This document shows, piece by piece, positions 1 through 64,000 of a stretch of 64,000 nucleotides of DNA. A program made the translations under genes and the position numbers. The DNA is from Streptomyces pristinaespiralis (GTDB taxonomy: Bacteria; Actinomycetota; Actinomycetes; Streptomycetales; Streptomycetaceae): assembly GCF_001278075.1 (NCBI RefSeq), contig NZ_CP011340.1:4712001-4776000 (forward strand), given 5' to 3'. Below the pieces are notes generated by a model. The model was not told the origin of the DNA, made no database searches, and worked only from the letters and a program-made list of their open reading frames with translations. Numbering within the stretch: position 1 is the stretch's first letter; every line of letters begins with the position of its first letter.

Positions 1-705
1 GACCCCGCGAAGATCGCCGTCGTCCACCCCGGTGTGAACCTGGACCTCTTCCGCCCCGCGGACGGGCGGGCCGCCGCCCGTGCGCGCCTCGGACTGCCCC
101 AGGAGGCGTTCATCCCGCTGTTCGCGGGCCGGATACAGCCCCTGAAGGCCCCCGACATCCTGCTGCGCGCCGTCGCGACCCTGCTGGAACGCGAACCGTC
201 CCTGCGCCGCCGCATCCACGTCCCCGTCGTCGGCGGCCCCAGCGGCAGTGGGCTCGCCAAGCCGGAGGGACTGCAGAAGCTGGCCGCCAGGCTGGGCATC
301 GCGGACGTCGTCCACTTCCGCCCGCCGGTCGGCCAGGAGCAGCTCGCGGACTGGTTCCGCGCGGCCTCCGTGCTGGTCATGCCCTCCTACAGCGAATCCT
401 TCGGTCTCGTCGCCATCGAGGCGCAGGCCGCCGGTACGCCGGTGGTCGCCGCCTCGGTCGGCGGTCTGCCGGTCGCCGTCCGCGACGAGCGCACCGGCTT
501 CCTGGTGCCGGGGCACGACCCCGCGCACTACGCGGACGTCCTGGCCGGCTTCGTGCGCGACCCTTCCCGGACCGAGCGGATGGGGGCGGCGGCGGCCCGG
601 CACGCGCAGTCGTTCGGCTGGGACGCGGCGGCGTCGGCGACCGCCGACGTCTATCAGGCGGCCATGTACGAACACCGCCGCCGTACGCGCGCCACGCACT
701 ACTGA
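1..705 (+). CDS. mshA: D-inositol-3-phosphate glycosyltransferase, 3' part (5' end outside window)
   Basis: The reading frame is open from base 1 and ends at a TGA at 703-705, giving 234 codons of a GT-B, GT4-family glycosyltransferase; the start lies outside the window. MshA joins GlcNAc from UDP-GlcNAc to inositol-3-phosphate, the first step of mycothiol synthesis in the cytoplasm. The visible part has the C-terminal Rossmann domain, with the FAGRIQPLKAPD sugar-nucleotide segment and the SESFGLVAIEAQAAGTPVVA stretch that holds the two conserved acidic residues. The neighbouring YbjN gene and gpmA match the order I recall around mshA in Streptomyces. Another GT4 enzyme is possible but less likely. 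Confidence 0.85.
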   Translation, partial: DPAKIAVVHPGVNLDLFRPADGRAAARARLGLPQEAFIPLFAGRIQPLKAPDILLRAVATLLEREPSLRRRIHVPVVGGPSGSGLAKPEGLQKLAARLGIADVVHFRPPVGQEQLADWFRAASVLVMPSYSESFGLVAIEAQAAGTPVVAASVGGLPVAVRDERTGFLVPGHDPAHYADVLAGFVRDPSRTERMGAAAARHAQSFGWDAAASATADVYQAAMYEHRRRTRATHY

Positions 706-790
706 CGGGCGCCACGGGTCCCGCCGGCCGGACGGCCGCGGGGTCGCGCGGCTGTGACGGTGGTCGCACGCGGGGCGTGTACCTCTGACG

Positions 791-796
791 TACGCT
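791..796 (+). promoter_or_regulatory. -10 hexamer for leaderless YbjN-family mRNA
   Basis: TACGCT lies 6 nt before the ATG at 803 and there is no purine-rich Shine-Dalgarno between them. Transcription would start at or next to the start codon. This is inferred from position and consensus only. Confidence 0.5.
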
Positions 797-802
797 CGCC
801 CC

Positions 803-1303
803 ATGGCTGACGTACAGCAGGCGACGCGGGTCATCGAGCAGGTCTTCAAGGACGCCGACCTCGAATGGGAGAGCCCCGACACGGGCTCCTACGTCGTCAA
901 ACTCCCGGGCACGCGCAAGCTTTCCACCACGTGCTCGTTCCTCGTCGGCAAGCACTCGCTCTCGGTCAACGCCTTCGTCATCCGCCATCCCGACGAGAAC
1001 GACGCGGCCGTCCACCGCTGGCTGCTGGAGCGGAACCTCAAGCTGTACGGGGTGAGTTACGCGATCGACCGGCTCGGCGACATCTACCTGGTGGGCAAAC
1101 TCCCGCTCTCCGTGGTGACGCCCGAGGAGATCGACCGGCTGCTCGGCTCGATCCTCGAGGCGGCGGACGGCTCGTTCAACACCCTGCTGGAGCTGGGCTT
1201 CGCGAGTGCCATCCGCCGCGAGTACGAGTGGCGTATGTCGCGTGGCGAATCGACGCGCAACCTGGACGCGTTCACGCACCTGACCCAGCGGCCCGCCGAC
1301 TGA
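803..1303 (+). CDS. YbjN domain-containing protein
   Basis: This encodes 166 aa of the YbjN / type III secretion chaperone-like fold: a small soluble alpha/beta protein with no signal peptide or membrane segment. It opens with helical MADVQQATRVIEQVFKDADL and continues with beta-strand segments such as SYVVKLPGTRKLSTTCSFLV. Actinobacterial genomes often place a YbjN protein beside mshA, as here (98 bp downstream, same strand), but no biochemical role is established. The start is ATG 803, which has a -10 hexamer 6 nt upstream and no Shine-Dalgarno, so the mRNA is probably leaderless. The family assignment is fairly secure; the function is unknown. Confidence 0.8.
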   Translation: MADVQQATRVIEQVFKDADLEWESPDTGSYVVKLPGTRKLSTTCSFLVGKHSLSVNAFVIRHPDENDAAVHRWLLERNLKLYGVSYAIDRLGDIYLVGKLPLSVVTPEEIDRLLGSILEAADGSFNTLLELGFASAIRREYEWRMSRGESTRNLDAFTHLTQRPAD

Positions 1304-1384
1304 CGTTCTGATTCCTTCGTTGCCCGGTGCACGACCCTTTCGGTGCGCCGGGTCGCCGTGGCATGCTCACCGCCGACGTAAATA

Positions 1385-1397
1385 TGAACGTCGTTCA
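1385..1397. promoter_or_regulatory. Possible operator palindrome before the beta-helix protein gene
   Basis: TGAACG-T-CGTTCA is a perfect 6-1-6 inverted repeat 20 bp before the start at 1418. Its size and position suit a repressor site for the downstream gene. The cognate regulator is not visible in the window. Confidence 0.3.
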
Positions 1398-1417
1398 CAT
1401 CCATGGAAGGTGGCGTC

Positions 1418-3094
1418 ATGGGGACCGATCAACGAGCCATCAGCAGACGCACATTGCTCGGCGCTGCGACGGCCGTCGTGGCGACCGCCGCGTCCGGCGG
1501 CCTCGCGGCGGCTCCCGCGGCGGCGCGGACTCGCACCACCCCTGAACTGTGGCGGGAGTTCCGCCGCTCGCCCTACACCCACCCGCAGATCCCCTACATC
1601 GGCAGCGCCGGCCAGGGCGCCGGGGCGCGCCACCTCCCGCGGCGTCCCGTCAGGGCCGACGTGCGCGCCTACGGAGCCAGGGGCGACGGCTCCGTGGACT
1701 GCGCGCCCGCGATCAACCGTGCCGTCGCCGCTGTCGGCGAACGCGGCGGCGGCACGGTCCTCATCCCGCCGGGCACGTACCGCATCGACGACGTGATCCG
1801 CATCGGGCACAGCGACGTCGTCCTGCGCGGGGCCGGGAGCGGCCGCACCACCCTGCTCGCCACCAAGAACCTCACCGAACTCATCGGCCCCTACGGCTCC
1901 CGCTACGGCGGGGACAAGTCCTCCTGGTCCTGGGCGGGCGGCCTCATCTGGCTCTGCCCGAAGGACCGTTACGCCTCCCTCACCGACGCCATCAAAGCCA
2001 GGGCGTGGCCCTTCGAGGGCTGGACCGGCAACCGGCGCGACGAGTGGACGACCCTCACCACCGTCGCCCCGGCCCGCCGCGGCGACCGGTCCGTCACCGT
2101 CTCCGACACCTCGGGGCTGCGCCGTGGGCAGCTCGTCATGCTCCGCCTCGCCGACGACGCCGGCCACACCCTGCTCCGGCACATGGCCGGCGACGGGGAG
2201 GGGACCAAGACGTATGTCTGGGACGACAAGACCAAGTTGACGTCCTACGTCCCCTACGAATGGCCCGTGCGCATCACCTCGGTCGAACGCGACCGCGTCA
2301 CCCTCGAGCGCCCGCTGCCCCTCGACGTACGCCCCGAATGGGACCCCCGCCTCACCACTCTCGTCACACCGCTCACCGGCTCCGGCGTGGAGGGCCTGAC
2401 CCTCGCGGCCGTCGAGACGCCGCAGTCCCCGCACCTGCTCGACAAGGGCTACAACGGCGTCACCTTCCAGTGCGCGTACGACTGCTGGGCCGACGACGTC
2501 ACCGTGCGCCATGTCGACAACGGGTTCGGCCTCGTCGCCGCCTCCGCCTGCACCCTGCGCCGCACCCGCGTCGAGGGCCGTGGCTCGCACCACCCCTACT
2601 TCTGCCGCGAAGGCTCGCACGACAACCTCGTCGAGGACTTCACCGTCGCCCGCCGCACCGTCCCCGCACCCCCGGGGACCCAGCTCCACGGCATCAACGT
2701 CGAGGGCCTGTCCAGCTACAACGTCTGGTCGCGCGGTGTGATGGAGATGGGCACCTTCGACACCCACCGTGGCATGCCGTTCGCCTGCGTCCGCACCGAG
2801 ATCACCGTCGAGAACAACGGCCGGCACGGCGGGGACGCGAGCGCCGGACCCCTGTACGGGGCCCGCTTCGCGCACTGGAACGTCACGGTCACCAACGGCC
2901 GGGCGGGCCTGGTCCGGATCGACGGGATCGCCCTGTACAGCGCCACCGTCGCCATCAGCGAGGTACGCGAGTTCGACCAGACCGACGTTCCGGACTTCAC
3001 CGGCGCGCTCAACTCCCGCCTCGAGGCGTACGGGTCCCCCGGCGCCGTTCACCCGGTCAACCTCTACGAGGCGCAGCGCCGACTGGGGAGCTGA
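1418..3094 (+). CDS. Tat-exported right-handed beta-helix protein (pectate lyase-like superfamily)
   Basis: The product is 558 aa. I chose ATG 1418 over the in-frame ATG 1403 because GGAAGG at 1405-1410 is well placed for it. Residues 9-15 (SRRTLLG) plus an Ala-rich stretch to about residue 36 form a twin-arginine signal, so the protein is exported folded. The segment DVRAYGARGDGSVDCAPAIN followed by GGGTVLIPPGTYRI is the usual opening of the pectate_lyase_3 / GH28-like beta-helix domain, and the rest is compatible with a parallel beta-helix. It probably acts on, or binds, a polysaccharide outside the cell. The substrate cannot be read from sequence. A strong hairpin follows the stop. Confidence 0.75.
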   Translation: MGTDQRAISRRTLLGAATAVVATAASGGLAAAPAAARTRTTPELWREFRRSPYTHPQIPYIGSAGQGAGARHLPRRPVRADVRAYGARGDGSVDCAPAINRAVAAVGERGGGTVLIPPGTYRIDDVIRIGHSDVVLRGAGSGRTTLLATKNLTELIGPYGSRYGGDKSSWSWAGGLIWLCPKDRYASLTDAIKARAWPFEGWTGNRRDEWTTLTTVAPARRGDRSVTVSDTSGLRRGQLVMLRLADDAGHTLLRHMAGDGEGTKTYVWDDKTKLTSYVPYEWPVRITSVERDRVTLERPLPLDVRPEWDPRLTTLVTPLTGSGVEGLTLAAVETPQSPHLLDKGYNGVTFQCAYDCWADDVTVRHVDNGFGLVAASACTLRRTRVEGRGSHHPYFCREGSHDNLVEDFTVARRTVPAPPGTQLHGINVEGLSSYNVWSRGVMEMGTFDTHRGMPFACVRTEITVENNGRHGGDASAGPLYGARFAHWNVTVTNGRAGLVRIDGIALYSATVAISEVREFDQTDVPDFTGALNSRLEAYGSPGAVHPVNLYEAQRRLGS

Positions 3095-3100
3095 ACAGGG

Positions 3101-3134
3101 CATGTCCGCACATCCCGATGGATGTGCGGACATG
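3101..3134. terminator. Hairpin terminator after the beta-helix gene
   Basis: Perfect 15-bp inverted repeat (3101-3115 with 3120-3134) around a CGAT loop, 6 bp after the stop codon at 3094. No U-tract follows, as is common in Streptomyces. Confidence 0.7.
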
Positions 3135-3158
3135 GATCATCGGGTCCAGACTCGGATC

Positions 3159-3565
3159 ATGAGCACCGAACGGGCCCCCGAGGGCCGCGACTCGGGTCCG
3201 GCCGGCGGTTCCGCCCGTGGCGCCCCGAACCAGACGCTGGCCCTTGCGGCGATGCTCTTCGCGGTGTCGATGACCTTCATCGACCAGACGTCCCGGAGAC
3301 GGCGGCCCGGGAGGCGGGCCGTGACATCGCCCAGGCGGTGACCGGCCACGCGGACGACCGGGCGCCGTCGGGCACCGGTGAGGGGGCGCGGATCATGCGC
3401 GACTCGATGGACGCGATCCGGATGGACTTCGCGGAGGCCAACCAGTGGGTCTTCTACGGGATGGCCGTGGCCCTCGCCGTGGCCTTCCTGTGCGCGCTCC
3501 GACACCCCGGGACCCGGGTGACGGAGGAACCGGCGCCGGCCCGGGACGTCCGGGCCGGCCCCTAG
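3159..3565 (+). pseudogene. Remnant of a DHA2-type MFS efflux transporter (internal deletion)
   Basis: Two ends of a 14-TM drug:H+ antiporter are joined without the middle. From ATG 3159 the first frame reads a hydrophilic N-terminus and then LALAAMLFAVSMTFIDQT, the usual first helix of EmrB/QacA-type pumps. The similarity stops at about 3290. In another frame, about 3292-3565 encodes RIMRDSMDAIRMDFAEANQ plus the last helix FYGMAVALAVAFLCALRHP, typical of the C-terminus of the same family. Roughly 1.2-1.4 kb that should encode the other helices is missing, and the two ends are out of frame. It cannot make a transporter. Confidence 0.75.
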
Positions 3566-3597
3566 GAAGAAGAGCGCGGCACGCCGGCCGGCCGAGG

Positions 3598-4926
3598 TCA
3601 GCCCCCGACAGGGGCCGCGCCCTGCTCGGTCTCCTTGCCGTGCAGGGCCGTCACCTCCACCGCCTGCGCGACCTCCACGGCCTTGGTCACCGCGGGCTCC
3701 GCCGGCCCGCCGGTCTCCGCCAGCGCCCGCCGCAGCAGCAGCGAGTAACCCACCGCCGCCACCGCGCCGACCACCGCGCAGCCCATCCACAGGACGTCGG
3801 GACCCGGACCGTCCACGACCCAGCCCGCCAGGATCGGGGCGACGAATCCGGCGACGGCCCAGGACATGCCCATCACGCCCTGGTAGCGGCCCCGGGCGTG
3901 CTCGGGGGCCAGCCGGGCGGTCGCGGCGGCGTTCGTCGGGACGTGCACCATCTCGCCGAGCGTCCACACCACCACGGTCGCCGCGAACACCAGCGGCGTG
4001 CCGGCCAGGGCCGTCGCCCCGGTGCCGACGGCGAAGAGCAGCGAGGAGACGGTGAGCAGCGCGGCCGGTGAGCGCTTGTCCGTGATCCTGTTGACCAGCA
4101 GTTGCAGGGCGACGATCACCACACCGTTGACGGCGATGACCATGCCGTACGAATCGGCCGACAGTCCCTCACCGGCCATGGTCAGCGGCAGACCCACCCA
4201 CGGTGCGGTGAAGATCAGGCAGACCAGCAGGTTCAGCAGGACCAGGGTGCGGAACGGGGCGTCCTTCAGCACGTCGAGGACGGTCACCCGCTCCTCCTCG
4301 ACCGTCTCTCCGGCGCTGTCGACCCGGGCGGCGGGCCGGGTCTCGCCCAGCCGCATGAAGACGATCACCGCACACAGGGCGGTCGCCACGGCGTCGGCCA
4401 CGAACAGGGTCCGGTAGCCGAGGAAGATCGCGGCACCGCCGCCGAGCGCGGCGACGGCGAAGCCCAGGTTGAGGGCCCAGTAGTTGAGGGCGTAGGCCCG
4501 GCGCAGCTCGGACTCCGGGACCATGTCCGCGATCATCGCGCTGATCGCGGGCCGCACGGCCTGCATCGCCACACCCATGAGGAGCACGACGACCGCGATG
4601 CCCCAGGCGCTGCTGACCACGGCGAGGGCGGCGGCGCAGGCCGCACCCGCCAGATGCATCGAGATCATCGTGGGCCGCCGGCCCCACCGGTCGGTGAGCA
4701 TCCCGCCGAGCGGGGACCCTGCCACGCCGCCGAGTCCGTGCAACGCGATGACGAGACCGGCGTACCAGGCCGAGTAGCCCAGTTCCTGGGTCAGGTAGAG
4801 CGACAGGAAGGTGAGCACGAAGGCGCCGGTCCGGTTCACCAGCGTCGAGGTCCACAGCCACCAGAAGCCGGGGGGCAGGCCGGAGACGGTCGTGCGCGCT
4901 GCGCGTCCGAGCGAAGCGATGGACAT
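3598..4926 (-). CDS. MFS transporter, 12 transmembrane segments
   Basis: The product is 442 aa, with about twelve hydrophobic helices and the MFS motif A GGMLTDRWGRRP at residues 74-85 between helices 2 and 3. It belongs to the drug/metabolite efflux type of the major facilitator superfamily, in the cytoplasmic membrane; the substrate is unknown. The start at 4926 is preceded by a GGGGGG run at a suitable distance. An upstream in-frame ATG at 4965 would add 13 residues and lacks a better ribosome site. It is divergent from gpmA and convergent with the MFS remnant, with which it shares only the superfamily. Confidence 0.85.
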   Translation of the reverse strand: MSIASLGRAARTTVSGLPPGFWWLWTSTLVNRTGAFVLTFLSLYLTQELGYSAWYAGLVIALHGLGGVAGSPLGGMLTDRWGRRPTMISMHLAGAACAAALAVVSSAWGIAVVVLLMGVAMQAVRPAISAMIADMVPESELRRAYALNYWALNLGFAVAALGGGAAIFLGYRTLFVADAVATALCAVIVFMRLGETRPAARVDSAGETVEEERVTVLDVLKDAPFRTLVLLNLLVCLIFTAPWVGLPLTMAGEGLSADSYGMVIAVNGVVIVALQLLVNRITDKRSPAALLTVSSLLFAVGTGATALAGTPLVFAATVVVWTLGEMVHVPTNAAATARLAPEHARGRYQGVMGMSWAVAGFVAPILAGWVVDGPGPDVLWMGCAVVGAVAAVGYSLLLRRALAETGGPAEPAVTKAVEVAQAVEVTALHGKETEQGAAPVGG

Positions 4927-5066
4927 ACGGGAGCCCCCCACGGCTGTAATGGTCTTATTGAGCATCCGCAACTTACTTAGCAGGAGGCGTCGGTCGCCAC
5001 TCAATTGACGGCGATCGTCAACGGTCCGCTCCTCGGGCAGCCGCGCGGCGCCGGCGGCGAGTCGAT

Positions 5067-5072
5067 TAGGCT
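5067..5072 (+). promoter_or_regulatory. -10 hexamer for leaderless gpmA mRNA
   Basis: TAGGCT lies 7 nt before ATG 5080, with no Shine-Dalgarno in between. Inference from position and consensus. Confidence 0.5.
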
Positions 5073-5079
5073 CGGGCGC

Positions 5080-5841
5080 ATGGCCGACGCACCGTACAAG
5101 CTGATCCTCCTCCGCCACGGCGAGAGCGAATGGAACGCGAAGAACCTGTTCACCGGCTGGGTGGACGTCAACCTCACGGAGAAGGGCGAGAAGGAGGCAG
5201 TCCGCGGCGGTGAGCTGCTCAAGGACGCCGGTCTGCTCCCCGACGTGCTCCACACCTCGCTCCAGAAGCGCGCCATCCGCACGGCGCAGCTCGCCCTGGA
5301 GTCCGCCGACCGCCACTGGATCCCGGTCCACCGGACCTGGCGGCTGAACGAGCGCCACTACGGCGCCCTTCAGGGCAAGGACAAGGCCCAGACGCTGGCC
5401 GAGTTCGGCGAGGAGCAGTTCATGCTCTGGCGCCGCTCGTACGACACGCCTCCGCCGGTCCTCGCCGACGACAACGAGTTCTCGCAGGCGAACGACGCCC
5501 GCTACCAGACCATCCCGAGCGAGCTGCGTCCCCGCACCGAGTGCCTCAAGGACGTCGTCGAGCGCATGCTGCCGTACTGGTACGACGGCATCGTCCCCGA
5601 CCTGCTCGCGGGCCGCACGGTCCTGATCGCCGCCCACGGCAACAGCCTGCGCGCGCTGGTCAAGCACCTGGACGGCATCTCCGACGCGGACATCGCCGGT
5701 CTGAACATCCCCACCGGGATCCCCCTCGTCTACGAGCTCGACGCCGACTTCAACCCGGTCAACCCGGGCGGCACCTACCTCGACCCGGACGCGGCGGCGG
5801 CCGCGATCGAGGCGGTCAAGAACCAGGGCAAGAAGAAGTAA
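5080..5841 (+). CDS. gpmA: 2,3-bisphosphoglycerate-dependent phosphoglycerate mutase
   Basis: The product is 253 aa, the usual length in Streptomyces. It interconverts 3- and 2-phosphoglycerate in glycolysis and gluconeogenesis. The histidine phosphatase motif [10 protein letters not shown] supplies the phosphorylated His13; Glu91 in [13 protein letters not shown] and His186 in [10 protein letters not shown] complete the active site. ATG 5080 matches the conserved N-terminus and has a -10 box 7 nt upstream. The last seven codons (KNQGKKK) form the core attachment site of the element that follows. That core is repeated at 14214-14237, so the final bases and the TAA stop come from the element, while the protein sequence is unchanged. 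Confidence 0.95.
5817..5840 (+). repeat. attL core: 24-bp direct repeat in the gpmA 3' end
   Basis: The 24 bases at 5817-5840 are identical to 14214-14237. They cover the last codons of gpmA up to the first two bases of its stop. Identity ends at both sides of the core (TAA stop here, TAG at the right copy). This is the pattern left by a tyrosine recombinase inserting an element into the 3' end of a gene. Confidence 0.85.
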
Positions 5842-5850
5842 GCCCGATGT

Positions 5851-5895
5851 ATCAGGCCTCCTACCAGCGGTTTCTCTGCTGGTAGGAGGCCTGAT
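5851..5895. terminator. Element-supplied gpmA terminator
   Basis: Perfect 18-bp inverted repeat (5851-5868 with 5878-5895) and 9-nt loop, starting 10 bp after the gpmA stop and lying inside the element. The loop region GCGGTTTCTC also occurs in the displaced chromosomal terminator at 14250-14290. Confidence 0.8.
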
Positions 5896-5903
5896 GTCAT
5901 GTC

Positions 5904-5923
5904 TGGGCCGTGCTTGGGCCGTG
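5904..5923 (+). repeat. Left arm-type integrase sites (2 x TGGGCCGTG)
   Basis: TGGGCCGTG occurs at 5904-5912 and 5915-5923, an 11-bp period, 64 bp inside the left core. The same motif pair with the same spacing is near the right end. Role as integrase arm sites is inferred. Confidence 0.5.
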
Positions 5924-5926
5924 ACG

Positions 5927-6121
5927 CTAGAGGTCCTGCCCCTTCCAGAGGCGGGCGGTGACTCGGAACGTGATGAGGAAGGCCCCGACAGCGACGGCGT
6001 ACACGGGAGCCTCCACCCAGATACCGAGGGCGCTACCCGCGCCCCCGACCACCGCGAACGGAAGTTCGCGGAGGGCGATGTCGATGGTTACGCGGAAGCG
6101 TGGCACCATAGTGTCCTCCAT
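5927..6121 (-). CDS. Small hydrophobic protein of the element
   Basis: The product is 64 aa. After an amphipathic start (MEDTMVPRFRVTIDIALREL) come two hydrophobic stretches, FAVVGGAGSALGIWV and APVYAVAVGAFLITF, and a charged tail WKGQDL, so a membrane protein with one or two helices is likely. A strong AGGAGG lies 5 nt before the first ATG at 6121; a second ATG five codons later has its own GGAGG. It lies between the left attachment site and int. I do not recognise a family. A link to element stability is only a guess. Confidence 0.5.
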   Translation of the reverse strand: MEDTMVPRFRVTIDIALRELPFAVVGGAGSALGIWVEAPVYAVAVGAFLITFRVTARLWKGQDL

Positions 6122-6165
6122 GGGTTCCTCCTAGTTGACTCAACAAAAAGGCGCTAATGGAGATC

Positions 6166-6195
6166 GAAGGCCACCCAGGGCAATGGGTGGCCTTC
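6166..6195. terminator. Hairpin terminator inside the element
   Basis: Perfect 12-bp inverted repeat (6166-6177 with 6184-6195) with a 6-nt loop. It would end minus-strand transcripts coming from int and the small basic ORF before they reach the 5927-6121 gene. Confidence 0.6.
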
Positions 6196-6268
6196 TCGCT
6201 TCCCCGCTAGCGCTCAGAACGATATTGCAGGGGTGTCACGCCGCGCAAATCCCTACATGATTGCGGAA

Positions 6269-6550
6269 TCAGCGCTTCCGCATAGGCGTCGAGTCGGCCG
6301 ACGCGCTAAGTTGCCGGGACTTCTTTTGAACCCTACTTCCGGCGCACTTTGTTTTCTTGCATCTGTGGGCCTTCTTCTGCGCTAAGGGCCGCCTTCGCGG
6401 TGACTGATCGGAAGGCTTCCCGGTCGGACGGCCGACCGGCCGGGCGGGAGGGAGATCGGCCGGGAAAGAGGCCGGGCGGGAGGGCGGCCGGACGGAAGGG
6501 AGATCGGCCGGGCGGGCGTCCGGGCAGATGGACGGGTGGATGGCTGTCAT
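6269..6550 (-). CDS. Possible small basic, Pro/Arg-rich protein
   Basis: A 93-codon ORF starts at 6550, with AGGAG 8 nt before the ATG. It encodes a Pro/Arg/Ala-rich protein (repeats of the RPPSRPASF type) with a very basic, Lys-rich tail containing two Cys. The ribosome site is good and the element transcribes this strand. Against it, low complexity in GC-rich DNA makes such ORFs common, and the 3' half is less GC-rich. If real, it would be translated from mRNA passing through the 67-bp repeats. No family recognised. Confidence 0.3.
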   Translation of the reverse strand: MTAIHPSICPDARPADLPSVRPPSRPASFPADLPPARPVGRPTGKPSDQSPRRRPLAQKKAHRCKKTKCAGSRVQKKSRQLSASADSTPMRKR

Positions 6551-6583
6551 CAGGACGTCTCCTTGCTCACTCATCTGCGGTTT

Positions 6584-6851
6584 CGTCGAAGATTTGCGCC
6601 CCGAAGGAACTTTCACGGATGGTGTTACCACTCTAGAAAGTCCGCAACTTCGTCGAAGATTTGCGCCCCGAAGGAACTTTCACGGATGGTGTTACCACTC
6701 TAGAAAGTCCGCAACTTCGTCGAAGATTTGCGCCCCGAAGGAACTTTCACGGATGGTGTTACCACTCTAGAAAGTCCGCAACTTCGTCGAAGATTTGCGC
6801 CCCGAAGGAACTTTCACGGATGGTGTTACCACTCTAGAAAGTCCGCAACTT
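6584..6851. repeat. Four perfect tandem copies of a 67-bp unit overlapping the int 3' end
   Basis: Copies occupy 6584-6650, 6651-6717, 6718-6784 and 6785-6851 with no differences seen. The stop codon of int (6834-6836) lies in the last copy, so the unit began as the int 3' end plus adjoining sequence and was amplified. Each unit contains the mini-palindrome CTTC-GTC-GAAG and the pair GAAAGT/ACTTTC. The perfect identity indicates recent expansion or active homogenisation. Iteron-like protein binding is possible but unproven. Confidence 0.95.
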
Positions 6852-8093
6852 CCTCGAGCCTCTGTCCCCTGGAGGAGTCAAGACAGAGGCCACAGCGTTA
6901 CGCGTACGCTCCTGGCTGGACGGCATCAGGTGCGCGTACACGCGGAGCGTCAGGCCCGGTTCCGAGTGGCCCAGGTACTCGGCGAGGGCCTTGATGTTCT
7001 CCCCCGCGTCCAGGAGCACCGAGGCGTAGAAGTGGCGGAGAGCATGCATGCCGTTCTCGCGGGACTCGGCGTACGGCTGGCCCCGCTCGGGCACGGGGAT
7101 GACGCAGGCCGCAGCCAACGCCGGCTTCCACGCCTCCTCGTTGAGCGACGTCCTCCGGACATGCCCGCCGCGCGGCCCGGTGAAGATGAGCTGCTTGGTC
7201 ACCGGAGGGCCGTCGGCAACCTTCCACGGCAAGGTGATCTCGACCGGTGGGAACCGCTTCATGTGGGCCCGCAGCGCATCGGCGACAGGGCCAGGAAGCG
7301 GCACGTCCCGCAGCTTGCCGCCCTTCGGTGGCGCGAACACGGCCTTGCTGCGGCTCAGCTTCAGTTGCTGGACCACGTGGAGCGTGTCCGACTCGAAGTC
7401 GATCGCGTCGACGGCCACGCCCAGGATCTCGCCCTGGCGGAGTCCGCAGCCGCCGCCCAGGTCGACCATGGCTTGGTAGCGCTCGGGCATGGCGGCCCGG
7501 ACGGCGAAGACCCTCTCGGGCGTCCACGGCACAACGCGCTTGTCGTCGACGGTCGGCGGCCGGACCGACCGAGCAGCACAAGGGTTCCGGGGAAGGTGGC
7601 CGTCGTCCACGGCCGCGCTGAGCGCCGCGCGCACGTTGGAGTAGATCGTCCGTGCGTACGACCCCCGGACGCCGTTCTCCTGCAACTGCCGCACCCAGTC
7701 CCGGATGTGCGCCGGCTGGAAGGAGCCGAGCGGACGCGAGCCGAGGTAGGGGAAGGCGTGCAGCCGTAGCTGCGACTCCATCGAGGCTTGGGTGTTCGGG
7801 TCGGCGCCCTGCGTGGCGACCCAGCGCTCGGCGTACTGCTGGAAGGTGATCCGGGCAGCACGTGGGTCGATGTACTGCCCGCGCGCCATGTCCGCCTCGA
7901 TGTGCGCCAGCCACTGATCAGCGAGCCGCTTCTGACGGTCGGGGAAGCTCTTGGACTTCTCCGTGCCGTCCGGGCCGACGTAGCGAGCGCGGTAGCGCAG
8001 GCCGGATCCGTAGCGCTCGGTCTTGACCTTGCGCACCTTCCCGTCCGGGCCGGTCTCGGTCCGGTACCAGCGGTCCTGAATGTGCCCGGCCAT
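6834..8093 (-). CDS. int: Tyrosine site-specific integrase
   Basis: The product is 419 aa and catalyses recombination between the 24-bp cores in gpmA. It has an N-terminal AP2/SAM-like DNA-binding part (to about residue 170) and a C-terminal phage-integrase domain. The catalytic set is visible: Arg219 in GGGCGLRQGE, His350 and Arg353 in MHALRH, His376 in YLGHSEPG and the nucleophile Tyr386 in TLRVYAHLM. The ATG at 8093 overlaps the xis stop (TGATG), implying translational coupling. The last codons lie in the 67-bp tandem repeat. All catalytic residues are present, so it is probably active. Confidence 0.93.
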   Translation of the reverse strand: MAGHIQDRWYRTETGPDGKVRKVKTERYGSGLRYRARYVGPDGTEKSKSFPDRQKRLADQWLAHIEADMARGQYIDPRAARITFQQYAERWVATQGADPNTQASMESQLRLHAFPYLGSRPLGSFQPAHIRDWVRQLQENGVRGSYARTIYSNVRAALSAAVDDGHLPRNPCAARSVRPPTVDDKRVVPWTPERVFAVRAAMPERYQAMVDLGGGCGLRQGEILGVAVDAIDFESDTLHVVQQLKLSRSKAVFAPPKGGKLRDVPLPGPVADALRAHMKRFPPVEITLPWKVADGPPVTKQLIFTGPRGGHVRRTSLNEEAWKPALAAACVIPVPERGQPYAESRENGMHALRHFYASVLLDAGENIKALAEYLGHSEPGLTLRVYAHLMPSSQERTRNAVASVLTPPGDRGSRKLRTF

Positions 8094-8332
8094 CAGGCGG
8101 CAGCCCCTTCCCGCAGGGACTCGACCCAGGCCTGGACGTCCGCAGGGTCGTAGCGCAGGTGCCGGCCGACCCGGAAGCCACGGGGACCGGTGCGCTTGCG
8201 GCGCCACTGGTAGCCCGTCTCGACGCTGGGCAGGTCGAACATCGCCACCAGGTCGTCAGGAGTCAGGTACCGCGACGGCAGACCACGCAGCTCGGAAGCC
8301 GCTTCCGCGACAGCGAGGCGACGGCTACCCAT
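8093..8332 (-). CDS. xis: Excisionase-type helix-turn-helix protein
   Basis: The product is 79 aa with a MerR/excisionase-type winged HTH: LTPDDLVAMFDLPSVETGYQWRRK... followed by VGRHLRYDPADVQAWVESL. Such proteins bend the attachment site DNA and favour excision by the integrase. I chose ATG 8332 because GGAAGGAG lies 9 nt upstream; the longer frame to 8482 is Pro/Ser-rich shadow sequence. It overlaps the end of rep by 8 nt and the start of int by 1 nt, forming the rep-xis-int operon. Confidence 0.85.
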   Translation of the reverse strand: MGSRRLAVAEAASELRGLPSRYLTPDDLVAMFDLPSVETGYQWRRKRTGPRGFRVGRHLRYDPADVQAWVESLREGAAA

Positions 8333-9100
8333 GGGTGGGTTCTCCTTCCGTTCCGGGAGCGGGTTCGAGGGTTTCGGCGAGCCAGGCTTCGGCGTCGGTG
8401 AGGCCGGTCCCGGCGTAGACCCAGTGCGCGAGGACGAGGGTCGTGTCCGGGTCGGTCCCGTCCGCTGACAGGGCCTGTGCACGGCGCCATTCGGCGCGGG
8501 AGTCGCGGAGGGCGCCGAGGGTGGTGGAGTAGCGGCGGGACTTGGTGGAGAAGTGGCCCCGGAAGCCGAGCATGTGGGCCCAGGCCCGCAGGCGGAGGTG
8601 TTCGAGGTCCTTGCGCGCGCCGAGGGTCCAGGCGGTGCGGATGAGCCGACGGGCGTGGTCGCTGATGTCGAGCTGGGCGAGCTCGGCGAGGAACCTCAGC
8701 GGCCGGTCGAGAGCTCCCGTGGCGGTCTCGGCGCCCTTGGTGGCGTACTTGGCGATGTACGCGGCGACGGCCCGCTCGGTCAGCTCCTGGCCGCCGTCGA
8801 AGTCGGCCGAGCGGATGGTGCGCACGTCGAGCTGACGGCCGAAGGCGAAGGCGTGGGCCCGGCCGTCGATGACCGGACCGTCCACGCGGGCGGCGGTGGC
8901 GGCGGCCCGGATGGCGTCGGTCAGCAGTTCGGCGGTGGCCCAGGCGGGAGGCGGGGTGTCGCCGCCCTCGGGACCGTCGAGGCGGATGACGGCGTGGAAG
9001 TGGACGGCCCCGCGCTTCTGGTACTCGGCGACCTTGGCGAAGGACACCCGGGCGTACTCGCGGAAGGTGCGTTGGGTCAGGCCGGCGCGCCTGGCATCGT
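8325..9100 (-). pseudogene. Replication initiator (RepSA-like), 5' truncated
   Basis: The C-terminal part of a rolling-circle initiator of the pSAM2/pIJ101-like group is present. RVSFAKVAEYQKRG is followed by AVHFHAVIRLDGP, which holds the HUH metal-binding motif, and later AAYIAKYATKGAE. Similarity begins at about 9093-9100. Upstream codons in this frame do not look like Rep, and the usual Cys-rich zinc-binding region of intact Rep proteins is absent. The 349-codon ORF that includes the upstream part is therefore probably not a normal protein. The 3' end overlaps xis. An internal start could give a short product, but initiation activity is unlikely. Confidence 0.7.
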
Positions 9101-9393
9101 TCGACGCATACTCGGCACCCCAGGCAGACCGCTGGGTAGCCATCGCTCTCCGCACCATCTCACCGGCGCTCGACTCCGACGCGTCGGACGAAGCGTGGAC
9201 GTGGCTGTACGAAGAGCGCGCCGAAACCCGCAGAGCCCTGATGCGCTCAGAGCCCTGCACGGTGACCATCACCCATGCCGACGTCTGCATCACCTGGACG
9301 ATCCGGCCAGTGATCTTCCTGCCCCTCGCACACCGGCAGGACGCCGAACTCCCAGCATGCGCACGAAGCTTCAAGCCCCACCGCGCAGACTGA
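9101..9393 (+). pseudogene. Possible 3' fragment of a plus-strand element gene abutting truncated rep
   Basis: The plus-strand frame ending at TGA 9391-9393 reads like a real protein from about 9101: WLYEERAETRRALMRSEP, then TWTIRPVIFLPLAHRQDAEL and PACARSF. Its composition is more protein-like than the opposite frame. It has no start codon of its own before it runs into the rep remnant, so it would be a truncated gene whose loss is linked to the rep truncation. The family is not recognised. This is a weak call based on codon and residue composition. Confidence 0.35.
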
Positions 9394-9816
9394 GTTACAA
9401 CTTTCTCTACTGGTTCAAGGCGGCTCGCTCCGCTCGCCGCGCGCGGCCCCGGCTCCAGCGCCGGGCCCCGACGCTCCTGTCTCCGCCCCGCTCCGGCCCC
9501 GGCTCCGCCGGCCGCGCGGCTGGAGCGAGCACACCTGATGCAGTGGACGGTAGCCCGCTGTGGCTGGGGCCGGTCGGCTCCACGGCTTTAGGCAGCCACC
9601 ATGGGGCGAGCCTCGAAGATCATGGCCCCAACGTCGTGCTTTACCGGGCAGGTCCACAGACTGCCCGACTCGCCGGAAGCTTACGGGGCCATGATCTCTC
9701 GCCCCATGGCAGCTCCCGCCCAAAGCCGGTTCACCGACCGCGTTGCCAGGCTGCCCCATGTAGGACGTTCTGTTAATCGATGTCCCGCCTAGGTGCTGGT
9801 ACGCCAGGATGCCGCT
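9394..9816. other. Structured non-coding region (possible single-strand origin)
   Basis: About 420 bp without a convincing gene. It contains nested inverted repeats: GCTCGCTCC at 9423-9431 with GGAGCGAGC at 9522-9530; 9601-9610 with 9698-9707 and 9618-9629 with 9685-9696; and inside the loop CGGGCAG 9645-9651 with CTGCCCG 9661-9667. Dense secondary structure beside a rolling-circle rep gene resembles the single-strand (sti-type) origins of Streptomyces plasmids. That role is inferred. Confidence 0.45.
9601..9707. repeat. Bipartite inverted repeat with nested hairpin
   Basis: Ten perfect pairs (9601-9610 with 9698-9707) and twelve perfect pairs (9618-9629 with 9685-9696), separated by a 7:1-nt asymmetric bulge, enclose a 55-nt loop. 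The loop holds a further 7-bp hairpin at 9645-9667. Confidence 0.8.
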
Positions 9817-10356
9817 ATGGCAGAACGCAGGGACGTTGAGTTGTACCGTCGCGACTGGGAGATGAGGCCAGATCAGAAGGAACTTGATCTGGCGCTGGGC
9901 TTCATGGTCCGGCAAGCAGCGATGTTGGAGTTCTTCCTGCATCAGACGATTCGCCGCCTGGTAGACGGGCGGTACGCGATCCTCGTGACGGCCGGCATGC
10001 AGGCGTCTGCCGTGCTTGATGCCGTCAAGCGCATCATCGACGTAGGGGCCGTCTCGGACGAAGCGGCTCAGGAGATGGCCGACATCTCGGGCAAGTGCCG
10101 CACTGCGTTTAGGGAGCGGAACAAGTACGTCCATGGCCTCTGTGTGACCGGAACGGAGAGCAGCGAGGTGTGGACGAACAACCGTAAGAACGGAGGGATA
10201 GATCAGCACCCGCTAGAGGCAGACAGGCTGATGGCGCTAGGGGCGGACTTCGCCCGGCTGAGCTCGCAAGTGACTGAGTGGTACCGGCTCCGTCTTGAAG
10301 GCCACCCGAGGCGGCACAGCCGACCGTCAGCGCCGCAAGAGGAAGCGCCGGAGTGA
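9817..10356 (+). CDS. Hypothetical protein with HEPN-like RX4H motif
   Basis: The product is 179 aa from ATG 9817 (a GTG at 9793 would add 8 residues), all-alpha in appearance. The segment CRTAFRERNKYVHG contains R-X4-H (RNKYVH), the signature of HEPN-fold ribonucleases found in toxins and antiphage proteins. The preceding helices (DLALGFMVRQAAMLEFFLHQ) suit a HEPN-type bundle. The gene is noticeably less GC-rich than the chromosome around it and sits in element cargo beside DUF3800 and Mrr genes. RNase activity is inferred from one motif. It could instead be an unrelated helical protein. Confidence 0.55.
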   Translation: MAERRDVELYRRDWEMRPDQKELDLALGFMVRQAAMLEFFLHQTIRRLVDGRYAILVTAGMQASAVLDAVKRIIDVGAVSDEAAQEMADISGKCRTAFRERNKYVHGLCVTGTESSEVWTNNRKNGGIDQHPLEADRLMALGADFARLSSQVTEWYRLRLEGHPRRHSRPSAPQEEAPE

Positions 10357-10802
10357 GCGTGGAGCCAGCCTGTCAAGACGGCAGGTGGCGGTTGACATCG
10401 ATGGCCGACATCAACAGGCACGGACACTGGCGACCAACGCCGAACCTCGCCGGACGATCAGCCGAGGACGCCCACGGGTTGACTGATGTCGCCGAGTCCC
10501 CATGATCGACCTGACAAGGATGAGGACAGACCGCAAGACTCATGCCCGGAGGGGCGTCGTCCCCGTCGATGGACGACGCCTCTCCGGCTTTACTTGGCCA
10601 TTGAGAATCCGTCGACCTGGCAGGCCCAATCACCCTGGTCGGACGATCAACACACCACGTCTTTAATGGATCACCTGTTCGATATAAAATGGGATCGAAA
10701 GGTGCAGCTCGCTTGACGCCTTGTGCGTCATCGGGTTGCATGGCTAGTGGCCAGTGAAAAGGGGTCCAGGGGACCTCTTCCCGTTTCGGGATAGCTGGCC
10801 TC
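10357..10802. other. Cargo intergenic region with one hairpin
   Basis: 446 bp between the HEPN-like gene and the convergent DUF3800 gene. Apart from the hairpin at 10546-10587 I see no gene. The short ORF at 10486-10716 has no ribosome site and no family resemblance. GC content falls locally (around 10670-10700), as in imported DNA. Confidence 0.5.
10546..10587. terminator. Hairpin terminator between convergent cargo genes
   Basis: 17-bp arms (10546-10562 with 10571-10587) with one G-T wobble and an 8-nt loop. It lies between the HEPN-like gene and the DUF3800 gene and would serve both directions. Confidence 0.65.
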
Positions 10803-11459
10803 TTACTTTGCCAGCCCCCACGGCTTGAACGTTGACTTCAGCGTGGGTTCGATGCTGGACGTGTACCAGGGGCACTTGCGGTCTTCCAGCACTCTCTGTG
10901 TGGCCCACAGAGCATAGTCGGCAACCTGAACGCCCCAGGAAGTTGCCGCGTTCCAGACACACAGAACGATCTCCCGGTCGGTCGCCGACTGCTGGCAAAC
11001 GTCCGCGAGGGCATGCCGGGCGCTCCCTTCCTTCTTGTTGGTCGTCAGGGAAGCTGCAATGACGTAGACAGTGTCACCCGGCGAGCTGACTCGTTGCACG
11101 ATCTCTTTGAAGTGCAAGTACCAGGCCAGCTTATAGAGCCGCATGGGGCCGGCTGCGCGGACATAGGGGTACGCGTTCTGCTTCGCCAGGAACGTCGTGT
11201 CGAAGCGTGGAGCCTGGGACTCAATGAGCTCAAAGACCTCGCTCCGGGTCGCATGGGAGTCATTCTTCGCGTGCAGGCCCTGCGGCAGCGAGACACCTCG
11301 TCGCTCCAACTGGCACCTCAACTGGAGTCCCTCCCAAAGCGAGTGGCCGTGGTCCCCCTCGAAGACGGCGGTTCCGAAGCCAAAGTACCTACTTGCGCCA
11401 GGGGATCCCGACATGTCTAGGTCGCCTGTCTCGTCGGCGTACATGTAGATCTCGGCCAC
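10803..11459 (-). CDS. DUF3800 domain protein
   Basis: The product is 218 aa from GTG 11459, which has GGAGG 6-7 nt upstream; the longer frame to 11546 is not needed. The opening YMYADETGDLDMSG is the acidic D-E-(T/S)-G motif of DUF3800, and later ATSWGVQVADYALWATQRV matches its C-terminal D-containing helix. DUF3800 proteins have an RNase H-like fold prediction and recur in defence islands and prophages, but no activity is established to my knowledge. Here it is convergent with the HEPN-like gene and divergent from the HTH gene within the element cargo. Confidence 0.75.
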   Translation of the reverse strand: MAEIYMYADETGDLDMSGSPGASRYFGFGTAVFEGDHGHSLWEGLQLRCQLERRGVSLPQGLHAKNDSHATRSEVFELIESQAPRFDTTFLAKQNAYPYVRAAGPMRLYKLAWYLHFKEIVQRVSSPGDTVYVIAASLTTNKKEGSARHALADVCQQSATDREIVLCVWNAATSWGVQVADYALWATQRVLEDRKCPWYTSSIEPTLKSTFKPWGLAK

Positions 11460-11583
11460 GGACAACCTCCGTCCTTCTACTCCCGGTTCGCCTCGGAGTG
11501 GGCATCTGTTGCCTGCAACTCCGTTCATACGAAGATATGTTGGCACGCCTCAGTGGCACTTTGAGCGCGCAATGGCCGCATCT

Positions 11584-11600
11584 GTCCACGTAGAGTGGAC
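11584..11600. promoter_or_regulatory. Palindrome at the start of the HTH gene
   Basis: GTCCAC-gtaga-GTGGAC ends 2 bp before the GTG start at 11603, and a further GTGGAC follows at the start codon. Position suggests an autoregulatory operator; the binding protein is inferred. Confidence 0.35.
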
Positions 11601-11602
11601 GT

Positions 11603-12193
11603 GTGGACGAGGTAGCTGGCAAAAGTTCATTGATCAAGAAAACGGCAGAAACACACTTCGACCCTGCGCGACCGTGGCCATGGGTCTCGTACGACGATCC
11701 CGCCTGGCCCCTTGAACCTTGGGTCGCCATGAACGAAGAGGATCTTGCCGATGCGGCCGTCCGGTTCGGGATTTGGTACTTGCGCGGGGGCATAGAGGGA
11801 ATGACCACGCTGAGGGCGACTTCCCTGTTCGAGGATGCTGTACGTCGAGTAGTCCCAGACGTCGTGGCTGAGGCTCGTACCCGGCGCTATTCCTGGGGGC
11901 GTATCGCCCAGTGTTTCGGTGTGGGACGAACAGCAGCCCAGAAGCGCTTCGGCCAGCACCCAGATGCCCTCAGGGCGCAGGCGCTAGAAGACCAGTACCG
12001 CTGGATGGCTGAGTACCTCTACGCCGCCGAGCGCGACGCCCGAAGCGCGTACCCCGACACGGCCGAGGTTGCAGCGACGCGCGAACGGTGCATCCGCCGC
12101 CGCAGGGGGCATGTCCTGGACCCACTGGACAGCCTGCCCAAGGTCGTATCGCGGAAGCGACGGGCAGGCCGAACGGACATTGACGACGCCTGA
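11603..12193 (+). CDS. Helix-turn-helix protein of the element cargo
   Basis: The product is 196 aa. The segment RRYSWGRIAQCFGVGRTAAQKRFG is the sigma-region-4-like HTH seen in many small Streptomyces DNA-binding proteins (pattern SWxxIxxxLGVxxxAAxxRF). The acidic, Trp-rich N-terminus and basic C-terminus are not recognised. GTG 11603 has no clear Shine-Dalgarno, and a palindrome sits directly before it, which would fit a leaderless, self-regulated gene. It precedes the Mrr-type endonuclease gene on the same strand by 268 bp, so it may control it. The start site is uncertain. Confidence 0.6.
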   Translation: MDEVAGKSSLIKKTAETHFDPARPWPWVSYDDPAWPLEPWVAMNEEDLADAAVRFGIWYLRGGIEGMTTLRATSLFEDAVRRVVPDVVAEARTRRYSWGRIAQCFGVGRTAAQKRFGQHPDALRAQALEDQYRWMAEYLYAAERDARSAYPDTAEVAATRERCIRRRRGHVLDPLDSLPKVVSRKRRAGRTDIDDA

Positions 12194-12461
12194 TCATTCG
12201 GACCAGCACTCGGCCACGCTACGCATGAGACTTCCATGTGCCATAACAGCGCCAGACAGAGCTGGTCACAAGGGGAACTACAACTGCTGGCAGGCGCCGA
12301 AGCGAGCGGACTCCGACAGCGGCAGGGCTGTAACGCCGGCGCGTTGAGTAGGCCGTGCACACTGCGGGCCCGGACGGGGTGACGCCTCTAGGACGGGTGA
12401 TTTTGCGAGGTGAGAGGGGAATGCAGCTCAGGGGGTAGCCAAGCCAGGGGAGGGCGAGCAG

Positions 12462-14060
12462 GTGGCGCAGCGCGGCAGAGATCGAGGTAGCGAGTACCAG
12501 CATCAGCAAGCTCTCCGGCGGGCCCAGGAGCAACGGGCGCGGCAAGCGGAGCGGGAACGCAAGGCCGCTGAGGCGGCCAGCAAACGGCAGGAACGCGAGC
12601 GGAAGGCCGCGTATCAGGAGCAGCAGGCCGAACAGGCGCAGGTGCGCACGATCGGAGTCGAGCACGAGGTCAAGCAGCTGGGGCAGTTGCTCCGTGACGC
12701 GTTGGTCGGCGATCCGCCAACGACCTTTGAGCGCCGGCGGAGGACGCACACGCCAAGAGAGTTAGACGAGCGTCCTTGGTCTCGTCGGGAACCTTCCCCC
12801 CGTTGGGAGGAGTTCGCACCACCGGAGCCCGGTGGTCTGGCTGCTGTTCTGGGCCTTGGCAGGAAGCGCTATGAAGCTGAGGTTGCCGCGGCGCGTGTGC
12901 GGTTCGGCGAGGCACAAGAACGCCACAGCCGAGCAGAAGAGAAGCGGCTGGCAACACTGGAGCGGAAGCGTGCCGAGCACCGCCAGGCCGAAGCGCAAGC
13001 TCTTGACGAGGTGGTCACCTTCAACCGGAAGTTGGACGAGGAGCGCGAGGCTTACAGGGCCGGGGAGCCCACGGCGGTCGAGGCTCATCTTGGGGCCGTT
13101 CTGGATGCATCGGAGTATCCACTGGGCTTCCCGCACGAGCATCGAATCGCCTTTCGCCCTGCCACCGGTGATGTACTCGTTGAGATCCACTTGCCTCCGG
13201 AGGCGATCGTTCCTACCGTGCGGGGCTACCGGTACGTGAAGAACCGAGACGAGACGACAGTGCTGCCTCGTCCGGAGAAGGAGCGCAAGGAGATCTACGC
13301 CTCCGTCCTGGCGCAAGTCGCTCTACGGACAGTCCACGAGGTCCTGACGAGTGATCCGGACCGGATCGTCAATGGCGTGATCCTGAATGGTCATGTGAAA
13401 ACCATTGACCGGGCCACGGGCCAGGAGGTCTCACCCTGTCTGGTGACGCTCAGCGCCAGCAGGGAGCAGTTCGGGAAGCTTCGTCTCAGTCAGGTTGATC
13501 CAGCGCAGTGCCTCAGAGGGCTCAATGCCCTGGTGTCTCCCAACCCCTACGATCTCGAACCGATTCGTCCCATCGTCGAGTTCAACCTGTCCAAGTACAG
13601 ACTGATGGACAGCATGGATGTAGTCGCCGGCCTAGACAGCAGGCCCGTGCTGGTGAAGCTGACGCCCACCGAGTTCGAGCACCTGATTCGCCAACTGTTT
13701 GAGGCGATCGGCATGGAGGCCTGGAACACCCAGGCGTCCAAAGACGAGGGCGTTGATGCAGTCGCCGTCAGCAAGGACCCCGTCTTCAACGGTGAGTGCA
13801 TCATTCAGGCGAAGCGCTACAGCAAGCTGGTCGGTGTTGAGTCCGTCCAGGCGCTCGCCGGCGTGGTGGAGCACAAGCGTGCTGCCAAGGGGGTCCTGAT
13901 CACCACATCGTGGTTCGGCAGGGCCAGCCACGACTTTGCCCGCCAGCATGGCCGGCTCCAGCTCATCGAAGGGCCGGAACTGAAGTACCTGATCAAGGAA
14001 CACCTTGGCAAGGATGTGATTCCTGGCCCGGTCCCCCCGAAGAGGCGCCCCTCACGCTGA
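12462..14060 (+). CDS. Mrr-type restriction endonuclease with coiled-coil N-terminus
   Basis: The product is 532 aa. Residues about 10-65 and 140-200 are Glu/Arg/Ala/Gln-rich heptad sequences predicted as coiled coils. The C-terminal ~120 residues form an Mrr_cat (PD-(D/E)xK) nuclease: LTPTEFEHLIRQLFEAIGM, Asp432 in DEGVDAVA, and Gln449-x-Lys451 in CIIQAKRY, followed by the usual VQALAGVV and VLITTSWF strands. Mrr enzymes cut modified DNA (type IV restriction), giving protection against phage or plasmid DNA. GTG 12462 has GGGGAGGG upstream. The middle domain is unassigned. It is the last cargo gene before the right end. Confidence 0.8.
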   Translation: MAQRGRDRGSEYQHQQALRRAQEQRARQAERERKAAEAASKRQERERKAAYQEQQAEQAQVRTIGVEHEVKQLGQLLRDALVGDPPTTFERRRRTHTPRELDERPWSRREPSPRWEEFAPPEPGGLAAVLGLGRKRYEAEVAAARVRFGEAQERHSRAEEKRLATLERKRAEHRQAEAQALDEVVTFNRKLDEEREAYRAGEPTAVEAHLGAVLDASEYPLGFPHEHRIAFRPATGDVLVEIHLPPEAIVPTVRGYRYVKNRDETTVLPRPEKERKEIYASVLAQVALRTVHEVLTSDPDRIVNGVILNGHVKTIDRATGQEVSPCLVTLSASREQFGKLRLSQVDPAQCLRGLNALVSPNPYDLEPIRPIVEFNLSKYRLMDSMDVVAGLDSRPVLVKLTPTEFEHLIRQLFEAIGMEAWNTQASKDEGVDAVAVSKDPVFNGECIIQAKRYSKLVGVESVQALAGVVEHKRAAKGVLITTSWFGRASHDFARQHGRLQLIEGPELKYLIKEHLGKDVIPGPVPPKRRPSR

Positions 14061-14092
14061 GACCGCCGGGCGGCCCCTCCAGGCCGGGGATC

Positions 14093-14111
14093 TGGGCCGT
14101 CCCTGGGCCGT
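14093..14111 (+). repeat. Right arm-type integrase sites (2 x TGGGCCGT)
   Basis: TGGGCCGT at 14093-14100 and 14104-14111, the same 11-bp period and orientation as the pair near the left end, about 103 bp inside the right core. Role as integrase arm sites is inferred. Confidence 0.5.
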
Positions 14112-14213
14112 CCGAGGTCGCTCGACAGTGGCCAATGACGACCAACGTCGACCACCAGGCGCGCGTTTGTACTGTCCCTGACCAGTAAAAACCCAGCTCA
14201 CCAAGATGCCCGG

Positions 14214-14237
14214 CAAGAACCAGGGCAAGAAGAAGTA
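14214..14237 (+). repeat. attR core: 24-bp direct repeat
   Basis: Identical to 5817-5840. It is followed by G, completing a TAG stop, and then by the displaced gpmA terminator, so this side carries the original chromosomal flank. Confidence 0.85.
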
Positions 14238-14249
14238 GCACGACCTGAA

Positions 14250-14290
14250 CGAGCCCCCTGCCTGCGGTTTCTCCGCGAGCAGGGGGCTCG
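14250..14290. terminator. Original gpmA terminator, displaced 8.4 kb
   Basis: 12-bp arms (14250-14261 with 14279-14290) with an inner GCGG/CCGC stem (14264-14267 with 14273-14276). It starts 12 bp after the remnant gpmA stop at the right core. Confidence 0.75.
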
Positions 14291-14325
14291 TTGCTGTCCT
14301 GGGCCTGCTCGAGGCCCGGGCGGTC

Positions 14326-15084
14326 CTAGAAGCCGTCCTGCTCGATCAGTGAGCCGTCGGGACCCATTCTGTAGACCCGCGGTGGCCCCATCGCCTCCAT
14401 CAGCCGCCGCCGCTCGGCCTCCTTCTCCGCGGGATCGAGGTCGTCCGGGTCCCGCACGAGGAAGCCATGGAGTTCGATGCTCTCCGCCTCGACGTCCTCA
14501 AGCTCGGGAAGCCCCTCCTGGATGAAGCCGCAGAGCGCGCGCAGCGCGTCCTCGGCGAGCTCCAGAGGATGGAACGGCAGGGCGTACGGCTCCCCTTCCT
14601 CACCCGGCCAGGGAACGACGTCCGCCGGACGCTGCCCGGCCCAGTAGGGAAGCTCGAAGGGCAGCGGTTCCCCGATGTTCTCGATGATCCCGTGGTCGGG
14701 GGACACGCTCAGGGACCGGACGAGCCGCCCGTCCTCCCAGACGGCGAAGGCGAGCCAGTCGACCACGCTGTGCATGGCGTGCAGGACCAGCCGGCGGCCG
14801 GCGCTCGCCGCGACGAGATGTTCCGGGAGCTTCGACGGGGCATCGATCATCACGCGCCGATCGCAGACGATCTCGACGCCCGGCCAGCTCGCGGCATAAG
14901 CCGTTCCGTCGGAGGGATAGACGCCTTCGTAGAGGTCCGAGCCCTCGCACTCCTCGATGTCGCAGCCCGGGTTGAGACGCCGCATCATCGCCGATGTCCG
15001 CTCCCGGTCCGCCGTTCCCACGTGCCGCAGCAGGTCCGGCACATCGCCGTCGGCGTACACGATCAGACCGGTCTTCGCTCCCAA
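14326..15084 (-). CDS. DUF6928-family protein
   Basis: The product is 252 aa, soluble and acidic, without signal or membrane segments. I recognise the conserved opening GAKTGLIVYADGDVPDLLR, the internal WLAFAVWEDGRLVRSLSVSP and the end DGSLIEQDGF from a Streptomyces family of unknown function (DUF6928). The start is TTG 15084, with GGGGAGGGGC upstream. It is the first chromosomal gene to the right of the element. Function unknown. Confidence 0.7.
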   Translation of the reverse strand: MGAKTGLIVYADGDVPDLLRHVGTADRERTSAMMRRLNPGCDIEECEGSDLYEGVYPSDGTAYAASWPGVEIVCDRRVMIDAPSKLPEHLVAASAGRRLVLHAMHSVVDWLAFAVWEDGRLVRSLSVSPDHGIIENIGEPLPFELPYWAGQRPADVVPWPGEEGEPYALPFHPLELAEDALRALCGFIQEGLPELEDVEAESIELHGFLVRDPDDLDPAEKEAERRRLMEAMGPPRVYRMGPDGSLIEQDGF

Positions 15085-15168
15085 AGCCCCTCCCCGGACG
15101 CGCTCGATGGTGCCCGCAACGTACCCCCTCCCTCCGACAACACGGGCCGCCGAGCGGCGGTCGGCACC

Positions 15169-15218
15169 ACGTACGACGAGGGCCCCGTCCGCGAACGGAC
15201 GGGGCCCTCGTCGTACGT
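15169..15218. terminator. Long hairpin terminator
   Basis: Perfect 23-bp inverted repeat (15169-15191 with 15196-15218) with a CGAA loop, just downstream of the Cys-rich peptide gene on the minus strand. Confidence 0.8.
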
Positions 15219-15225
15219 GTGCGAC

Positions 15226-15375
15226 TCAGCCGCAGCAGCCACCGCACTGGCAGGGAGCGCCGGACTGGCAGCCGCAACCGCAGCCGGAGCCGCAGCCGCA
15301 GGCGCCGAGGACGGGCAGGTGGACCGCTTCGCGCGGGGCTTCCTGCCGGGGGTCGGGGGTGGGGGATTCGGCCAT
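15226..15375 (-). CDS. Small cysteine-rich peptide, possible metal binder
   Basis: The product is 49 aa. After a polar start (MAESPTPDPRQEAPREA) the last 25 residues contain nine Cys in CGC, CQC and CC patterns separated mostly by Gly (GCGCGCQSGAPCQCGGCCG), like a metallothionein-type chelator. A GAGGAGGG ribosome site precedes ATG 15375, and a strong terminator follows within 10 bp, so it is a well-delimited gene despite its size. It lies downstream of phoU on the same strand. Metal binding is inferred from composition only; a modified peptide is another possibility. Confidence 0.65.
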   Translation of the reverse strand: MAESPTPDPRQEAPREAVHLPVLGACGCGSGCGCGCQSGAPCQCGGCCG

Positions 15376-15489
15376 GGGTCCCTCCTCAGGGGCGTACGGA
15401 AATGCCGCCACGCCCATTGCAGTCCCGCCCGGCCGGGCGCATCAACGGCGCATGCGCGCAAGCGCCCCCCGTACGCCCCCTCGGCGCTG

Positions 15490-16167
15490 TTATGCGCCCT
15501 CCACCGTCGTCTGCTGCTGGATCTCGTCGGCGTGCTCTCCCGTCACCAGGTAGACCACACGCTTGGCCACCGACACCGCGTGGTCCGCGAACCGCTCGTA
15601 GTAGCGGCCGAGCAGCGTCACGTCGACCGCCGTCTCGATGCCGTGCTTCCAGCGGTCGTCCATCAGGTGCTGGAAGAGCGTGCGGTGCAGCAGGTCCATC
15701 TCGTCGTCGTCCTGCTCCAGCTGGAGCGCCAGGTCGACGTCCTTGGTGATGATGACCTCCGCCGCCTTCGCCATCAGGCGCTGGGCCAGCTGTCCCATCT
15801 GCAGGATCGTGGCGTGCAGGTCGTTCGGCACGGCACGGTCCGGGAAGCGCAGCCGCGCCAGCTTGGCCACGTGCTGGGCCAGGTCGCCGGAGCGCTCCAG
15901 GTCGGCGCTCATCCGCAGCGAGGTGACCACGATCCGCAGATCCGTGGCGACCGGCTGCTGCCGCGCCAGCAGGGCGATCGCCCGTGCCTCCAGGTCGTGC
16001 TGCAGATCGTCGACCTTCTGGTCGCCGGCGATCACGTTCTCTGCGAGCTTGAGATCGGCGTCGAGCATGGCCGTGGTGGCGCGCCCGATCGCCGACCCGA
16101 CCAGCCGGGCCATTTCGACCAGGCCCTCGCCGATCGAGTCCAGTTCCTCGTGGTACGCGTCCCGCAT
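15490..16167 (-). CDS. phoU: Phosphate-specific transport system regulator PhoU
   Basis: The product is 225 aa with two PhoU helical domains in tandem (about 10-100 and 115-205), including the motifs ARAIALLARQQPVATDLRIV and RYYERFADHAVSVAKRV. PhoU links the Pst phosphate importer to the PhoR kinase and dampens PhoP activation when phosphate is plentiful. The ATG at 16167 has an AGAGAGGGA ribosome site. It is divergent from phoR-phoP across a 196-bp region containing a PHO box oriented toward phoU, as expected for PhoP control. Confidence 0.95.
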   Translation of the reverse strand: MRDAYHEELDSIGEGLVEMARLVGSAIGRATTAMLDADLKLAENVIAGDQKVDDLQHDLEARAIALLARQQPVATDLRIVVTSLRMSADLERSGDLAQHVAKLARLRFPDRAVPNDLHATILQMGQLAQRLMAKAAEVIITKDVDLALQLEQDDDEMDLLHRTLFQHLMDDRWKHGIETAVDVTLLGRYYERFADHAVSVAKRVVYLVTGEHADEIQQQTTVEGA

Positions 16168-16257
16168 GGTGTCCCTCTCTTGATACGACCGGGGTCCGGG
16201 TGGGGCTCGAACCCCCACGCTCCCACGTTCCGGTGGGCAGGAGTCCGACGGCTCCAT

Positions 16258-16290
16258 CCCAAATGAACCAGCACTTTCCCCTTGGTGAAC
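16258..16290 (-). promoter_or_regulatory. PHO box (PhoP binding site), three 11-nt repeats
   Basis: On the minus strand three consecutive 11-nt units begin GTTCACC, GGAAAGT and GTTCATT (16290-16280, 16279-16269, 16268-16258). Units of GTTCACC-N4 are the PhoP consensus in Streptomyces. The site lies between phoU and phoR and can serve both promoters. Confidence 0.75.
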
Positions 16291-16351
16291 TCTGAGCGAC
16301 GAGTGTTCGAGGTGCCACCCGTTTGGCTGGGAGAGTGCCCCGGGACCCGCA

Positions 16352-16357
16352 TAACCT
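16352..16357 (+). promoter_or_regulatory. -10 hexamer for leaderless phoR mRNA
   Basis: TAACCT lies 6 nt before ATG 16364; no Shine-Dalgarno. Confidence 0.5.
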
Positions 16358-16363
16358 GAATGC

Positions 16364-17620
16364 ATGGACGTGAACGCGGCGGTTGCCGCAGCAGCAGCGA
16401 TCGCCGGTCTGTGCACCGGTGTCATCGCCGTGCTGGCGTTCCGCTGGAGCGAGCGCGAACAGAAGCGGCCCACCCGTACGTCGCTCCACACCGATGCCGT
16501 GCTCCCGCCCGGCGTCGACACGGTCCTGTCGGTGCTCCGCAGTTCCGCGGTCGTCCTCGACGAGTCGGACTCCGTCGTCAAGGCCAGCTCCGCGGCGTAC
16601 GCCCTCGGCCTGGTCCGCGGCGGCAAGCTCGCCGTCGAACCGATGCTGCACATGGCCCGCGACACCCGGCGGGACGGGGAGATACGGCAGGTCGAGCTCG
16701 ACCTGCCGCGCCGCGGCACCGGTCGCGGCGAGGCGCTGGCCGTCTCCGCCCGCGTCGCGCCCCTCGGATCGCGACTGGTCCTGCTGCTGGTCGAGGACCT
16801 GACGGAGGCACGCCGCATAGAGGCCGTACGGCGCGACTTCGTCGCCAACGTCAGCCATGAGCTCAAGACCCCCGTCGGGGCGCTCTCCCTGCTCTCCGAG
16901 GCTGTCATGGACGCCTCCGACGACCCCGAGGCGGTCACCCGCTTCGCCGGCCGGATGCAGATCGAGGCGACCCGGCTCACCAACCTCGTGCAGGAGCTCA
17001 TCGACCTCTCCCGGGTGCAGAACGACGACCCGCTCGAGGATTCAGAGCCCGTGCGGGTGGAGGAACTGGTCGCGGAGGCGATCGACCGCTCCCGGCAGAC
17101 CGCGTCCGCCAAACAGATCACCATGGCCGCCGGAGCCGCGCCCGACCTGCGGATCTGGGGGAACCGTGGCAAGCTCGCAGCCGCTCTCGGCAATCTCGTC
17201 GAGAACGCCGTCAACTACTCACCGGCCCGTACCCGCGTCGGCATCTCCGCCCGCCGTGTCTCGGCCCCGGGCGGGGACCTGATCGAGATCGCCGTGACCG
17301 ACCAGGGCATCGGCATCTCCGAGAAGGACCGCGAGCGGATCTTCGAACGGTTCTACCGGGTCGACCCCGCCCGTTCCCGCGCCACCGGGGGCACCGGCCT
17401 GGGGCTGGCCATCGTCAAGCACGTGGCCGCCTCGCACGGCGGGGAGGTCACGGTCTGGAGCTCCGAGGGACAGGGCTCCACCTTCACGCTGCGCCTGCCG
17501 GAGGCGGGCGCGGCGAAAGAACGCGCAACCAGTGGCCAGGATCGCGTCGAAGAGGACGACGACCGGCCTTACGACACCGATCCGAACACCGAAATTCCTG
17601 CCCCGGAGGTCCTTCCGTGA
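16364..17620 (+). CDS. phoR: Phosphate-sensing histidine kinase PhoR
   Basis: The product is 418 aa. Residues 4-25 form one membrane helix, followed by a PAS-like cytosolic region (about 50-145), a HisKA domain with phospho-acceptor His165 in NVSHELKTPVGAL, and an HATPase domain with N-box NLVENAVNYSP, DQGIGI and GGTGLGLAIVKH. Under phosphate limitation it phosphorylates PhoP. It probably lacks a leader: a -10 box is 6 nt before ATG 16364 and there is no ribosome site. It overlaps phoP by 4 nt (GTGA), so the two are translationally coupled. Confidence 0.95.
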   Translation: MDVNAAVAAAAAIAGLCTGVIAVLAFRWSEREQKRPTRTSLHTDAVLPPGVDTVLSVLRSSAVVLDESDSVVKASSAAYALGLVRGGKLAVEPMLHMARDTRRDGEIRQVELDLPRRGTGRGEALAVSARVAPLGSRLVLLLVEDLTEARRIEAVRRDFVANVSHELKTPVGALSLLSEAVMDASDDPEAVTRFAGRMQIEATRLTNLVQELIDLSRVQNDDPLEDSEPVRVEELVAEAIDRSRQTASAKQITMAAGAAPDLRIWGNRGKLAAALGNLVENAVNYSPARTRVGISARRVSAPGGDLIEIAVTDQGIGISEKDRERIFERFYRVDPARSRATGGTGLGLAIVKHVAASHGGEVTVWSSEGQGSTFTLRLPEAGAAKERATSGQDRVEEDDDRPYDTDPNTEIPAPEVLP

Positions 17621-18297
17621 CCCGAGTGCTCGTCGTCGAGGATGAGGAATCCTTCAGCGACGCCCTGTCCTACATGCTCCGCAAGGAGGGCTTCGAGGTC
17701 GCTGTGGCGACCACGGGCCCGGACGGACTCGACGAGTTCGAACGCAACGGAGCCGACCTGGTGCTCCTCGACCTGATGCTGCCCGGCCTGCCCGGCACCG
17801 AGGTGTGCCGCCAGCTGCGGGGCCGCTCGAACGTGCCCGTGATCATGGTGACCGCCAAGGACAGCGAGATCGACAAGGTCGTCGGACTGGAGATAGGAGC
17901 CGACGACTACGTCACCAAGCCCTTCTCCTCGCGCGAGCTGGTCGCCCGTATCCGCGCGGTGCTCCGCCGCCGGGGCGAGCCGGAGGAGGTCACGCCGGCG
18001 GCCCTGGAGGCCGGGCCGGTCCGCATGGACGTGGACCGTCACGTGGTGACCGTCTCCGGCGGCAAGGTGGACCTGCCGCTCAAGGAGTTCGACCTGCTCG
18101 AGATGCTGCTGCGCAACGCGGGCCGCGTGCTGACCCGTATGCAGCTGATCGACCGGGTGTGGGGCGCGGACTACGTGGGGGACACCAAGACCCTCGACGT
18201 CCATGTGAAGCGGCTTCGCGCCAAGATCGAGCCCGACCCGGGCGCGCCGCGCTATCTGGTGACGGTCCGCGGGCTGGGCTACAAGTTCGAGCCGTAG
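17617..18297 (+). CDS. phoP: Phosphate response regulator PhoP (OmpR family)
   Basis: The product is 226 aa with a receiver domain (2-115), phospho-acceptor Asp52 in LVLLDLMLPG and switch Lys in DDYVTKPFSSRE. An OmpR-type winged helix covers about 130-225, with LPLKEFDLLEMLLRNAGRV and the recognition segment DTKTLDVHVKRLR. It binds PHO boxes such as the one at 16258-16290. GTG 17617 overlaps the phoR stop, and a strong terminator follows 36 bp after the stop. Confidence 0.95.
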   Translation: MTRVLVVEDEESFSDALSYMLRKEGFEVAVATTGPDGLDEFERNGADLVLLDLMLPGLPGTEVCRQLRGRSNVPVIMVTAKDSEIDKVVGLEIGADDYVTKPFSSRELVARIRAVLRRRGEPEEVTPAALEAGPVRMDVDRHVVTVSGGKVDLPLKEFDLLEMLLRNAGRVLTRMQLIDRVWGADYVGDTKTLDVHVKRLRAKIEPDPGAPRYLVTVRGLGYKFEP

Positions 18298-18333
18298 CAG
18301 TCCGGCGGGCCGCCTGCCCGCCGTACCCACAGC

Positions 18334-18370
18334 GAAGGGGCGCCCGCCGGATTCCGGCGGGCGCCCCTTC
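18334..18370. terminator. Terminator between phoP and the convergent lipoprotein gene
   Basis: Perfect 17-bp arms (18334-18350 with 18354-18370) around an ATT loop. Serves both convergent genes. Confidence 0.8.
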
Positions 18371-18388
18371 GGCGTTCGTGTGCGGGGG

Positions 18389-19087
18389 TCAGTGGCCCGC
18401 GCTGTGCGAGGCGGACGCCGAGTCGGTCGGCAGCTCGGGCTCGCTGCCGGCCGCCTCCGTGTCGCCCTCCGGAGCCTCGGGGGAGGCCGGGCTGCCGGTG
18501 GGGCTGCCGGTGGGCGTGCCGGACGGGCTGCCGGAGGGGGACTTGGTCGGCGCGGCGGGCGACGGCTTCGGCATCTCGGTCGGGCCGAAGCCCTTGAAGT
18601 AGTTCGTCGCCGGGACGACCAGTGCCCGCAGCTTGACGTCGCCCGTCTCGCTGAACCGGAAGACGACCTCGCGCATCGAGCCGTCGTTCATCTCCTGGTT
18701 GCCGTTCTCGATCACGGCGGAGGCGTTGTCCTTGCCGCCGATGATGACGCGGCCCTGTGCGGGGACGGTGACGGCCTTGGAGCCCTTGGCGGGGGTCAGC
18801 TTCACCTTGGCGTCGGAGCCGGGCAGCGTGATCGACTCGAGGGTCTGCGGCTTCACGCCCTCGTTGAAGATCGTCAGGGCCACCACGGCGGGGCCCTTCA
18901 CGTCCGGCTTCGGCTGCGTGATGACGTTCACGTTCTGCAGCTTCAGGTTGTCGACCGAGGTGGCCGCGTTGTCCGGCCTGACCTGGAGGGTCTGCGCGTC
19001 GTTGCCCGCACCGCAGGCGGAGAGCGAGGCGATCGAGAAGACGATGGCAGCGCCGGCGAGGGCACCGCGTCGAAGGCTGCTGCTCAC
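18389..19087 (-). CDS. Lipoprotein, PCu(A)C/DUF461-like
   Basis: The product is 232 aa from GTG 19087, which has AAGGAG 10 nt upstream. Residues 1-25 are a lipoprotein signal ending in the lipobox LSAC with Cys25. The body is a beta-rich domain (NLKLQNVNVITQP, VVALTIFNEG, VIIGGKDNASAVIEN) compatible with a copper-chaperone-like cupredoxin fold, but the His/Met copper motif of true PCu(A)C proteins is not evident. The tail (from about 180) is Pro/Ser/Gly-rich spacer ending HSAGH. It is anchored outside the membrane. Function unknown; it sits between phoP and carD. Confidence 0.7.
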   Translation of the reverse strand: MSSSLRRGALAGAAIVFSIASLSACGAGNDAQTLQVRPDNAATSVDNLKLQNVNVITQPKPDVKGPAVVALTIFNEGVKPQTLESITLPGSDAKVKLTPAKGSKAVTVPAQGRVIIGGKDNASAVIENGNQEMNDGSMREVVFRFSETGDVKLRALVVPATNYFKGFGPTEMPKPSPAAPTKSPSGSPSGTPTGSPTGSPASPEAPEGDTEAAGSEPELPTDSASASHSAGH

Positions 19088-19708
19088 GGCGGCGCTTCTC
19101 CTTCTACGTACGGACGGGGTGGTGGCGGCTGCCACCGGCTAAGGGCGTGTCAGCTCGCGCTCAGGTTACCGAGCCGCCGATCACGTCCCGCACCCGACCC
19201 GCCCTTTGCCGGTACCGGAGGAGAAGGACGCGCCCGGGCGACCGTCTGCGGATGCCGGCGCGCGACCCGGTGAGTGTCCTGATGAAGTGCCCCCGATCAG
19301 GTGTTCCGATCGTCCGCCGACCGGCCCGTTCACATAACCGTGGTGATCAATTTCCCGGGGCGTCACACATTCCTTGCGAATAGCCGCGGTGATCAATTCC
19401 GGATTCTCCGGCGCGTCCGTCCGTACGGGTGAGCGGCGGCCGAACGGAGTACGGGAAGTTCACCGTCAAGAATCCGGCAAATCGGGACGTTCAGCCTCTT
19501 CGGAGGGGGGTACGCGGTCTGTGACGCGCGTGTTTCTGTCCGCCCGCGCAGCGGCTCCGACCTGCGAATACCGCACTCCGGAAGCCGCCCGCAGCACGTT
19601 CCTGTCTCGGTTGTCAAGCCCCGAGATATGCCCTGACCTGCGAAAACGCCATTCAGAAGAAGCCGTATCCGTGTTACCCTGGATAGCCACGGAAGGGGTA
19701 CCTGTCAC
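19088..19708. other. Non-coding region upstream of carD
   Basis: About 620 bp without a convincing gene; the short ORFs here have no ribosome sites. A TACCCT at 19675-19680 could be the -10 box for carD and would give a leader of about 22 nt containing the GGAAGGGG ribosome site. The rest is unassigned. Confidence 0.4.
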
Positions 19709-20191
19709 ATGACGTTCAAGGTTGGCGACACCGTGGTCTATCCCCATCACGGGGCCGCGCTGATCGAGGCCATCGAAACTCGCCAGATCAAAGGCGTGGA
19801 CAAGACCTACTTGGTGCTCAAGGTCGCCCAGGGTGACCTGACGGTTCGCGTGCCAGCGGACAATGCGGAGTTCGTCGGCGTACGCGATGTGGTCGGCCAG
19901 GACGGACTGGACCGGGTCTTCGAGGTGCTTCGTGCACCGTACGCCGAAGAGCCGACGAACTGGTCCCGTCGCTACAAGGCAAATCTCGAGAAGCTCGCCT
20001 CCGGCGATGTCATCAAGGTCGCCGAAGTAGTGCGCGACCTGTGGCGTCGCGAGCGCGAGCGTGGGCTTTCCGCAGGTGAGAAGCGGATGCTCGCAAAGGC
20101 GCGCCAGATCCTGGTGAGCGAGCTCGCCCTCGCGGAGAACACCAATGAGGACAAGGCCGAGGCTCTGCTCGACGAGGTCCTCGCGTCCTGA
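19709..20191 (+). CDS. carD: CarD-family transcription regulator
   Basis: The product is 160 aa. The N-terminal Tudor-like RNA polymerase interaction domain ([20 protein letters not shown]...) is followed by a helical DNA-binding domain with the conserved Trp segment [21 protein letters not shown]. CarD binds the RNA polymerase beta subunit and stabilises open complexes at many promoters, including rRNA. GGAAGGGG lies 10 nt before the ATG. It precedes ispD-ispF, the usual actinobacterial order. Confidence 0.95.
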
Positions 20192-20469
20192 CGCACAATA
20201 ATGCCGCGGTGCCCGCTGGCACGCTGTGAAATCACCCTCCGTGAAATCCAGCCTGCCGCCGGGCGCTGCGGCATGTGTATGAAAGGTCGCAGCTGCAGGG
20301 TCGTAACTTTCTGACGGTCGCGGCCGTCGTCGTCGTCCGACGTGGCGTGCCGGGCCTCGGCGGCTGGCGCAGACCAGTGGTCACGGAAGGGCCCGTCAAG
20401 GCGTCGTGCCCGGCACGCTGTGGCCATACCCATGTCGGCTGAGGAAACAAACCTGCCGGAGTGCAACCG

Positions 20470-21207
20470 ATGTCAGACGTATCGCGCCACCACCGCACCG
20501 CGGCCGTGATCCCGGCCGCCGGCCGGGGTGTGCGGCTCGGTCCCGGCGCACCGAAGGCGCTCCGCGCGCTGAACGGCACGCCCATGCTCGTCCACGCCGT
20601 GCGCGCCATGGCGGCGTCCCGGGCCGTCTCGCTGGTCGTGGTGGTCGCGCCGCCCGACGGCGCCCCCGAGGTGAAGCGGCTCCTCGACGCGCACTCCCTG
20701 CCCGAGAGGACGGACTACCTCGTCGTACCCGGCGGTGACACACGCCAGGAGTCCGTACGCCTCGGTCTCGAGGCGCTGCCCGAGGACATCGGGACCGTCC
20801 TGGTGCACGACGCGGCCCGCCCGCTGGTGCCCGTGGAGACGGTCGACTCCGTCATCGAGGCCGTACGTGACGGCGCTCCCGCCGTCGTGCCCGCCCTGCC
20901 TCTCGCGGACACCGTCAAGCAGGTCGGACCTGCCGGCAAGGACGAGCCGGAGCCCGTCGTCGCCACTCCCGACCGGGCGGCTCTGCGCGCCGTGCAGACG
21001 CCCCAGGGCTTCGACCGCGACACCCTCGTGCGCGCGCACGCGACGGTCACCGACAACGTCACCGACGACGCGAGCATGGTCGAGCAGCTGAGCCTGCCGG
21101 TCGTCGTCGTCCCGGGGCACGAGGAGGCCTTCAAGGTGACCCGGCCGCTCGATCTCGTACTGGCCGAGGCCGTACTCGCCAGGAGGAGGGCCACCGATGG
21201 CTTCTGA
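20470..21207 (+). CDS. ispD: 2-C-methyl-D-erythritol 4-phosphate cytidylyltransferase
   Basis: The product is 245 aa and adds CMP to methylerythritol phosphate in the non-mevalonate isoprenoid pathway. The nucleotide-binding motif [19 protein letters not shown] is at the N-terminus, and [12 protein letters not shown] and [10 protein letters not shown] are conserved. ATG 20470 was chosen over GTG 20461 because GGAG lies 8 nt before it. Its 3' end overlaps the ispF start by 11 nt, indicating coupled expression of consecutive pathway enzymes. Confidence 0.93.
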
Positions 21208-21700
21208 GGAGCTCCGGTTGCCGCAGGTCGGCATCGGCACCGATGTGCACGCCTTCGAGAAGGGGCGCGAGCTGTGGTGCGCCGGCCTGCTCTGGGAGGG
21301 CCCCGAGAGCGACGGCTACGGCCTCGCGGGGCACTCCGACGGTGACGTCGCCGCGCACGCCGCCTGCGACGCCCTCTTCTCCGCCGCCGGCATCGGTGAC
21401 CTCGGCGCGCACTTCGGCACCTCGCGGCCCGAGTGGTCCGGCGCCTCCGGGGTCGCCCTGCTCTCGGAGGCGGCGCGGATCGTGCGTGCCGCCGGTTTCG
21501 AGATCGGCAATGTCTCCGTTCAGGTGATCGGCGTCCGCCCCAAGATCGGCAAGCGCCGCGACGAGGCGCAGAAGGCACTGTCCGCCGCGGTGGGCGCGCC
21601 GGTCGCGGTCTCGGGGACCACCACCGACGGTCTCGGCCTGACCGGACGGGCGGAAGGGCTCGCCGCCATAGCGACCGCGCTCGTGGTCCGGACGGGGTGA
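21197..21700 (+). CDS. ispF: 2-C-methyl-D-erythritol 2,4-cyclodiphosphate synthase
   Basis: The product is 167 aa, a trimeric cytosolic enzyme that cyclises CDP-methylerythritol phosphate with release of CMP. Metal ligands Asp16 and His18 are in GIGTDVHAF, and the third His and the substrate loop are in [13 protein letters not shown]. The C-terminal [19 protein letters not shown] is the CMP-binding loop. A GGAGGAGG site inside the end of ispD precedes ATG 21197. Confidence 0.95.
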
Positions 21701-21783
21701 CGGGCGGGGCGCGGGTGTGGTCGGTGTCACCTTGATGTCACGTCATGGCAGGAAACGGTCGCGAGGCACTACCACGCGCCCAC

Positions 21784-21789
21784 TACCCT
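21784..21789 (+). promoter_or_regulatory. -10 hexamer for leaderless cysS mRNA
   Basis: TACCCT lies 6 nt before GTG 21796; the interval has no Shine-Dalgarno. Confidence 0.5.
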
Positions 21790-21795
21790 TGTTGC

Positions 21796-23190
21796 GTGAC
21801 CATTCGCCTGTACGACACCAGCGCCCGGCAGATCCGTGACTTCGCCCCTCTCGTGCCGGGTTGCGTCTCGATCTACCTGTGCGGTGCCACTGTGCAGGCC
21901 GCCCCGCACATCGGGCACATCCGGTCCGGACTGAACTTCGACATCATGCGCCGCTGGTTCGAGTACCGCGGCTACGACGTCACGTTCATCCGGAACGTGA
22001 CCGACATCGACGACAAGATCATCGCCAAGTCGGCCGACCAGGGCCGCCCTTGGTGGTCCATCGGCTACGAGAACGAGCGCGCCTTCAACGACGGCTACGA
22101 GGCACTCGGCTGCCTCCCGCCCACCTACGAACCGCGCGCCACCGGCCATGTCACCGAGATGGTCGAGATGATGCGCGGCCTGATCGAGCGCGGCCACGCC
22201 TACGAGGCCGACGGCAGCGTCTACTTCGACGTGCGGTCCTTCCCCGAGTACCTGGCGCTGTCCAACCAGGACATCGACGACCTTCGCCAGCCGGACGAGG
22301 GGGTCTCGGGCAAGCGCGACCCGCGTGACTTCGCCATGTGGAAGTCCACCAAGCCGGGCGAGCCCTCCTGGGAGACCCCGTGGGGCCGCGGCCGGCCGGG
22401 CTGGCACCTGGAGTGCTCGGCGATGGCGCACAAGTACCTCGGTGAGGCCTTCGACATCCACGGCGGCGGTCTCGACCTGATCTTCCCCCACCACGAGAAC
22501 GAGATCGCCCAGGCCAAGGCCTACGGCGACGCCTTCGCCTCGTACTGGGTGCACAACGCCTGGGTCACCATGAGCGGCGAGAAGATGTCGAAGTCGCTCG
22601 GCAACTCGGTGCTCGTCGCCGAGATGGTGAAGAACTGGCGCCCCATCGTCCTGCGCTACTACCTCGGCACCCCGCACTACCGCTCGATGATCGAGTACAG
22701 CGAGGAGGCCCTGCGCGAGGCCGAGTCGGCGTTCGCGCGGATCGAGGGCTTCGTCCAGCGGGTCGTCGAGAAGGCCGGGCCGGTCGCGCCCGCCGCAGAG
22801 GTGCCGCTCGCGTTCGCCGAGGCCATGGACGACGACCTGGGCGTACCGCAGGCCCTCGCGATCATCCACACCACGGTCCGGCAGGGAAACAGCGCGCTGG
22901 CCGCCGACGACAAGGAAGCCGCCGTGGCACGCCTCGCCGAGGTCCGTGCCATGCTGGGAGTCCTCGGCCTGGACCCGCTCGACCCGCACTGGGTGGGTGA
23001 GGCCGACCGCGGCGAAGACCTGCACGGGGTCGTCGACACGCTCGTCAGGCTCGTGCTCCAGCAGCGCGAGTCGGCCAGGTCCCGCAAGGACTGGGCGACG
23101 GCGGACGCCATCCGCGACCAGCTGAACCAGTCCGGACTCGTCATCGAGGACGGTCCCGACGGACCGCGCTGGACACTCGGACCGCGCTGA
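21796..23190 (+). CDS. cysS: Cysteinyl-tRNA synthetase
   Basis: The product is 464 aa, a class I synthetase that charges tRNA-Cys. It has the HIGH motif at residues 38-41 (APHIGHIRSG), zinc ligand Cys29, WHLECSAMA and HHENEIAQ zinc-site residues, and a perfect KMSKS loop in MSGEKMSKSLGNS. Its length and lack of a MshC-type N-terminus show it is CysS, not the mycothiol ligase MshC. GTG 21796 was preferred over the longer frame because of the -10 box 6 nt upstream and the conserved MTIRLYDTSARQ start. A terminator follows. Confidence 0.95.
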   Translation: MTIRLYDTSARQIRDFAPLVPGCVSIYLCGATVQAAPHIGHIRSGLNFDIMRRWFEYRGYDVTFIRNVTDIDDKIIAKSADQGRPWWSIGYENERAFNDGYEALGCLPPTYEPRATGHVTEMVEMMRGLIERGHAYEADGSVYFDVRSFPEYLALSNQDIDDLRQPDEGVSGKRDPRDFAMWKSTKPGEPSWETPWGRGRPGWHLECSAMAHKYLGEAFDIHGGGLDLIFPHHENEIAQAKAYGDAFASYWVHNAWVTMSGEKMSKSLGNSVLVAEMVKNWRPIVLRYYLGTPHYRSMIEYSEEALREAESAFARIEGFVQRVVEKAGPVAPAAEVPLAFAEAMDDDLGVPQALAIIHTTVRQGNSALAADDKEAAVARLAEVRAMLGVLGLDPLDPHWVGEADRGEDLHGVVDTLVRLVLQQRESARSRKDWATADAIRDQLNQSGLVIEDGPDGPRWTLGPR

Positions 23191-23202
23191 GCACCGGGCA
23201 CA

Positions 23203-23230
23203 TGTGCCGCCCGGTGTTCCGGGCGGCACA
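23203..23230. terminator. Terminator between cysS and rlmB
   Basis: Perfect 12-bp arms (23203-23214 with 23219-23230) with a TGTT loop, followed by CTTTC. Confidence 0.75.
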
Positions 23231-23268
23231 CTTTCACTTAACGACGCGATCCAGAGGAACTAAAAGTC

Positions 23269-24222
23269 ATGGCCGGGAACAGCCAGCGCAGGAACCGCCG
23301 CACGTCCAACAAGAAGGGCGCGCAGGTCGGCAGCGGTGGCCAGCGTCGCCGCGGTCTCGAGGGCAAGGGCCCGACGCCGCCCGCCTCCGCCCGTAAGGGC
23401 CACAAGAAGAACCGGGTGGCCAACGCGCAGGCGAGGAAGGCCGCCACCCGCAGGCCCGTGGCCCGCCGCGGCGGCAAGGGCACCTCCGAGATGGTCGTCG
23501 GCCGCAACCCGGTCTTCGAGGCGCTGCGCGACGGCGTGCCGGCCTCCACGCTCTACGTCCAGCAGTTCATCGACAACGACGAGCGGGTGCGCGAGGCGCT
23601 CCAGCTCGCCACCGGACGCGGCAACATCAACATCATGGAGGCGCCGCGCCCCGAGCTCGACCGGCTGACGAACGGGCTCAACCACCAGGGCCTGGTGCTC
23701 CAGGTCCCGCCGTACGAGTACGCGCACCCGGAGGACCTCGCCGCCGCGGCGTTCGACGACGGTGAGGACCCGCTGATCGTCGCCCTCGACGGTGTCACCG
23801 ACCCCCGCAACCTGGGCGCCGTCGTCCGCTCCGTCTCGGCCTTCGGCGGCCACGGCGTGGTCGTCCCCGAGCGCCGCGCCGCGGGCATGACCGCGGGCGC
23901 GTGGAAGACCTCCGCAGGCACCGCCGCCCGTACGCCGGTCGCGCGGGCCACCAACCTGACGCGCGCCCTGGAGTCGTACCAGAAGGCCGGTCTGACCGTC
24001 GTGGGCCTGGCCGCCGACGGAGAGACCGAGGTCGGGGACCTCGAGGCTCTCGGCGGACCGCTGGTCATCGTGGTGGGCAGCGAGGGCAAGGGCCTGTCCC
24101 GTCTCGTCGGCGAGACCTGCGACTACCTGGTCCGCATCCCCATGCCGGGTGGCGCGGAGTCCCTCAACGCGGGTGTCGCGGCCGGTGTCGTGCTGTACGA
24201 GGCGGCCAAGCGGCGCGCCTGA
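23269..24222 (+). CDS. rlmB: 23S rRNA 2'-O-ribose methyltransferase, TrmH/RlmB type
   Basis: The product is 317 aa. An Arg/Lys-rich RNA-binding tail (about 1-70) precedes the SpoU substrate-binding domain ([16 protein letters not shown]) and a SPOUT methyltransferase knot with its three motifs: [25 protein letters not shown] and [14 protein letters not shown]. RlmB-type enzymes methylate G2251 of 23S rRNA. An autoresistance methylase of the same family (thiostrepton/nosiheptide type) is possible but unlikely in this housekeeping context next to cysS. Confidence 0.88.
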
Positions 24223-24344
24223 GGACCGTATCGGGCCGTTTTCGGACGGCCAGGGGCGCAAACCGGTCGATAAGGAGCGCTTGACGGGTCTCGGACAGAT
24301 CGGGCCCGTCACGGCCGTGCCCTAAACACACATCACTCGGTTAG

Positions 24345-25952
24345 ATGAGTGTGGACACCAGAACGCCCCGGTCCGGGTTCGATGATCAGCCTGCGTTGAG
24401 CATGGTGAAGGTGGACTGCGATCCCGCGCAGGTCATCGTCAGCCACGCCAGTTTCCGGGTGCAGCTCGCCCGGAGCCCGCGCCCCGCACGTGCCCTGGCG
24501 GACACCGCGCGTCTCGGCCCGCTCGCCGGAGCCGGCGCCGCGGGACGGCCGCGCAGAGCGCCCGTCGTATGGAGCGGCAGGTCGGCTCCCGGGGACTCCG
24601 GGGCGACCGGGCTGCTGCAGGCCGTACGCAACTCCACCCTCGAGCACGAGGCCTACAGCGCGGGCGCGACCCAGGTCATGCCCCGCGTCGACATCGACGA
24701 GACCGTGGCGACCCCCACGGTCCCCGCCCCCGGCGGCCCCGGCCGGGACAGGCCGCTGCTGCCCCCCATGCGGCAGGCGGTCGGCGCCTACGACTCCTAC
24801 GACACCGGCCCGTCCCGCGACGAGCAGCCGTACGACGCGGGGACGTACGAGGTCGAGGCGTACGACGACGAGGGCTTCGACAGGGAACGGGCGGAGCGCC
24901 GCTCCCCGCAGCGCCACGGCGCGGACTCCGTGCGGCACGCCTACTACCCCGGCCGCCGGATGAACCTCGGCGTGGTGCTGCTGCCGCTGCGGGTGCTCCT
25001 CGGCCTCATCTCCGTCTACGCCGGCATGGGCAAGCTCTGCGACCCCGTCTACTTCGACGGCGGCGACCGCGGGTCCATGGTCAAGTGGCTCAATGCCCTG
25101 AACCCGTGGGCGCTCGGCGAGCCGATGCGTGACTTCGCCGTCGCCCACCCGGTCGGCTCCGGCCTCACCGTCGCCTTCCTCCAGGTCATCGTCGGCGTCC
25201 TCACCGTCCTCGGACTGTGGCAGCGCGTCGCGGCGGTCATCGGCGCACTTCTCTCCGCGGCGCTGATCATGACCGTGAGCTGGCGCTCGGTCCCCGTGTA
25301 CGAGACGCCGGACCTCATCTACCTGGCGGCGTGGTCGCCGCTGATCATCGCCGGCGCCCCCGTCTACTCGATCGACGGCCGTCTCGCCGGCGAGGCGTGG
25401 CGCACCCTCGGACCCCGCTCCGAACTGTGGGACCTCCGCCGGCGCGTGCTGCGCCGCGGCGGCCTCGTCGCCGCGGTCGTCGTCGGACTCACGATGCTCG
25501 TGGGCTCGGTCCTCGGCGGCGCCGTCCGCTCGAACGACATGGTCACCGTGCCCGGCCCGAACCAGAACCCGACCAACTACCTGCCCGGCGCCCCGCTGCC
25601 CGAGGAGTCGGCGAGCGGGTCCGGCTCTCCGCGCCCGCGCAAGGACAAGCCCTCCCCGTCCGCCAGCCGGCCCACCGAGAAGCCCAAGGAGGCGGCGTCC
25701 ACGCCGCCGCAGGAGAGCGTGCGGGAGAGCGGCCAGGTCGCCGGTACGCCCAGCGAGACGCAGGACAGCGGCGGGCAGTCGCCCAGCGGCTCCCGGCCCG
25801 CCCCTCCGCCGTCCTCCGGCACCACGGGGCCGACCTCGACCGGCGGCAGCAGCTCGGGCGGTACCACCGGCGGCGGGTCGGGCGACGGCTCCGACGGCGG
25901 CAGCGGCGGCTCCGACGGGGGCGGCGGTGTGATCGGCGGCCTGCTGGGCTGA
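24345..25952 (+). CDS. DoxX-family membrane protein with Ser/Pro/Gly-rich tail
   Basis: The product is 535 aa. The first ~205 residues are a disordered, acidic and Tyr-rich cytosolic segment. Residues about 206-400 form the DoxX four-helix unit (LGVVLLPLRVLLGLISVYAG, VGSGLTVAFLQVIVGVLTVL, AVIGALLSAALIMTVSW, DLIYLAAWSPLIIAGAPVY) with one more helix near 385. The last ~130 residues are a Ser/Pro/Gly-rich extracytoplasmic tail. DoxX proteins are linked to thiosulfate:quinone or redox functions, but this variant is uncharacterised. No clear ribosome site precedes ATG 24345, so the start is uncertain. Confidence 0.7.
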   Translation: MSVDTRTPRSGFDDQPALSMVKVDCDPAQVIVSHASFRVQLARSPRPARALADTARLGPLAGAGAAGRPRRAPVVWSGRSAPGDSGATGLLQAVRNSTLEHEAYSAGATQVMPRVDIDETVATPTVPAPGGPGRDRPLLPPMRQAVGAYDSYDTGPSRDEQPYDAGTYEVEAYDDEGFDRERAERRSPQRHGADSVRHAYYPGRRMNLGVVLLPLRVLLGLISVYAGMGKLCDPVYFDGGDRGSMVKWLNALNPWALGEPMRDFAVAHPVGSGLTVAFLQVIVGVLTVLGLWQRVAAVIGALLSAALIMTVSWRSVPVYETPDLIYLAAWSPLIIAGAPVYSIDGRLAGEAWRTLGPRSELWDLRRRVLRRGGLVAAVVVGLTMLVGSVLGGAVRSNDMVTVPGPNQNPTNYLPGAPLPEESASGSGSPRPRKDKPSPSASRPTEKPKEAASTPPQESVRESGQVAGTPSETQDSGGQSPSGSRPAPPPSSGTTGPTSTGGSSSGGTTGGGSGDGSDGGSGGSDGGGGVIGGLLG

Positions 25953-25976
25953 GCGCCCGTTCCCGTCCGCGGAACA

Positions 25977-26020
25977 ACGAAGGGGCGGTCACCGGATCCA
26001 TCCGGTGACCGCCCCTTCGT
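25977..26020. terminator. Terminator between convergent genes
   Basis: Perfect 21-bp arms (25977-25997 with 26000-26020) with a 2-nt loop, between the DoxX gene and the convergent nucleotidyltransferase. Confidence 0.85.
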
Positions 26021-26077
26021 CCGTGCCACGTGAAGCGCGGGCGGCAAGCGCGGGCGGGAAGGGCGGAGCGCGTAGGG

Positions 26078-26800
26078 TCAACGCACCTGGGTGGAAAGCT
26101 CCTTGGCGGCCTCCGTCAGGTCCTTCGCCGTGTCGATCGCCCGCCAGTAGGCCCCGTTCGGCAACGGGAACCCGGCCAGCCGGCGCTCACGCGCCAGCCG
26201 GGGGAACGTCGTCCGCTCGTGGTCGCCCACATCGGGCAGGAGGCCCGTGAACTCGGCGGAGAAGACGTACACGCCCGCGTTGATCAGGTACGGCGACGGC
26301 GGTGACTCGATGAAGTCCGTGATGTGCCCGAAGGCGTCCGTCTCGACAGCACCCCAGGGGATGCGCGGACGCGCGAGCGCGAGGGTCGCCGCGGCGTCGC
26401 GTTCGGCGTGGAAGGCGGCCATCTCGCGCAGCGAGAAGCGGGTCCAGATGTCGCCGTTGGTCGCGTACCAGGGCTGATCGGGATGCGGCAGGGCGGCCGC
26501 GGCGTACTTCAGGCCGCCACCGCGGCCCAGCGGCTCCGTCTCGACGACGGTCTTGACGCGCAGGGGCAGCACCGCGCTGTCCAGCCACTCCTGGAGGACC
26601 TCCGCGAGGTGGCCGCAGGACACCACGACGTCGGTCACGCCCTCCTCGGCCAGCCAGGCAAGCTGGTGACCGATGATCGGGGTGCCGGTCCCCGGGATCT
26701 CGACCATCGGCTTGGGGCGGTCGTCGGTGTACGGGCGCAGCCGAGAGCCCTGGCCGCCCGCCAGGACAACGGCCTGCGTCGGAAACGTAGGCGTTTGCAT
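26078..26800 (-). CDS. NDP-sugar nucleotidyltransferase
   Basis: The product is 240 aa. It has the N-terminal pyrophosphorylase signature VVLAGGQGSRLRPYT followed by the substrate Lys in DRPKPMVEIPG, the Asp of TNGDIWTRF and the second metal region SPYLINAGVYVF. It has no C-terminal left-handed beta-helix, so it is the short RfbA/GmhC-like type that makes an activated sugar; which NTP and sugar cannot be read. ATG 26800 has a TATCGT -10 box 7 nt upstream and no ribosome site, suggesting a leaderless mRNA. Confidence 0.85.
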   Translation of the reverse strand: MQTPTFPTQAVVLAGGQGSRLRPYTDDRPKPMVEIPGTGTPIIGHQLAWLAEEGVTDVVVSCGHLAEVLQEWLDSAVLPLRVKTVVETEPLGRGGGLKYAAAALPHPDQPWYATNGDIWTRFSLREMAAFHAERDAAATLALARPRIPWGAVETDAFGHITDFIESPPSPYLINAGVYVFSAEFTGLLPDVGDHERTTFPRLARERRLAGFPLPNGAYWRAIDTAKDLTEAAKELSTQVR

Positions 26801-26807
26801 GGCCTGA

Positions 26808-26813
26808 ACGATA
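26808..26813 (-). promoter_or_regulatory. -10 hexamer for leaderless nucleotidyltransferase mRNA
   Basis: TATCGT on the minus strand, 7 nt before the ATG at 26800, with no Shine-Dalgarno. Confidence 0.45.
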
Positions 26814-26956
26814 TGCGGCGGGCCGGCCGCCCCTGGGCCCGGGACGGCGTCAGCGCCGTGCGGGGCGTGAGGCGGCCAGTGCGGGGCGTGGGAGCGCACC
26901 GGGCGTTCAGGGCCCGGCGGGGGGTCCGCCCGGGCCCTCATGTCGTACGGCGGCCG

Positions 26957-27379
26957 TCAGGAGCCCTGCGCCTGCTGTGCGACGCCCGTGGCGAACGACG
27001 TGTCGCAGACGGGCCGGGAGAACGACTGGGCGCGGGTCGGCCCGTAGCGCTCCACGGCGGCGCGGCCGAGGGTCCGCGCGAGGGACATGCAGTGCTCGGC
27101 GAGCGACGGGCGCGCCTCGACCTCCCGCTGGAGGTGGGTGAGCGCGACGCCCGGGTCCTTCGTCTGCAGTTCCAGGAGCAGCCGGTCGCGCAGAACGTCC
27201 TGCGGGGCGCGGGACTTGGCGCGTACGGACACGTTCTCCGAGGAGGCGGTGAGCATCTGCGACTGGGTGGCCTGCCCTGCCCACGGGACGGCGGTGACCG
27301 CGAGGGTTCCGGAGAGCACCAGGACGACAGGCAGAACGAGGGCGAGAGAGCGGCCGATTCGGCGGGCTGTGTGGGTCAC
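26957..27379 (-). CDS. Secreted or anchored hypothetical protein
   Basis: The product is 140 aa. Residues 10-35 (GRSLALVLPVVLVLSGTLAV) form a signal peptide or membrane anchor. The outer part is helical and Arg/Gln-rich with two Cys (EHCMSLARTLG and RPVCDTSFATG) that could pair. No family recognised. GTG 27379 has a TACGCT -10 box 7 nt upstream and no ribosome site, so the mRNA is probably leaderless. It lies between the nucleotidyltransferase and msiK on the same strand. Confidence 0.6.
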   Translation of the reverse strand: MTHTARRIGRSLALVLPVVLVLSGTLAVTAVPWAGQATQSQMLTASSENVSVRAKSRAPQDVLRDRLLLELQTKDPGVALTHLQREVEARPSLAEHCMSLARTLGRAAVERYGPTRAQSFSRPVCDTSFATGVAQQAQGS

Positions 27380-27386
27380 GCTCGCG

Positions 27387-27392
27387 AGCGTA
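27387..27392 (-). promoter_or_regulatory. -10 hexamer for leaderless secreted-protein mRNA
   Basis: TACGCT on the minus strand, 7 nt before GTG 27379, with no Shine-Dalgarno. Confidence 0.45.
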
Positions 27393-27531
27393 GCGGCCAG
27401 TGATGATTTGGAGACATTTAGTCACTCACGCGAGGGATGGTTCGACCGCGCCTTTCGATTACCGTGTTGACGCCGGTCGGTGAAATGGGCTGAACATCCG
27501 CCTCTGACAGCTTATTTGCCCAATTACCCGA

Positions 27532-27571
27532 AAAGCCGGGCCTCCGCACCGAAGTGCGGGGGCCCGGCTTT
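27532..27571. terminator. msiK terminator
   Basis: 18-bp arms (27532-27549 with 27554-27571) with one G-T wobble and a CGAA loop, 38 bp downstream of the msiK stop on the minus strand. Confidence 0.8.
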
Positions 27572-27609
27572 CGTCACTGCTGTGCTCAGCGGCACGGCCG
27601 CTTCGCGGG

Positions 27610-28737
27610 TCAGCCGCTGAGGCGCTCGCCCGTCGACGTCGAGAAGACGTGGATCTCACCGGCGCGCGGCACGACGTGGAGCTCGCTGCCCTTGTCCGGG
27701 ACGGCGCGGCCGCCGACGCGGACGACGAGGTCCTTGTGCTCGCCGCCGACCTGGGCGGAGCCGTACACGTAGCCGTCGGCGCCGAGCTCCTCCACGACGT
27801 TCACGGACACGGCGAGACCGGCCGGGGCGTCCTTGGAGAGGGTCTTGGCGTCGCCCGCGCCGTGCTCGACGACGTCGAAGTGCTCGGGGCGGACGCCGAC
27901 CGTGACGGTCGTGTCGCCCTTGTCGGCGGCGGCGGAGAGAGCCTCGCGGGAGACCGGGACGACGCTGTTGCCGAACTTCACGCCGCCGTCGGTGATCGGG
28001 ACCTCGACGAGGTTCATGGCCGGGGAGCCGATGAAGCCGGCGACGAAGAGGTTGGCGGGGCGGTCGTACATGTTGCGCGGCGAGTCGACCTGCTGGAGCA
28101 GGCCGTCCTTCAGCACGGCCACGCGGTCACCCATGGTCATGGCCTCGACCTGGTCGTGCGTGACGTACACGGTGGTGATGCCGAGGCGGCGCTGCAGGCT
28201 CGCGATCTGCGTACGGGTGGAGACACGGAGCTTGGCGTCGAGGTTCGACAGCGGCTCGTCCATGAGGAAGACCTGCGGCTCACGCACGATGGCGCGGCCC
28301 ATCGCGACACGCTGGCGCTGGCCACCGGAGAGGGCCTTCGGCTTGCGGTCCAGGTACTCGCTGAGGTCGAGGATCTTCGCGGCCTCTTCGACCTTCTTGC
28401 GGATCTCGCTCTTGTTGACGCCGGCGATCTTGAGGGCGAAGCCCATGTTGTCGGCGACGGTCATGTGCGGGTAGAGCGCGTAGTTCTGGAACACCATGGC
28501 GATGTCCCGGTCCTTCGGCGGCAGGTGCGTGACGTCGCGGTTGCCGATCCGGATGGAGCCGCCGTTGACGTCCTCGAGACCCGCGAGCATCCGCAGGGAG
28601 GTCGACTTGCCACAGCCGGACGGCCCGACGAGTACGAGGAATTCGCCGTCCTCGGTCTCGATCTCGAGCTGGTCGACGGCGGGCTTCTCGGAGCCCGGGT
28701 AGATCCGGGTCGCCTTGTCGAACGTGACAGTAGCCAT
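27610..28737 (-). CDS. msiK: Multiple-sugar ABC transporter ATPase MsiK
   Basis: The product is 375 aa, the UgpC/MsmK type. Walker A GPSGCGKST (about 38-46), Q-loop, signature LSGGQRQRVAMGR, Walker B VFLMDEPLSNLDAK and H-loop YVTHDQVEAMT are intact, followed by a TOBE/MOP regulatory domain (about 240-375). MsiK is the shared ATPase for many Streptomyces sugar importers that lack their own, such as those for cellobiose, maltose and chitobiose. It stands alone without permease genes, as expected. GAAGGAGA precedes ATG 28737. Confidence 0.93.
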   Translation of the reverse strand: MATVTFDKATRIYPGSEKPAVDQLEIETEDGEFLVLVGPSGCGKSTSLRMLAGLEDVNGGSIRIGNRDVTHLPPKDRDIAMVFQNYALYPHMTVADNMGFALKIAGVNKSEIRKKVEEAAKILDLSEYLDRKPKALSGGQRQRVAMGRAIVREPQVFLMDEPLSNLDAKLRVSTRTQIASLQRRLGITTVYVTHDQVEAMTMGDRVAVLKDGLLQQVDSPRNMYDRPANLFVAGFIGSPAMNLVEVPITDGGVKFGNSVVPVSREALSAAADKGDTTVTVGVRPEHFDVVEHGAGDAKTLSKDAPAGLAVSVNVVEELGADGYVYGSAQVGGEHKDLVVRVGGRAVPDKGSELHVVPRAGEIHVFSTSTGERLSG

Positions 28738-28900
28738 GCTGATGTGTCTCCTTCACCGGCAGGAACGTGCCGGACGATCCGAGTAAGGGAGTGGTCTGGT
28801 CCAACGGTGTGGACCTGCGGTGACGCTACCTGGCCGGGTGCCGTCTGTCAGCAGTTCACGGGTCACGAAAATTGTCGACCATGGTGGCCCGGTGGTTGGT

Positions 28901-28906
28901 TACACT
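28901..28906 (+). promoter_or_regulatory. -10 hexamer for tRNA-Thr
   Basis: TACACT ends 9 bp before the mature tRNA 5' end at 28916. No good -35 at normal spacing is seen. Confidence 0.4.
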
Positions 28907-28915
28907 GCTCTGGCT

Positions 28916-28992
28916 GCCTCCTTAGCTCAGCTGGCCAGAGCACCGCTCTTGTAAAGCGGGGGTCGTCGGTTCGAACCCGACAGGGGGCTCCA
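28916..28992 (+). tRNA. tRNA-Thr (UGU anticodon)
   Basis: Cloverleaf: acceptor GCCTCCT (28916-28922) pairs with AGGGGGC (28982-28988), discriminator T28989 and encoded CCA 28990-28992. The anticodon stem CCGCT/AGCGG encloses the loop CTTGTAA with anticodon TGT at 28950-28952. The T arm holds GGTTCGAACCC. A terminator follows 5 bp after the CCA. Confidence 0.95.
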
Positions 28993-28997
28993 GGGCG

Positions 28998-29030
28998 AAA
29001 GGCCCCCGGTCGAGCAGGCCGGGGGCCTTT
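28998..29030. terminator. tRNA-Thr terminator
   Basis: 12-bp arms (28998-29009 with 29019-29030) and 9-nt loop, ending in CCTTT. Confidence 0.75.
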
Positions 29031-29155
29031 GACGTCCACGTGTGACATCAACGGCTGCGGGCTGCCGAAGAACCCGTCCGCAGGGCCGGACGCGCCGCCG
29101 CCCCGCGGTTCTCCTGGTGGAGGACCGGCGGGGCGGGGTGTGGGCGTCGGGTGGG

Positions 29156-31429
29156 TCAGGAGACGTGGTTGTACGCGGGGTTTCCGGTCAGGACCGGGCT
29201 GGGGACCCGGCCGGCGAAGGGGGTCCTCCAGGCGCCGGTTCCGGCGTAGAAGTAACCGGTGTTCCCGGGGCCGTACGCGTACAGGTCGGGGCGGCCGTCG
29301 TAGTCGGCGTCGCCGATGCCGATGGTGTCGGTGTACGCGTTCCAGCCGCCGCCGATCTGCTTGCGGGCGGCGAAGGTGCCGTCGCCCTTGCCGAGGTAGA
29401 GCCAGAGCACACCGGCCTTGTCGCGGGCGACGAGGTCGCCGGCGGCGGCGCCGCCGATGTTGCCGGTGGCGGTGATCCGGTTGTAGACGCCCCAGCCGCC
29501 GGTGCCGATCTTCTGCCTCTTGGCGAAGGGGGCGCTGAGGTTGCCGGTGTTCTTGTAGAGCCACAGCGCGCCGGCCTTGTCGGTGGCGACGAGGTCGGCC
29601 CGGCCGTCACCGTTCAGGTCGCTGCCGCCGGTGATCTGGGTGTACGTGTTCCAGCCGCCGCCGATCTGCTTGCGGGCCGCGAACGACGGCCTGTACCCGT
29701 TGCCGGTCACGTCGTACAGCCACAGGACGCCGCTCCTGTCCCGGGCGACGAAGTCGGCCGCACCGGCGCCGATGCCGCCGACGGCCTCGATCCGGTCGTA
29801 GACCTGCCAGCCGCCACCGATCTTGCTGGGCATGGAGTACGGCAGGAGGGTCTTCTTGGTGACGTCGTACCTGGGGGCGGCCCACCACAGCACGCCCTGG
29901 GCGTCACGGGCCAGCAGGTCGGGGCTGCCGTCCCAGCTGATGTCGTGCGGGGAGGAGAGCCCCTTGGCGGCGTTGAAGCTGCCGGATGCCTCCACGGCCG
30001 GACCCACGCCGCCCTGCGGATGGGCCGTGAACGACCAGTCGTACACCCCGACCTCGGCGTCCTTGCCCATCTGGGACTCGGCCGCGACCTGCGCCCAGGT
30101 GATGCCGAAGACCCCGTTCCCGTAGTAGTACTCGCTGCCGGCGGACTCGCTGTAGAGGTGCAGCCGCTTCGAGAAGGACTTGCCGGTGCCGCGATGGGTG
30201 ATCTTCAGGTCGACGTCGGCGTTCTCCCGGGACAACTGCCACTTGAGCGGTACCGGGGCGGTCAGGTCGAAGGGGTGCGGGATCCGCGCACCGAGGTGGA
30301 CGAGCTGCGTCGGCTCCCCGGTGGAGGCGACCATCTCGGCCGCCGGCTTGCCGTCCGCGCCCAGGGCGATCCGGTACAGGCCCTCACCGTGCTCGACGGT
30401 GCCGCCGCGCACGAACAGCGTGTCGTCGGAGCCGGACTGCAGTCTCTCGACGTGGTCGAGGAGCTTGAACGACTCTCCGGAGGTCAGGGACTTCGCCGTG
30501 AAGGGCACGCGCGTTCGCGAGTCTCCCGTGCCGTCTCCCCCCAGTCTCCCCGGGGTCCCGTACGTCAACCACGAGCCCAGCAGGCCGACGGCCATGCTCT
30601 CGCCCTCGTAGAGGTGGAAGTCGGTCACGGTCTCGACGCCGGTGGCACGGTCGACGGTGTAGACCTTCCCCTCTTCCTCCGCCCAGGCCAGGTGCGTGGG
30701 GGAGAGGGTCTGCCCGCTGGTGAAGTAGGCGTCGGTCTCGTGGGTGGAGACCACCTTGGCGGCGGCGAGGTCCACCACGGCGAACTCGCGCCGCCACGAC
30801 GCGTCGGTCTTCAGCGCGTAGGAGAGCAGGACCGAGCCGTCACGGGGTGAACCGGAGGCGAGGCTCAGAGCCCCGGACGGGACGCCTTCGACCTTCCGAT
30901 GCGTGACGGTGTCGCCGGTCCGGGTGACGAGGCGCAGTTCCGTGGAGCCGTCAGCGTTCGTCACCTGAGCCAGGACCGTGTCCTGGGAGACGGCCTTCAC
31001 GTAGACGCCGTTCAGCGGGCGGAGGTCGATCGTGACGGTCCTGCCGCCGACGGCCATGTCGCGGAGCTTCAGGACCAGGGAACGGCTCAGGCTCTGCCCC
31101 TCACCGGTCACGACCACGTCCGACCCGGTCGTATCGACCACGGCGGCGTCGATCGCGACGGTCGAACCGTCCGCGAACCGGGTCCACGTGTGCGAGCGGC
31201 TGCTGAAGGGGCGCTCGCTGGTCAGGAATCCGGTCTTTCCGGCCGCGCTGAAGTATCCGTTCACCGGGTACGGGACGGGTGCCGTCCGCGTTCCCGCCTC
31301 GGCCGTCACGGCGGCGGGCAGGGGTGTCGCGGTGGCCGGGGCCGACAGGGCGCCCGCACCGAGCGTCACAGCGAGGACGGTGGTGATCGCGGCGGAGACC
31401 CCCCGACGGGTCGTGCTTGCGGAGATCAA
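29156..31429 (-). CDS. Secreted FG-GAP/VCBS repeat protein
   Basis: The product is 757 aa. A signal peptide (about 1-34, ending APATATPLPAA) is followed by a beta-propeller-like region of unknown type (about 40-480). The C-terminus has repeated FG-GAP-like units with D-x-(N/D)-G-x-(A/P)-D calcium loops, for example SDLNGDGRADLVATDKAG and DADYDGRPDLYAY, each followed by WLY and a KQIGGGWN motif. Such proteins are exported and bind ligands or surfaces; substrate unknown. The TTG start at 31429 has AGGAGGAACC directly upstream, which decides it. Confidence 0.8.
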   Translation of the reverse strand: MISASTTRRGVSAAITTVLAVTLGAGALSAPATATPLPAAVTAEAGTRTAPVPYPVNGYFSAAGKTGFLTSERPFSSRSHTWTRFADGSTVAIDAAVVDTTGSDVVVTGEGQSLSRSLVLKLRDMAVGGRTVTIDLRPLNGVYVKAVSQDTVLAQVTNADGSTELRLVTRTGDTVTHRKVEGVPSGALSLASGSPRDGSVLLSYALKTDASWRREFAVVDLAAAKVVSTHETDAYFTSGQTLSPTHLAWAEEEGKVYTVDRATGVETVTDFHLYEGESMAVGLLGSWLTYGTPGRLGGDGTGDSRTRVPFTAKSLTSGESFKLLDHVERLQSGSDDTLFVRGGTVEHGEGLYRIALGADGKPAAEMVASTGEPTQLVHLGARIPHPFDLTAPVPLKWQLSRENADVDLKITHRGTGKSFSKRLHLYSESAGSEYYYGNGVFGITWAQVAAESQMGKDAEVGVYDWSFTAHPQGGVGPAVEASGSFNAAKGLSSPHDISWDGSPDLLARDAQGVLWWAAPRYDVTKKTLLPYSMPSKIGGGWQVYDRIEAVGGIGAGAADFVARDRSGVLWLYDVTGNGYRPSFAARKQIGGGWNTYTQITGGSDLNGDGRADLVATDKAGALWLYKNTGNLSAPFAKRQKIGTGGWGVYNRITATGNIGGAAAGDLVARDKAGVLWLYLGKGDGTFAARKQIGGGWNAYTDTIGIGDADYDGRPDLYAYGPGNTGYFYAGTGAWRTPFAGRVPSPVLTGNPAYNHVS

Positions 31430-31596
31430 AGGTTCCTCCTGGGGAACTCGAATCGGCGCGTGGTCCTGACCAACGCCGTTCGATGTGACTCCCGTTCGGG
31501 CCGGAGGGTTGTACGCGCGTGAAGGTCCGGGGCAGGTGGCGTACGGACGGTGCGGCCCCCCTTGACTCCTCGTCGTCGAACCCGGGGGGCTTTGGA

Positions 31597-31635
31597 GCAG
31601 CGGGGCCCCGGCACGGCGTGCCGGGGCCCCGCTGC
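31597..31635. terminator. Terminator downstream of the FAD oxidoreductase
   Basis: Perfect 18-bp arms (31597-31614 with 31618-31635) with a GGC loop, 15 bp after the oxidoreductase stop on the minus strand. Confidence 0.85.
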
Positions 31636-31649
31636 GTCTCAGGAGGGCA

Positions 31650-33041
31650 TCAGTGGCGGCCGGAGATCCTGTCCGCCAGGGTCGCGAGGCGGGCCGTCGT
31701 CGGGGTGTGGGTGGCGGCCTCGAGCCGGTCGGCCCTGCGGTAGGCGGTGTAGAGGGTCTGGACGCCGAGCCAGCGCAGGGGCTCCGGTTCCCATTTGCGG
31801 ACCTTGTGGTTGACCCAGGGGAGCGCGGTCAGGTCGGTGGGGCCCGACTGGCCGGAGTCCTGCTGGATCAGGTCGCGCAGGGTGCGGGCGGCCAGGTTGG
31901 AGGTGGCGACGCCGGAGCCGACGTAGCCGCCGGCCCAGCCGAGACCGGTGGAGCGGTCGAGGGTGGCGGTGGCGCACCAGTCGCGGGGGACGCCGAGGAC
32001 GCCGGACCAGGCGTGGGCGATCTGTGCGCCGGCGAGCCGGGGGAAGAAGCGGATCAGGATCTCGCGCAGTGCCTCGACGGTGGCGGGGCCGGTGCGTCCG
32101 TCGTTGTCGGTCCTCGAGCCGTAGCGGTAGGGGGCGCCGCGGCCGCCGATCGCGATGCGGTTGTCGGCGGTGCGCTGGGCGTACATGTAGGCGTGTGCCA
32201 TGTCGCCGAGGGTCTCGCGGCCGGACCAGCCGATCTCGTCCCAGGCGTCGTCCGGGAGCGGCTCCGTGACGATCATGGAGGAGTTCATGGGGAGCCAGGT
32301 GCGGTGCTGGCCCTTGAGGGACGCGGTGAACCCTTCGGTGCAGCGCAGGATGTACGGCGCGCGGACGGTGCCGTACGGGGTGACGGCGTGCTTGGGCCTG
32401 ATCTCCGTGACGGGCGTCGACTCGTGGACGGTGACGCCGAGCGCCTCCACGGCGGCGGCCAGGCCCTTGACCAGTTTCACCGGGTGCAGGCGGGCGCCGT
32501 GCGGGGTCCAGCTGCCGGCGACGGCGCCGCTGACGTGGACGCGCTCCGCGGTCTCGCGGGCGCCGAGCAGCAGCCGGTCCTTCTCGCCGAAGGCGATCTC
32601 GACGGAGTGGAAGTCCTTCAGACGCTGGAGCTGGGCGGGCGTGCGGGCGACCTCGAGGACGCCGCCCTTGTGGATGTCGGCGTCGATCTTCTCCTCGCCC
32701 GCGACACGGACGACCTCGTCGACGGTGTCGTTCATGGCCTGCTGGAGGCGTACGGCGGCGTCGTGGCCGTGCAGCCGGGCGTAGCGGTCGCGTCCGGCGA
32801 TGCCGTTGTAGAGCCAGCCGCCGTTGCGTCCCGAGGCGCCGTATCCGCAGAACCTGGCTTCCAGGACGGTGATGTTGAGGAAGGGGACGGCTTTCTTGAG
32901 GTAGTAAGCGGTCCACAGGCCGGTGTACCCGCCGCCGACGATGCAGACGTCGGCGGTGCTGTCGCCGGGGAGGGGTTCGCGGGGGACGGGGGCGCCGTCC
33001 TGCGCGTACCAGAACGATATGCCGCCGTTGACGGTGTTCAT
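31650..33041 (-). CDS. FAD-dependent amino/amine oxidoreductase (DAO family)
   Basis: The product is 463 aa. The dinucleotide-binding motif DVCIVGGGYTGLWTAYYL is at residues 31-48, followed by the DAO-family features GYGASGRNGGWLYNG and a C-terminal GLGWAGGYVGSGVATSNLA FAD-binding motif. The closest types I recall are gamma-glutamylputrescine oxidase (PuuB) and related amine oxidases. The ATG at 33041 has AGGGAAAG upstream. It is divergent from an SSAT-like acetyltransferase, which would suit polyamine turnover. The substrate is inferred, not shown. Confidence 0.8.
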   Translation of the reverse strand: MNTVNGGISFWYAQDGAPVPREPLPGDSTADVCIVGGGYTGLWTAYYLKKAVPFLNITVLEARFCGYGASGRNGGWLYNGIAGRDRYARLHGHDAAVRLQQAMNDTVDEVVRVAGEEKIDADIHKGGVLEVARTPAQLQRLKDFHSVEIAFGEKDRLLLGARETAERVHVSGAVAGSWTPHGARLHPVKLVKGLAAAVEALGVTVHESTPVTEIRPKHAVTPYGTVRAPYILRCTEGFTASLKGQHRTWLPMNSSMIVTEPLPDDAWDEIGWSGRETLGDMAHAYMYAQRTADNRIAIGGRGAPYRYGSRTDNDGRTGPATVEALREILIRFFPRLAGAQIAHAWSGVLGVPRDWCATATLDRSTGLGWAGGYVGSGVATSNLAARTLRDLIQQDSGQSGPTDLTALPWVNHKVRKWEPEPLRWLGVQTLYTAYRRADRLEAATHTPTTARLATLADRISGRH

Positions 33042-33208
33042 GTGGGTCGCTGCTTTCCCTGCCGTTGGGTGGGCCGTGTGGCGGGAATTTACTGCTCCGG
33101 GCCGCTTTCCGCGACGTGCGGCGCGGCGCGGGCCGCGGCCGGGCGGGCGGTGGTCCGCTCCGTGGAACCTCCTGGCGCGTCGAGCGGTCGTAAGGGCAGG
33201 CTGGACGC

Positions 33209-33679
33209 ATGATTCGTACTGCCGCACCAGCCGATGTGCCCGTGATCCACGAGATGATCCGGGAGCTCGCCGATTACGAGAAGGCTTTGCACGAGGCGAA
33301 CGCGACCGAGGAGCAGCTGCGTGAGGCGCTGTTCGGCGAGCGGCCCGCCGCGTACGCGCACATCGCGGAGACGGAGGACGGCGAGGTCGCCGGTTTCGCG
33401 CTGTGGTTCCTGAACTTCTCGACGTGGCGCGGTGTGCACGGGATCTACCTGGAGGACCTGTACGTGCGGCCCCGGCTGCGGGGCGGCGGCCACGGGAAGG
33501 CGCTGCTGACGGAGCTGGCGCGGATCTGTGTGGAGCGCGGCTACGAGCGTCTGGAGTGGTCGGTGCTGAACTGGAACACCCCGTCGATCGACTTCTACAG
33601 GTCGCTGGGGGCGCGGCCGCAGGACGAGTGGACGGTCTACCGGCTGACCGACGGGGCGCTCAAGAGCCTCGGGGCCTGA
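33209..33679 (+). CDS. GNAT N-acetyltransferase, SSAT (diamine acetyltransferase)-like
   Basis: The product is 156 aa with a single GNAT domain: acetyl-CoA motif A in LEDLYVRPRLRGGGHGKALL and motif B in EWSVLNWNTPSIDFYRSLGA, the wording typical of spermidine/spermine N1-acetyltransferases. The N-terminus ELADYEKALHEANATEEQL is also SSAT-like. The likely reaction is acetylation of a diamine or polyamine, but thialysine and other amines are possible. It is divergent from the DAO-type oxidase, with 167 bp between. Confidence 0.75.
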   Translation: MIRTAAPADVPVIHEMIRELADYEKALHEANATEEQLREALFGERPAAYAHIAETEDGEVAGFALWFLNFSTWRGVHGIYLEDLYVRPRLRGGGHGKALLTELARICVERGYERLEWSVLNWNTPSIDFYRSLGARPQDEWTVYRLTDGALKSLGA

Positions 33680-33743
33680 ACCCTCCCTTCTGACAGGCCG
33701 GGCCTACGGGCCTACGGGCATGCGGGACTGTGGGCCTTCGGGA

Positions 33744-34739
33744 CTACGGGACCAGGACGACCTTGCCGACGGTGCCGCGTGTCTCGAGGGCGCGGTGTGC
33801 TTCGGCGGCGTCCGCCAGGGCGTAGCGCTGGACGGCGGGGCGGAGCCGGCCGGCGGCGGCCTCGGCGAGGGCACGGCTCTCGAGGGCGCGCAGACCGCCG
33901 GCCTTCTCCAACATGGCGGGGCCGAGTACGCCCTGTGAGGTGATGCCGCGTTCGGCGAGCTCCTCCTCGGTGAGGGTGAGCGGGCTGTCGGACAGGATGC
34001 CCTGGCTGGACCAGCCGAAGACGATGTGCTTGCCGCCCTTCCCGAGGAGGTCCACGGCGGCGCGGCCGGCCTCGCCGCCGACGGAGTCGTAGACGACGGT
34101 GGCACGCCGGTCGCCGAGGTGGGCGCGTACGGTGCCGGGCCAGTCGGGCCGCGTGTAGTCGACGGCCAGGTCGGCGCCGTTGTCGCGTACGCGGGCGGTC
34201 TTCGCGGGGCCGCCGGCCAGGCCGACGACGGTGGCGCCGGCGTTCTTGGCGTACTGGACGAGCAGGGTGCCGATGCCGCCCGCCGCGGCGGGGACGATCA
34301 CGATGTCGTCGGGGCCGAGGCCGGTGTACTGGAGGATGCCGAGCGCGGTCCTTCCGGTGCCGATCATGGCGACGGCCGCGACCTCGTCGAGTTCTTCGGG
34401 GATCTCGTGGAGCCGGTCCGCGTCGGTGACGGCGAGTTCGGCGTAGCCGCCGGGCGCCATGCCGAGGTGGGCGACGACGCGCTTGCCGAGCAGGTCGGGG
34501 TCGGTGCCCTCGCCGACGGACTCGACGACGCCGGCGACTTCGCGGCCGGGGATCGTCGGCAGCTCCACGGCGACGGGGTACGGGCCCCGCGCGCCCTCGC
34601 GCAGCGCGGTGTCGAGGAGATGGACACCGGCGGCGGCGACGGCGATCCGTACCTGGCCGGGGCCGGGTACGGGGTCGTCGGCCGTCTCGTACGTCAGGTT
34701 CTCGGCGGGGCCGAAGGCGTGCAGGCGGACGGCGTGCAT
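33744..34739 (-). CDS. NADPH:quinone oxidoreductase-type zinc-free MDR dehydrogenase
   Basis: The product is 331 aa of the medium-chain dehydrogenase superfamily, quinone reductase branch: GroES-like fold (1-130) and a Rossmann domain with AAAGGIGTLLVQYAKNAGA. The structural zinc Cys cluster is absent, as usual in this branch. It carries a SoxR-like box 45-62 bp before its start and corresponds in position to SCO4266 (ecaD), which I recall as a SoxR target in S. coelicolor. The likely role is response to redox-active compounds such as actinorhodin-like quinones. AAGGGAG precedes ATG 34739. Confidence 0.8.
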   Translation of the reverse strand: MHAVRLHAFGPAENLTYETADDPVPGPGQVRIAVAAAGVHLLDTALREGARGPYPVAVELPTIPGREVAGVVESVGEGTDPDLLGKRVVAHLGMAPGGYAELAVTDADRLHEIPEELDEVAAVAMIGTGRTALGILQYTGLGPDDIVIVPAAAGGIGTLLVQYAKNAGATVVGLAGGPAKTARVRDNGADLAVDYTRPDWPGTVRAHLGDRRATVVYDSVGGEAGRAAVDLLGKGGKHIVFGWSSQGILSDSPLTLTEEELAERGITSQGVLGPAMLEKAGGLRALESRALAEAAAGRLRPAVQRYALADAAEAHRALETRGTVGKVVLVP

Positions 34740-34783
34740 GGTGTGGGCTCCCTTGTGGTGGGGTCGTCGGGCCCACTCTTCAA

Positions 34784-34801
34784 CCTCAAGCGCGCTTGAC
34801 G
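34784..34801. promoter_or_regulatory. SoxR-like box
   Basis: CCTCAAG-CGCG-CTTGACG differs from the 18-bp palindrome CCTCAAG-N4-CTTGAGG at one base. On the minus strand a TTGACG -35 and an AAGAGT -10 candidate are 19 bp apart across it, the long spacing typical of MerR-family promoters. It controls the quinone oxidoreductase and overlaps the end of the neighbouring flavoprotein gene (stop at 34786-34788). Confidence 0.7.
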
Positions 34802-35967
34802 TCAAGGTGGTTGCGGGCCGCCCGGTGCGAACCGCCGCGCAGCGCGAGCGAGACCGCCTCCAGCGCGCTGTTGAAGGACACCTCGGAGAGCAGCCCCGGC
34901 GCCGCCACCTGGTCGCCGGCCAGGTAGACGCCGTCGCCGCGGTCGATGGCGGGACGGTCGCGCCAGGTGGTGCCGGGCAGGTCGAGTGCGCCGGTGCGGC
35001 CGTTCGCGAGCGCTTCGCGCCGCCACACGGTCCGCTCCCGCCAGCCGGGGAACCCGAGGTCGAGGAGGGCCTCGGCATGGGCGGTCCCGTCGGCCTTGGA
35101 CCGGTCGGGCCCGACGGGGAGCTGGCCCTGCACCAGCTGCTCCCCGGCGGGGGCGAGGGTCGGGTCCTGGGCGGTGAAGCGTTCCAGCCAGCCGGGGGCG
35201 TCGAGGTCGGAGACCACGAACGCGTCGCCGCGGCGGGTCCGCAGCGCCAGGTCGACCAGGGTGGTGCGGCCGCTGGTCCAGCGCAGGGTCTCGTCGCCGA
35301 GGAGGCGGCGGGCCGCGTCGAGGGTGGTGGCGACGATGACGGGGCCGTGTCCCTCGGGCAGGGCGTCGACGCGTGACGTGGTCTCGATGCGTACGCCCAG
35401 GTCCCAGGCGCGGGCGGCCATCCGCTCCACGACCTGCCCCCAGCCGCCGCGCGGATAGTGGGCCTCCGGCGGCAGGGCCGTGGCCCGTCGGAGGCGTTCC
35501 TGCACGAACGCGGCGGAGAGCGAGCCGGGGTCGTGGTGGAAGAGCGCGACGCCCATGTAGTGGGCGGCCGCCCGGGCGGCACGCTCGCCCGCGACGGTCG
35601 TCGCCCAGGTCAGGAAGTCGGTGTCGACGGGCGCCGAGCCGGCGGGCCGGCGGGCGAGCCTGAGCATTCCGAGGGGCGGGGTCCTGCGCAGCGCGCCGTC
35701 GCGGCGGAAGCGGAAGCGGGCGCCTTGGAGGGGAGGCAGCGGCGCGAGGGGGCCGAGGAGGCCGCGCTGCTTCAGCCAGGTCCAGTGGGGGCCGCGGCAG
35801 TAGAGGGCATGGGGGCCGTCGTTGGTCCGGTAGGGGCCGTCGCTGGTGCGGGCGCGTCCGCCGAGGGTGTGGTGGGCCTCGTACAGGGACACACGGGCGC
35901 CGGACTCGGCGGCGGTGATGGCCGCCGTGAGGCCGGCGAAGCCGCCGCCGATGACGGTGATCTCTTG
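34786..35967 (-). CDS. FAD-dependent amine-oxidase-like protein (phytoene desaturase type)
   Basis: The product is 393 aa. The FAD-binding motif ITVIGGGFAGLTAAITAAESG is at residues 4-24, with YEAHHTLGGRART completing the N-terminal GG motif. The C-terminal GVYLAGDQVAAPGLLSEVSF is the second FAD contact typical of the protoporphyrinogen oxidase, carotenoid desaturase and amine oxidase family. It is short for these enzymes and the substrate is unknown. ATG 35967 has a GGGAGAG site. It is divergent from the pentapeptide-repeat gene. Confidence 0.75.
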   Translation of the reverse strand, partial: QEITVIGGGFAGLTAAITAAESGARVSLYEAHHTLGGRARTSDGPYRTNDGPHALYCRGPHWTWLKQRGLLGPLAPLPPLQGARFRFRRDGALRRTPPLGMLRLARRPAGSAPVDTDFLTWATTVAGERAARAAAHYMGVALFHHDPGSLSAAFVQERLRRATALPPEAHYPRGGWGQVVERMAARAWDLGVRIETTSRVDALPEGHGPVIVATTLDAARRLLGDETLRWTSGRTTLVDLALRTRRGDAFVVSDLDAPGWLERFTAQDPTLAPAGEQLVQGQLPVGPDRSKADGTAHAEALLDLGFPGWRERTVWRREALANGRTGALDLPGTTWRDRPAIDRGDGVYLAGDQVAAPGLLSEVSFNSALEAVSLALRGGSHRAARNHLDVKRA

Positions 35968-36090
35968 CATGGCTGTCTCTCCCGGGTCGTTCGGCTCGTC
36001 GCTCTCACGGCTGCGACGGACCGGGGGCCGGGGGATGTGACATCGGACGGGCGGAAAGGCGTTGTCAGTGGCGCACGTCACCATGGGGGG

Positions 36091-36759
36091 ATGGCGAAGG
36101 CGCGGAGACCGGCAGTGGCGGCGGCGAGGGTGACCGAGGTGCGGCTGCCGCACCTGGAGGAGTTCGGCGGCGGCGCACTGGAGCCGGACGGTGACTACGA
36201 CGGGGTGCGGTTCGAGGGGCTGGACCTGGGCGGTCAGCAGGGGACGGGGGCGCGTTTCATCGACTGTGCGCTGACGGACTGCGCCTTGGACGGCACGCAG
36301 TTGGCGCAGGCCCGTTTCGTGGACTGCGTGCTGGAGGGGGTCCGCGGGGTGGGGGCGGATCTCGCCGGCGCCTCGCTGCGTGACGTGGAGGTGCGGGAGG
36401 CACGGCTGGGCGGGGCGCAGCTGCACGGGGCGTCGCTGACGGGGGTGGTGCTGCGCGGCGGCAAGATCGACTACCTGAATCTCCGGGAGGCGCGACTGAC
36501 GGACGTCGTGTTCGACGGCTGCGTGCTGTCGGAGGCGGATTTCGGGGGCGCGCGGCTGGAGAGGGTGGAGTTCCGGGACTGTGTGCTGCGCCAGGTGGAT
36601 CTGACCGCGGTGCGGATGAAGGACGTCGATCTCCGGGGTGCGGCGGAGCTCGGCATCGCGCGCGGCGTGGAGCGGCTGGCGGGTGCGGTGATCAGCCCGG
36701 GGCAACTGCTGGAGCTGGCCCCGGCGTTCGCGGCGCAGATCGGCGTGAGGGTGGAGTAG
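36091..36759 (+). CDS. Pentapeptide-repeat protein
   Basis: The product is 222 aa. From about residue 45 to 190 it has consecutive A(D/N)LXX-type units (for example GADLAGASL, GAQLHGASL, YLNLREARL, EADFGGARL, QVDLTAVRM), predicted to form a four-sided right-handed beta-helix. Relatives mimic DNA and protect gyrase from quinolones (Qnr/MfpA type), but most such proteins have unknown roles. ATG 36091 is directly preceded by a GGGGGG run. Confidence 0.8.
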   Translation: MAKARRPAVAAARVTEVRLPHLEEFGGGALEPDGDYDGVRFEGLDLGGQQGTGARFIDCALTDCALDGTQLAQARFVDCVLEGVRGVGADLAGASLRDVEVREARLGGAQLHGASLTGVVLRGGKIDYLNLREARLTDVVFDGCVLSEADFGGARLERVEFRDCVLRQVDLTAVRMKDVDLRGAAELGIARGVERLAGAVISPGQLLELAPAFAAQIGVRVE

Positions 36760-36833
36760 TTCGCGGCGCGGATCGGCGTGCGGGCGGAGCAGCCGGGTGG
36801 GACGGGGGAGCAGAGGGCCGGGCCGGCTCCCGG

Positions 36834-37334
36834 TCAGGCCGTGCGGGGGAAGCGCGCCTGGAGGTCCCAGATCACCGGGTTGTCGCCGAGGCCCTCGTGC
36901 ATGTCGGTGAGGTCGGCGATCAGGTCGTGCAGGAAGTCGCGGGCCTCGCGGCGGAGTTCGGCGTGGTTGAAGGTGATCGGCGGCTCGTCGCCGGGCATCC
37001 AGTCGGCCTCGACGTCGACCCATCCGAAGCGGCGCTCGAAGAGCATCCGGTCGCTGGACTCCGTGAAGTCGAGCTCGGCGTACTGCGGCTTCGACGCGCG
37101 GCTGCCGAGCGGGTCGCGGTCGAGCTGCTCGACGATGTCGCACAGCGCCCAGGCGAAGTCGAGCACGGGCACCCATCCCCAGGCTGTGGAAACCTCCCGG
37201 TCCTTCTCGGTGTCGGCGAGATAGACGTCGCCGCAGAAAAGGTCGTGGCGCAGCGCCTGCACGTCGGCGCGCCGGTAGTCGGTCTGCGGCGGGTCGGGGA
37301 AGCGGCGCGAGAGGGAGTAGCCGATGTCGAGCAC
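36834..37334 (-). CDS. Conserved hypothetical protein
   Basis: The product is 166 aa, soluble, acidic and Trp-rich (STAWGWVPVLDFAWALCDIV, RRFGWVDVEADWMPGDE). It is probably a compact alpha/beta protein; I do not recognise a family. The frame is open with normal Streptomyces codon use. The start is taken as GTG 37334, 13 nt from the stop of the upstream membrane-protein gene on the same strand, so the two are likely cotranscribed. Confidence 0.65.
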   Translation of the reverse strand: MLDIGYSLSRRFPDPPQTDYRRADVQALRHDLFCGDVYLADTEKDREVSTAWGWVPVLDFAWALCDIVEQLDRDPLGSRASKPQYAELDFTESSDRMLFERRFGWVDVEADWMPGDEPPITFNHAELRREARDFLHDLIADLTDMHEGLGDNPVIWDLQARFPRTA

Positions 37335-37347
37335 GTGGTCGATGGTG

Positions 37348-37866
37348 TCATGCCCGGCGGCGCCTGCTGTACGACCAGGTGACGGCGGTCAGCAGGAAGG
37401 GGACGGCGGCGAGCGGTCCGAAGAAGAACGCCCAGACGGTCTCGGCGGTGCCCGACAGGTAGCTCTGGCTCTCCACGGTGAACAGGACCACCAGCTGCCA
37501 CAGCGCGAAGGCGACCGTCAGGGCGGACGCGGTCCAGGCGAGGGCGGCGAGCGTGCGGGGACGCAGCGGCTGCCACCGGTCGCTGACCAGGAGCAGCGGG
37601 AACAGGGCGGCGAGCTCGGAGACGACGGCGAGGCCGACGACGTAGGCGATGCCCCAGCCGGGGATGCCGAAGGCGTCGCGCAGGACCTGGTCGCTGTAGC
37701 CGACGTGGACACCGCTCGCCATGGCGATGCGCCACAGACCGGAGGGCAGTGCGCACAGGGCGACGGCGTGCGCGGCACGGCGGGCCCAGCGCGGAGCGGG
37801 GGCGACCGCCGGTGCGGTGGCTGTGGGCGGGGCCGGCGGGCGGCAGGATGCGGTCGGTGTGGTCAT
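37348..37866 (-). CDS. Membrane protein with four predicted helices
   Basis: The product is 172 aa from ATG 37866. Four hydrophobic segments are visible (about 30-48, 70-93, 105-125, 140-160; for example IAYVVGLAVVSELAALFPLL and ALTVAFALWQLVVLFTVES), ending SRRRRA on the cytosolic side. No family recognised. The same frame stays open upstream to a GTG at 38163 and would add a 99-residue Ala/Glu-rich extension with octapeptide repeats, so the true start is uncertain. The gene overlaps none of its neighbours and runs toward the 36834-37334 gene. Confidence 0.6.
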   Translation of the reverse strand: MTTPTASCRPPAPPTATAPAVAPAPRWARRAAHAVALCALPSGLWRIAMASGVHVGYSDQVLRDAFGIPGWGIAYVVGLAVVSELAALFPLLLVSDRWQPLRPRTLAALAWTASALTVAFALWQLVVLFTVESQSYLSGTAETVWAFFFGPLAAVPFLLTAVTWSYSRRRRA

Positions 37867-38039
37867 GACACCAACGATGGCCGTGGCGGGTGCGGGGACG
37901 CTTCCTTCTGTGCGGCGGACCGGCTCCGCCGCGCGGCGGAGACGGCCCGGACGCGGGTCGCAGCCGCAACCGGGTGCGGGGCGAGGGGTCGTGTCAGGGG
38001 AGGGGCGGGGCAGGCCCCGCGCGGCCTGAGCCGCGGCCG

Positions 38040-38235
38040 AAGCGTCAGCCACCTCCTGGGCGGCCCCCGCCTCCGCCTCCCGGGCGGGCCCCGCCTCCGC
38101 CTTCCGGGCGGCCACCGCCCTCGTCTCCTGGGCGGCCACGGCCTCCGCCTCCTGGGCAGCCACGCCCTCGCCTCCCGGCCGGCCACCGCTTCCTGGGCAG
38201 GCACGCCCTCGTCTCCCGGCCGGCCGTCGCCCCGT
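38040..38235. repeat. Degenerate ~24-bp tandem repeats
   Basis: About seven imperfect copies of a roughly 24-bp unit related to CCTCCGCCTCCTGGGCGGC. On the minus strand most copies encode Ala/Glu octapeptides (AAQEAEAV, AAQETRAV, AARKAEAG, PAREAEAG). The region lies between the senR stop and the membrane-protein gene; 37867-38271 otherwise holds no gene I can support. Confidence 0.65.
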
Positions 38236-38271
38236 CGGCCGAGCCGGAGTCCCGCCCGCCCGCCGGCGCCG

Positions 38272-38895
38272 TCACGGCAGCAGGCGCTGCTCCTTCGCCA
38301 CCGCCACCGCGCCCGCCCGGGTGTCGACACCGAGCTTGGCGTAGATACGGCCCAGGTGGGTCTTCACGGTCGCCTCGCTGATGAACAGCGCGCGGGCGAT
38401 CTCGCGGTTGCCGAGGCCGCGTGCCAGCTGGCCGAGGATGTCGCGTTCCCGGTCGGTCAGCGACGGGCCGGCGGCCCCTCGCATACGGTCCATGACCCGG
38501 CTCGCCACCGGCGCCGACAGCGCGGTGCGCCCCTGCGCGGCCGCGCGGATCGCCGCGAACAGCTCCTCCGGGCGTTCCGCCTTGAGGAGGTAGCCGGTCG
38601 CGCCGGCCTCGATGGCCCGGGTGATGTCGGCGTCCGTGTCGTACGTGGTCAGGACCAGCACATGGGTGCCGGGCGAGGCGATACGGCGGGTGGCCTCGAC
38701 GCCGTCGATGCCCGCGCCCAGCTGGAGGTCCATCAGGACGACGTCCGGCTTCAGTTTGGCGGCCATCGCGACGGCCTCCTCGCCGCTGCCCGCCTCACCG
38801 ACGACCTCGATGTCGGGTTCGCTGCCGAGCAGCGCGAGCAGTCCGGCGCGCACGACGGCGTGGTCGTCGCAGAGCAGGATCCGTACGGCTGTCAC
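38272..38895 (-). CDS. senR: Response regulator SenR (LuxR/NarL family)
   Basis: The product is 207 aa: a receiver domain with acidic pocket ILLCDDHAVVRAG and phospho-acceptor Asp in VVLMDLQLG, then a LuxR-type HTH (LTDRERDILGQLARGLGNRE and ISEATVKTHLGRIYAKLG). Its start codon overlaps the kinase stop by 4 nt. The kinase-regulator pair lies divergent to an hbpS-type gene, which is the arrangement of the SenS-SenR heme/redox system described in Streptomyces reticuli. The name rests on that context. Confidence 0.85.
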   Translation of the reverse strand: MTAVRILLCDDHAVVRAGLLALLGSEPDIEVVGEAGSGEEAVAMAAKLKPDVVLMDLQLGAGIDGVEATRRIASPGTHVLVLTTYDTDADITRAIEAGATGYLLKAERPEELFAAIRAAAQGRTALSAPVASRVMDRMRGAAGPSLTDRERDILGQLARGLGNREIARALFISEATVKTHLGRIYAKLGVDTRAGAVAVAKEQRLLP

Positions 38896-40277
38896 GGCCG
38901 GGCCTCCAACGGGATCGCGGCGGACAGCACGGTGCCCTCGCCGGGTGCGGATTCGACGGTGAGGGTGCCGCCGAGCTGTTCGACACGGGCCCTGATCGCG
39001 GGCAGGCCGTGTCCGCGCACGCCGGGGGAGGAGCGGTCGGCGGCGGGGTCGAAGCCGCGTCCGTCGTCCGCGACGTCGAGGACGACCTGGTCGTCCATGA
39101 GCGTGAGGGTCAGCGTGGCGGCGGTGGCGCCGGCGTGTTCCCGTACGTTCGCCAGCGCGCCCTGGGCGATACGCAGCAGTGCGGACTCCACCCGGTCGGG
39201 CAGTGGCGCCGGCATGCCGTCGAGGTGGAAGCGGACGGGGAGGGCGTCGGTGGACTCCCGGGCGGCGAGCGTGCGGAGCGCCTCCGGCAGGCTTCCGCCC
39301 TCGGCCAGGTCCGCCGGGGCCAGGTCGTGGACGAAGCGGCGGGCCTCGGCGAGGCTGCGCTCCGCGATGGACTCGGCGGTGCGGACATGGCCACGGGCGG
39401 CGGACGGGTCGCTGGCCCAGGTGCGGTCCGCGGCCTGGAGCAGCATCTGCTGACTGGACAGGCTCTGCGCGAGGGTGTCGTGGATCTCCATGGACAGCCG
39501 CTGCCGTTCGGCGAGTGTGCCCTCCCGGCGCTCGGTGGCTGCGAGTTCGCGACGGGTACGGACCAGGTCGTCGATGAGTGCCCGCCGGCGGTCGGCGAGC
39601 CGTTCCGCGTGGACGAAGACGGCCGTGGCGACGGCTGCGACGGCGGGCGGCGCGATGACCAGGTTCGGGTCGAAGCCGCCCTGCGCGAGTTGCAGCTGTG
39701 CGGCGACGACGAACACCGTGAGCAGGGCGACCAGGGCGATCGCCGCGCGGGTCGGCAGCGCGCGCAGCCCCGTGTAGAGGAGCGGCACCGCGCACCACGC
39801 GAAGCTCGGGGCGAGGAGGACGAGGACGACCCAGACGGCCACGACGGTGAACAGCCACATCAGCCGGCGGGGGGTGGCGCGCGGGCCGAACACGGGGCCC
39901 ACCGTGTAGAGGACGGCGAGGGCCACGGAGAGCCCGATGATCCACGGGGACCGGAACTCCCAGGGGTGGCGGAGCAGGTAGCGGGCGAGCGAGGCGCCGA
40001 GCAGCAGGAAGAACGCCGCGTGCATCACACCGGCCAGCCATCGGGCGTCGGGATCCTGCTCGCGGTGCTGTTCGCCGTGCTGCTCGCCTGTGTGCTCGCC
40101 GGGCCGGCCGTCGTTCTGCCCGCCGGTCCGACTGTCCCTCCGCCCGCCCGGGAGCCCGCCGCGCTGCTCGCCCGCGAGCGCGTCGCCGTGCCGGTCCCGC
40201 GCCCGGGGACGGGCCCATGGCCGCTCCCGGGGTCGCGCCCGCTTTGGGGCTCCGCCCCGCCCCTGCTCCTCGTCCAC
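38892..40277 (-). CDS. senS: Sensor histidine kinase SenS
   Basis: The product is 461 aa. A charged, Gln/Gly/Arg-rich cytosolic tail (1-80) precedes about five membrane helices (85-225), then a HisKA_3 dimerisation domain with phospho-acceptor His in MEIHDTLAQSLSS and an HATPase domain (DVADDGRGFDP, GHGLPAIRARVEQLGG). SenS interacts outside the membrane with the heme-binding protein HbpS, which modulates its autophosphorylation. GTG 40277 has GAGGAGACGACG upstream; a shorter N-terminus is possible. Overlap with senR shows coupling. Confidence 0.82.
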   Translation of the reverse strand: MDEEQGRGGAPKRARPRERPWARPRARDRHGDALAGEQRGGLPGGRRDSRTGGQNDGRPGEHTGEQHGEQHREQDPDARWLAGVMHAAFFLLLGASLARYLLRHPWEFRSPWIIGLSVALAVLYTVGPVFGPRATPRRLMWLFTVVAVWVVLVLLAPSFAWCAVPLLYTGLRALPTRAAIALVALLTVFVVAAQLQLAQGGFDPNLVIAPPAVAAVATAVFVHAERLADRRRALIDDLVRTRRELAATERREGTLAERQRLSMEIHDTLAQSLSSQQMLLQAADRTWASDPSAARGHVRTAESIAERSLAEARRFVHDLAPADLAEGGSLPEALRTLAARESTDALPVRFHLDGMPAPLPDRVESALLRIAQGALANVREHAGATAATLTLTLMDDQVVLDVADDGRGFDPAADRSSPGVRGHGLPAIRARVEQLGGTLTVESAPGEGTVLSAAIPLEARP

Positions 40278-40499
40278 CGTCGTCTCCTCGACCGCCCGGG
40301 CCTCCGACCTGGGCCTGCTTCTTCATGGTGGCCCGGCGGACCCATGGGGGCATCAACCGATCGGCTGACACGCCCGTCGTCCATCATGCGCGCCACAGGC
40401 AGCCGGAGCGTGGACCGTGCCGGGCCCTCCACGGCCACAGGATCGATGGAGGAACGAGAGCCACGGCGGAACAGCCGCCCTCATGAAGGAGCCACCCGG

Positions 40500-41039
40500 A
40501 TGAAGAAGACCCTGATCGGTGCCGCCACCGCAGCCGTTGTCGCCGCCGGCACGTTCGGTGCCGTCGCGGCGAACGCCTCCGCCCCGGCCGCGGAGACCAA
40601 GGCGGCCGTCACCGCCGACGTCTCGTCCCGCAGCCTGCAGCAGTCCACGCACCTGACGATCGACGCGGCCACCAGGGCCGCGCAGGCCGCTCTCGACGCC
40701 GCGGAGCAGGAGAACCAGCGCGTCACGGTCGCCGTCGTCGACCGGAACGGCAACACGATCGTCACCCTGCGCGGCGACGGCGCGGGCCCGCAGTCGTACG
40801 AGTCGGCACAGAAGAAGGCGTACACCGCGGTCTCCTGGAACGCGGCCACCTCCGAGCTGGTCAAGCGGCTGGAGCAGGCCCCGAACCTGAAGGACATCCC
40901 GGGGACCCTGTTCCTCGGCGGCGGGGTGCCGGTGCAGGCCAAGGGCGCTCCGGTCGCCGGCATCGGTGTGGCGGGCGCGCCGAGCGGCGAGCTCGACGAG
41001 AAGTTCGCCCAGGCGGGCGCCGCCGCGCTCGGCCGCTGA
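40500..41039 (+). CDS. hbpS: Secreted heme-binding protein HbpS (GlcG/HbpS family)
   Basis: The product is 179 aa. A signal peptide (about 1-33, AAVVAAGTFGAVAANASAPA) is followed by one GlcG/HbpS domain (HLTIDAATRAAQAALDAAEQ, VTVAVVDRNGNTIVTLRGDG, GIGVAGAPSGELDEKFAQAG). HbpS forms octamers, binds heme, stores iron and relays redox stress to SenS. AAGGAG lies 8 nt before ATG 40500. It is divergent from senS over 222 bp, which should hold the SenR and promoter sites. Confidence 0.85.
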   Translation: MKKTLIGAATAAVVAAGTFGAVAANASAPAAETKAAVTADVSSRSLQQSTHLTIDAATRAAQAALDAAEQENQRVTVAVVDRNGNTIVTLRGDGAGPQSYESAQKKAYTAVSWNAATSELVKRLEQAPNLKDIPGTLFLGGGVPVQAKGAPVAGIGVAGAPSGELDEKFAQAGAAALGR

Positions 41040-41140
41040 CCGGGCGGGTCCGGCCCGGCCCCTGCCCCGGCGCTCGGCCGCTGACCCGGCGGGCTCGGCC
41101 CCTGCCCCGACGGGTCCGGCCAGCCCCTGACCCGGCGGGC
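41025..41140 (+). repeat. Partial duplication of the hbpS 3' end
   Basis: The 16 bases at 41025-41040 (last hbpS codons and stop) recur at 41070-41085, and related CCGGCCCCTGCCCCG blocks continue to about 41140. It looks like slippage-driven repetition after the gene. Confidence 0.6.
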
Positions 41141-41198
41141 GAAGGCAGCGGCGGCGGGGCGGACCTGGACGGGACCCGCCCCGCGGTGCCCGCCTGCT

Positions 41199-41204
41199 TA
41201 GGAT
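41199..41204 (+). promoter_or_regulatory. -10 hexamer for leaderless peptidase mRNA
   Basis: TAGGAT lies 6 nt before GTG 41211, with no Shine-Dalgarno between. Confidence 0.5.
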
Positions 41205-41210
41205 CTCGGG

Positions 41211-42614
41211 GTGGACCCGCACGTCTCCCGCCGCCCCGCCCTTCTGCGTACCGCCCTCGCCCTGTTGCTGGTCGCGGCCGCCGCGACGGGCTGCGCCGGT
41301 GGCGGCGTGCGGGGAACGCCGGGCGCCGCGGGGCTGCGTGACCCGTACTTCCCCCGGCTCGGCAACGGCGGCTACGACGTCCGGCACTACGGACTCGACC
41401 TCCGCTACGACCCCCGCTCCGGCCGCCTCCACGGCACCGCGGAGCTCACGGCGCGCGCCACCCAGGATCTGAGCGCCTTCCACCTCGACCTGCGCGGGAT
41501 GACGGTAAAGAGCGTGACGGTCGACGGCGCGGAGGCCGCCGCCAACCGGGCCGGTACGGAACTGACGGTGCGTCCGCGCCGGGACATCGGCAAGGGCGCC
41601 GAGTTCCGTGCCGTCGTCCGGTACGCCGGGGTCCCGCAGACGGTCACGGACGCCGACAGCTCCGAGGAGGGCTGGCTGCGCGCGCCGGGCGGCGACGCGC
41701 TCGGGGTCGGCGAACCCGTCGGTTCCATGGCGTGGTTCCCCGGCAACCACCACCCGGCGGACAAGGCCGCGTACGACATCACGGTCACCGTCCCCGACGG
41801 CTACGAGGCGGTGTCCAACGGCGAGCCGGCGGGCCGGCGCACCAAGGGCGGCCGGACGGCCTTCACTTGGCGTTCCGAGGAGCCGATGGCGAGCTACCTG
41901 GCCCTGCTGGCGATCGGCGACTTCCGTGTGGCGACCACGCGCACGGCTGCCGGGCTGCCCGTCGTGACGGCCGTGGATCCGGCGGCGGCGGAGAGGAGTT
42001 CGGCGCTGCTGCGCAGGATCCCGCGGATCGTCGAGTGGGGGACGGAGAAGTTCGGGCCGTACCCGTTCTCGTCGGCGGGCGCGGTCGTCGTGCCCGCCGG
42101 GGAGGTCGAATACGCGCTGGAGACGCAGACGAGGCCGGTCTTCCCGCTCGACCGGTTCGACGAGGAGACCGTCGTCCACGAGCTGGCCCACCAGTGGTTC
42201 GGCAACTCGGTGACGCCCGCGACCTGGCGGGACATCTGGCTGAGCGAGAGCTTCGCCACCTACGCCGAGTGGATGTGGCTGGCGGAGGCCGGGACCACGC
42301 CTGTGCGGGTGAGCTTCGAGGAGGCCTTCGCGGACGAGGAGAACTGGGCCTTCGCCCCGGCCGTGCCCCCGCGCGCCGAGGACATCTTGGCGGCGCCGGT
42401 CTACGGGCGGGGAGCGATGGTGCTGCACAAGCTCCGTGAGGCCGTCGGCGACGACGTGTTCTTCCGGATCGTGCGCGGCTGGACGCGGACGCACCGTCAC
42501 GCCAACGCGTCCACCGCAGACTTCACGGCCTATGCGGAGGCGAGGTCGGGCAAGGACCTGACGGATCTGTGGAAGGTGTGGCTCTACGGGGACGGGAAAC
42601 CCGAGGAGCCCTGA
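41211..42614 (+). CDS. M1-family metallopeptidase, lipoprotein
   Basis: The product is 467 aa. A lipoprotein signal ends in the lipobox-like AATGC near residue 28. The catalytic zinc motif is HELAHQWFGN, with the third ligand in WLSESFATYAEW 18 residues further on, as in M1 aminopeptidases. The usual GAMEN exopeptidase motif is replaced by GEVEYA, so substrate handling may differ. The enzyme is predicted to be anchored outside the membrane and to trim peptides. GTG 41211 follows a -10 box by 6 nt, suggesting a leaderless mRNA. Confidence 0.85.
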   Translation: MDPHVSRRPALLRTALALLLVAAAATGCAGGGVRGTPGAAGLRDPYFPRLGNGGYDVRHYGLDLRYDPRSGRLHGTAELTARATQDLSAFHLDLRGMTVKSVTVDGAEAAANRAGTELTVRPRRDIGKGAEFRAVVRYAGVPQTVTDADSSEEGWLRAPGGDALGVGEPVGSMAWFPGNHHPADKAAYDITVTVPDGYEAVSNGEPAGRRTKGGRTAFTWRSEEPMASYLALLAIGDFRVATTRTAAGLPVVTAVDPAAAERSSALLRRIPRIVEWGTEKFGPYPFSSAGAVVVPAGEVEYALETQTRPVFPLDRFDEETVVHELAHQWFGNSVTPATWRDIWLSESFATYAEWMWLAEAGTTPVRVSFEEAFADEENWAFAPAVPPRAEDILAAPVYGRGAMVLHKLREAVGDDVFFRIVRGWTRTHRHANASTADFTAYAEARSGKDLTDLWKVWLYGDGKPEEP

Positions 42615-42617
42615 GCG

Positions 42618-42652
42618 CGACAGGACCCCGGCGCGCGGCCGGGGCCCTGTCG
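42618..42652. terminator. Terminator between the peptidase and terD
   Basis: 14-bp arms (42618-42631 with 42639-42652) with one mismatch, 4 bp after the peptidase stop; convergent terD would use it too. Confidence 0.75.
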
Positions 42653-42706
42653 AACGCAGCGTCAGGAGGACGGGACGTCGCCACGTCCTGACGTCAGGAC
42701 GTCGGG

Positions 42707-43282
42707 TCAGAGGTTGACGCCGAAGTCGCGGGCGATGCCCTCGAGGCCGGAGGCGTAGCCCTGGCCGACCGCGCGGAACTTCCACTCCGCGCCGTTGCGG
42801 TAGAGCTCGCCGAAGACCATGGCGGTCTCGACGGCGGCGTCCTCGCTCAGGTCGTAGCGGGCGATCTCGGCGCCGCCGGCCTGGTTGATGATGCGGATGT
42901 AGGCGTTGCGCACCTGGCCGAAGTTCTGGCTGCGGGAGACGGCGTCGTAGATCGAGACGGGGAAGACGATCTTGTCGACGTCGGCGGGCAGGCCCGCGAG
43001 GTTGACGTTGATCTGCTCGTCGTCGCCGCCGCCCTCGCCGGTGCGGTTGTCGCCGGTGTGGACGATGGTCTGGTCCGGCGTCGCCTTGTTGTTGAAGAAG
43101 ACGAAGTGGGCGTCGGAGGCGACCTTGCCCGCGTTGTTCACGCCGATCGCGGACGCGTCGAGGTCGAAGTCCGTGCCGGTGGTGGTGCGGACGTCCCAGC
43201 CGAGGCCGACCGTGACGGCGGTCAGGCCCGGGGCCTCCTTGGTGAGCGAGACGTTGCCGCCCTTGGACAGGCTTACTGCCAT
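42707..43282 (-). CDS. TerD-family calcium-binding stress protein
   Basis: The product is 191 aa with the complete TerD fold: [20 protein letters not shown], the calcium loop residues in [10 protein letters not shown] and [14 protein letters not shown], and [20 protein letters not shown] with a conserved RNGAEWKF end. Streptomyces carry many TerD paralogues, linked to calcium-dependent development and general stress rather than to tellurite. AAGGGGA lies before the ATG at 43282. Confidence 0.93.
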
Positions 43283-43489
43283 TGGGAAGTCCCCTTCATT
43301 TCGAATCTGCGGGCTACGGGTCCTCCCGAAGCTACCGTCACAGGTCATAACGCGGGCAGGGGACCGTCAGGTTCCATCCTCGGTCCGGTTCCTTGTCACC
43401 GGGCAGAGCGGACATGCGGCTCCCATCGCCGCGGGTCCCGCGTCGCGAGGACGGAAAAGAGGGTGACGGGCGGGTGGGGGCGCGGGACC

Positions 43490-43924
43490 ATGGACGACAT
43501 GTCCGGGCCCTACATCATCCGCGGCTCCGTCTCCCTGCCGGAGGCCGAGCTCATGTGGCGTTTCTCGCGGTCCTCGGGGCCCGGTGGCCAGCACGTCAAC
43601 ACCAGCGACTCGCAGGTGGAGCTCCGCTTCGATCTCGCGAGGACGGAGGCGCTGCCGCCGGTCTGGAAGGACCGTGCGCTGGAGCGGCTCGCGGGCCGGA
43701 TGGTGGGCGGTGTGATCGCCGTACGCGCTTCGGAGCACCGCTCACAGTGGCGGAACCGCGAGACCGCGGCGGTACGGCTGGCGTCCCTGCTGGCCGAGGC
43801 GACCGCCCCGCCGCCGAGGGCCCGCCGGGCGACGAAGATCCCGCGCGGCATCAACGAGCGCCGGCTCCGGGAGAAGAAGCAGCGCGCGGAGACCAAGCGG
43901 GGCCGCTCCGGCCGCGACTGGTAG
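43490..43924 (+). CDS. arfB: Alternative ribosome-rescue factor ArfB (YaeJ type)
   Basis: The product is 144 aa. The GGQ peptidyl-tRNA hydrolysis motif is in RSSGPGGQHVNTSDSQVEL, and the C-terminus is the basic tail (RRATKIPRGINERRLREKKQ...) that ArfB/ICT1 inserts into the empty mRNA channel of stalled ribosomes. It lacks the stop-codon recognition domain of release factors. An alternative ATG at 43499 would shorten it by three residues; 43490 has the better GGGTGGGGG site. Confidence 0.9.
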   Translation: MDDMSGPYIIRGSVSLPEAELMWRFSRSSGPGGQHVNTSDSQVELRFDLARTEALPPVWKDRALERLAGRMVGGVIAVRASEHRSQWRNRETAAVRLASLLAEATAPPPRARRATKIPRGINERRLREKKQRAETKRGRSGRDW

Positions 43925-44025
43925 CGACCGGCCCGGCGACCCTCACACCGGCCCGGCGACCTTCACCGTCCCGGACGCGACCCGCGCACACCGCCCCGGG
44001 CACCGTGCCGCGCACCTCGGCGTGC

Positions 44026-44580
44026 TCACCCGAGGTGCCGGTAGCGCCCGCGGAAGTACGTCAGGGGCCCGGCGACCATGTCGGACAGGCCCACCTTCAG
44101 GACATGACCGATCACCAGCGTGTGATCACCGGCCTCGACCCGCTGCTCCGTACGGCACTCGAGGGTCGCGAGGGCGTCCTTCACCAGAGGCGCCCCGCAG
44201 ATCTCGCCGCGTTCGTGGGGCAGGTCGTCGAAGAGCAGGCGGTCGCTGAGCCGCCCCTTCATGGCGAAGCGCCCGGCGATCTGCCGCTGGCCCTCGGTGA
44301 GGACGGAGACGCCCCACAGCGGCTGTTCCGAGAGCAGGTCGTCCATGCGGGAGCCGTTGCGCAGGCTGACGAGCACCAGCGGCGGGTCGAGCGAGACGGA
44401 CATGAACGCCGTCGCCGTCATGCCGACGTCCTCGCCGCGTGGCCCGTGGTCGGCGTCGTGCGCGCTCACCAGCACCACGCCGGCGGCCAGGCGGGACATG
44501 GCGGCACGGAATTCCTCGTTGCTCACCCCCTCAGGATGGGGGATGGCGGAAGTGGCCGGAGCGGGGGTCGTCTGCAACAC
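44026..44580 (-). CDS. Flavin reductase-like domain protein
   Basis: The product is 184 aa with a FMN-binding split-barrel of the flavin reductase/HpaC family: FRAAMSRLAAGVVLVSA, GMTATAFMSVSLDPPLVLVS and GDHTLVIGHVLKVGLSD. Such enzymes supply reduced flavin to a partner monooxygenase, but no monooxygenase gene is adjacent here. GTG 44580 has a TAGCGT -10 box 7 nt upstream and no ribosome site, so it is probably leaderless. It is divergent from the diguanylate cyclase gene. Confidence 0.85.
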   Translation of the reverse strand: MLQTTPAPATSAIPHPEGVSNEEFRAAMSRLAAGVVLVSAHDADHGPRGEDVGMTATAFMSVSLDPPLVLVSLRNGSRMDDLLSEQPLWGVSVLTEGQRQIAGRFAMKGRLSDRLLFDDLPHERGEICGAPLVKDALATLECRTEQRVEAGDHTLVIGHVLKVGLSDMVAGPLTYFRGRYRHLG

Positions 44581-44587
44581 ACACGCA

Positions 44588-44593
44588 ACGCTA
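44588..44593 (-). promoter_or_regulatory. -10 hexamer for leaderless flavin reductase mRNA
   Basis: TAGCGT on the minus strand, 7 nt before GTG 44580, with no Shine-Dalgarno. Confidence 0.45.
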
Positions 44594-44666
44594 GTGTCGT
44601 GCGTTCCGCCGCCGCATCGGGCCGGGGGACCAGCCGGGTCCTAGGACCACAGGCCGACCACCATGA

Positions 44667-44680
44667 GTAACCATGGGTAC
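44667..44680. promoter_or_regulatory. Near-palindrome, BldD-like candidate
   Basis: GTAACCATGGGTAC is palindromic except for one pair and fits the BldD half-sites TNAC-N5-GTNA in all but the last base. It lies 231 bp before the diguanylate cyclase start. cdgB is a known BldD target in S. coelicolor; binding here is inferred. Confidence 0.35.
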
Positions 44681-44766
44681 GCGTCAGTGGTTCTGTGTTC
44701 AATAATTGACTTCAAGAAAGCTACGGTGTGCCCGGCCGACCAGCATCTGACCCTTCATCACCTGAT

Positions 44767-44780
44767 GTGACTTGAGTCAC
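44767..44780. promoter_or_regulatory. Perfect palindrome upstream of the diguanylate cyclase
   Basis: GTGACT-TG-AGTCAC, a perfect 6-2-6 inverted repeat 131 bp before ATG 44911. The spacing differs by one base from the BldD consensus, so the binding protein is open. Together with the 44667 site it fills an otherwise gene-free 330-bp region (44581-44910). Confidence 0.4.
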
Positions 44781-44910
44781 AGAGACCAGTATTTGTTGAC
44801 CCTGTGTACCGGGCGGGCTGCTCGCTGTGATTCAGTGGCCGGGATACCGCTACAACTACGCCAATCAGACGCCCTGGAGTTTGCTGTCGAGGTCTCGGGG
44901 AGAGCGAGCG

Positions 44911-46546
44911 ATGGAGACCGAGTCGGAGCCCTATGTCCGTCTTGCGACCCTGCGGCAGCTGCACAAGGTCGTCACGGACCTCAACACGGCCCGCAGCCTG
45001 GCCGACACCCTGCAGACCGTCGCCGACGGGATCGTCGCCGGCCTGGGTTACGAACTGGCCTGCGTCAACCTGGTGCGCCCCGACGGTGACCTCGTCGTCG
45101 CCGCCTTCGCCGGCAGCGCCGCGGCCGAGGCCCTGATCACCGGCCGGGTCGGCTCGCGTACGTCCTGGGACCGCCGTCTCTCCATGGGTGAAGCCTGGGG
45201 CGAACTGCGCTTCATCCCCCACACCGAGGGCTGGGTCCTCATAGAGGACGACGTGCCCCAGTGGCACACCGACGGCCCCGAGCCCCGCTTCGAGGACGAG
45301 TGGCACCCGCAGGACCGCCTCTACGCCCCGATGTACGCGTCGGGCGGCGGGCGCGAACTGCTCGGCGTGATCTCCGTGGACCGCCCGCGCAACGGCCGCC
45401 GTCCCGGTCCCTGGGGCCAGGAGGCGCTGCAGATGTACGCCTCCCAGGCCGCGATCGCCATCAGCAACGCACGACTTCGGGCCAATATGCAGCGCGCCCT
45501 GGTCCGCCTCGAGCGGGAGCAGCAGGCACTGCGCGCGAGCGAGGAATCCTTCCGGCAGGCGTTCGAGTACGCGCCCAGCGGCATGGCCATCGCCGAGATG
45601 GGCGGCGACCAGCACGGCCGTCTGCTGCGCACCAACGATGCCCTGTGCCGGCTGCTGGGCCGCCCCGCCTCCGCGATGCGCCGCTACTCCTTCGCCGACC
45701 TCGTCCATCCCGAGGACGTCGGCACCCTGCTGCGCACCTCCGCGGAGGGCGGTCGCGCCGAGATCAGACTGGGCCGCAGGGACGGCAGCTACGTATGGGT
45801 GTCGCTGCGGAACTCGGTCGTCGCGGACACCGCCGACGGCCCCCGTTTCCTCCTCACCCATGTCGAGGACATCGAGGACCGCAAGCGTCACGAACTCCAG
45901 CTCGCACCGCGCCTCGCACGACGCGCTCACCGGCCTGCCCAACAGCGCGGAACTGCGCGCCCGGCTCAGCTCGCGCCTGTGCGAGCGGCCGCACGCGGCC
46001 TACGCGACCGACATCGAGGCGCTCGACGCCGCGTACGAGACCGACCGCGGTTTCCGCAGTGACGGCTTCGACTTCGACACGATCGGTGGCCGGCCCTACG
46101 ACCACCACGTCCACACCGTCGCGCCCGACAGCGAGATCGACGACGGCGCCAAGGGGCTCGCGGTCCTCTTCTGCGACCTGGACGGCTTCAAGTCGATCAA
46201 CGACCGCTTCGGGCACCAGACCGGTGACGCCGTTCTCGTCGAGGTCGCGCGCCGGCTCACCACCGGCGTGCGGGACGGTGACACGGTCGCCAGGCTGGGC
46301 GGCGACGAGTTCGTCGTCCTCGCCGACGGCCTCGGCGCGGCGGACGCCGCCGACCTTGCCGTACGGCTGCGGAACGCGATCATCCTCCCCATCCGGGTGG
46401 GGGGCCGCGGAGTGCGGGTGGGCGCCAGTTTCGGCATCGGCTGGGCGAGCTGCGGGATGTCCGTCGAGGAGGTCCTGCAATCCGCCGACCAGCGGATGTA
46501 CATCGAGAAGCGGTCGCGTTCGAAGGTCCACAGAAGGGCCGGCTGA
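44911..46546 (+). pseudogene. cdgB: Diguanylate cyclase CdgB-like (GAF-PAS-GGDEF), frameshifted
   Basis: The first frame from ATG 44911 (GGGGAGAG upstream) encodes a GAF domain (RLATLRQLHKVVTDLNTARS onward) and a PAS/PAC domain (EESFRQAFEYAPSGMAIAEM to HVEDIEDRKRHELQL). Then, at about 45903-45906, one base is missing. The next frame continues directly with HRASHDALTGLPNSAELRAR and a full GGDEF domain: RLGGDEFVV, an RDGD inhibitory site five residues earlier, and VLFCDLDGFKSIND. Without the deletion it would be one enzyme of about 545 aa making cyclic di-GMP, like CdgB in S. coelicolor at the same map position. As read, translation stops at 46062 and no cyclase is made. A sequencing error is equally possible. 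Confidence 0.8.
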
Positions 46547-46710
46547 GGCACAGTCGGGACCGGGTGACCTATCACACCCGACCGCGCCCGGCCTGGTGAC
46601 CGGCCGCGGTCCCACCCGATGAGGCCCACGACACCCGATGGGGTGAGTGGAACCGGGTAGGCTCGCCTCGCGTCAGCGTTGTGCTGACGAGATGGTGAGG
46701 AGTGACTGGG

Positions 46711-47694
46711 ATGACGGCCGGGAACAACGGCGCGAGCACGCCCGAGGACGACGACCCGTTCGGCTACCTGTACGCCGACGGGCAGCAGGCGGGTGCCACG
46801 CCGCCGCGCCAGGGCGGCTACGGCTACCCCGGTCCGGCCGCGCAGCCCGGGGTCCCCCGCACCTCGTACAACCAGGTCCGGACGGTCGGCGAGCGACAGT
46901 ACGGCCAGCAGGTCCCGCACCAGCAGGCGTACGGGCAGCAGCCCGGCTACGGCCAGCAGCCGACGGCCGCCTACGCCGCGCCGGAGACCTACCCCGGGGC
47001 TTCCGCCCAGACACGCCAGGTCCCGGCCCAGACCGGTCACGGCCAGGGCGGTCACGGCGGCGGGCGCGGCGGTGGCCCCAACACCAAGGGCCTGCTGATC
47101 GGGGCGATCGCGGTCGTCGCGGTCGTGGTGATCGGCATCGCCGCGGCGCTGCTGACCAGCAACGGCGACAAGGACGACACGGCCGGCAAGGGCGGCGGGG
47201 GCAGCACCCCGTCCGCGGGCGGGACCGTCGAGGAGAAGCCGTCGCCGACCGAGAAGGAACCGGAGCCCGTCGAGCTGCCCAAGCAGGACGCGGCGACGCT
47301 GACGCTGGGTCCGCCGGCGGCGCTCGCCAAGGACGTGCCGGGCGCGAAGGGCGCGGACGGCGCGTACGTGATGTTCAACGGCGTCGGCGGTTCGGCCGGC
47401 TGGTCGGTGGACGTCCCGGAGGCCGGTGCCTACACGATGTACATCACGTACAGCGTGCCCGGCAAGGACGCCAAGACATCCCTGACGATCAACGGCGGGC
47501 AGCCCCGCGAGCTCAACATGTCGAACTTCGCGAAGGCCGCGGAGGGTGACTGGGCGAAGGGCTGGACCAACACCTACGCCTTCGTGAACCTCGAGAAGGG
47601 CAAGAACGACCTCAAGATCTCCTGCGAGCAGGGGAACCAGTGCGAGGCGTATCTCGACCAGGTCTGGCTGGAGGCCGGCCAGAGCAACAGCTGA
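46711..47694 (+). CDS. Membrane-anchored protein with C-terminal carbohydrate-binding-like domain
   Basis: The product is 327 aa. A Gln/Gly/Tyr/Pro-rich cytosolic segment (1-125, with YGQQ repeats) precedes one membrane helix (about 128-152, LLIGAIAVVAVVVIGIAAAL), a Gly/Lys/Pro-rich linker, and an outer beta-sandwich (about 195-325) resembling CBM35/CBM6: DGAYVMFNGVGGSAGWSVDV, GAYTMYITYSVPG, NDLKISCEQGNQCEAYLDQV. It may bind cell-wall or environmental glycan. ATG 46711 has GAGGAG 8 nt upstream, favoured over GTG 46702. Confidence 0.7.
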   Translation: MTAGNNGASTPEDDDPFGYLYADGQQAGATPPRQGGYGYPGPAAQPGVPRTSYNQVRTVGERQYGQQVPHQQAYGQQPGYGQQPTAAYAAPETYPGASAQTRQVPAQTGHGQGGHGGGRGGGPNTKGLLIGAIAVVAVVVIGIAAALLTSNGDKDDTAGKGGGGSTPSAGGTVEEKPSPTEKEPEPVELPKQDAATLTLGPPAALAKDVPGAKGADGAYVMFNGVGGSAGWSVDVPEAGAYTMYITYSVPGKDAKTSLTINGGQPRELNMSNFAKAAEGDWAKGWTNTYAFVNLEKGKNDLKISCEQGNQCEAYLDQVWLEAGQSNS

Positions 47695-47811
47695 CCGGCG
47701 CGGCACCGGCCGTGGTCCGGCAGCCCCGTACGCGTCACCCGTCACCGTCCCGGCCGCGCCCCGCGCGAGCCGGGACGAGGCGTCTCGAGCCGGGGTCCGG
47801 CCCGCGACCGG

Positions 47812-48747
47812 TCACTTCCCGGGTGCCGCCGGGGCGTGCTCGACGACGGTGATCCGCGGCAGCAGCTCCTCGTACGCGGCCGCGTCGAACTCGCCCGCGG
47901 CCGGGGCCAGCACGGTCGCCGTGGAGAGGGCCACCGCACGGGACAGGCGCTGCGGCCAGGGAAGACCCAGGACCAGTCCGGAGAGCAGGCCGGCGACCGC
48001 CGAGTCGCCCGCGCCCGTCGGATTGCCCTTCACCGGCTCCGGAGGGGTGGCCTGCCAGGTGCCGTCCGGGGTGGCGGCGAGCAGACCCTCAGGGCCGAGC
48101 GAGGCGACCACGGTGTGCGCGCCCCGGCGGCGGGCGTCACGGGTGGCGCGGAGCGGCTCCCGGGATCCGGTGAGCTGCGCGAGCTCGTCGGCGTTGGGCT
48201 TGACGAGATCCGGCCGGGCGGCGATGCCTCGGCGCAGCGGTTCGCCGCTGGTGTCGAGGAGCACGGGCACCTCAGCGGCACGCGCCCGGCGCACCAGCTC
48301 GGCGTAGGCGCCGACATGGATGCCCGGCGGCAGGCTGCCGCAGAGCGCGACCGCCTCGGCCTCGCGCAGGAGGGAGTCGTACGAGGAGAGGAAGGCGGCC
48401 CACTCCTCGGGCAGGACCGTGGGTCCCGGCTCGTTCAGCTGCGTGGTGTCGCCGCTGGTGCCGTCGGTGACGGCGATGGTGCGGCGGGTGGTGCCGGCGA
48501 TCCCGACGAGCGCGTCGTGCGGTGCGAGCGGTGCCAGCATCCCGCGCAGGACGGCGCCGGTGGCCCCGCCGGCGAAGCCGGTGACGACGCTCTCGTGGCC
48601 GAGGGCGGCGAGCACGCGGGCGACGTTGATGCCCTTGCCGCCGGGGCGCTCCACGACCTCGCCGACCCGGTGGGTGGCGTGCGGGGTGAGGGCGGCGACC
48701 CGGTAGGTGATGTCGAGGGCGGCGTTGAGCGTGACCGTAAGGATCAC
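47812..48747 (-). CDS. PfkB-family sugar kinase (1-phosphofructokinase-like)
   Basis: The product is 311 aa. The PfkB signatures are present: the glycine motif RPGGKGINVARVLAALG near the N-terminus and the active-site motif GNPTGAGDSAVAGLLSGL with the catalytic Asp. The opening ILTVTLNAALDITY places it with FruK/LacC (1-phosphofructokinase or tagatose-6-phosphate kinase). No PTS or fru genes are adjacent. Located next to nagA-nagK, it may phosphorylate a sugar phosphate from amino-sugar use. GTG 48747 follows a weak GGGGGTGT site. Confidence 0.82.
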   Translation of the reverse strand: MILTVTLNAALDITYRVAALTPHATHRVGEVVERPGGKGINVARVLAALGHESVVTGFAGGATGAVLRGMLAPLAPHDALVGIAGTTRRTIAVTDGTSGDTTQLNEPGPTVLPEEWAAFLSSYDSLLREAEAVALCGSLPPGIHVGAYAELVRRARAAEVPVLLDTSGEPLRRGIAARPDLVKPNADELAQLTGSREPLRATRDARRRGAHTVVASLGPEGLLAATPDGTWQATPPEPVKGNPTGAGDSAVAGLLSGLVLGLPWPQRLSRAVALSTATVLAPAAGEFDAAAYEELLPRITVVEHAPAAPGK

Positions 48748-48806
48748 TCGTGGACACCCCCGAAGAACGCGATTGCCGTGCTCGTACGGGTTCTGATCAT
48801 GCCAAA

Positions 48807-48849
48807 CGGAAGGCGGTTGGCCCAAGACCCGGTGTCCGACCGCCTTCCG
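48807..48849. terminator. nagKA terminator
   Basis: Perfect 11-bp arms (48807-48817 with 48839-48849), 15 bp after the nagA stop on the minus strand. Confidence 0.65.
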
Positions 48850-48864
48850 CGAGGTGCCGCGTCG

Positions 48865-50067
48865 TCAGCCCGTTCCGGGGTGGACGATCCACTCGCCGCG
48901 ACGCATCACGCCCTTGAGGGCGAAGTCGGCGTCGAGGACCACCAGGTCCGCGTCCTTGCCGGGATCGAGCGAGCCGACCCTGTCGTACGCGCCGAGCAGC
49001 TTCGCCGGGTTGGCGGAGATCGCCGCGACGACGTCCTCCACCGGGATGCGGTCGACGGTGACGGCCCGCTTGAAGGCGGTGTCCAGGGTGAGCGTGGAGC
49101 CCGCGATCGAGTGGCCCTCCACGAGCCGCGCCACGCCGTCCTTGACCTCGACCTCGAGGGGTCCCAGCTGGTAGCGGCCGTCGCCGAAGCCGGCGGCGTC
49201 CATGGCGTCCGTGATGAAGGCGACCCGGCCGGCGCCGGCGCTGCGGAAGGCCAGCTCGAGCGCTGCGGGATGGAGATGGGTGCCGTCGTTGATCAGCTCG
49301 ACGGTGATCCGCTCGTCCTCGAGCAGTGCCGCGATCGGGCCGGGTGCCCGGTGGCCGAGCGCGGGCATCGCGTTGAACAGGTGCGTGGCGACGGTGGCGC
49401 CGGCCTCGATGGCCTCGCGGGTCTGCTCGTAGGTCGCGTCGGTGTGGCCGATCGCGGCGATCACGCCGTGCTCGGCGAGCAGCCGTACGGAGTCGATGCC
49501 CCCGGGCAGTTCGGTGGCGAGGGTGACCATCTTCGCGGTGCCGCGGGCGGCGTCGATCAGCTTGCGGACCTCGGCCGGGTCGGGGTCGCGCAGCAGTTCC
49601 TCGCTGTGGGCGCCCTTGCGGCACGGGGAGATGAACGGCCCCTCGAAGTGGATGCCCGCGAGGTCGCCCTGCTCGACCAGTTCGGACAGGAAGCCGGCCC
49701 GGTGGGCGAGGAAGTCCATGTCGCCGGTGACGGTGGAGGCGACCAGGGTGGTGGTGCCGTGCCGCCGGTGGGTCATCACACCGCGCAGGACGTCCTCCGC
49801 GGTGCCGGAGGTGAAGGAGGCCCCGCCGCCGCCGTGGTTGTGGATGTCGACGAAGCCGGGGACCACCCAGTGACCGGACAGGTCGTGGACGTGTGCCTGT
49901 GCGTCGGAGGCGTCCGTGACGATCTTCGTGCCCTCGACGGCGACGCGTCCGTCGTCGACGGTCCCGGTCGGCAGCACCACCCGGGCACCGGCCAGGACAG
50001 TGCGCGGCGGACGGTGCGGGCTCCTGGCGTGAACCGTGCTCGTGGCGCGAGCGGCGCTGGCGGCCAT
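48865..50067 (-). CDS. nagA: N-acetylglucosamine-6-phosphate deacetylase
   Basis: The product is 400 aa, an amidohydrolase (TIM barrel) that converts GlcNAc-6-P to glucosamine-6-P and acetate. Metal and active-site motifs are intact: DIHNHGGGG, GIHFEGPFISP, AIGHTDATYEQ, THLFNAMPAL, LINDGTHLHP and catalytic Asp in FITDAMDAAG. The ATG at 50067 overlaps the nagK stop by one base (TGATG), so nagK and nagA form one coupled operon. It recycles cell-wall and chitin amino sugars. Confidence 0.95.
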   Translation of the reverse strand: MAASAARATSTVHARSPHRPPRTVLAGARVVLPTGTVDDGRVAVEGTKIVTDASDAQAHVHDLSGHWVVPGFVDIHNHGGGGASFTSGTAEDVLRGVMTHRRHGTTTLVASTVTGDMDFLAHRAGFLSELVEQGDLAGIHFEGPFISPCRKGAHSEELLRDPDPAEVRKLIDAARGTAKMVTLATELPGGIDSVRLLAEHGVIAAIGHTDATYEQTREAIEAGATVATHLFNAMPALGHRAPGPIAALLEDERITVELINDGTHLHPAALELAFRSAGAGRVAFITDAMDAAGFGDGRYQLGPLEVEVKDGVARLVEGHSIAGSTLTLDTAFKRAVTVDRIPVEDVVAAISANPAKLLGAYDRVGSLDPGKDADLVVLDADFALKGVMRRGEWIVHPGTG

Positions 50068-50999
50068 CAGGCGGTTACCTCCGTGGCGAGTAGATCCCAG
50101 GCGAGCAGCCCTGCGCCCAGGCATCCGGCGGTGTCCCCGAGGGCCGCCGGGACGATCGTGGGCAGCTTCTGGAACGTGACGCGTTCCTCTACCGCCGCCC
50201 GAAGGGGTGAGAACAAGGTTTCCCCGGCCTCGGCGAGACCGCCACCGATGATCAGCGTGCGGGGGTCCAGCAGGGTGAGCGCGGTGACGAGGCCGTCGGC
50301 GAGTGCGTCGACCGCCTCCTGCCACACCTTGGTCGCCGCTTTGTCGCCCGCTTCGACGGCTCTGGCGCAGTCGGCCGCGTCGGCGGTGGGATCGCCGGCG
50401 GCGGCGGCCCAGGCCCGGGTGACCGCCGCGGCGGAGGCCAGCGTCTCCAGACAGCCGCGCTGCCCGCATCCGCAGGCGGGACCGCCGGGCCGTACGACGA
50501 TGTGGCCGATCTCGCCGGCGCAGCCGTGGGCGCCCGCCTCGATGGCGCCGGCGATGCCGATGGCGCCCGCGATGCCGGTGCCGAGCGGTACGAACAGGAA
50601 CCGGTCGGTGCCCCGGCCGGCGCCGATGCGGCCCTCGGCGAGGCCGCCGGTGCGGACGTCGTGCCCGAGCGCCACCGGGACACCGTCGAGCCTGCGGCTC
50701 AGCAGTTCCCGCATGGGGACGTCGCGCCAGCCGAGGTTGGCGGCGTAGACGGCGATGCCGTGCTCGGCGTCGACGATGCCGGGCACGGCGACGCCGGCGG
50801 CCTCCGCTGCCTGGCCGAAGTGCTCCTGGCCGTGCGCGCGGAGATCGGCGGCGAAGCCGAGGATCGACTCCACGACCGCGTCGGGCCCGCGCTCGCGCCC
50901 GGTGGGCCGCCGTGCCTCGTGCAGGAGCGTGCCGTCCGCCCCGACCAGGGCAGCCTTCATACCGGTGCCGCCCACATCGAGGGCGATGACGTGTCTCAC
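50067..50999 (-). CDS. nagK: ROK-family N-acetylglucosamine kinase
   Basis: The product is 310 aa. The ROK ATPase motif ALDVGGTGMKAALVG is at the N-terminus, DG-type contact in VALGHDVRTGG, and the zinc-binding ROK signature GPACGCGQRGCLETLAS. It phosphorylates internal GlcNAc to GlcNAc-6-P for nagA. The start is GTG 50999. A DasR-like site lies 28 bp upstream, matching the known DasR control of nagKA in S. coelicolor, where GlcN-6-P relieves repression. Confidence 0.9.
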   Translation of the reverse strand: MRHVIALDVGGTGMKAALVGADGTLLHEARRPTGRERGPDAVVESILGFAADLRAHGQEHFGQAAEAAGVAVPGIVDAEHGIAVYAANLGWRDVPMRELLSRRLDGVPVALGHDVRTGGLAEGRIGAGRGTDRFLFVPLGTGIAGAIGIAGAIEAGAHGCAGEIGHIVVRPGGPACGCGQRGCLETLASAAAVTRAWAAAAGDPTADAADCARAVEAGDKAATKVWQEAVDALADGLVTALTLLDPRTLIIGGGLAEAGETLFSPLRAAVEERVTFQKLPTIVPAALGDTAGCLGAGLLAWDLLATEVTA

Positions 51000-51026
51000 G
51001 GGAACAGTCTGGCGCGTCCGACGGCT

Positions 51027-51042
51027 AAAGGTCTAGTCCACT
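51027..51042. promoter_or_regulatory. DasR-responsive element (dre) candidate
   Basis: On the minus strand AGTGGACTAGACCTTT matches the 16-bp dre consensus A(G/C)TGGTCTAGACCA(G/C)T at 13 positions. It lies between nagK and the divergent solute-binding protein gene and could repress both. Confidence 0.65.
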
Positions 51043-51284
51043 CGCCGAGATTGTTGCCACGCCATACAAACCGGACGGGGCGTTTCCCGGGCGCGCCACG
51101 GGCGCTCCCCGCGCGCCGCGTACCCCGCGCGCGGCTGTGCAGGCGTTGTGAAAGTGAGACCGCAGTGGTGTAGACCTTGTCTGCCGGATCGGGAAAGATC
51201 GCTCCTCATCTCACAGGACGTCGCGGGGGACCGACTGGGACGAACGGACAACACGTACTAGGTAGCAGAGGGTGGGGAAGAGCT

Positions 51285-52559
51285 GTGCAGCGGCGCTTCT
51301 TGGGTCTGACAGCGGCTGTCGCCGCGCTCGGAATGACGGTTTCGCTGGCGGGCTGCGGCAGCTCCAGCGGTTCCGGGGACGGTGTCACGCTCAAACTGGT
51401 GGCCGCCGACTACGACGTCGCCGGCGGTGAGAGCAGCAAGAAGTACTGGGCCGATCTGACGGCCGCCTTCGAGGCGGAGAACCCCGGCATCAAGGTCGAC
51501 GTCCAGATCGAGTCCTGGAACGACGTGGACCGCAAGGTCGCCGAGATGGTCAAGGCGGGCAAGGCCCCCGACATCGCGCAGATAGGCGCCTACGCCGACT
51601 ACGCCGCGGCGGACAAGCTGTACTCCGCCGACCAGATGCTCTCCATCCCCGTCCAGTCCAACTTCCTTCCGCCGCTGACCGACGCGGGCGAGATGAAGCG
51701 CACCCAGTACGGACTGCCGTTCGTGGCGTCCACCCGGCTGCTCTTCTACAACAAGGAGCTCTTCGAGGACGCCGGGATCAGCGGCGCCCCCGGGACGTGG
51801 GAGGAGCTGGCGGAGGACGCGGAGCTGCTCAAGCAGAACACCGACGTCGACTACCCCTTCGCCCTGCCGCTCGGCCCTGAGGAGGCCCAGGCGGAGACGA
51901 TGATGTGGCTGCTCAGCGGTGGTGGTGGCTACACCGACGAGCTCGGCAGGTACGCGATCGACTCCCAGCAGAACATCGACACCTTCGAGTGGCTGAAGGA
52001 GAACCTGGTCGAGGAGAAGCTGACCGGCCCGGTCGCCCCCGGCAAGCTCAACCGCAAGGACGCCTTCGCGGCGTTCACCCGCGGTGATGTCGGCATGCTC
52101 AACGGCCACCCGTCGCTGCTCCAGGCCGCGGAGAAGGCCGGCATCGACGTGGGCAAGGTCGCGCTCCCGGGCCGGAGCGGCCCCGCCGACACGACGATGG
52201 GCGTCGCCGACTGGATCATGGGCTTCAAGCAGAACGGCCACCGCACGGAGATCGGCAAGTTCCTCGACTTCCTGTTCACGGACGAGAACGTCCTGGAGTT
52301 CGCCGGCCAGAACGACCTGCTGCCGGTGACGGTCTCCGCGCAGGAGGAGATGAAGAAGGACCCGGAGCACGCGGACCTCAAGGAGTTCCTTGAGGTGCTG
52401 CCGGGGTCCGTGCTGCCGCCGGTGGGCAAGACCTCGTGGGCCTCGGCCAGCGAGAACATCAAGAAGAACATCGGCGACGCCGTGGGACCCGGCGGCAGCC
52501 CCGCCCGCACGCTGGACCGGATCTCCCAGGACGCCAGGGCGGCCGAGAGCGCGGAGTGA
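51285..52559 (+). CDS. ABC transporter substrate-binding lipoprotein (CUT1 sugar type)
   Basis: The product is 424 aa. The lipobox LAGCGSSSG places the lipid Cys at residue 24; the mature part is a family 1 extracellular solute-binding protein (FEAENPGIKVDVQIESWNDV, ADKLYSADQMLSI, GLPFVASTRLLFYNKELFED). No permease or ATPase gene follows, so it is an orphan receptor that must work with permeases elsewhere, and the general ATPase MsiK in this window is a natural partner. It is divergent from nagKA across the dre site, suggesting an amino-sugar ligand. GTG 51285 has GGGGAAGAG upstream. Confidence 0.85.
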   Translation: MQRRFLGLTAAVAALGMTVSLAGCGSSSGSGDGVTLKLVAADYDVAGGESSKKYWADLTAAFEAENPGIKVDVQIESWNDVDRKVAEMVKAGKAPDIAQIGAYADYAAADKLYSADQMLSIPVQSNFLPPLTDAGEMKRTQYGLPFVASTRLLFYNKELFEDAGISGAPGTWEELAEDAELLKQNTDVDYPFALPLGPEEAQAETMMWLLSGGGGYTDELGRYAIDSQQNIDTFEWLKENLVEEKLTGPVAPGKLNRKDAFAAFTRGDVGMLNGHPSLLQAAEKAGIDVGKVALPGRSGPADTTMGVADWIMGFKQNGHRTEIGKFLDFLFTDENVLEFAGQNDLLPVTVSAQEEMKKDPEHADLKEFLEVLPGSVLPPVGKTSWASASENIKKNIGDAVGPGGSPARTLDRISQDARAAESAE

Positions 52560-52612
52560 CCGTGCGCGCCGGGCGTCGTCCACAGGGCGGTCCGGGCGTC
52601 GGTGGGCCCCGA

Positions 52613-52618
52613 TATGTT
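52613..52618 (+). promoter_or_regulatory. -10 hexamer for leaderless DUF3263 mRNA
   Basis: TATGTT lies 7 nt before ATG 52626, with no Shine-Dalgarno. Confidence 0.5.
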
Positions 52619-52625
52619 GGATCGT

Positions 52626-52904
52626 ATGACCGACGATCAGGCGCCTGAGGACCAGGAGCCCGGCGACCGGCCCGGGGCCGAGGGGCTCTCCGAGCGGGAC
52701 CGGGCCGTCCTGGCCATGGAACGCCGTTCCTGGCCGGGACCCGGTGTCAAGGAGCGGGCCGTCAGGGAGCAGCTCGGCATCTCCCCGGTCCGCTACTACC
52801 AGCTGCTCAACGCCCTTCTCGATGACACGCGCGCCCTCGCCCACGATCCGGTCACCGTCAACCGGCTTCGCCGTGTGAGGGACGCGAGGAGAAGTCGCCG
52901 CTAG
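52626..52904 (+). CDS. DUF3263 protein (small HTH-like)
   Basis: The product is 92 aa. The DUF3263 core reads LSERDRAVLAMERRSWPGPG followed by KERAVREQLGISPVRYYQLL, a helix-turn-helix-like stretch, and a basic tail DARRSRR. It is common next to otsB in Streptomyces; it may bind DNA but its role is unknown. ATG 52626 was chosen over in-frame GTG/ATG codons upstream because a -10 box lies 7 nt before it. Confidence 0.85.
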   Translation: MTDDQAPEDQEPGDRPGAEGLSERDRAVLAMERRSWPGPGVKERAVREQLGISPVRYYQLLNALLDDTRALAHDPVTVNRLRRVRDARRSRR

Positions 52905-52907
52905 GGT
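52902..52907 (+). promoter_or_regulatory. -10 hexamer for leaderless otsB mRNA
   Basis: TAGGGT lies 7 nt before ATG 52915, and its first three bases are the stop codon of the DUF3263 gene. Confidence 0.45.
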
Positions 52908-52914
52908 CGAAGGC

Positions 52915-53769
52915 ATGGGCAGCTCCCCGTATGCAGAAGCCGCAGACTCCATGCCGACGCCGTCCACCGCCGCGGGCCGCGAGGGCCTCGCGGCACTCCT
53001 GGAACGGCCCGGGCAGGCCGTGATCGCACTCGACTTCGACGGCACGCTCGCCGAGATCGTGCCCGACCCCGAACAGGCGCGCGCCCATGAGCGCGCCGTC
53101 CCCGCGCTGGCCGCGCTCGCGCCCAAGGTGGCGTCGGTCGCGGTGATCACCGGCCGCCCGGCCGGGGTCGCCGTCCGCTACGGCGGCTTCTCCGGTGTCG
53201 GCGGTCTTGACCACCTCGTCGTCCTCGGCCACTACGGCGCGGAGCGCTGGGACGCGGTCACCGGGACCGTACGGGCTCCGGCCCCCGATCCCGGGGTCGC
53301 GGCCGCGCGGGCCGAGCTTCCCGGCTTCCTCGACCGGATCGGCGCCTGGCAGGGCACCTGGATCGAGGAGAAGGGCCGGGCGGTCGCGGTGCACACCCGC
53401 CGCGCGGAGGACCCCCAGGCCGCCTTCGACGCCCTGCGTGAGCCCCTTTCCGAGCTCGCCTCCCGGCACGGCCTGATCGTGGAGCCGGGGCGCATGGTCC
53501 TGGAGCTCCGCCCGCCGGGCGTCGACAAGGGCGTCGCGCTGTCCGACTACGTGCGCGAGGTCGGCGCGGGGGCCGTGCTGTACGCGGGCGACGACCTGGG
53601 CGACCTCGCGGCCTACGGCGCCGTCGAGAAGCTGCGCTCCGACGGCGTGCCCGGCCTTCTGGTGTGCAGCGGCAGCGAGGTCCCCGAGCTCGCCGACCGC
53701 GCCGACCTGGTGCTTCCCGGGCCGGCGCAGGTGGCGGACTTCCTGGCCGCCCTCGCCGGGCGCGTCTAG
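52915..53769 (+). CDS. otsB: Trehalose-6-phosphate phosphatase
   Basis: The product is 284 aa, a HAD-superfamily phosphatase. The nucleophile motif ALDFDGTLAE gives Asp40 and Asp42; VAVITGRPAG is motif II-like, and GVDKGVALSDYV with LYAGDDLGDLAAYG supplies Lys and the metal-binding Asp pair. It removes phosphate from trehalose-6-phosphate made by OtsA. It converges on otsA with the two TAG stops sharing the same CTAG. The ATG is probably leaderless. Confidence 0.92.
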   Translation: MGSSPYAEAADSMPTPSTAAGREGLAALLERPGQAVIALDFDGTLAEIVPDPEQARAHERAVPALAALAPKVASVAVITGRPAGVAVRYGGFSGVGGLDHLVVLGHYGAERWDAVTGTVRAPAPDPGVAAARAELPGFLDRIGAWQGTWIEEKGRAVAVHTRRAEDPQAAFDALREPLSELASRHGLIVEPGRMVLELRPPGVDKGVALSDYVREVGAGAVLYAGDDLGDLAAYGAVEKLRSDGVPGLLVCSGSEVPELADRADLVLPGPAQVADFLAALAGRV

Positions 53770-55223
53770 GGCGCCTCGCGCAGCGCCTGGAGCTGGTCGA
53801 GGAACCACTGGCGCGGCGGCAGCGCGGTCGCTGCCGCCGCCAGGCGCTTGGAGCGCTCGGCCCGCTCGTCGGCGGACATGGTCAGCGCCTCGTGCAGCGC
53901 CGCCGCCGTGCCGCTGACGTCGTAGGGGTTGACGGTGATCGCGTCCTCGCCGAGCTCCTCGTGGGCGCCCGCCTCCCGCGACAGGACCAGGGCGCAGCCG
54001 AGGTCGGTGACGACGGGTACCTCCTTGGCGACCAGGTTCATGCCGTCCCTGATCGGGTTGACCAGGGCCACGTCCGCCATCCGGTACGCGGCCAGGGAGC
54101 GGGCGAAGTCGTCCTTGACGTGCACGACGACCGGCGTCCAGTCGTCGGTGCCGTACCGGGCGTTGATCTCGTCGGCGAGCCGGGAGACCTCCGCCGTGTA
54201 GTGGCGGTAGACCTCGAGGTCCTGGCGCGAGGGGTAGGCGAGCGCGATGTGCACGACGCGTCCGCGCCACTCGGGGTGCTCCTCCAGCAGCTCCTCGTAG
54301 GCCTGCAGGCCGCGCACGATGTTCTTGGACAGTTCCGTGCGGTCGACGCGCACGATCGTCCTGCGGCCTTCGCCGGCCTCCTCGCGCAGGGCGGCCATCC
54401 GCTCTTCGACGTCGGGGCGGCCGGCTCGCTCGCGCAGGAAGTCGGCGTCGGCGCCGAGCCCGTGGACCCCGAGCCGGGTCCGGTGGCGGCCGCGGCCGGG
54501 GATGCGGTACTCGAAGCTCGGCTCGTGGTCCTTCGGCCACAGCGACGTCCCGTCGTACGGGGCGAGGACGGCGGCGGCGCAGCTCTGGAACGCCCGCAGC
54601 CACCGCTTGGTCAGGAATCCGAGCCGGTCGGCGCCGAGCATCCCGAGCAGCAGTTCCTCCGCGATGTCGCCGGGCAGCATCGCGAAGTAGTCCGGGGGTG
54701 CCCACGGGGTGTGCGAGAAGTGGCCGATCCGCAGGTCGGGGCGGAGTTCGCGGAGCATCCCGGGCACCAGGGCCAGGTGGTAGTCCTGCACGAGCACGAC
54801 CGCGTCGTCGGCGGCCTGAGCGGCGAGCGCCTCGGCGAAGGCCCGGTTGTAGAGCCGGTAGGCGCCCCACTGGCGCCGGAACTCCCGGCCGAAGGCGGGC
54901 TCGAGGGGCGTCTGGTACAGCATGTGGTGGACGAACCAGAGCACGGAGTTCGCGATGCCGTTGTACGCGTCGGCGTGGACGCCCGCCTCGATGTCGAGCA
55001 TCAGGACGCCCGGTTCGCCCACCCCGCGCCGGACCGCCTCGCGGTCGCCGTCGCCGAGTGCCGCGCACACCCACAGCGACTGTGCGTCCGAGCCGATGGC
55101 CGACAGGCCGGAGACGAGTCCTCCACCGCCGCGGCGGGCGTCGAGCTCGCCGTCCTCCTTCAGCTCGTAGGAGACAGGGCCGCGGTTGGACGCGACGAGG
55201 ATCTGGGCTGCGTCGGAGACCAT
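53766..55223 (-). CDS. otsA: Trehalose-6-phosphate synthase
   Basis: The product is 485 aa of family GT20. It joins glucose from a nucleotide-glucose donor to glucose-6-phosphate. Conserved parts: ILVASNRGPVSYE, GGGGLVSGLSAIG, VLVQDYHLALVPGMLRE, IGHFSHTPWAP, the donor-site Arg/Lys in RVDRTELSKNIVRGLQAYEE and NPIRDGMNLVAKE. ATG 55223 has a TAGATT -10 box 7 nt upstream and no ribosome site. It ends against otsB, forming a trehalose pair for osmotic and spore protection. Confidence 0.95.
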   Translation of the reverse strand: MVSDAAQILVASNRGPVSYELKEDGELDARRGGGGLVSGLSAIGSDAQSLWVCAALGDGDREAVRRGVGEPGVLMLDIEAGVHADAYNGIANSVLWFVHHMLYQTPLEPAFGREFRRQWGAYRLYNRAFAEALAAQAADDAVVLVQDYHLALVPGMLRELRPDLRIGHFSHTPWAPPDYFAMLPGDIAEELLLGMLGADRLGFLTKRWLRAFQSCAAAVLAPYDGTSLWPKDHEPSFEYRIPGRGRHRTRLGVHGLGADADFLRERAGRPDVEERMAALREEAGEGRRTIVRVDRTELSKNIVRGLQAYEELLEEHPEWRGRVVHIALAYPSRQDLEVYRHYTAEVSRLADEINARYGTDDWTPVVVHVKDDFARSLAAYRMADVALVNPIRDGMNLVAKEVPVVTDLGCALVLSREAGAHEELGEDAITVNPYDVSGTAAALHEALTMSADERAERSKRLAAAATALPPRQWFLDQLQALREAP

Positions 55224-55230
55224 GTGCCGA

Positions 55231-55236
55231 AATCTA
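55231..55236 (-). promoter_or_regulatory. -10 hexamer for leaderless otsA mRNA
   Basis: TAGATT on the minus strand, 7 nt before ATG 55223, with no Shine-Dalgarno. Confidence 0.5.
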
Positions 55237-55280
55237 GCCCGTACCGCAAAAGCTCAAACGTGCGTACGGCCCCGCGCAGG

Positions 55281-55766
55281 TCAGTGGTCGCGGCGGCGGC
55301 CGCGGGTGGCGGCCACGGCGACGATGCCCGCCGCCGTCAGGCTCAGCGCGACACCCCCCAGCAGCCACAGCTGCTCCGCGGTGCCGCCGGTGCGGGCCAT
55401 CTCCACCTGCCGGGCCGGTTCCCCGTCCTTCAGGCCCTCGGCCCCGTCGGCCGCCCCCTCCGGGCCGTCGGCGGCCTCGGCCCGTGCGGGCTGGGCCCCG
55501 TCGTGCCCGCCCGTCTGCCGCCCGGGCCCGTCCTGGACGGTCCGGTGTGCCGGCTGCTCGCCGGGGAGCGTTCCCGGCGCCGCCGGCCCGGCGGGCACGG
55601 CCAGGGCGGGGACGGCCGGTCCGAACACCGCGGCGGTGGTGACCGCCAGGGTGCCGAGGAGCCGGCTCAGCCGTTCCGTGCCGCCGGAGGGCGTCTCCTT
55701 GCGGTGCCGGCCACGGCCACCCGGAAGCACCGGGAGCGATTGAACGAGAAATCCCATAAGTCCCAT
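55281..55766 (-). CDS. Putative sortase-anchored surface protein
   Basis: The product is 161 aa. A signal peptide near residues 30-60 (RLLGTLAVTTAAVFGPAVPA) precedes a disordered Pro/Gly/Gln/Ala-rich outer segment. The C-terminus has the three parts of a sorting signal: MARTG (an xAxTG pentapeptide close to the LAXTG of Streptomyces class E sortases), a hydrophobic helix (WLLGGVALSLTAAGIVAVAA) and the charged tail TRGRRRDH. It would be linked to peptidoglycan. The first position Met instead of Leu is unusual. The start is uncertain; another ATG lies at 55756. Confidence 0.6.
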   Translation of the reverse strand: MGLMGFLVQSLPVLPGGRGRHRKETPSGGTERLSRLLGTLAVTTAAVFGPAVPALAVPAGPAAPGTLPGEQPAHRTVQDGPGRQTGGHDGAQPARAEAADGPEGAADGAEGLKDGEPARQVEMARTGGTAEQLWLLGGVALSLTAAGIVAVAATRGRRRDH

Positions 55767-55804
55767 ACATGGGAAATGTAGGCAAAATGACCGGTGGGTC
55801 CTGC

Positions 55805-56773
55805 TTATGCGGCGCGACGCGCCGCGTACTCACCGATCTCGAGCATCGGCGGGCGCTCCTCGGTGTCCACCCGGTGCGTCCGCGGCACGAAGCCGTTCCC
55901 CACGCGTTCGAACTGCGTGATCGACGGGCGGACCAAGTGCGGCCTGGAGAGCCGCAGTTGGGCCGTGCGGTAGATCGTCGCGGCCATTCTGCCGAGCGCC
56001 TGCCCGTCCTGGTGGCGGTGCTTGCGGGTGCCGACGTCGACCTGGGCCAGCGCGTCCAGGCCCACCAGGTTCAGCGAGTCCACCAGCAGGCCGAGCTCCA
56101 CGCCGTACCCGACGGGGAAGGGCAGCCGCTCCAGCAGCGAGCGCCGTGCCGCGTACTCGCCGCCCAGCGGCTGCACGAAGCCGGCGAGCTGCGGCCAGTG
56201 CAGGTTCAGCAGCGGCCTGGCCACCAGCTCGGTCACCCGGCCGCCCTGGGCCGGTGTGCCGTCGGGGCCGGGCGCGGCGCCCCCGCCCAGCGGGCGGTCG
56301 TACATCGCCTTCACGAACTGGACCTCCGGCTCGGTCAGCAGCGGGCCGACGATGCCGGAGACGAAATCCGCGGAGAAGTCGCGCAGGTCCGCGTCGCAGA
56401 AGCAGACGATGTCACCCGTCGTGGCCATCAGGGACCGCCACAGGACCTCGCCCTTGCCCGCCACCGCGGGCAGGCCGGGCAGGATCGCGTCCCGGTGCAC
56501 CACCCGGGCGCCGGCGGCGGCGGCCACCTCGGACGTGCGGTCGCTCGAGGCCGAGTCGATGACGACCAGCTCGTCGACGAGCGGGGTGTTCTCCATCAGC
56601 TCCCGGCGGATGATCGTGACGATCTCGCCGACGGTCGCCTCCTCGTTCAGCGCGGGGAGCACGACGCTGACGGTCGTACCCTGCCTGACCTTGGCGGACA
56701 TCAGCCTTTCGAGGGAGCGGTCGGACGCGGACCAGGAGCGCCGGCTCAGCCAGCGGGCCACCTCATCGAGCAC
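55805..56773 (-). CDS. gpgS: Glucosyl-3-phosphoglycerate synthase
   Basis: The product is 322 aa, a GT-A fold glycosyltransferase (GT81) that transfers glucose from a nucleotide donor to 3-phosphoglycerate, the first step toward glucosylglycerate and methylglucose polysaccharides in actinobacteria. Visible motifs: VSVVLPALNEEATVGEIV, ELVVIDSASSDRTSEVA, the metal DxD in CFCDADLRDFS, and GYGVELGLLVDS. AAGGGAG precedes GTG 56773. With otsA/otsB nearby this is a compatible-solute neighbourhood. Confidence 0.88.
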   Translation of the reverse strand: MLDEVARWLSRRSWSASDRSLERLMSAKVRQGTTVSVVLPALNEEATVGEIVTIIRRELMENTPLVDELVVIDSASSDRTSEVAAAAGARVVHRDAILPGLPAVAGKGEVLWRSLMATTGDIVCFCDADLRDFSADFVSGIVGPLLTEPEVQFVKAMYDRPLGGGAAPGPDGTPAQGGRVTELVARPLLNLHWPQLAGFVQPLGGEYAARRSLLERLPFPVGYGVELGLLVDSLNLVGLDALAQVDVGTRKHRHQDGQALGRMAATIYRTAQLRLSRPHLVRPSITQFERVGNGFVPRTHRVDTEERPPMLEIGEYAARRAA

Positions 56774-56948
56774 TTCGCGTCTCCCTTGACAGTCGATCGA
56801 CAGTCGGTCGTGTGATCCATCTCGCGGGTCGGACGACTATCTCAAGCGTCCGGGGCTTCGGTTACAGTCTTGAGCAACGCGAAGGACCCTCGCATCTCGG
56901 GGGGTCCCAGCACACAAACGCCCGGACCGCACGTCCGGAGCCATACCG

Positions 56949-57072
56949 CTCATCCAGAGGGGCAGAGGGAACGGCCCGTTGAAGCCCCGGCAACCCTCCC
57001 GCCGACCGCGAGGTCACGGTGGGGAAGGTGCCAATTCCGTCTCGTGGCGAAGTGCGTCACGAGGAAGATGAG
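56949..57072 (+). ncRNA. SAM riboswitch (S-box, SAM-I/IV superfamily)
   Basis: P1 is formed by CTCATC (56949-56954) and GATGAG (57067-57072). Inside are the conserved CAGAGGGG, the kink-turn GGGAACGGCCC, the GAAGCCCCGGCAACC core and a closing GTGCCAATTCC segment. These are hallmarks of the SAM-I family. The 3' strand of P1 abuts AGGAG before threonine synthase ATG 57092, so SAM binding can hide the ribosome site. Which subclass (SAM-I or SAM-IV) needs a covariance search. Confidence 0.85.
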
Positions 57073-57091
57073 GAGAAAGGGCCTCGCCATC

Positions 57092-58399
57092 ATGGCTGCG
57101 CAGACCGTCGCAAGCACCAGCACCTCCGCCCCCGCGTCCACCTCCGTGGACCTCGGCCCCGCCGCCGCACTCTCGTGCCGCGAGTGCGGACAGCGTTTCG
57201 AACTCGGCCCCGTCTTCGCCTGCGTCGAGTGTTTCGGGCCGCTCGAAGTCGCCTACGACCTGCCGAGCGGCAGCCCCGAAGAGCTCCGGAAGCAGATCGA
57301 GGCGGGCCCGGCCAACATCTGGCGCTACGCCCCGCTGCTGCCCGTCCCGGCCGACGTGGCCGACAAGCCGAACCTGAACCCGGGCTGGACCAAGCTGGTC
57401 AAGGCCGACAACCTCGCCCGCGAACTGGGCGTCACCGGCGGTCTGTTCATCAAGGACGACTCCGGCAACCCGACGCACTCCTTCAAGGACCGGGTCGTCG
57501 CCCAGGCACTCGAGGCCGCCCGCGCCTTCGGCTTCACCACCCTGTCCTGCTCCTCCACGGGCAACCTCGCCGGTGCGGTCGGCGCCGCCGCCGCGCGGGC
57601 CGGTTTCCGCTCCTGCGTGTTCATCCCGCACGACCTCGAGCAGGGCAAGGTCGTCATGGCCGCGGTGTACGGCGGCGAGCTCGTCGGCATCGAGGGCAAC
57701 TACGACGACGTGAACCGCTTCTGCTCCGAGCTCATCGGCGACCCGCTGGGCGAGGGCTGGGGCTTCGTCAACGTCAACCTCCGCCCGTACTACGCGGAGG
57801 GCTCCAAGACCCTGGCGTACGAGATCTGCGAGCAGCTCGGCTGGCGGCTGCCGGACCAGCTGGTCGTCCCGATCGCCTCCGGCTCCCAGCTGACGAAGAT
57901 CGACAAGGGTCTTCAGGAGCTGATCAAGCTCGGGCTCGTCGAGGACAAGCCGTACAAGATCTTCGGCGCCCAGGCGGAGGGGTGTTCGCCGGTGTCGACC
58001 GCCTTCAAGGCCGGCCACGACGTCGTGCGGCCCCAGAAGCCGAACACCATCGCCAAGTCCCTCGCCATCGGCAACCCGGCCGACGGTCCGTACGTGCTGG
58101 ACATCGCGCGCCGCACGGGTGGAGCCGTCGAGGACGTGAACGACGAGCAGGTCGTCGACGCCATCAAGCTGCTGGCCCGCACCGAGGGCATCTTCGCCGA
58201 GACGGCGGGCGGTGTGACGGTGGGCGTGACGAAGAAGCTGATCGAGGCGGGCCTGCTCGACCCGGCGCTCACGACCGTCGTGCTCAACACCGGCGACGGT
58301 CTCAAGACCCTCGACGCCGTCGCGGAGACCTCGCAGGCGACCGCCGTCATCCGCCCGAGCCTGGACGCGTTCCGCGACGCGGGCCTGGCCGCCCACTGA
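57092..58399 (+). CDS. thrC: Threonine synthase
   Basis: The product is 435 aa, a fold type II PLP enzyme converting O-phosphohomoserine to threonine. The PLP Lys132 is in NPTHSFKDRVVAQAL; SSTGNLAGAV binds the PLP phosphate. Two CxxC pairs at residues 29-32 and 44-47 (CREC, CVEC) form a small zinc ribbon found in this ThrC class. It is downstream of a SAM riboswitch, linking threonine output to methionine/SAM supply, since both pathways compete for phosphohomoserine or homoserine. The start is ATG 57092. Confidence 0.93.
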   Translation: MAAQTVASTSTSAPASTSVDLGPAAALSCRECGQRFELGPVFACVECFGPLEVAYDLPSGSPEELRKQIEAGPANIWRYAPLLPVPADVADKPNLNPGWTKLVKADNLARELGVTGGLFIKDDSGNPTHSFKDRVVAQALEAARAFGFTTLSCSSTGNLAGAVGAAAARAGFRSCVFIPHDLEQGKVVMAAVYGGELVGIEGNYDDVNRFCSELIGDPLGEGWGFVNVNLRPYYAEGSKTLAYEICEQLGWRLPDQLVVPIASGSQLTKIDKGLQELIKLGLVEDKPYKIFGAQAEGCSPVSTAFKAGHDVVRPQKPNTIAKSLAIGNPADGPYVLDIARRTGGAVEDVNDEQVVDAIKLLARTEGIFAETAGGVTVGVTKKLIEAGLLDPALTTVVLNTGDGLKTLDAVAETSQATAVIRPSLDAFRDAGLAAH

Positions 58400-58448
58400 G
58401 AACCTTGCTCCGCACTGCCACGCCGTACTCCGCCGAGAGGTGACGAAC

Positions 58449-58724
58449 ATGAGCGTCAACGTCCGCATCCCCACCATCCTCCGTACGTACACGGGCGGCC
58501 GGGCCGAGGTCCCGGCGCAGGGCACGACCCTCGCCGAGGTCATCGCGGACCTGGAGAAGAACCACACGGGCATCGCCGCCCGCGTCCTGGACGACCAGGG
58601 CAAGCTGCGCCGGTTCGTCAACGTGTACGTGAACGACGACGACGTCCGTTTCGAGCAGGGCCTGGAGACGGCCACGCCGGACGGCGCGGGCGTGTCGATC
58701 ATCCCCGCCGTCGCCGGCGGCTGA
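58449..58724 (+). CDS. MoaD/ThiS-type sulfur carrier protein
   Basis: The product is 91 aa with a beta-grasp fold (VNVRIPTILRTYTGGRAEVP, VYVNDDDVRF) ending in the Gly-Gly tail AVAGG that is activated by an E1-like enzyme and receives sulfur as a thiocarboxylate. It could serve cysteine synthesis (CysO type) or another sulfur transfer; molybdopterin genes are not adjacent. It follows thrC by 49 bp, with GAGAGGTGACG before ATG 58449, so it is probably in the same transcript under the SAM riboswitch. Confidence 0.85.
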   Translation: MSVNVRIPTILRTYTGGRAEVPAQGTTLAEVIADLEKNHTGIAARVLDDQGKLRRFVNVYVNDDDVRFEQGLETATPDGAGVSIIPAVAGG

Positions 58725-59158
58725 CGGAATCGGGGGAGCGGCACCGAGCTCTCCCCAGGGATTTACCCGCAGTTACTGAAATTGCCCCCTCCGCGAGAGA
58801 AGCGGAGGGGGCAATTCTGCATGGTTGAGCGCGGTAGAGTTTGGGAAGCCCCCTTCGCTGCCCGCTCGAGAATGCCTTCAGGCTCCGCGAGAATGCGGCC
58901 AAACTATGCGATCGAATTGCCACTTAGGCGTTATTTGCCGGGCCCGACTTGCCCCGGAATTCCATGAATTGGCACGGATCGGCCGTTCGGTCCTGTCCAG
59001 ATTTCTCGTCCGATTGACCTGTTGCAGAGGGCAGTTGGGCGGATACATTCAGCCGCGGTCGACGCGTTCCGGCGCACACCCCTCCTGCTGGGGTGGAGGT
59101 CTGACCCAGGTCCGCGAAGTGCGGTCCTGCGCAAGGGCCAGTAATAGGGGAGTTAGGC
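58725..59158. other. Region between the sulfur carrier and the cold-shock gene
   Basis: 434 bp without a gene. It holds the terminator at 58780-58816 and then about 340 bp that probably include the promoter and a long 5' leader of the cold-shock gene, as is common for csp mRNAs. Local GC drops around 58820-59000. Confidence 0.5.
58780..58816. terminator. thrC operon terminator
   Basis: Perfect 15-bp arms (58780-58794 with 58802-58816) and a 7-nt loop. Confidence 0.8.
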
Positions 59159-59362
59159 ATGGCTCAGGGCACCGTCAAGTGGTTCAACGCGGAGAAGGGG
59201 TACGGCTTCATCGCGGTCGACGGTGGTGCGGATGTTTTCGTCCACTACAGCGCGATCCAGATGGACGGTTACCGCACCCTTGAAGAAGGTCAGCGAGTCG
59301 AATTCGAGATCTCGCAGGGCCAGAAGGGTCCGCAGGCGGACATGGTCAAGCTCGCCGTCTGA
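59159..59362 (+). CDS. Cold-shock protein
   Basis: The product is 67 aa, a single OB-fold cold-shock domain. RNP1 is KGYGFIAV and RNP2 DVFVHYSAI, preceded by [13 protein letters not shown]. It binds single-stranded RNA and DNA and acts as an RNA chaperone. AGGGGAG precedes the ATG; the long gene-free leader suggests post-transcriptional control. It lies just before groEL, as in other Streptomyces. Confidence 0.95.
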
Positions 59363-59405
59363 TCCAACTGATCGAGGCGCGATCGGCCACCGACGCACTC
59401 ACGCA

Positions 59406-59446
59406 TGAGGGGCTCGCCTCCCGGCCACCGGGAAGCGGGCCCCTCA
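59406..59446. terminator. Cold-shock gene terminator
   Basis: 12-bp arms (59406-59417 with 59435-59446) with one mismatch and an inner CCCGG/CCGGG stem. Confidence 0.7.
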
Positions 59447-59560
59447 CGCGTGTCCGGCGACACCCGCCGCGGGCGCCGGCAGCGCCGCGGCAGCCCTCGA
59501 AGGAGCCCGCGCCCACCCCTCGCCCGACTGCCCTCCGCCGGGCGGCCTTGCTCGAAGGCG

Positions 59561-59587
59561 CTTGCACTCTCATGGGTCGAGTGCTAA
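59561..59587. promoter_or_regulatory. CIRCE element 1 (HrcA site)
   Basis: CTTGCACTC-N9-GAGTGCTAA; the right half is perfect and the left half differs from TTAGCACTC at two positions. Upstream of groEL. Confidence 0.8.
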
Positions 59588-59596
59588 TCATTGGCG

Positions 59597-59623
59597 TTAG
59601 CACTCTCCCAGTGAGAGTGACAG
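59597..59623. promoter_or_regulatory. CIRCE element 2 (HrcA site)
   Basis: TTAGCACTC-N9-GAGTGACAG; the left half is perfect and the right half keeps GAGTG. It starts 9 bp after element 1. Confidence 0.75.
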
Positions 59624-59643
59624 AACTTGGATCGGGTCGGTGA

Positions 59644-61374
<1,731 letters not shown>

Positions 61375-61403
61375 TCCTCGCGGATCGGTGGACCGGTTTC
61401 ACA

Positions 61404-61441
61404 CCGAGGGCGGCACCCCTTCACGGGGGTGCCGCCCTCGG
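61404..61441. terminator. groEL terminator
   Basis: Perfect 16-bp arms (61404-61419 with 61426-61441) and a 6-nt loop. Confidence 0.8.
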
Positions 61442-61613
61442 GCGTTCCCCGGCCGGCGTACGGGGCAGGACGTACGGGCAGGACGTACGGTCCGCGACCG
61501 CCGCCGGGAGGCCGACCTGGGGGTGACCGGCCCGCGGGGGTGGGGCAAACCCCCTGCCGGATACGGCAGTTGGTCCCGTGGGACCCGGCGCGCGATTCCG
61601 GGAGGGTCGTGCC

Positions 61614-63125
61614 ATGGCAATCACCCGAACGTTCAGGCTCCGCCCCGCCGTCACCGTCGCGCTGACGCTGCCCGCCCTCGCGACCACGCTGGTCGCCCTC
61701 CCCGCGCCGTCCGCGGAGGCGACCGGCACTCCCCTCTCGTCCGTCCGCTGGGGCCCGTGCCCCGGGACCGGGCTCGATGCCCGGCAGGAGTGCGGGACGG
61801 TGTCCGTGCCGCTGGACCACGCGGAGCCGCGCGGGCCGCACATCTCCCTCGCCGTGTCGCGGCTGCCGAGCGAGAAGCCCGAGGCCCGGCGCGGCACGCT
61901 GCTGATCATCCCCGGCGGACCGGGCAACCCCGGTCTGCACGAGCCCTCCCGGCGGGGGAAGGCCCTGCCGCAGTCGGTGCGTGACGCGTACGACGTCGTC
62001 AGCTTCGACCCGCGCGGCGTCGGCCGGTCCGCACCCGTCAGCTGCGACCTCCCGCACGACGACCTCGCCATGGAACGCCTGCGCCCGTGGCCCGCGCCCG
62101 ACGGGTCCATCGACCACAACTTCGCCGCGGGCCGTCGCCTCGCCGATGCCTGTGCCGAGAACGGCGGCGCGGTGCTGCCCACTCTCAGCACCCGTAACGA
62201 GGCCCGCGACATCGACCGCATCAGGGAAGCGCTCGGCGAGCGGAAGCTGTCCGCGTGGGGTGTCTCCTACGGCACCTACGCAGGCGCCGCCTACGCGCAG
62301 ATGTTCCCCCACCGCACCGACCGCTGGGTCCTCGACAGCAACGACGACCCCGACCCGGAACGGGTCGCGCGGGGCTGGCTGGCGAACTACGCGGTCGGCG
62401 TCGAGGACGTCTTCCCCGACTTCGCCGCCTGGGCCGCCGATCCCGCGAACCCGGACCGGCTGGCGGCGACACCGGAGGAGGTGCGGCCCCTGTTCCTCGC
62501 CCTCGCCGCACGCCTGGACCGCGAGCCGATCCCCTGGCCGGGCGCCAACCCCGAGCAGCTGAACGGCAACGTGCTGCGCCAGGCGCTGCTCGACAGCCTC
62601 TACTCGCCCAGGCGTTTCCCGGTCGTCGCCCGTCTGATCGCCGCCGCCCGCTCCGGGGCCGATCTGCCGGCCCCGAGCACGCCGCCGGACGAGGCCATGC
62701 AGAACACGGTCGCGGCGTCGGCCGCGACCATCTGCAACGACGTGGACGCCTGGGGGGACGGCCCGGCCGAGTACGAGAAGGACGTGGCCGACAGCCGTGA
62801 GCGCCACCCGTTGACGGCCGGCATGCCCGTCAACGTCATGCCGTGCGCCTTCTGGGACCTCGGCCCCGTCGAGCCGCCCGTCCGCATCACGCCGCGCGGC
62901 CCCTCCAACGTCCTCCTCGTACAGAACGACCGTGACGTCGCGACCCCGCTCGCGGGCGCGAAGCGGATGCGGGCGGCCTTCGGGGACCGTGCGCGGATGG
63001 TCGTCGTCGACTCGGCCGGTCACGGGGCCTACGTGGACAACGGCAACGCGTGCGGCGACGCGACCGTGACCCGCTTCCTGCTCACCGGTGAACGCCCGGC
63101 CCGGGACCGCTACTGCGCCTCCTGA
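61614..63125 (+). CDS. Secreted alpha/beta-hydrolase, S33 tripeptidyl aminopeptidase type
   Basis: The product is 503 aa. A signal peptide (about 1-38) is followed by an alpha/beta-hydrolase domain with oxyanion motif LLIIPGGPGNPG, nucleophile elbow GVSYGTYAG, and C-terminal TAP-like region with NVLLVQNDRDVATPLAGA (acid) and VVDSAGHGAYVD (His). Related Streptomyces enzymes (Tap/SlpD/SlpE) release tripeptides outside the cell. GGGAGGG lies 7 nt before ATG 61614. Its 3' end overlaps the convergent MFS gene by 16 nt. Confidence 0.85.
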   Translation: MAITRTFRLRPAVTVALTLPALATTLVALPAPSAEATGTPLSSVRWGPCPGTGLDARQECGTVSVPLDHAEPRGPHISLAVSRLPSEKPEARRGTLLIIPGGPGNPGLHEPSRRGKALPQSVRDAYDVVSFDPRGVGRSAPVSCDLPHDDLAMERLRPWPAPDGSIDHNFAAGRRLADACAENGGAVLPTLSTRNEARDIDRIREALGERKLSAWGVSYGTYAGAAYAQMFPHRTDRWVLDSNDDPDPERVARGWLANYAVGVEDVFPDFAAWAADPANPDRLAATPEEVRPLFLALAARLDREPIPWPGANPEQLNGNVLRQALLDSLYSPRRFPVVARLIAAARSGADLPAPSTPPDEAMQNTVAASAATICNDVDAWGDGPAEYEKDVADSRERHPLTAGMPVNVMPCAFWDLGPVEPPVRITPRGPSNVLLVQNDRDVATPLAGAKRMRAAFGDRARMVVVDSAGHGAYVDNGNACGDATVTRFLLTGERPARDRYCAS

Positions 63126-64000
63126 CCGGCGGGGGCCGGCGCCGGACGCGGCCGGCCCATCACGGCGGCCACCAGCAGGTACGGCAGGGCGAGCAGCGCG
63201 AAGACCGTGCCGTGGGAGGCGTGCGGCGACAGCACCGCGTACGTGCCGTACGCCAGCAGCGAGGCGATGTTGGTGCCGAGGCCCGTCAGCGAGGTGATGG
63301 TCGCACGGCTCCTGCCGGTGATCGCTGCCTGAAGGCGGACGTCGGCCAGCACGTCCGCCAGTTGGAAGACGAGGAACGCGACGGCGAGCAGGGCGAATCC
63401 GGCGGGCGTGCCCGAGAGCGCGCCCGCCGCGAGCGCCACGGCCGCCGCCGCGACCAGCGCCCCGGTCGCGCGGACCGACAGCCGTTCGCCGGCCGTCACC
63501 AGCAGCGAGCCGAGTGTCACGCCCACCCACACCACCAGCACCAGCAGCGGGACCGTCTCCGTCGCGACACCCGTGGCGGCGGCGAGCAGCGGCACGTACT
63601 CGTCCAGCACGCCCCAGACCGATGTGATCACCACGGCGAGGACCATCGCGCGCCGGACGGGGCGGCTGCCGCGCACCTCGGCGAGTCCCGAGCGCAACGT
63701 CGCGAGGTGGCCCGGGCGTCCGGTGGCATCGTGGTGGGCGGCGGCGCGGTGTTCGGGGAGCGTCGCGCCGGTCGCCGCGCACAGCACGCAGGCGGCGATG
63801 CTCCCGGCCCACACCAGCGTGTCGCCGCCGAGGGCGAGCGCGGGCGCGGCCGCTGCCGTGGCCGCGGCCGTTGCGGCCATGCTGAAGGCGGCTGCCCTGC
63901 CCATGATCCGGCCGTAACGGTCGGCCGCGCCGAGCCGTTCGAGTTCGTCGTGGACGAGCGCTTCCATGGAGCCGGAGCGCAGGGAGCCGCCGACGGCCCA
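63110..64000 (-). CDS. MFS transporter, partial (5' end outside window)
   Basis: At least 296 codons remain of a major facilitator; the frame is open to the window edge, where AVGGSLRSGSMEALVHDEL marks the helix 3-4 region seen in this subfamily. About eight hydrophobic helices follow. It ends PAPAGQEAQ. It is probably an efflux pump; the substrate is unknown. The ATG at 63967 is an internal Met, not the start. Confidence 0.8.
   Translation of the reverse strand, partial: WAVGGSLRSGSMEALVHDELERLGAADRYGRIMGRAAAFSMAATAAATAAAAPALALGGDTLVWAGSIAACVLCAATGATLPEHRAAAHHDATGRPGHLATLRSGLAEVRGSRPVRRAMVLAVVITSVWGVLDEYVPLLAAATGVATETVPLLVLVVWVGVTLGSLLVTAGERLSVRATGALVAAAAVALAAGALSGTPAGFALLAVAFLVFQLADVLADVRLQAAITGRSRATITSLTGLGTNIASLLAYGTYAVLSPHASHGTVFALLALPYLLVAAVMGRPRPAPAPAGQEAQ

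Follow-up and report, generated by a model that had tools for sequence, protein, structure and literature searches.

The 64,000-nt stretch of Streptomyces pristinaespiralis DNA analysed here (the window) contains what is very probably a decayed AICE, integrated at the 3′ end of the phosphoglycerate mutase gene gpmA and probably not self-transmissible. We consider it decayed, and AICE-derived rather than an AICE, because its siblings at gpmA in other genomes have a full RepSA and an FtsK-type Tra, whereas the window element has no tra.

The target gene, gpmA (5080–5841, + strand), encodes a 2,3-bisphosphoglycerate-dependent phosphoglycerate mutase of 253 aa (NCBIfam NF010718, 463.9 bits, cut-off 366; TIGR01258), and a search at E 1e-60 finds it in 390 of the 392 genomes of the genus. 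Its last codons and stop fall within attL, which holds the left copy of an identical 24-bp direct repeat, CAAGAACCAGGGCAAGAAGAAGTA. The two copies lie at 5817–5840 (attL core, + strand) and 14214–14237 (attR core, + strand), with their starts 8,397 bp apart. After the left block come TAA and a hairpin; after the right block, the displaced TAG and a second hairpin. Even with up to three mismatches allowed, the repeat occurs at only these two places in the 8,532,592-bp genome, and a reversed control pattern gave no match. The original prediction had claimed this att pair, with the proviso that the repeat should not be common elsewhere in the genome; both copies are indeed identical, and there is no third.

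The hairpin directly after the gpmA stop is element-borne, has an 18-bp perfect inverted repeat (5851–5895) and is kept in relatives, while the one after attR (14251–14289) reads as the displaced host gpmA hairpin. The description of the latter as the displaced gpmA terminator did not hold up, since the hairpin is present but a consensus terminator scan of the + strand called neither it nor the hairpin at 5851–5895. The element's hairpin has a weak T-run and would presumably end gpmA transcription. Because attP would bring a gene tail of its own, complete with stop and hairpin, GpmA would stay intact upon integration, TAG would become TAA and the element's hairpin would replace that of the host. 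The predicted exact restoration of GpmA with a TAG-to-TAA swap is borne out in the window, but integration elsewhere changes the tail: in one genome (G370; loci L152, L090) the protein ends in GKKK at attL and the displaced tail in GKK at attR, each before the stop, and at L073 the order is reversed (GKKK displaced, GKK new). In a glycolytic gene, the element thereby replaces the tail, the stop codon and the hairpin behind it, with a one-lysine protein change in some hosts.

The closest genome found (G173; gpmA 98.9% identical in DNA, GpmA 100%) has a gpmA that ends in TAG and is followed by a hairpin; the 19.9 kb fetched around it gave no int match. Relatives lacking int but retaining the same 8.4 kb, which would have spoken against integration, did not appear. 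G173 keeps the TAG, as the prediction would have it; neither an exact empty site bearing the right flank of the window element nor an excised form turned up. In G173 the sequence past the gpmA stop is unlike that flank, and other genes lie between gpmA and the conserved downstream genes. The right-flank query (14238–15200) consisted mostly of a DUF6928 gene, which lies right of attR at 14326–15084. It matched in 37 of the 392 genus genomes, the own genome included, and the fetched flanks of 29 non-own loci (of 36 non-own genomes) contained neither gpmA nor the core. Since the region past gpmA varies from genome to genome, only a conspecific strain would be expected to show the empty site cleanly.

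The element's int gene (6834–8093, − strand) encodes a tyrosine integrase of 419 aa (PF00589, PF22022, PF14659). Residues R219, K245, H350, R353, H376 and Y386, which we take to be the catalytic ones, are invariant over 140 aligned rows, the window included. The proposal that this integrase recognises a protein-coding 3′ end, to be checked by looking for gpmA next to its homologues, is supported by the loci of its named relatives, of which the best 80 of 578 were examined. Among these 80, gpmA is present in the fetched locus of 64, including all 35 with an integrase identity of at least 88%. In the 64 loci the 3′ end of gpmA faces that of int, and in 63 of the 80 it lies 67–1852 nt from the int match. 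At L071 gpmA is 8.4 kb from int, and int abuts a gpmA-type attR core; this locus therefore appears to hold two stacked elements, a probable tandem insertion. Hosts of gpmA-linked relatives include Streptomyces, Kitasatospora, Streptantibioticus and Catenulispora. A quick integrase tree carries the gpmA label on 65 of 140 rows with only 3 label changes (shuffled mean 46.4), and the window integrase falls in a clade of 37 rows, starred in the tree, with gpmA only. Phage records matching int number 33, all below 60% identity, and a Pfam/NCBIfam scan of the element's proteins found no phage gene that would mark it as a prophage.

Paired short repeats flank the core on both sides. TGGGCCGT occurs at 5904 and 5915 in the P′ arm (5904–5922, + strand; +86 and +97 from the core start at 5818) and at 14093 and 14104 in the P arm (14093–14111, + strand; −122 and −111 from the core start at 14215). 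Both pairs are spaced 11 nt, and all copies are exact in the window. The gpmA siblings have the repeats at the same offsets, some with one base changed, and the window element, with its core in the gpmA 3′ end and arms at +86/+97 and −122/−111, belongs to this gpmA clade. Several members of a second integrase group (67–71% identity) have TGGGCCCT, TGGGACCT or TGGAACCT as the repeat. With a pair score of at least 14 of 16, applied to 139 different integrases and 154 control stretches, 130 of 136 loci had an arm pair no more than 1500 nt 3′ of int (controls, 9/154); at a limit of 60 nt the figure is 89 of 139 (controls, 0/154). Position and conservation suggest that these repeats are arm-type Int binding sites, and the tyrosine integrase most likely binds them on either side of the attP core. 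Two RepSA elements (84–86%; L242 in G254 and L243 in G300) have a gpmA-type P arm and core half together with an integrase that is 26% identical, a combination that suggests integrase swapping.

That the 24-bp blocks are no att pair, but a chance repeat or a gpmA tail duplicated long ago, could be argued from the Lys-rich coding sequence of the core and from the one to three control matches that appear at two mismatches in many other genomes. We regard this as extremely improbable: the lack of a third copy in the own genome, the integrase linkage in 64 of the 80 loci (the best 80 of 578) and the conserved arms together rule it out.

Although the 24-bp cores are duplicated and unique as predicted, the region of exchange is smaller. 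In a search that allowed two mismatches, 13 of 15 loci in which a second core was present (exceptions L066 and L069) and 15 of 16 of a second locus set (exception L148) have A at core position 5 in gpmA and C in the element-derived attR half; the window attR has A at this position. Exchange lies right of core position 5, because the element-derived attR half differs there. Narrower limits come from G069, in which the gpmA element is present a second time (11,073 bp, 99.96% identity) at a secondary site that matches the core in part (L248, G069:C1:4031500-4047500). The hybrid ends of this copy retain host sequence as far as core position 9 on one side and, on the other, from position 13 onward, which places the likely exchange between these positions, inside the last gpmA codons; by analogy, exchange in the window would have occurred at about 5826–5830.

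Between the blocks, the original prediction had foreseen int, xis and a rep remnant, and family matches recovered all three, int complete and rep as the C-terminal part of RepSA only. A xis-like HTH_17 gene of 79 aa (8093–8332, − strand; PF12728) presumably acts as an excisionase. The RepSA remnant (8325–9143, − strand; PF20199) covers only profile positions 171–436 of 438, its N-terminal part being lost. The element has an integrase and flanking att repeats, as AICEs do. Among replication initiators (RepSA, RepAM, Prim-Pol), its scanned proteins include only the partial RepSA, and matches to FtsK-type Tra (PF01580) in the own genome all lie outside it. With neither tra nor a Rep having its N-terminal part, transfer would need help. 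The cargo comprises two proteins of 179 aa (9817–10356, + strand) and 196 aa (11603–12193, + strand) with no family match in Pfam, PADLOC or NCBIfam, a DUF3800 protein (10803–11462, − strand; PF12686, 27.6 bits, cut-off 21) and an Mrr-type type IV restriction enzyme of 532 aa (12462–14060, + strand; PF04471; PADLOC PDLC03663 mREase_IV, 1185.5 bits over its length). These four cargo ORFs had no match in 31 loci (50% coverage, E 1e-15). Beside attL, a hydrophobic ORF of 64 aa (5927–6121, − strand) has no Pfam or NCBIfam match.

Related elements range from 1.4 to 18.8 kb core to core among those examined. Seven gpmA elements with both ends located (G092, G325, G016, G104, G378, G029 and G023) contain a full RepSA and an FtsK-type Tra, and in G065 the two genes lie beside the single located element end. 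The five elements of the second integrase group (G254, G379, G069, G370, G346) gave no RepSA match, and FtsK matches there are weak and confined to G254 and G069.

We infer that int is active and the window element mobile at present, and the second copy in G069, judged by its sequence, would be a sign of mobility in a relative. It is nevertheless quite conceivable, if somewhat short of an even chance, that the window holds a fixed genomic island which entered by site-specific integration and is now inherited vertically, its int or att dead. Such an island would fit the shortened RepSA and the absence of tra, as well as the remnants of 1.4–2.9 kb with both cores and no complete int at related sites (G019, G300, G266, G074). 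Moreover, int runs into a recent-looking tandem repeat, four identical copies of a 67-bp unit (6582–6849) that overlap its stop; this unit is absent from the rest of the own genome and from all relatives fetched. A dead int or att is harder to reconcile with an int open over its full length with its catalytic residues, an open xis-like gene, identical cores and two exact arm pairs.

Integrases at 60–78% identity keep the arm repeats but sit at other gene ends, namely those of rlmN, nusG, icd (one relative, L075), miaA, glutamine synthetase and PMT genes; in the rlmN class the site is the 5′ end of the gene. Their cores would be matched to these other conserved gene ends. Counted over the classes together, 105 of 136 loci have ACC(A/T)G at the expected place of the hairpin (controls, 11/241), and all seven flanking positions are pairable in 85 of these 105 (controls, 4/241). 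Loci of the glutamine synthetase class, among them L267 and L268, have a strong different hairpin with no ACC(A/T)G and the same arm repeats. The element end thus contributes more than the gene tail: a hairpin and arm-type repeats come with it, and these are common to relatives at other genes. The hairpin behind the core might be merely the host gpmA terminator captured by attP, with no part in the recombination site, a reading we would put below even chances; it is opposed by the like hairpins that occupy this position where relatives sit at the rlmN 5′ end, at PMT, nusG, icd or elsewhere. A bolder reading, a little less likely than not, is that one actinobacterial integrase lineage uses an attP cassette that hardly varies (arm repeats paired at 11-nt spacing, and the ACC(A/T)G hairpin outside glutamine synthetase sites), in which the core alone is swapped, so that elements have moved between the ends of seven or more conserved genes: gpmA, rlmN, glutamine synthetase, PMT, nusG, icd and miaA. 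On this reading the hairpin would be a working part of the att site that gains a T-run when it also ends the host transcript.

Prophage e14 and phage 21 integrate at the 3′ end of icd in Escherichia coli. Like the window element, they carry a replacement 3′ end for a central-metabolism gene, and the relative at L075 is also located at icd; they differ in an unrelated host and another gene, and the window element is no phage, judging by the comparison of int with phage records. PAISt of S. turgidiscabies likewise integrates into a protein-coding gene of Streptomyces at the 3′ end, in this case bacA, but the accessible part of PMC4057263 describes an 8-bp palindromic site and a large virulence island. 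The closest resemblance in make-up is to pSAM2-type AICEs and defective AICEs, which, in the accessible parts of PMC3218068 and PMC9513070, share with the window element a tyrosine integrase, a xis-like gene, a RepSA-type rep and end repeats; the window copy differs in having no tra, a partial rep and gpmA instead of a tRNA gene as target. The vast majority of tyrosine-integrase AICEs use tRNA sites, according to the accessible text of PMC3218068, with the pSLS subfamily excepted. This subfamily resembles the window integrase in standing outside the tRNA rule; the pSLS sites in S. laurentii are given as locus tags only in the accessible part of PMC4891635.

Among the literature matches listed, none names gpmA as an integration site, and neither "gpm" nor "phosphoglycerate" occurs in the main text of PMC9513070 or in the text of PMC3218068 as available. 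Judging from the available part of PMC12424338, the TIGER/Islander database may hold such islands. In the accessible text of PMC9513070, decayed AICEs are reported and 14 of 51 sites lie in protein-coding genes; rlmN and a phospholipid carrier-dependent glycosyltransferase are named, and relatives of the window integrase use both of these gene types too. An AICE derivative at a gene 3′ end is, with AICEs in protein-coding genes known from that part of PMC9513070, of a kind already known. New here are the arm-repeat anatomy, the narrowing of the exchange to core positions 9–13 and the retargeting of integrases at 60–78% identity. The gpmA site, the att anatomy and the retargeting series are together more useful than a single island. 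An att site in a conserved Streptomyces core gene is a possible landing site for vectors, and the natural attL/attR pairs with their graded relatives make the change of target by a tyrosine integrase directly testable.
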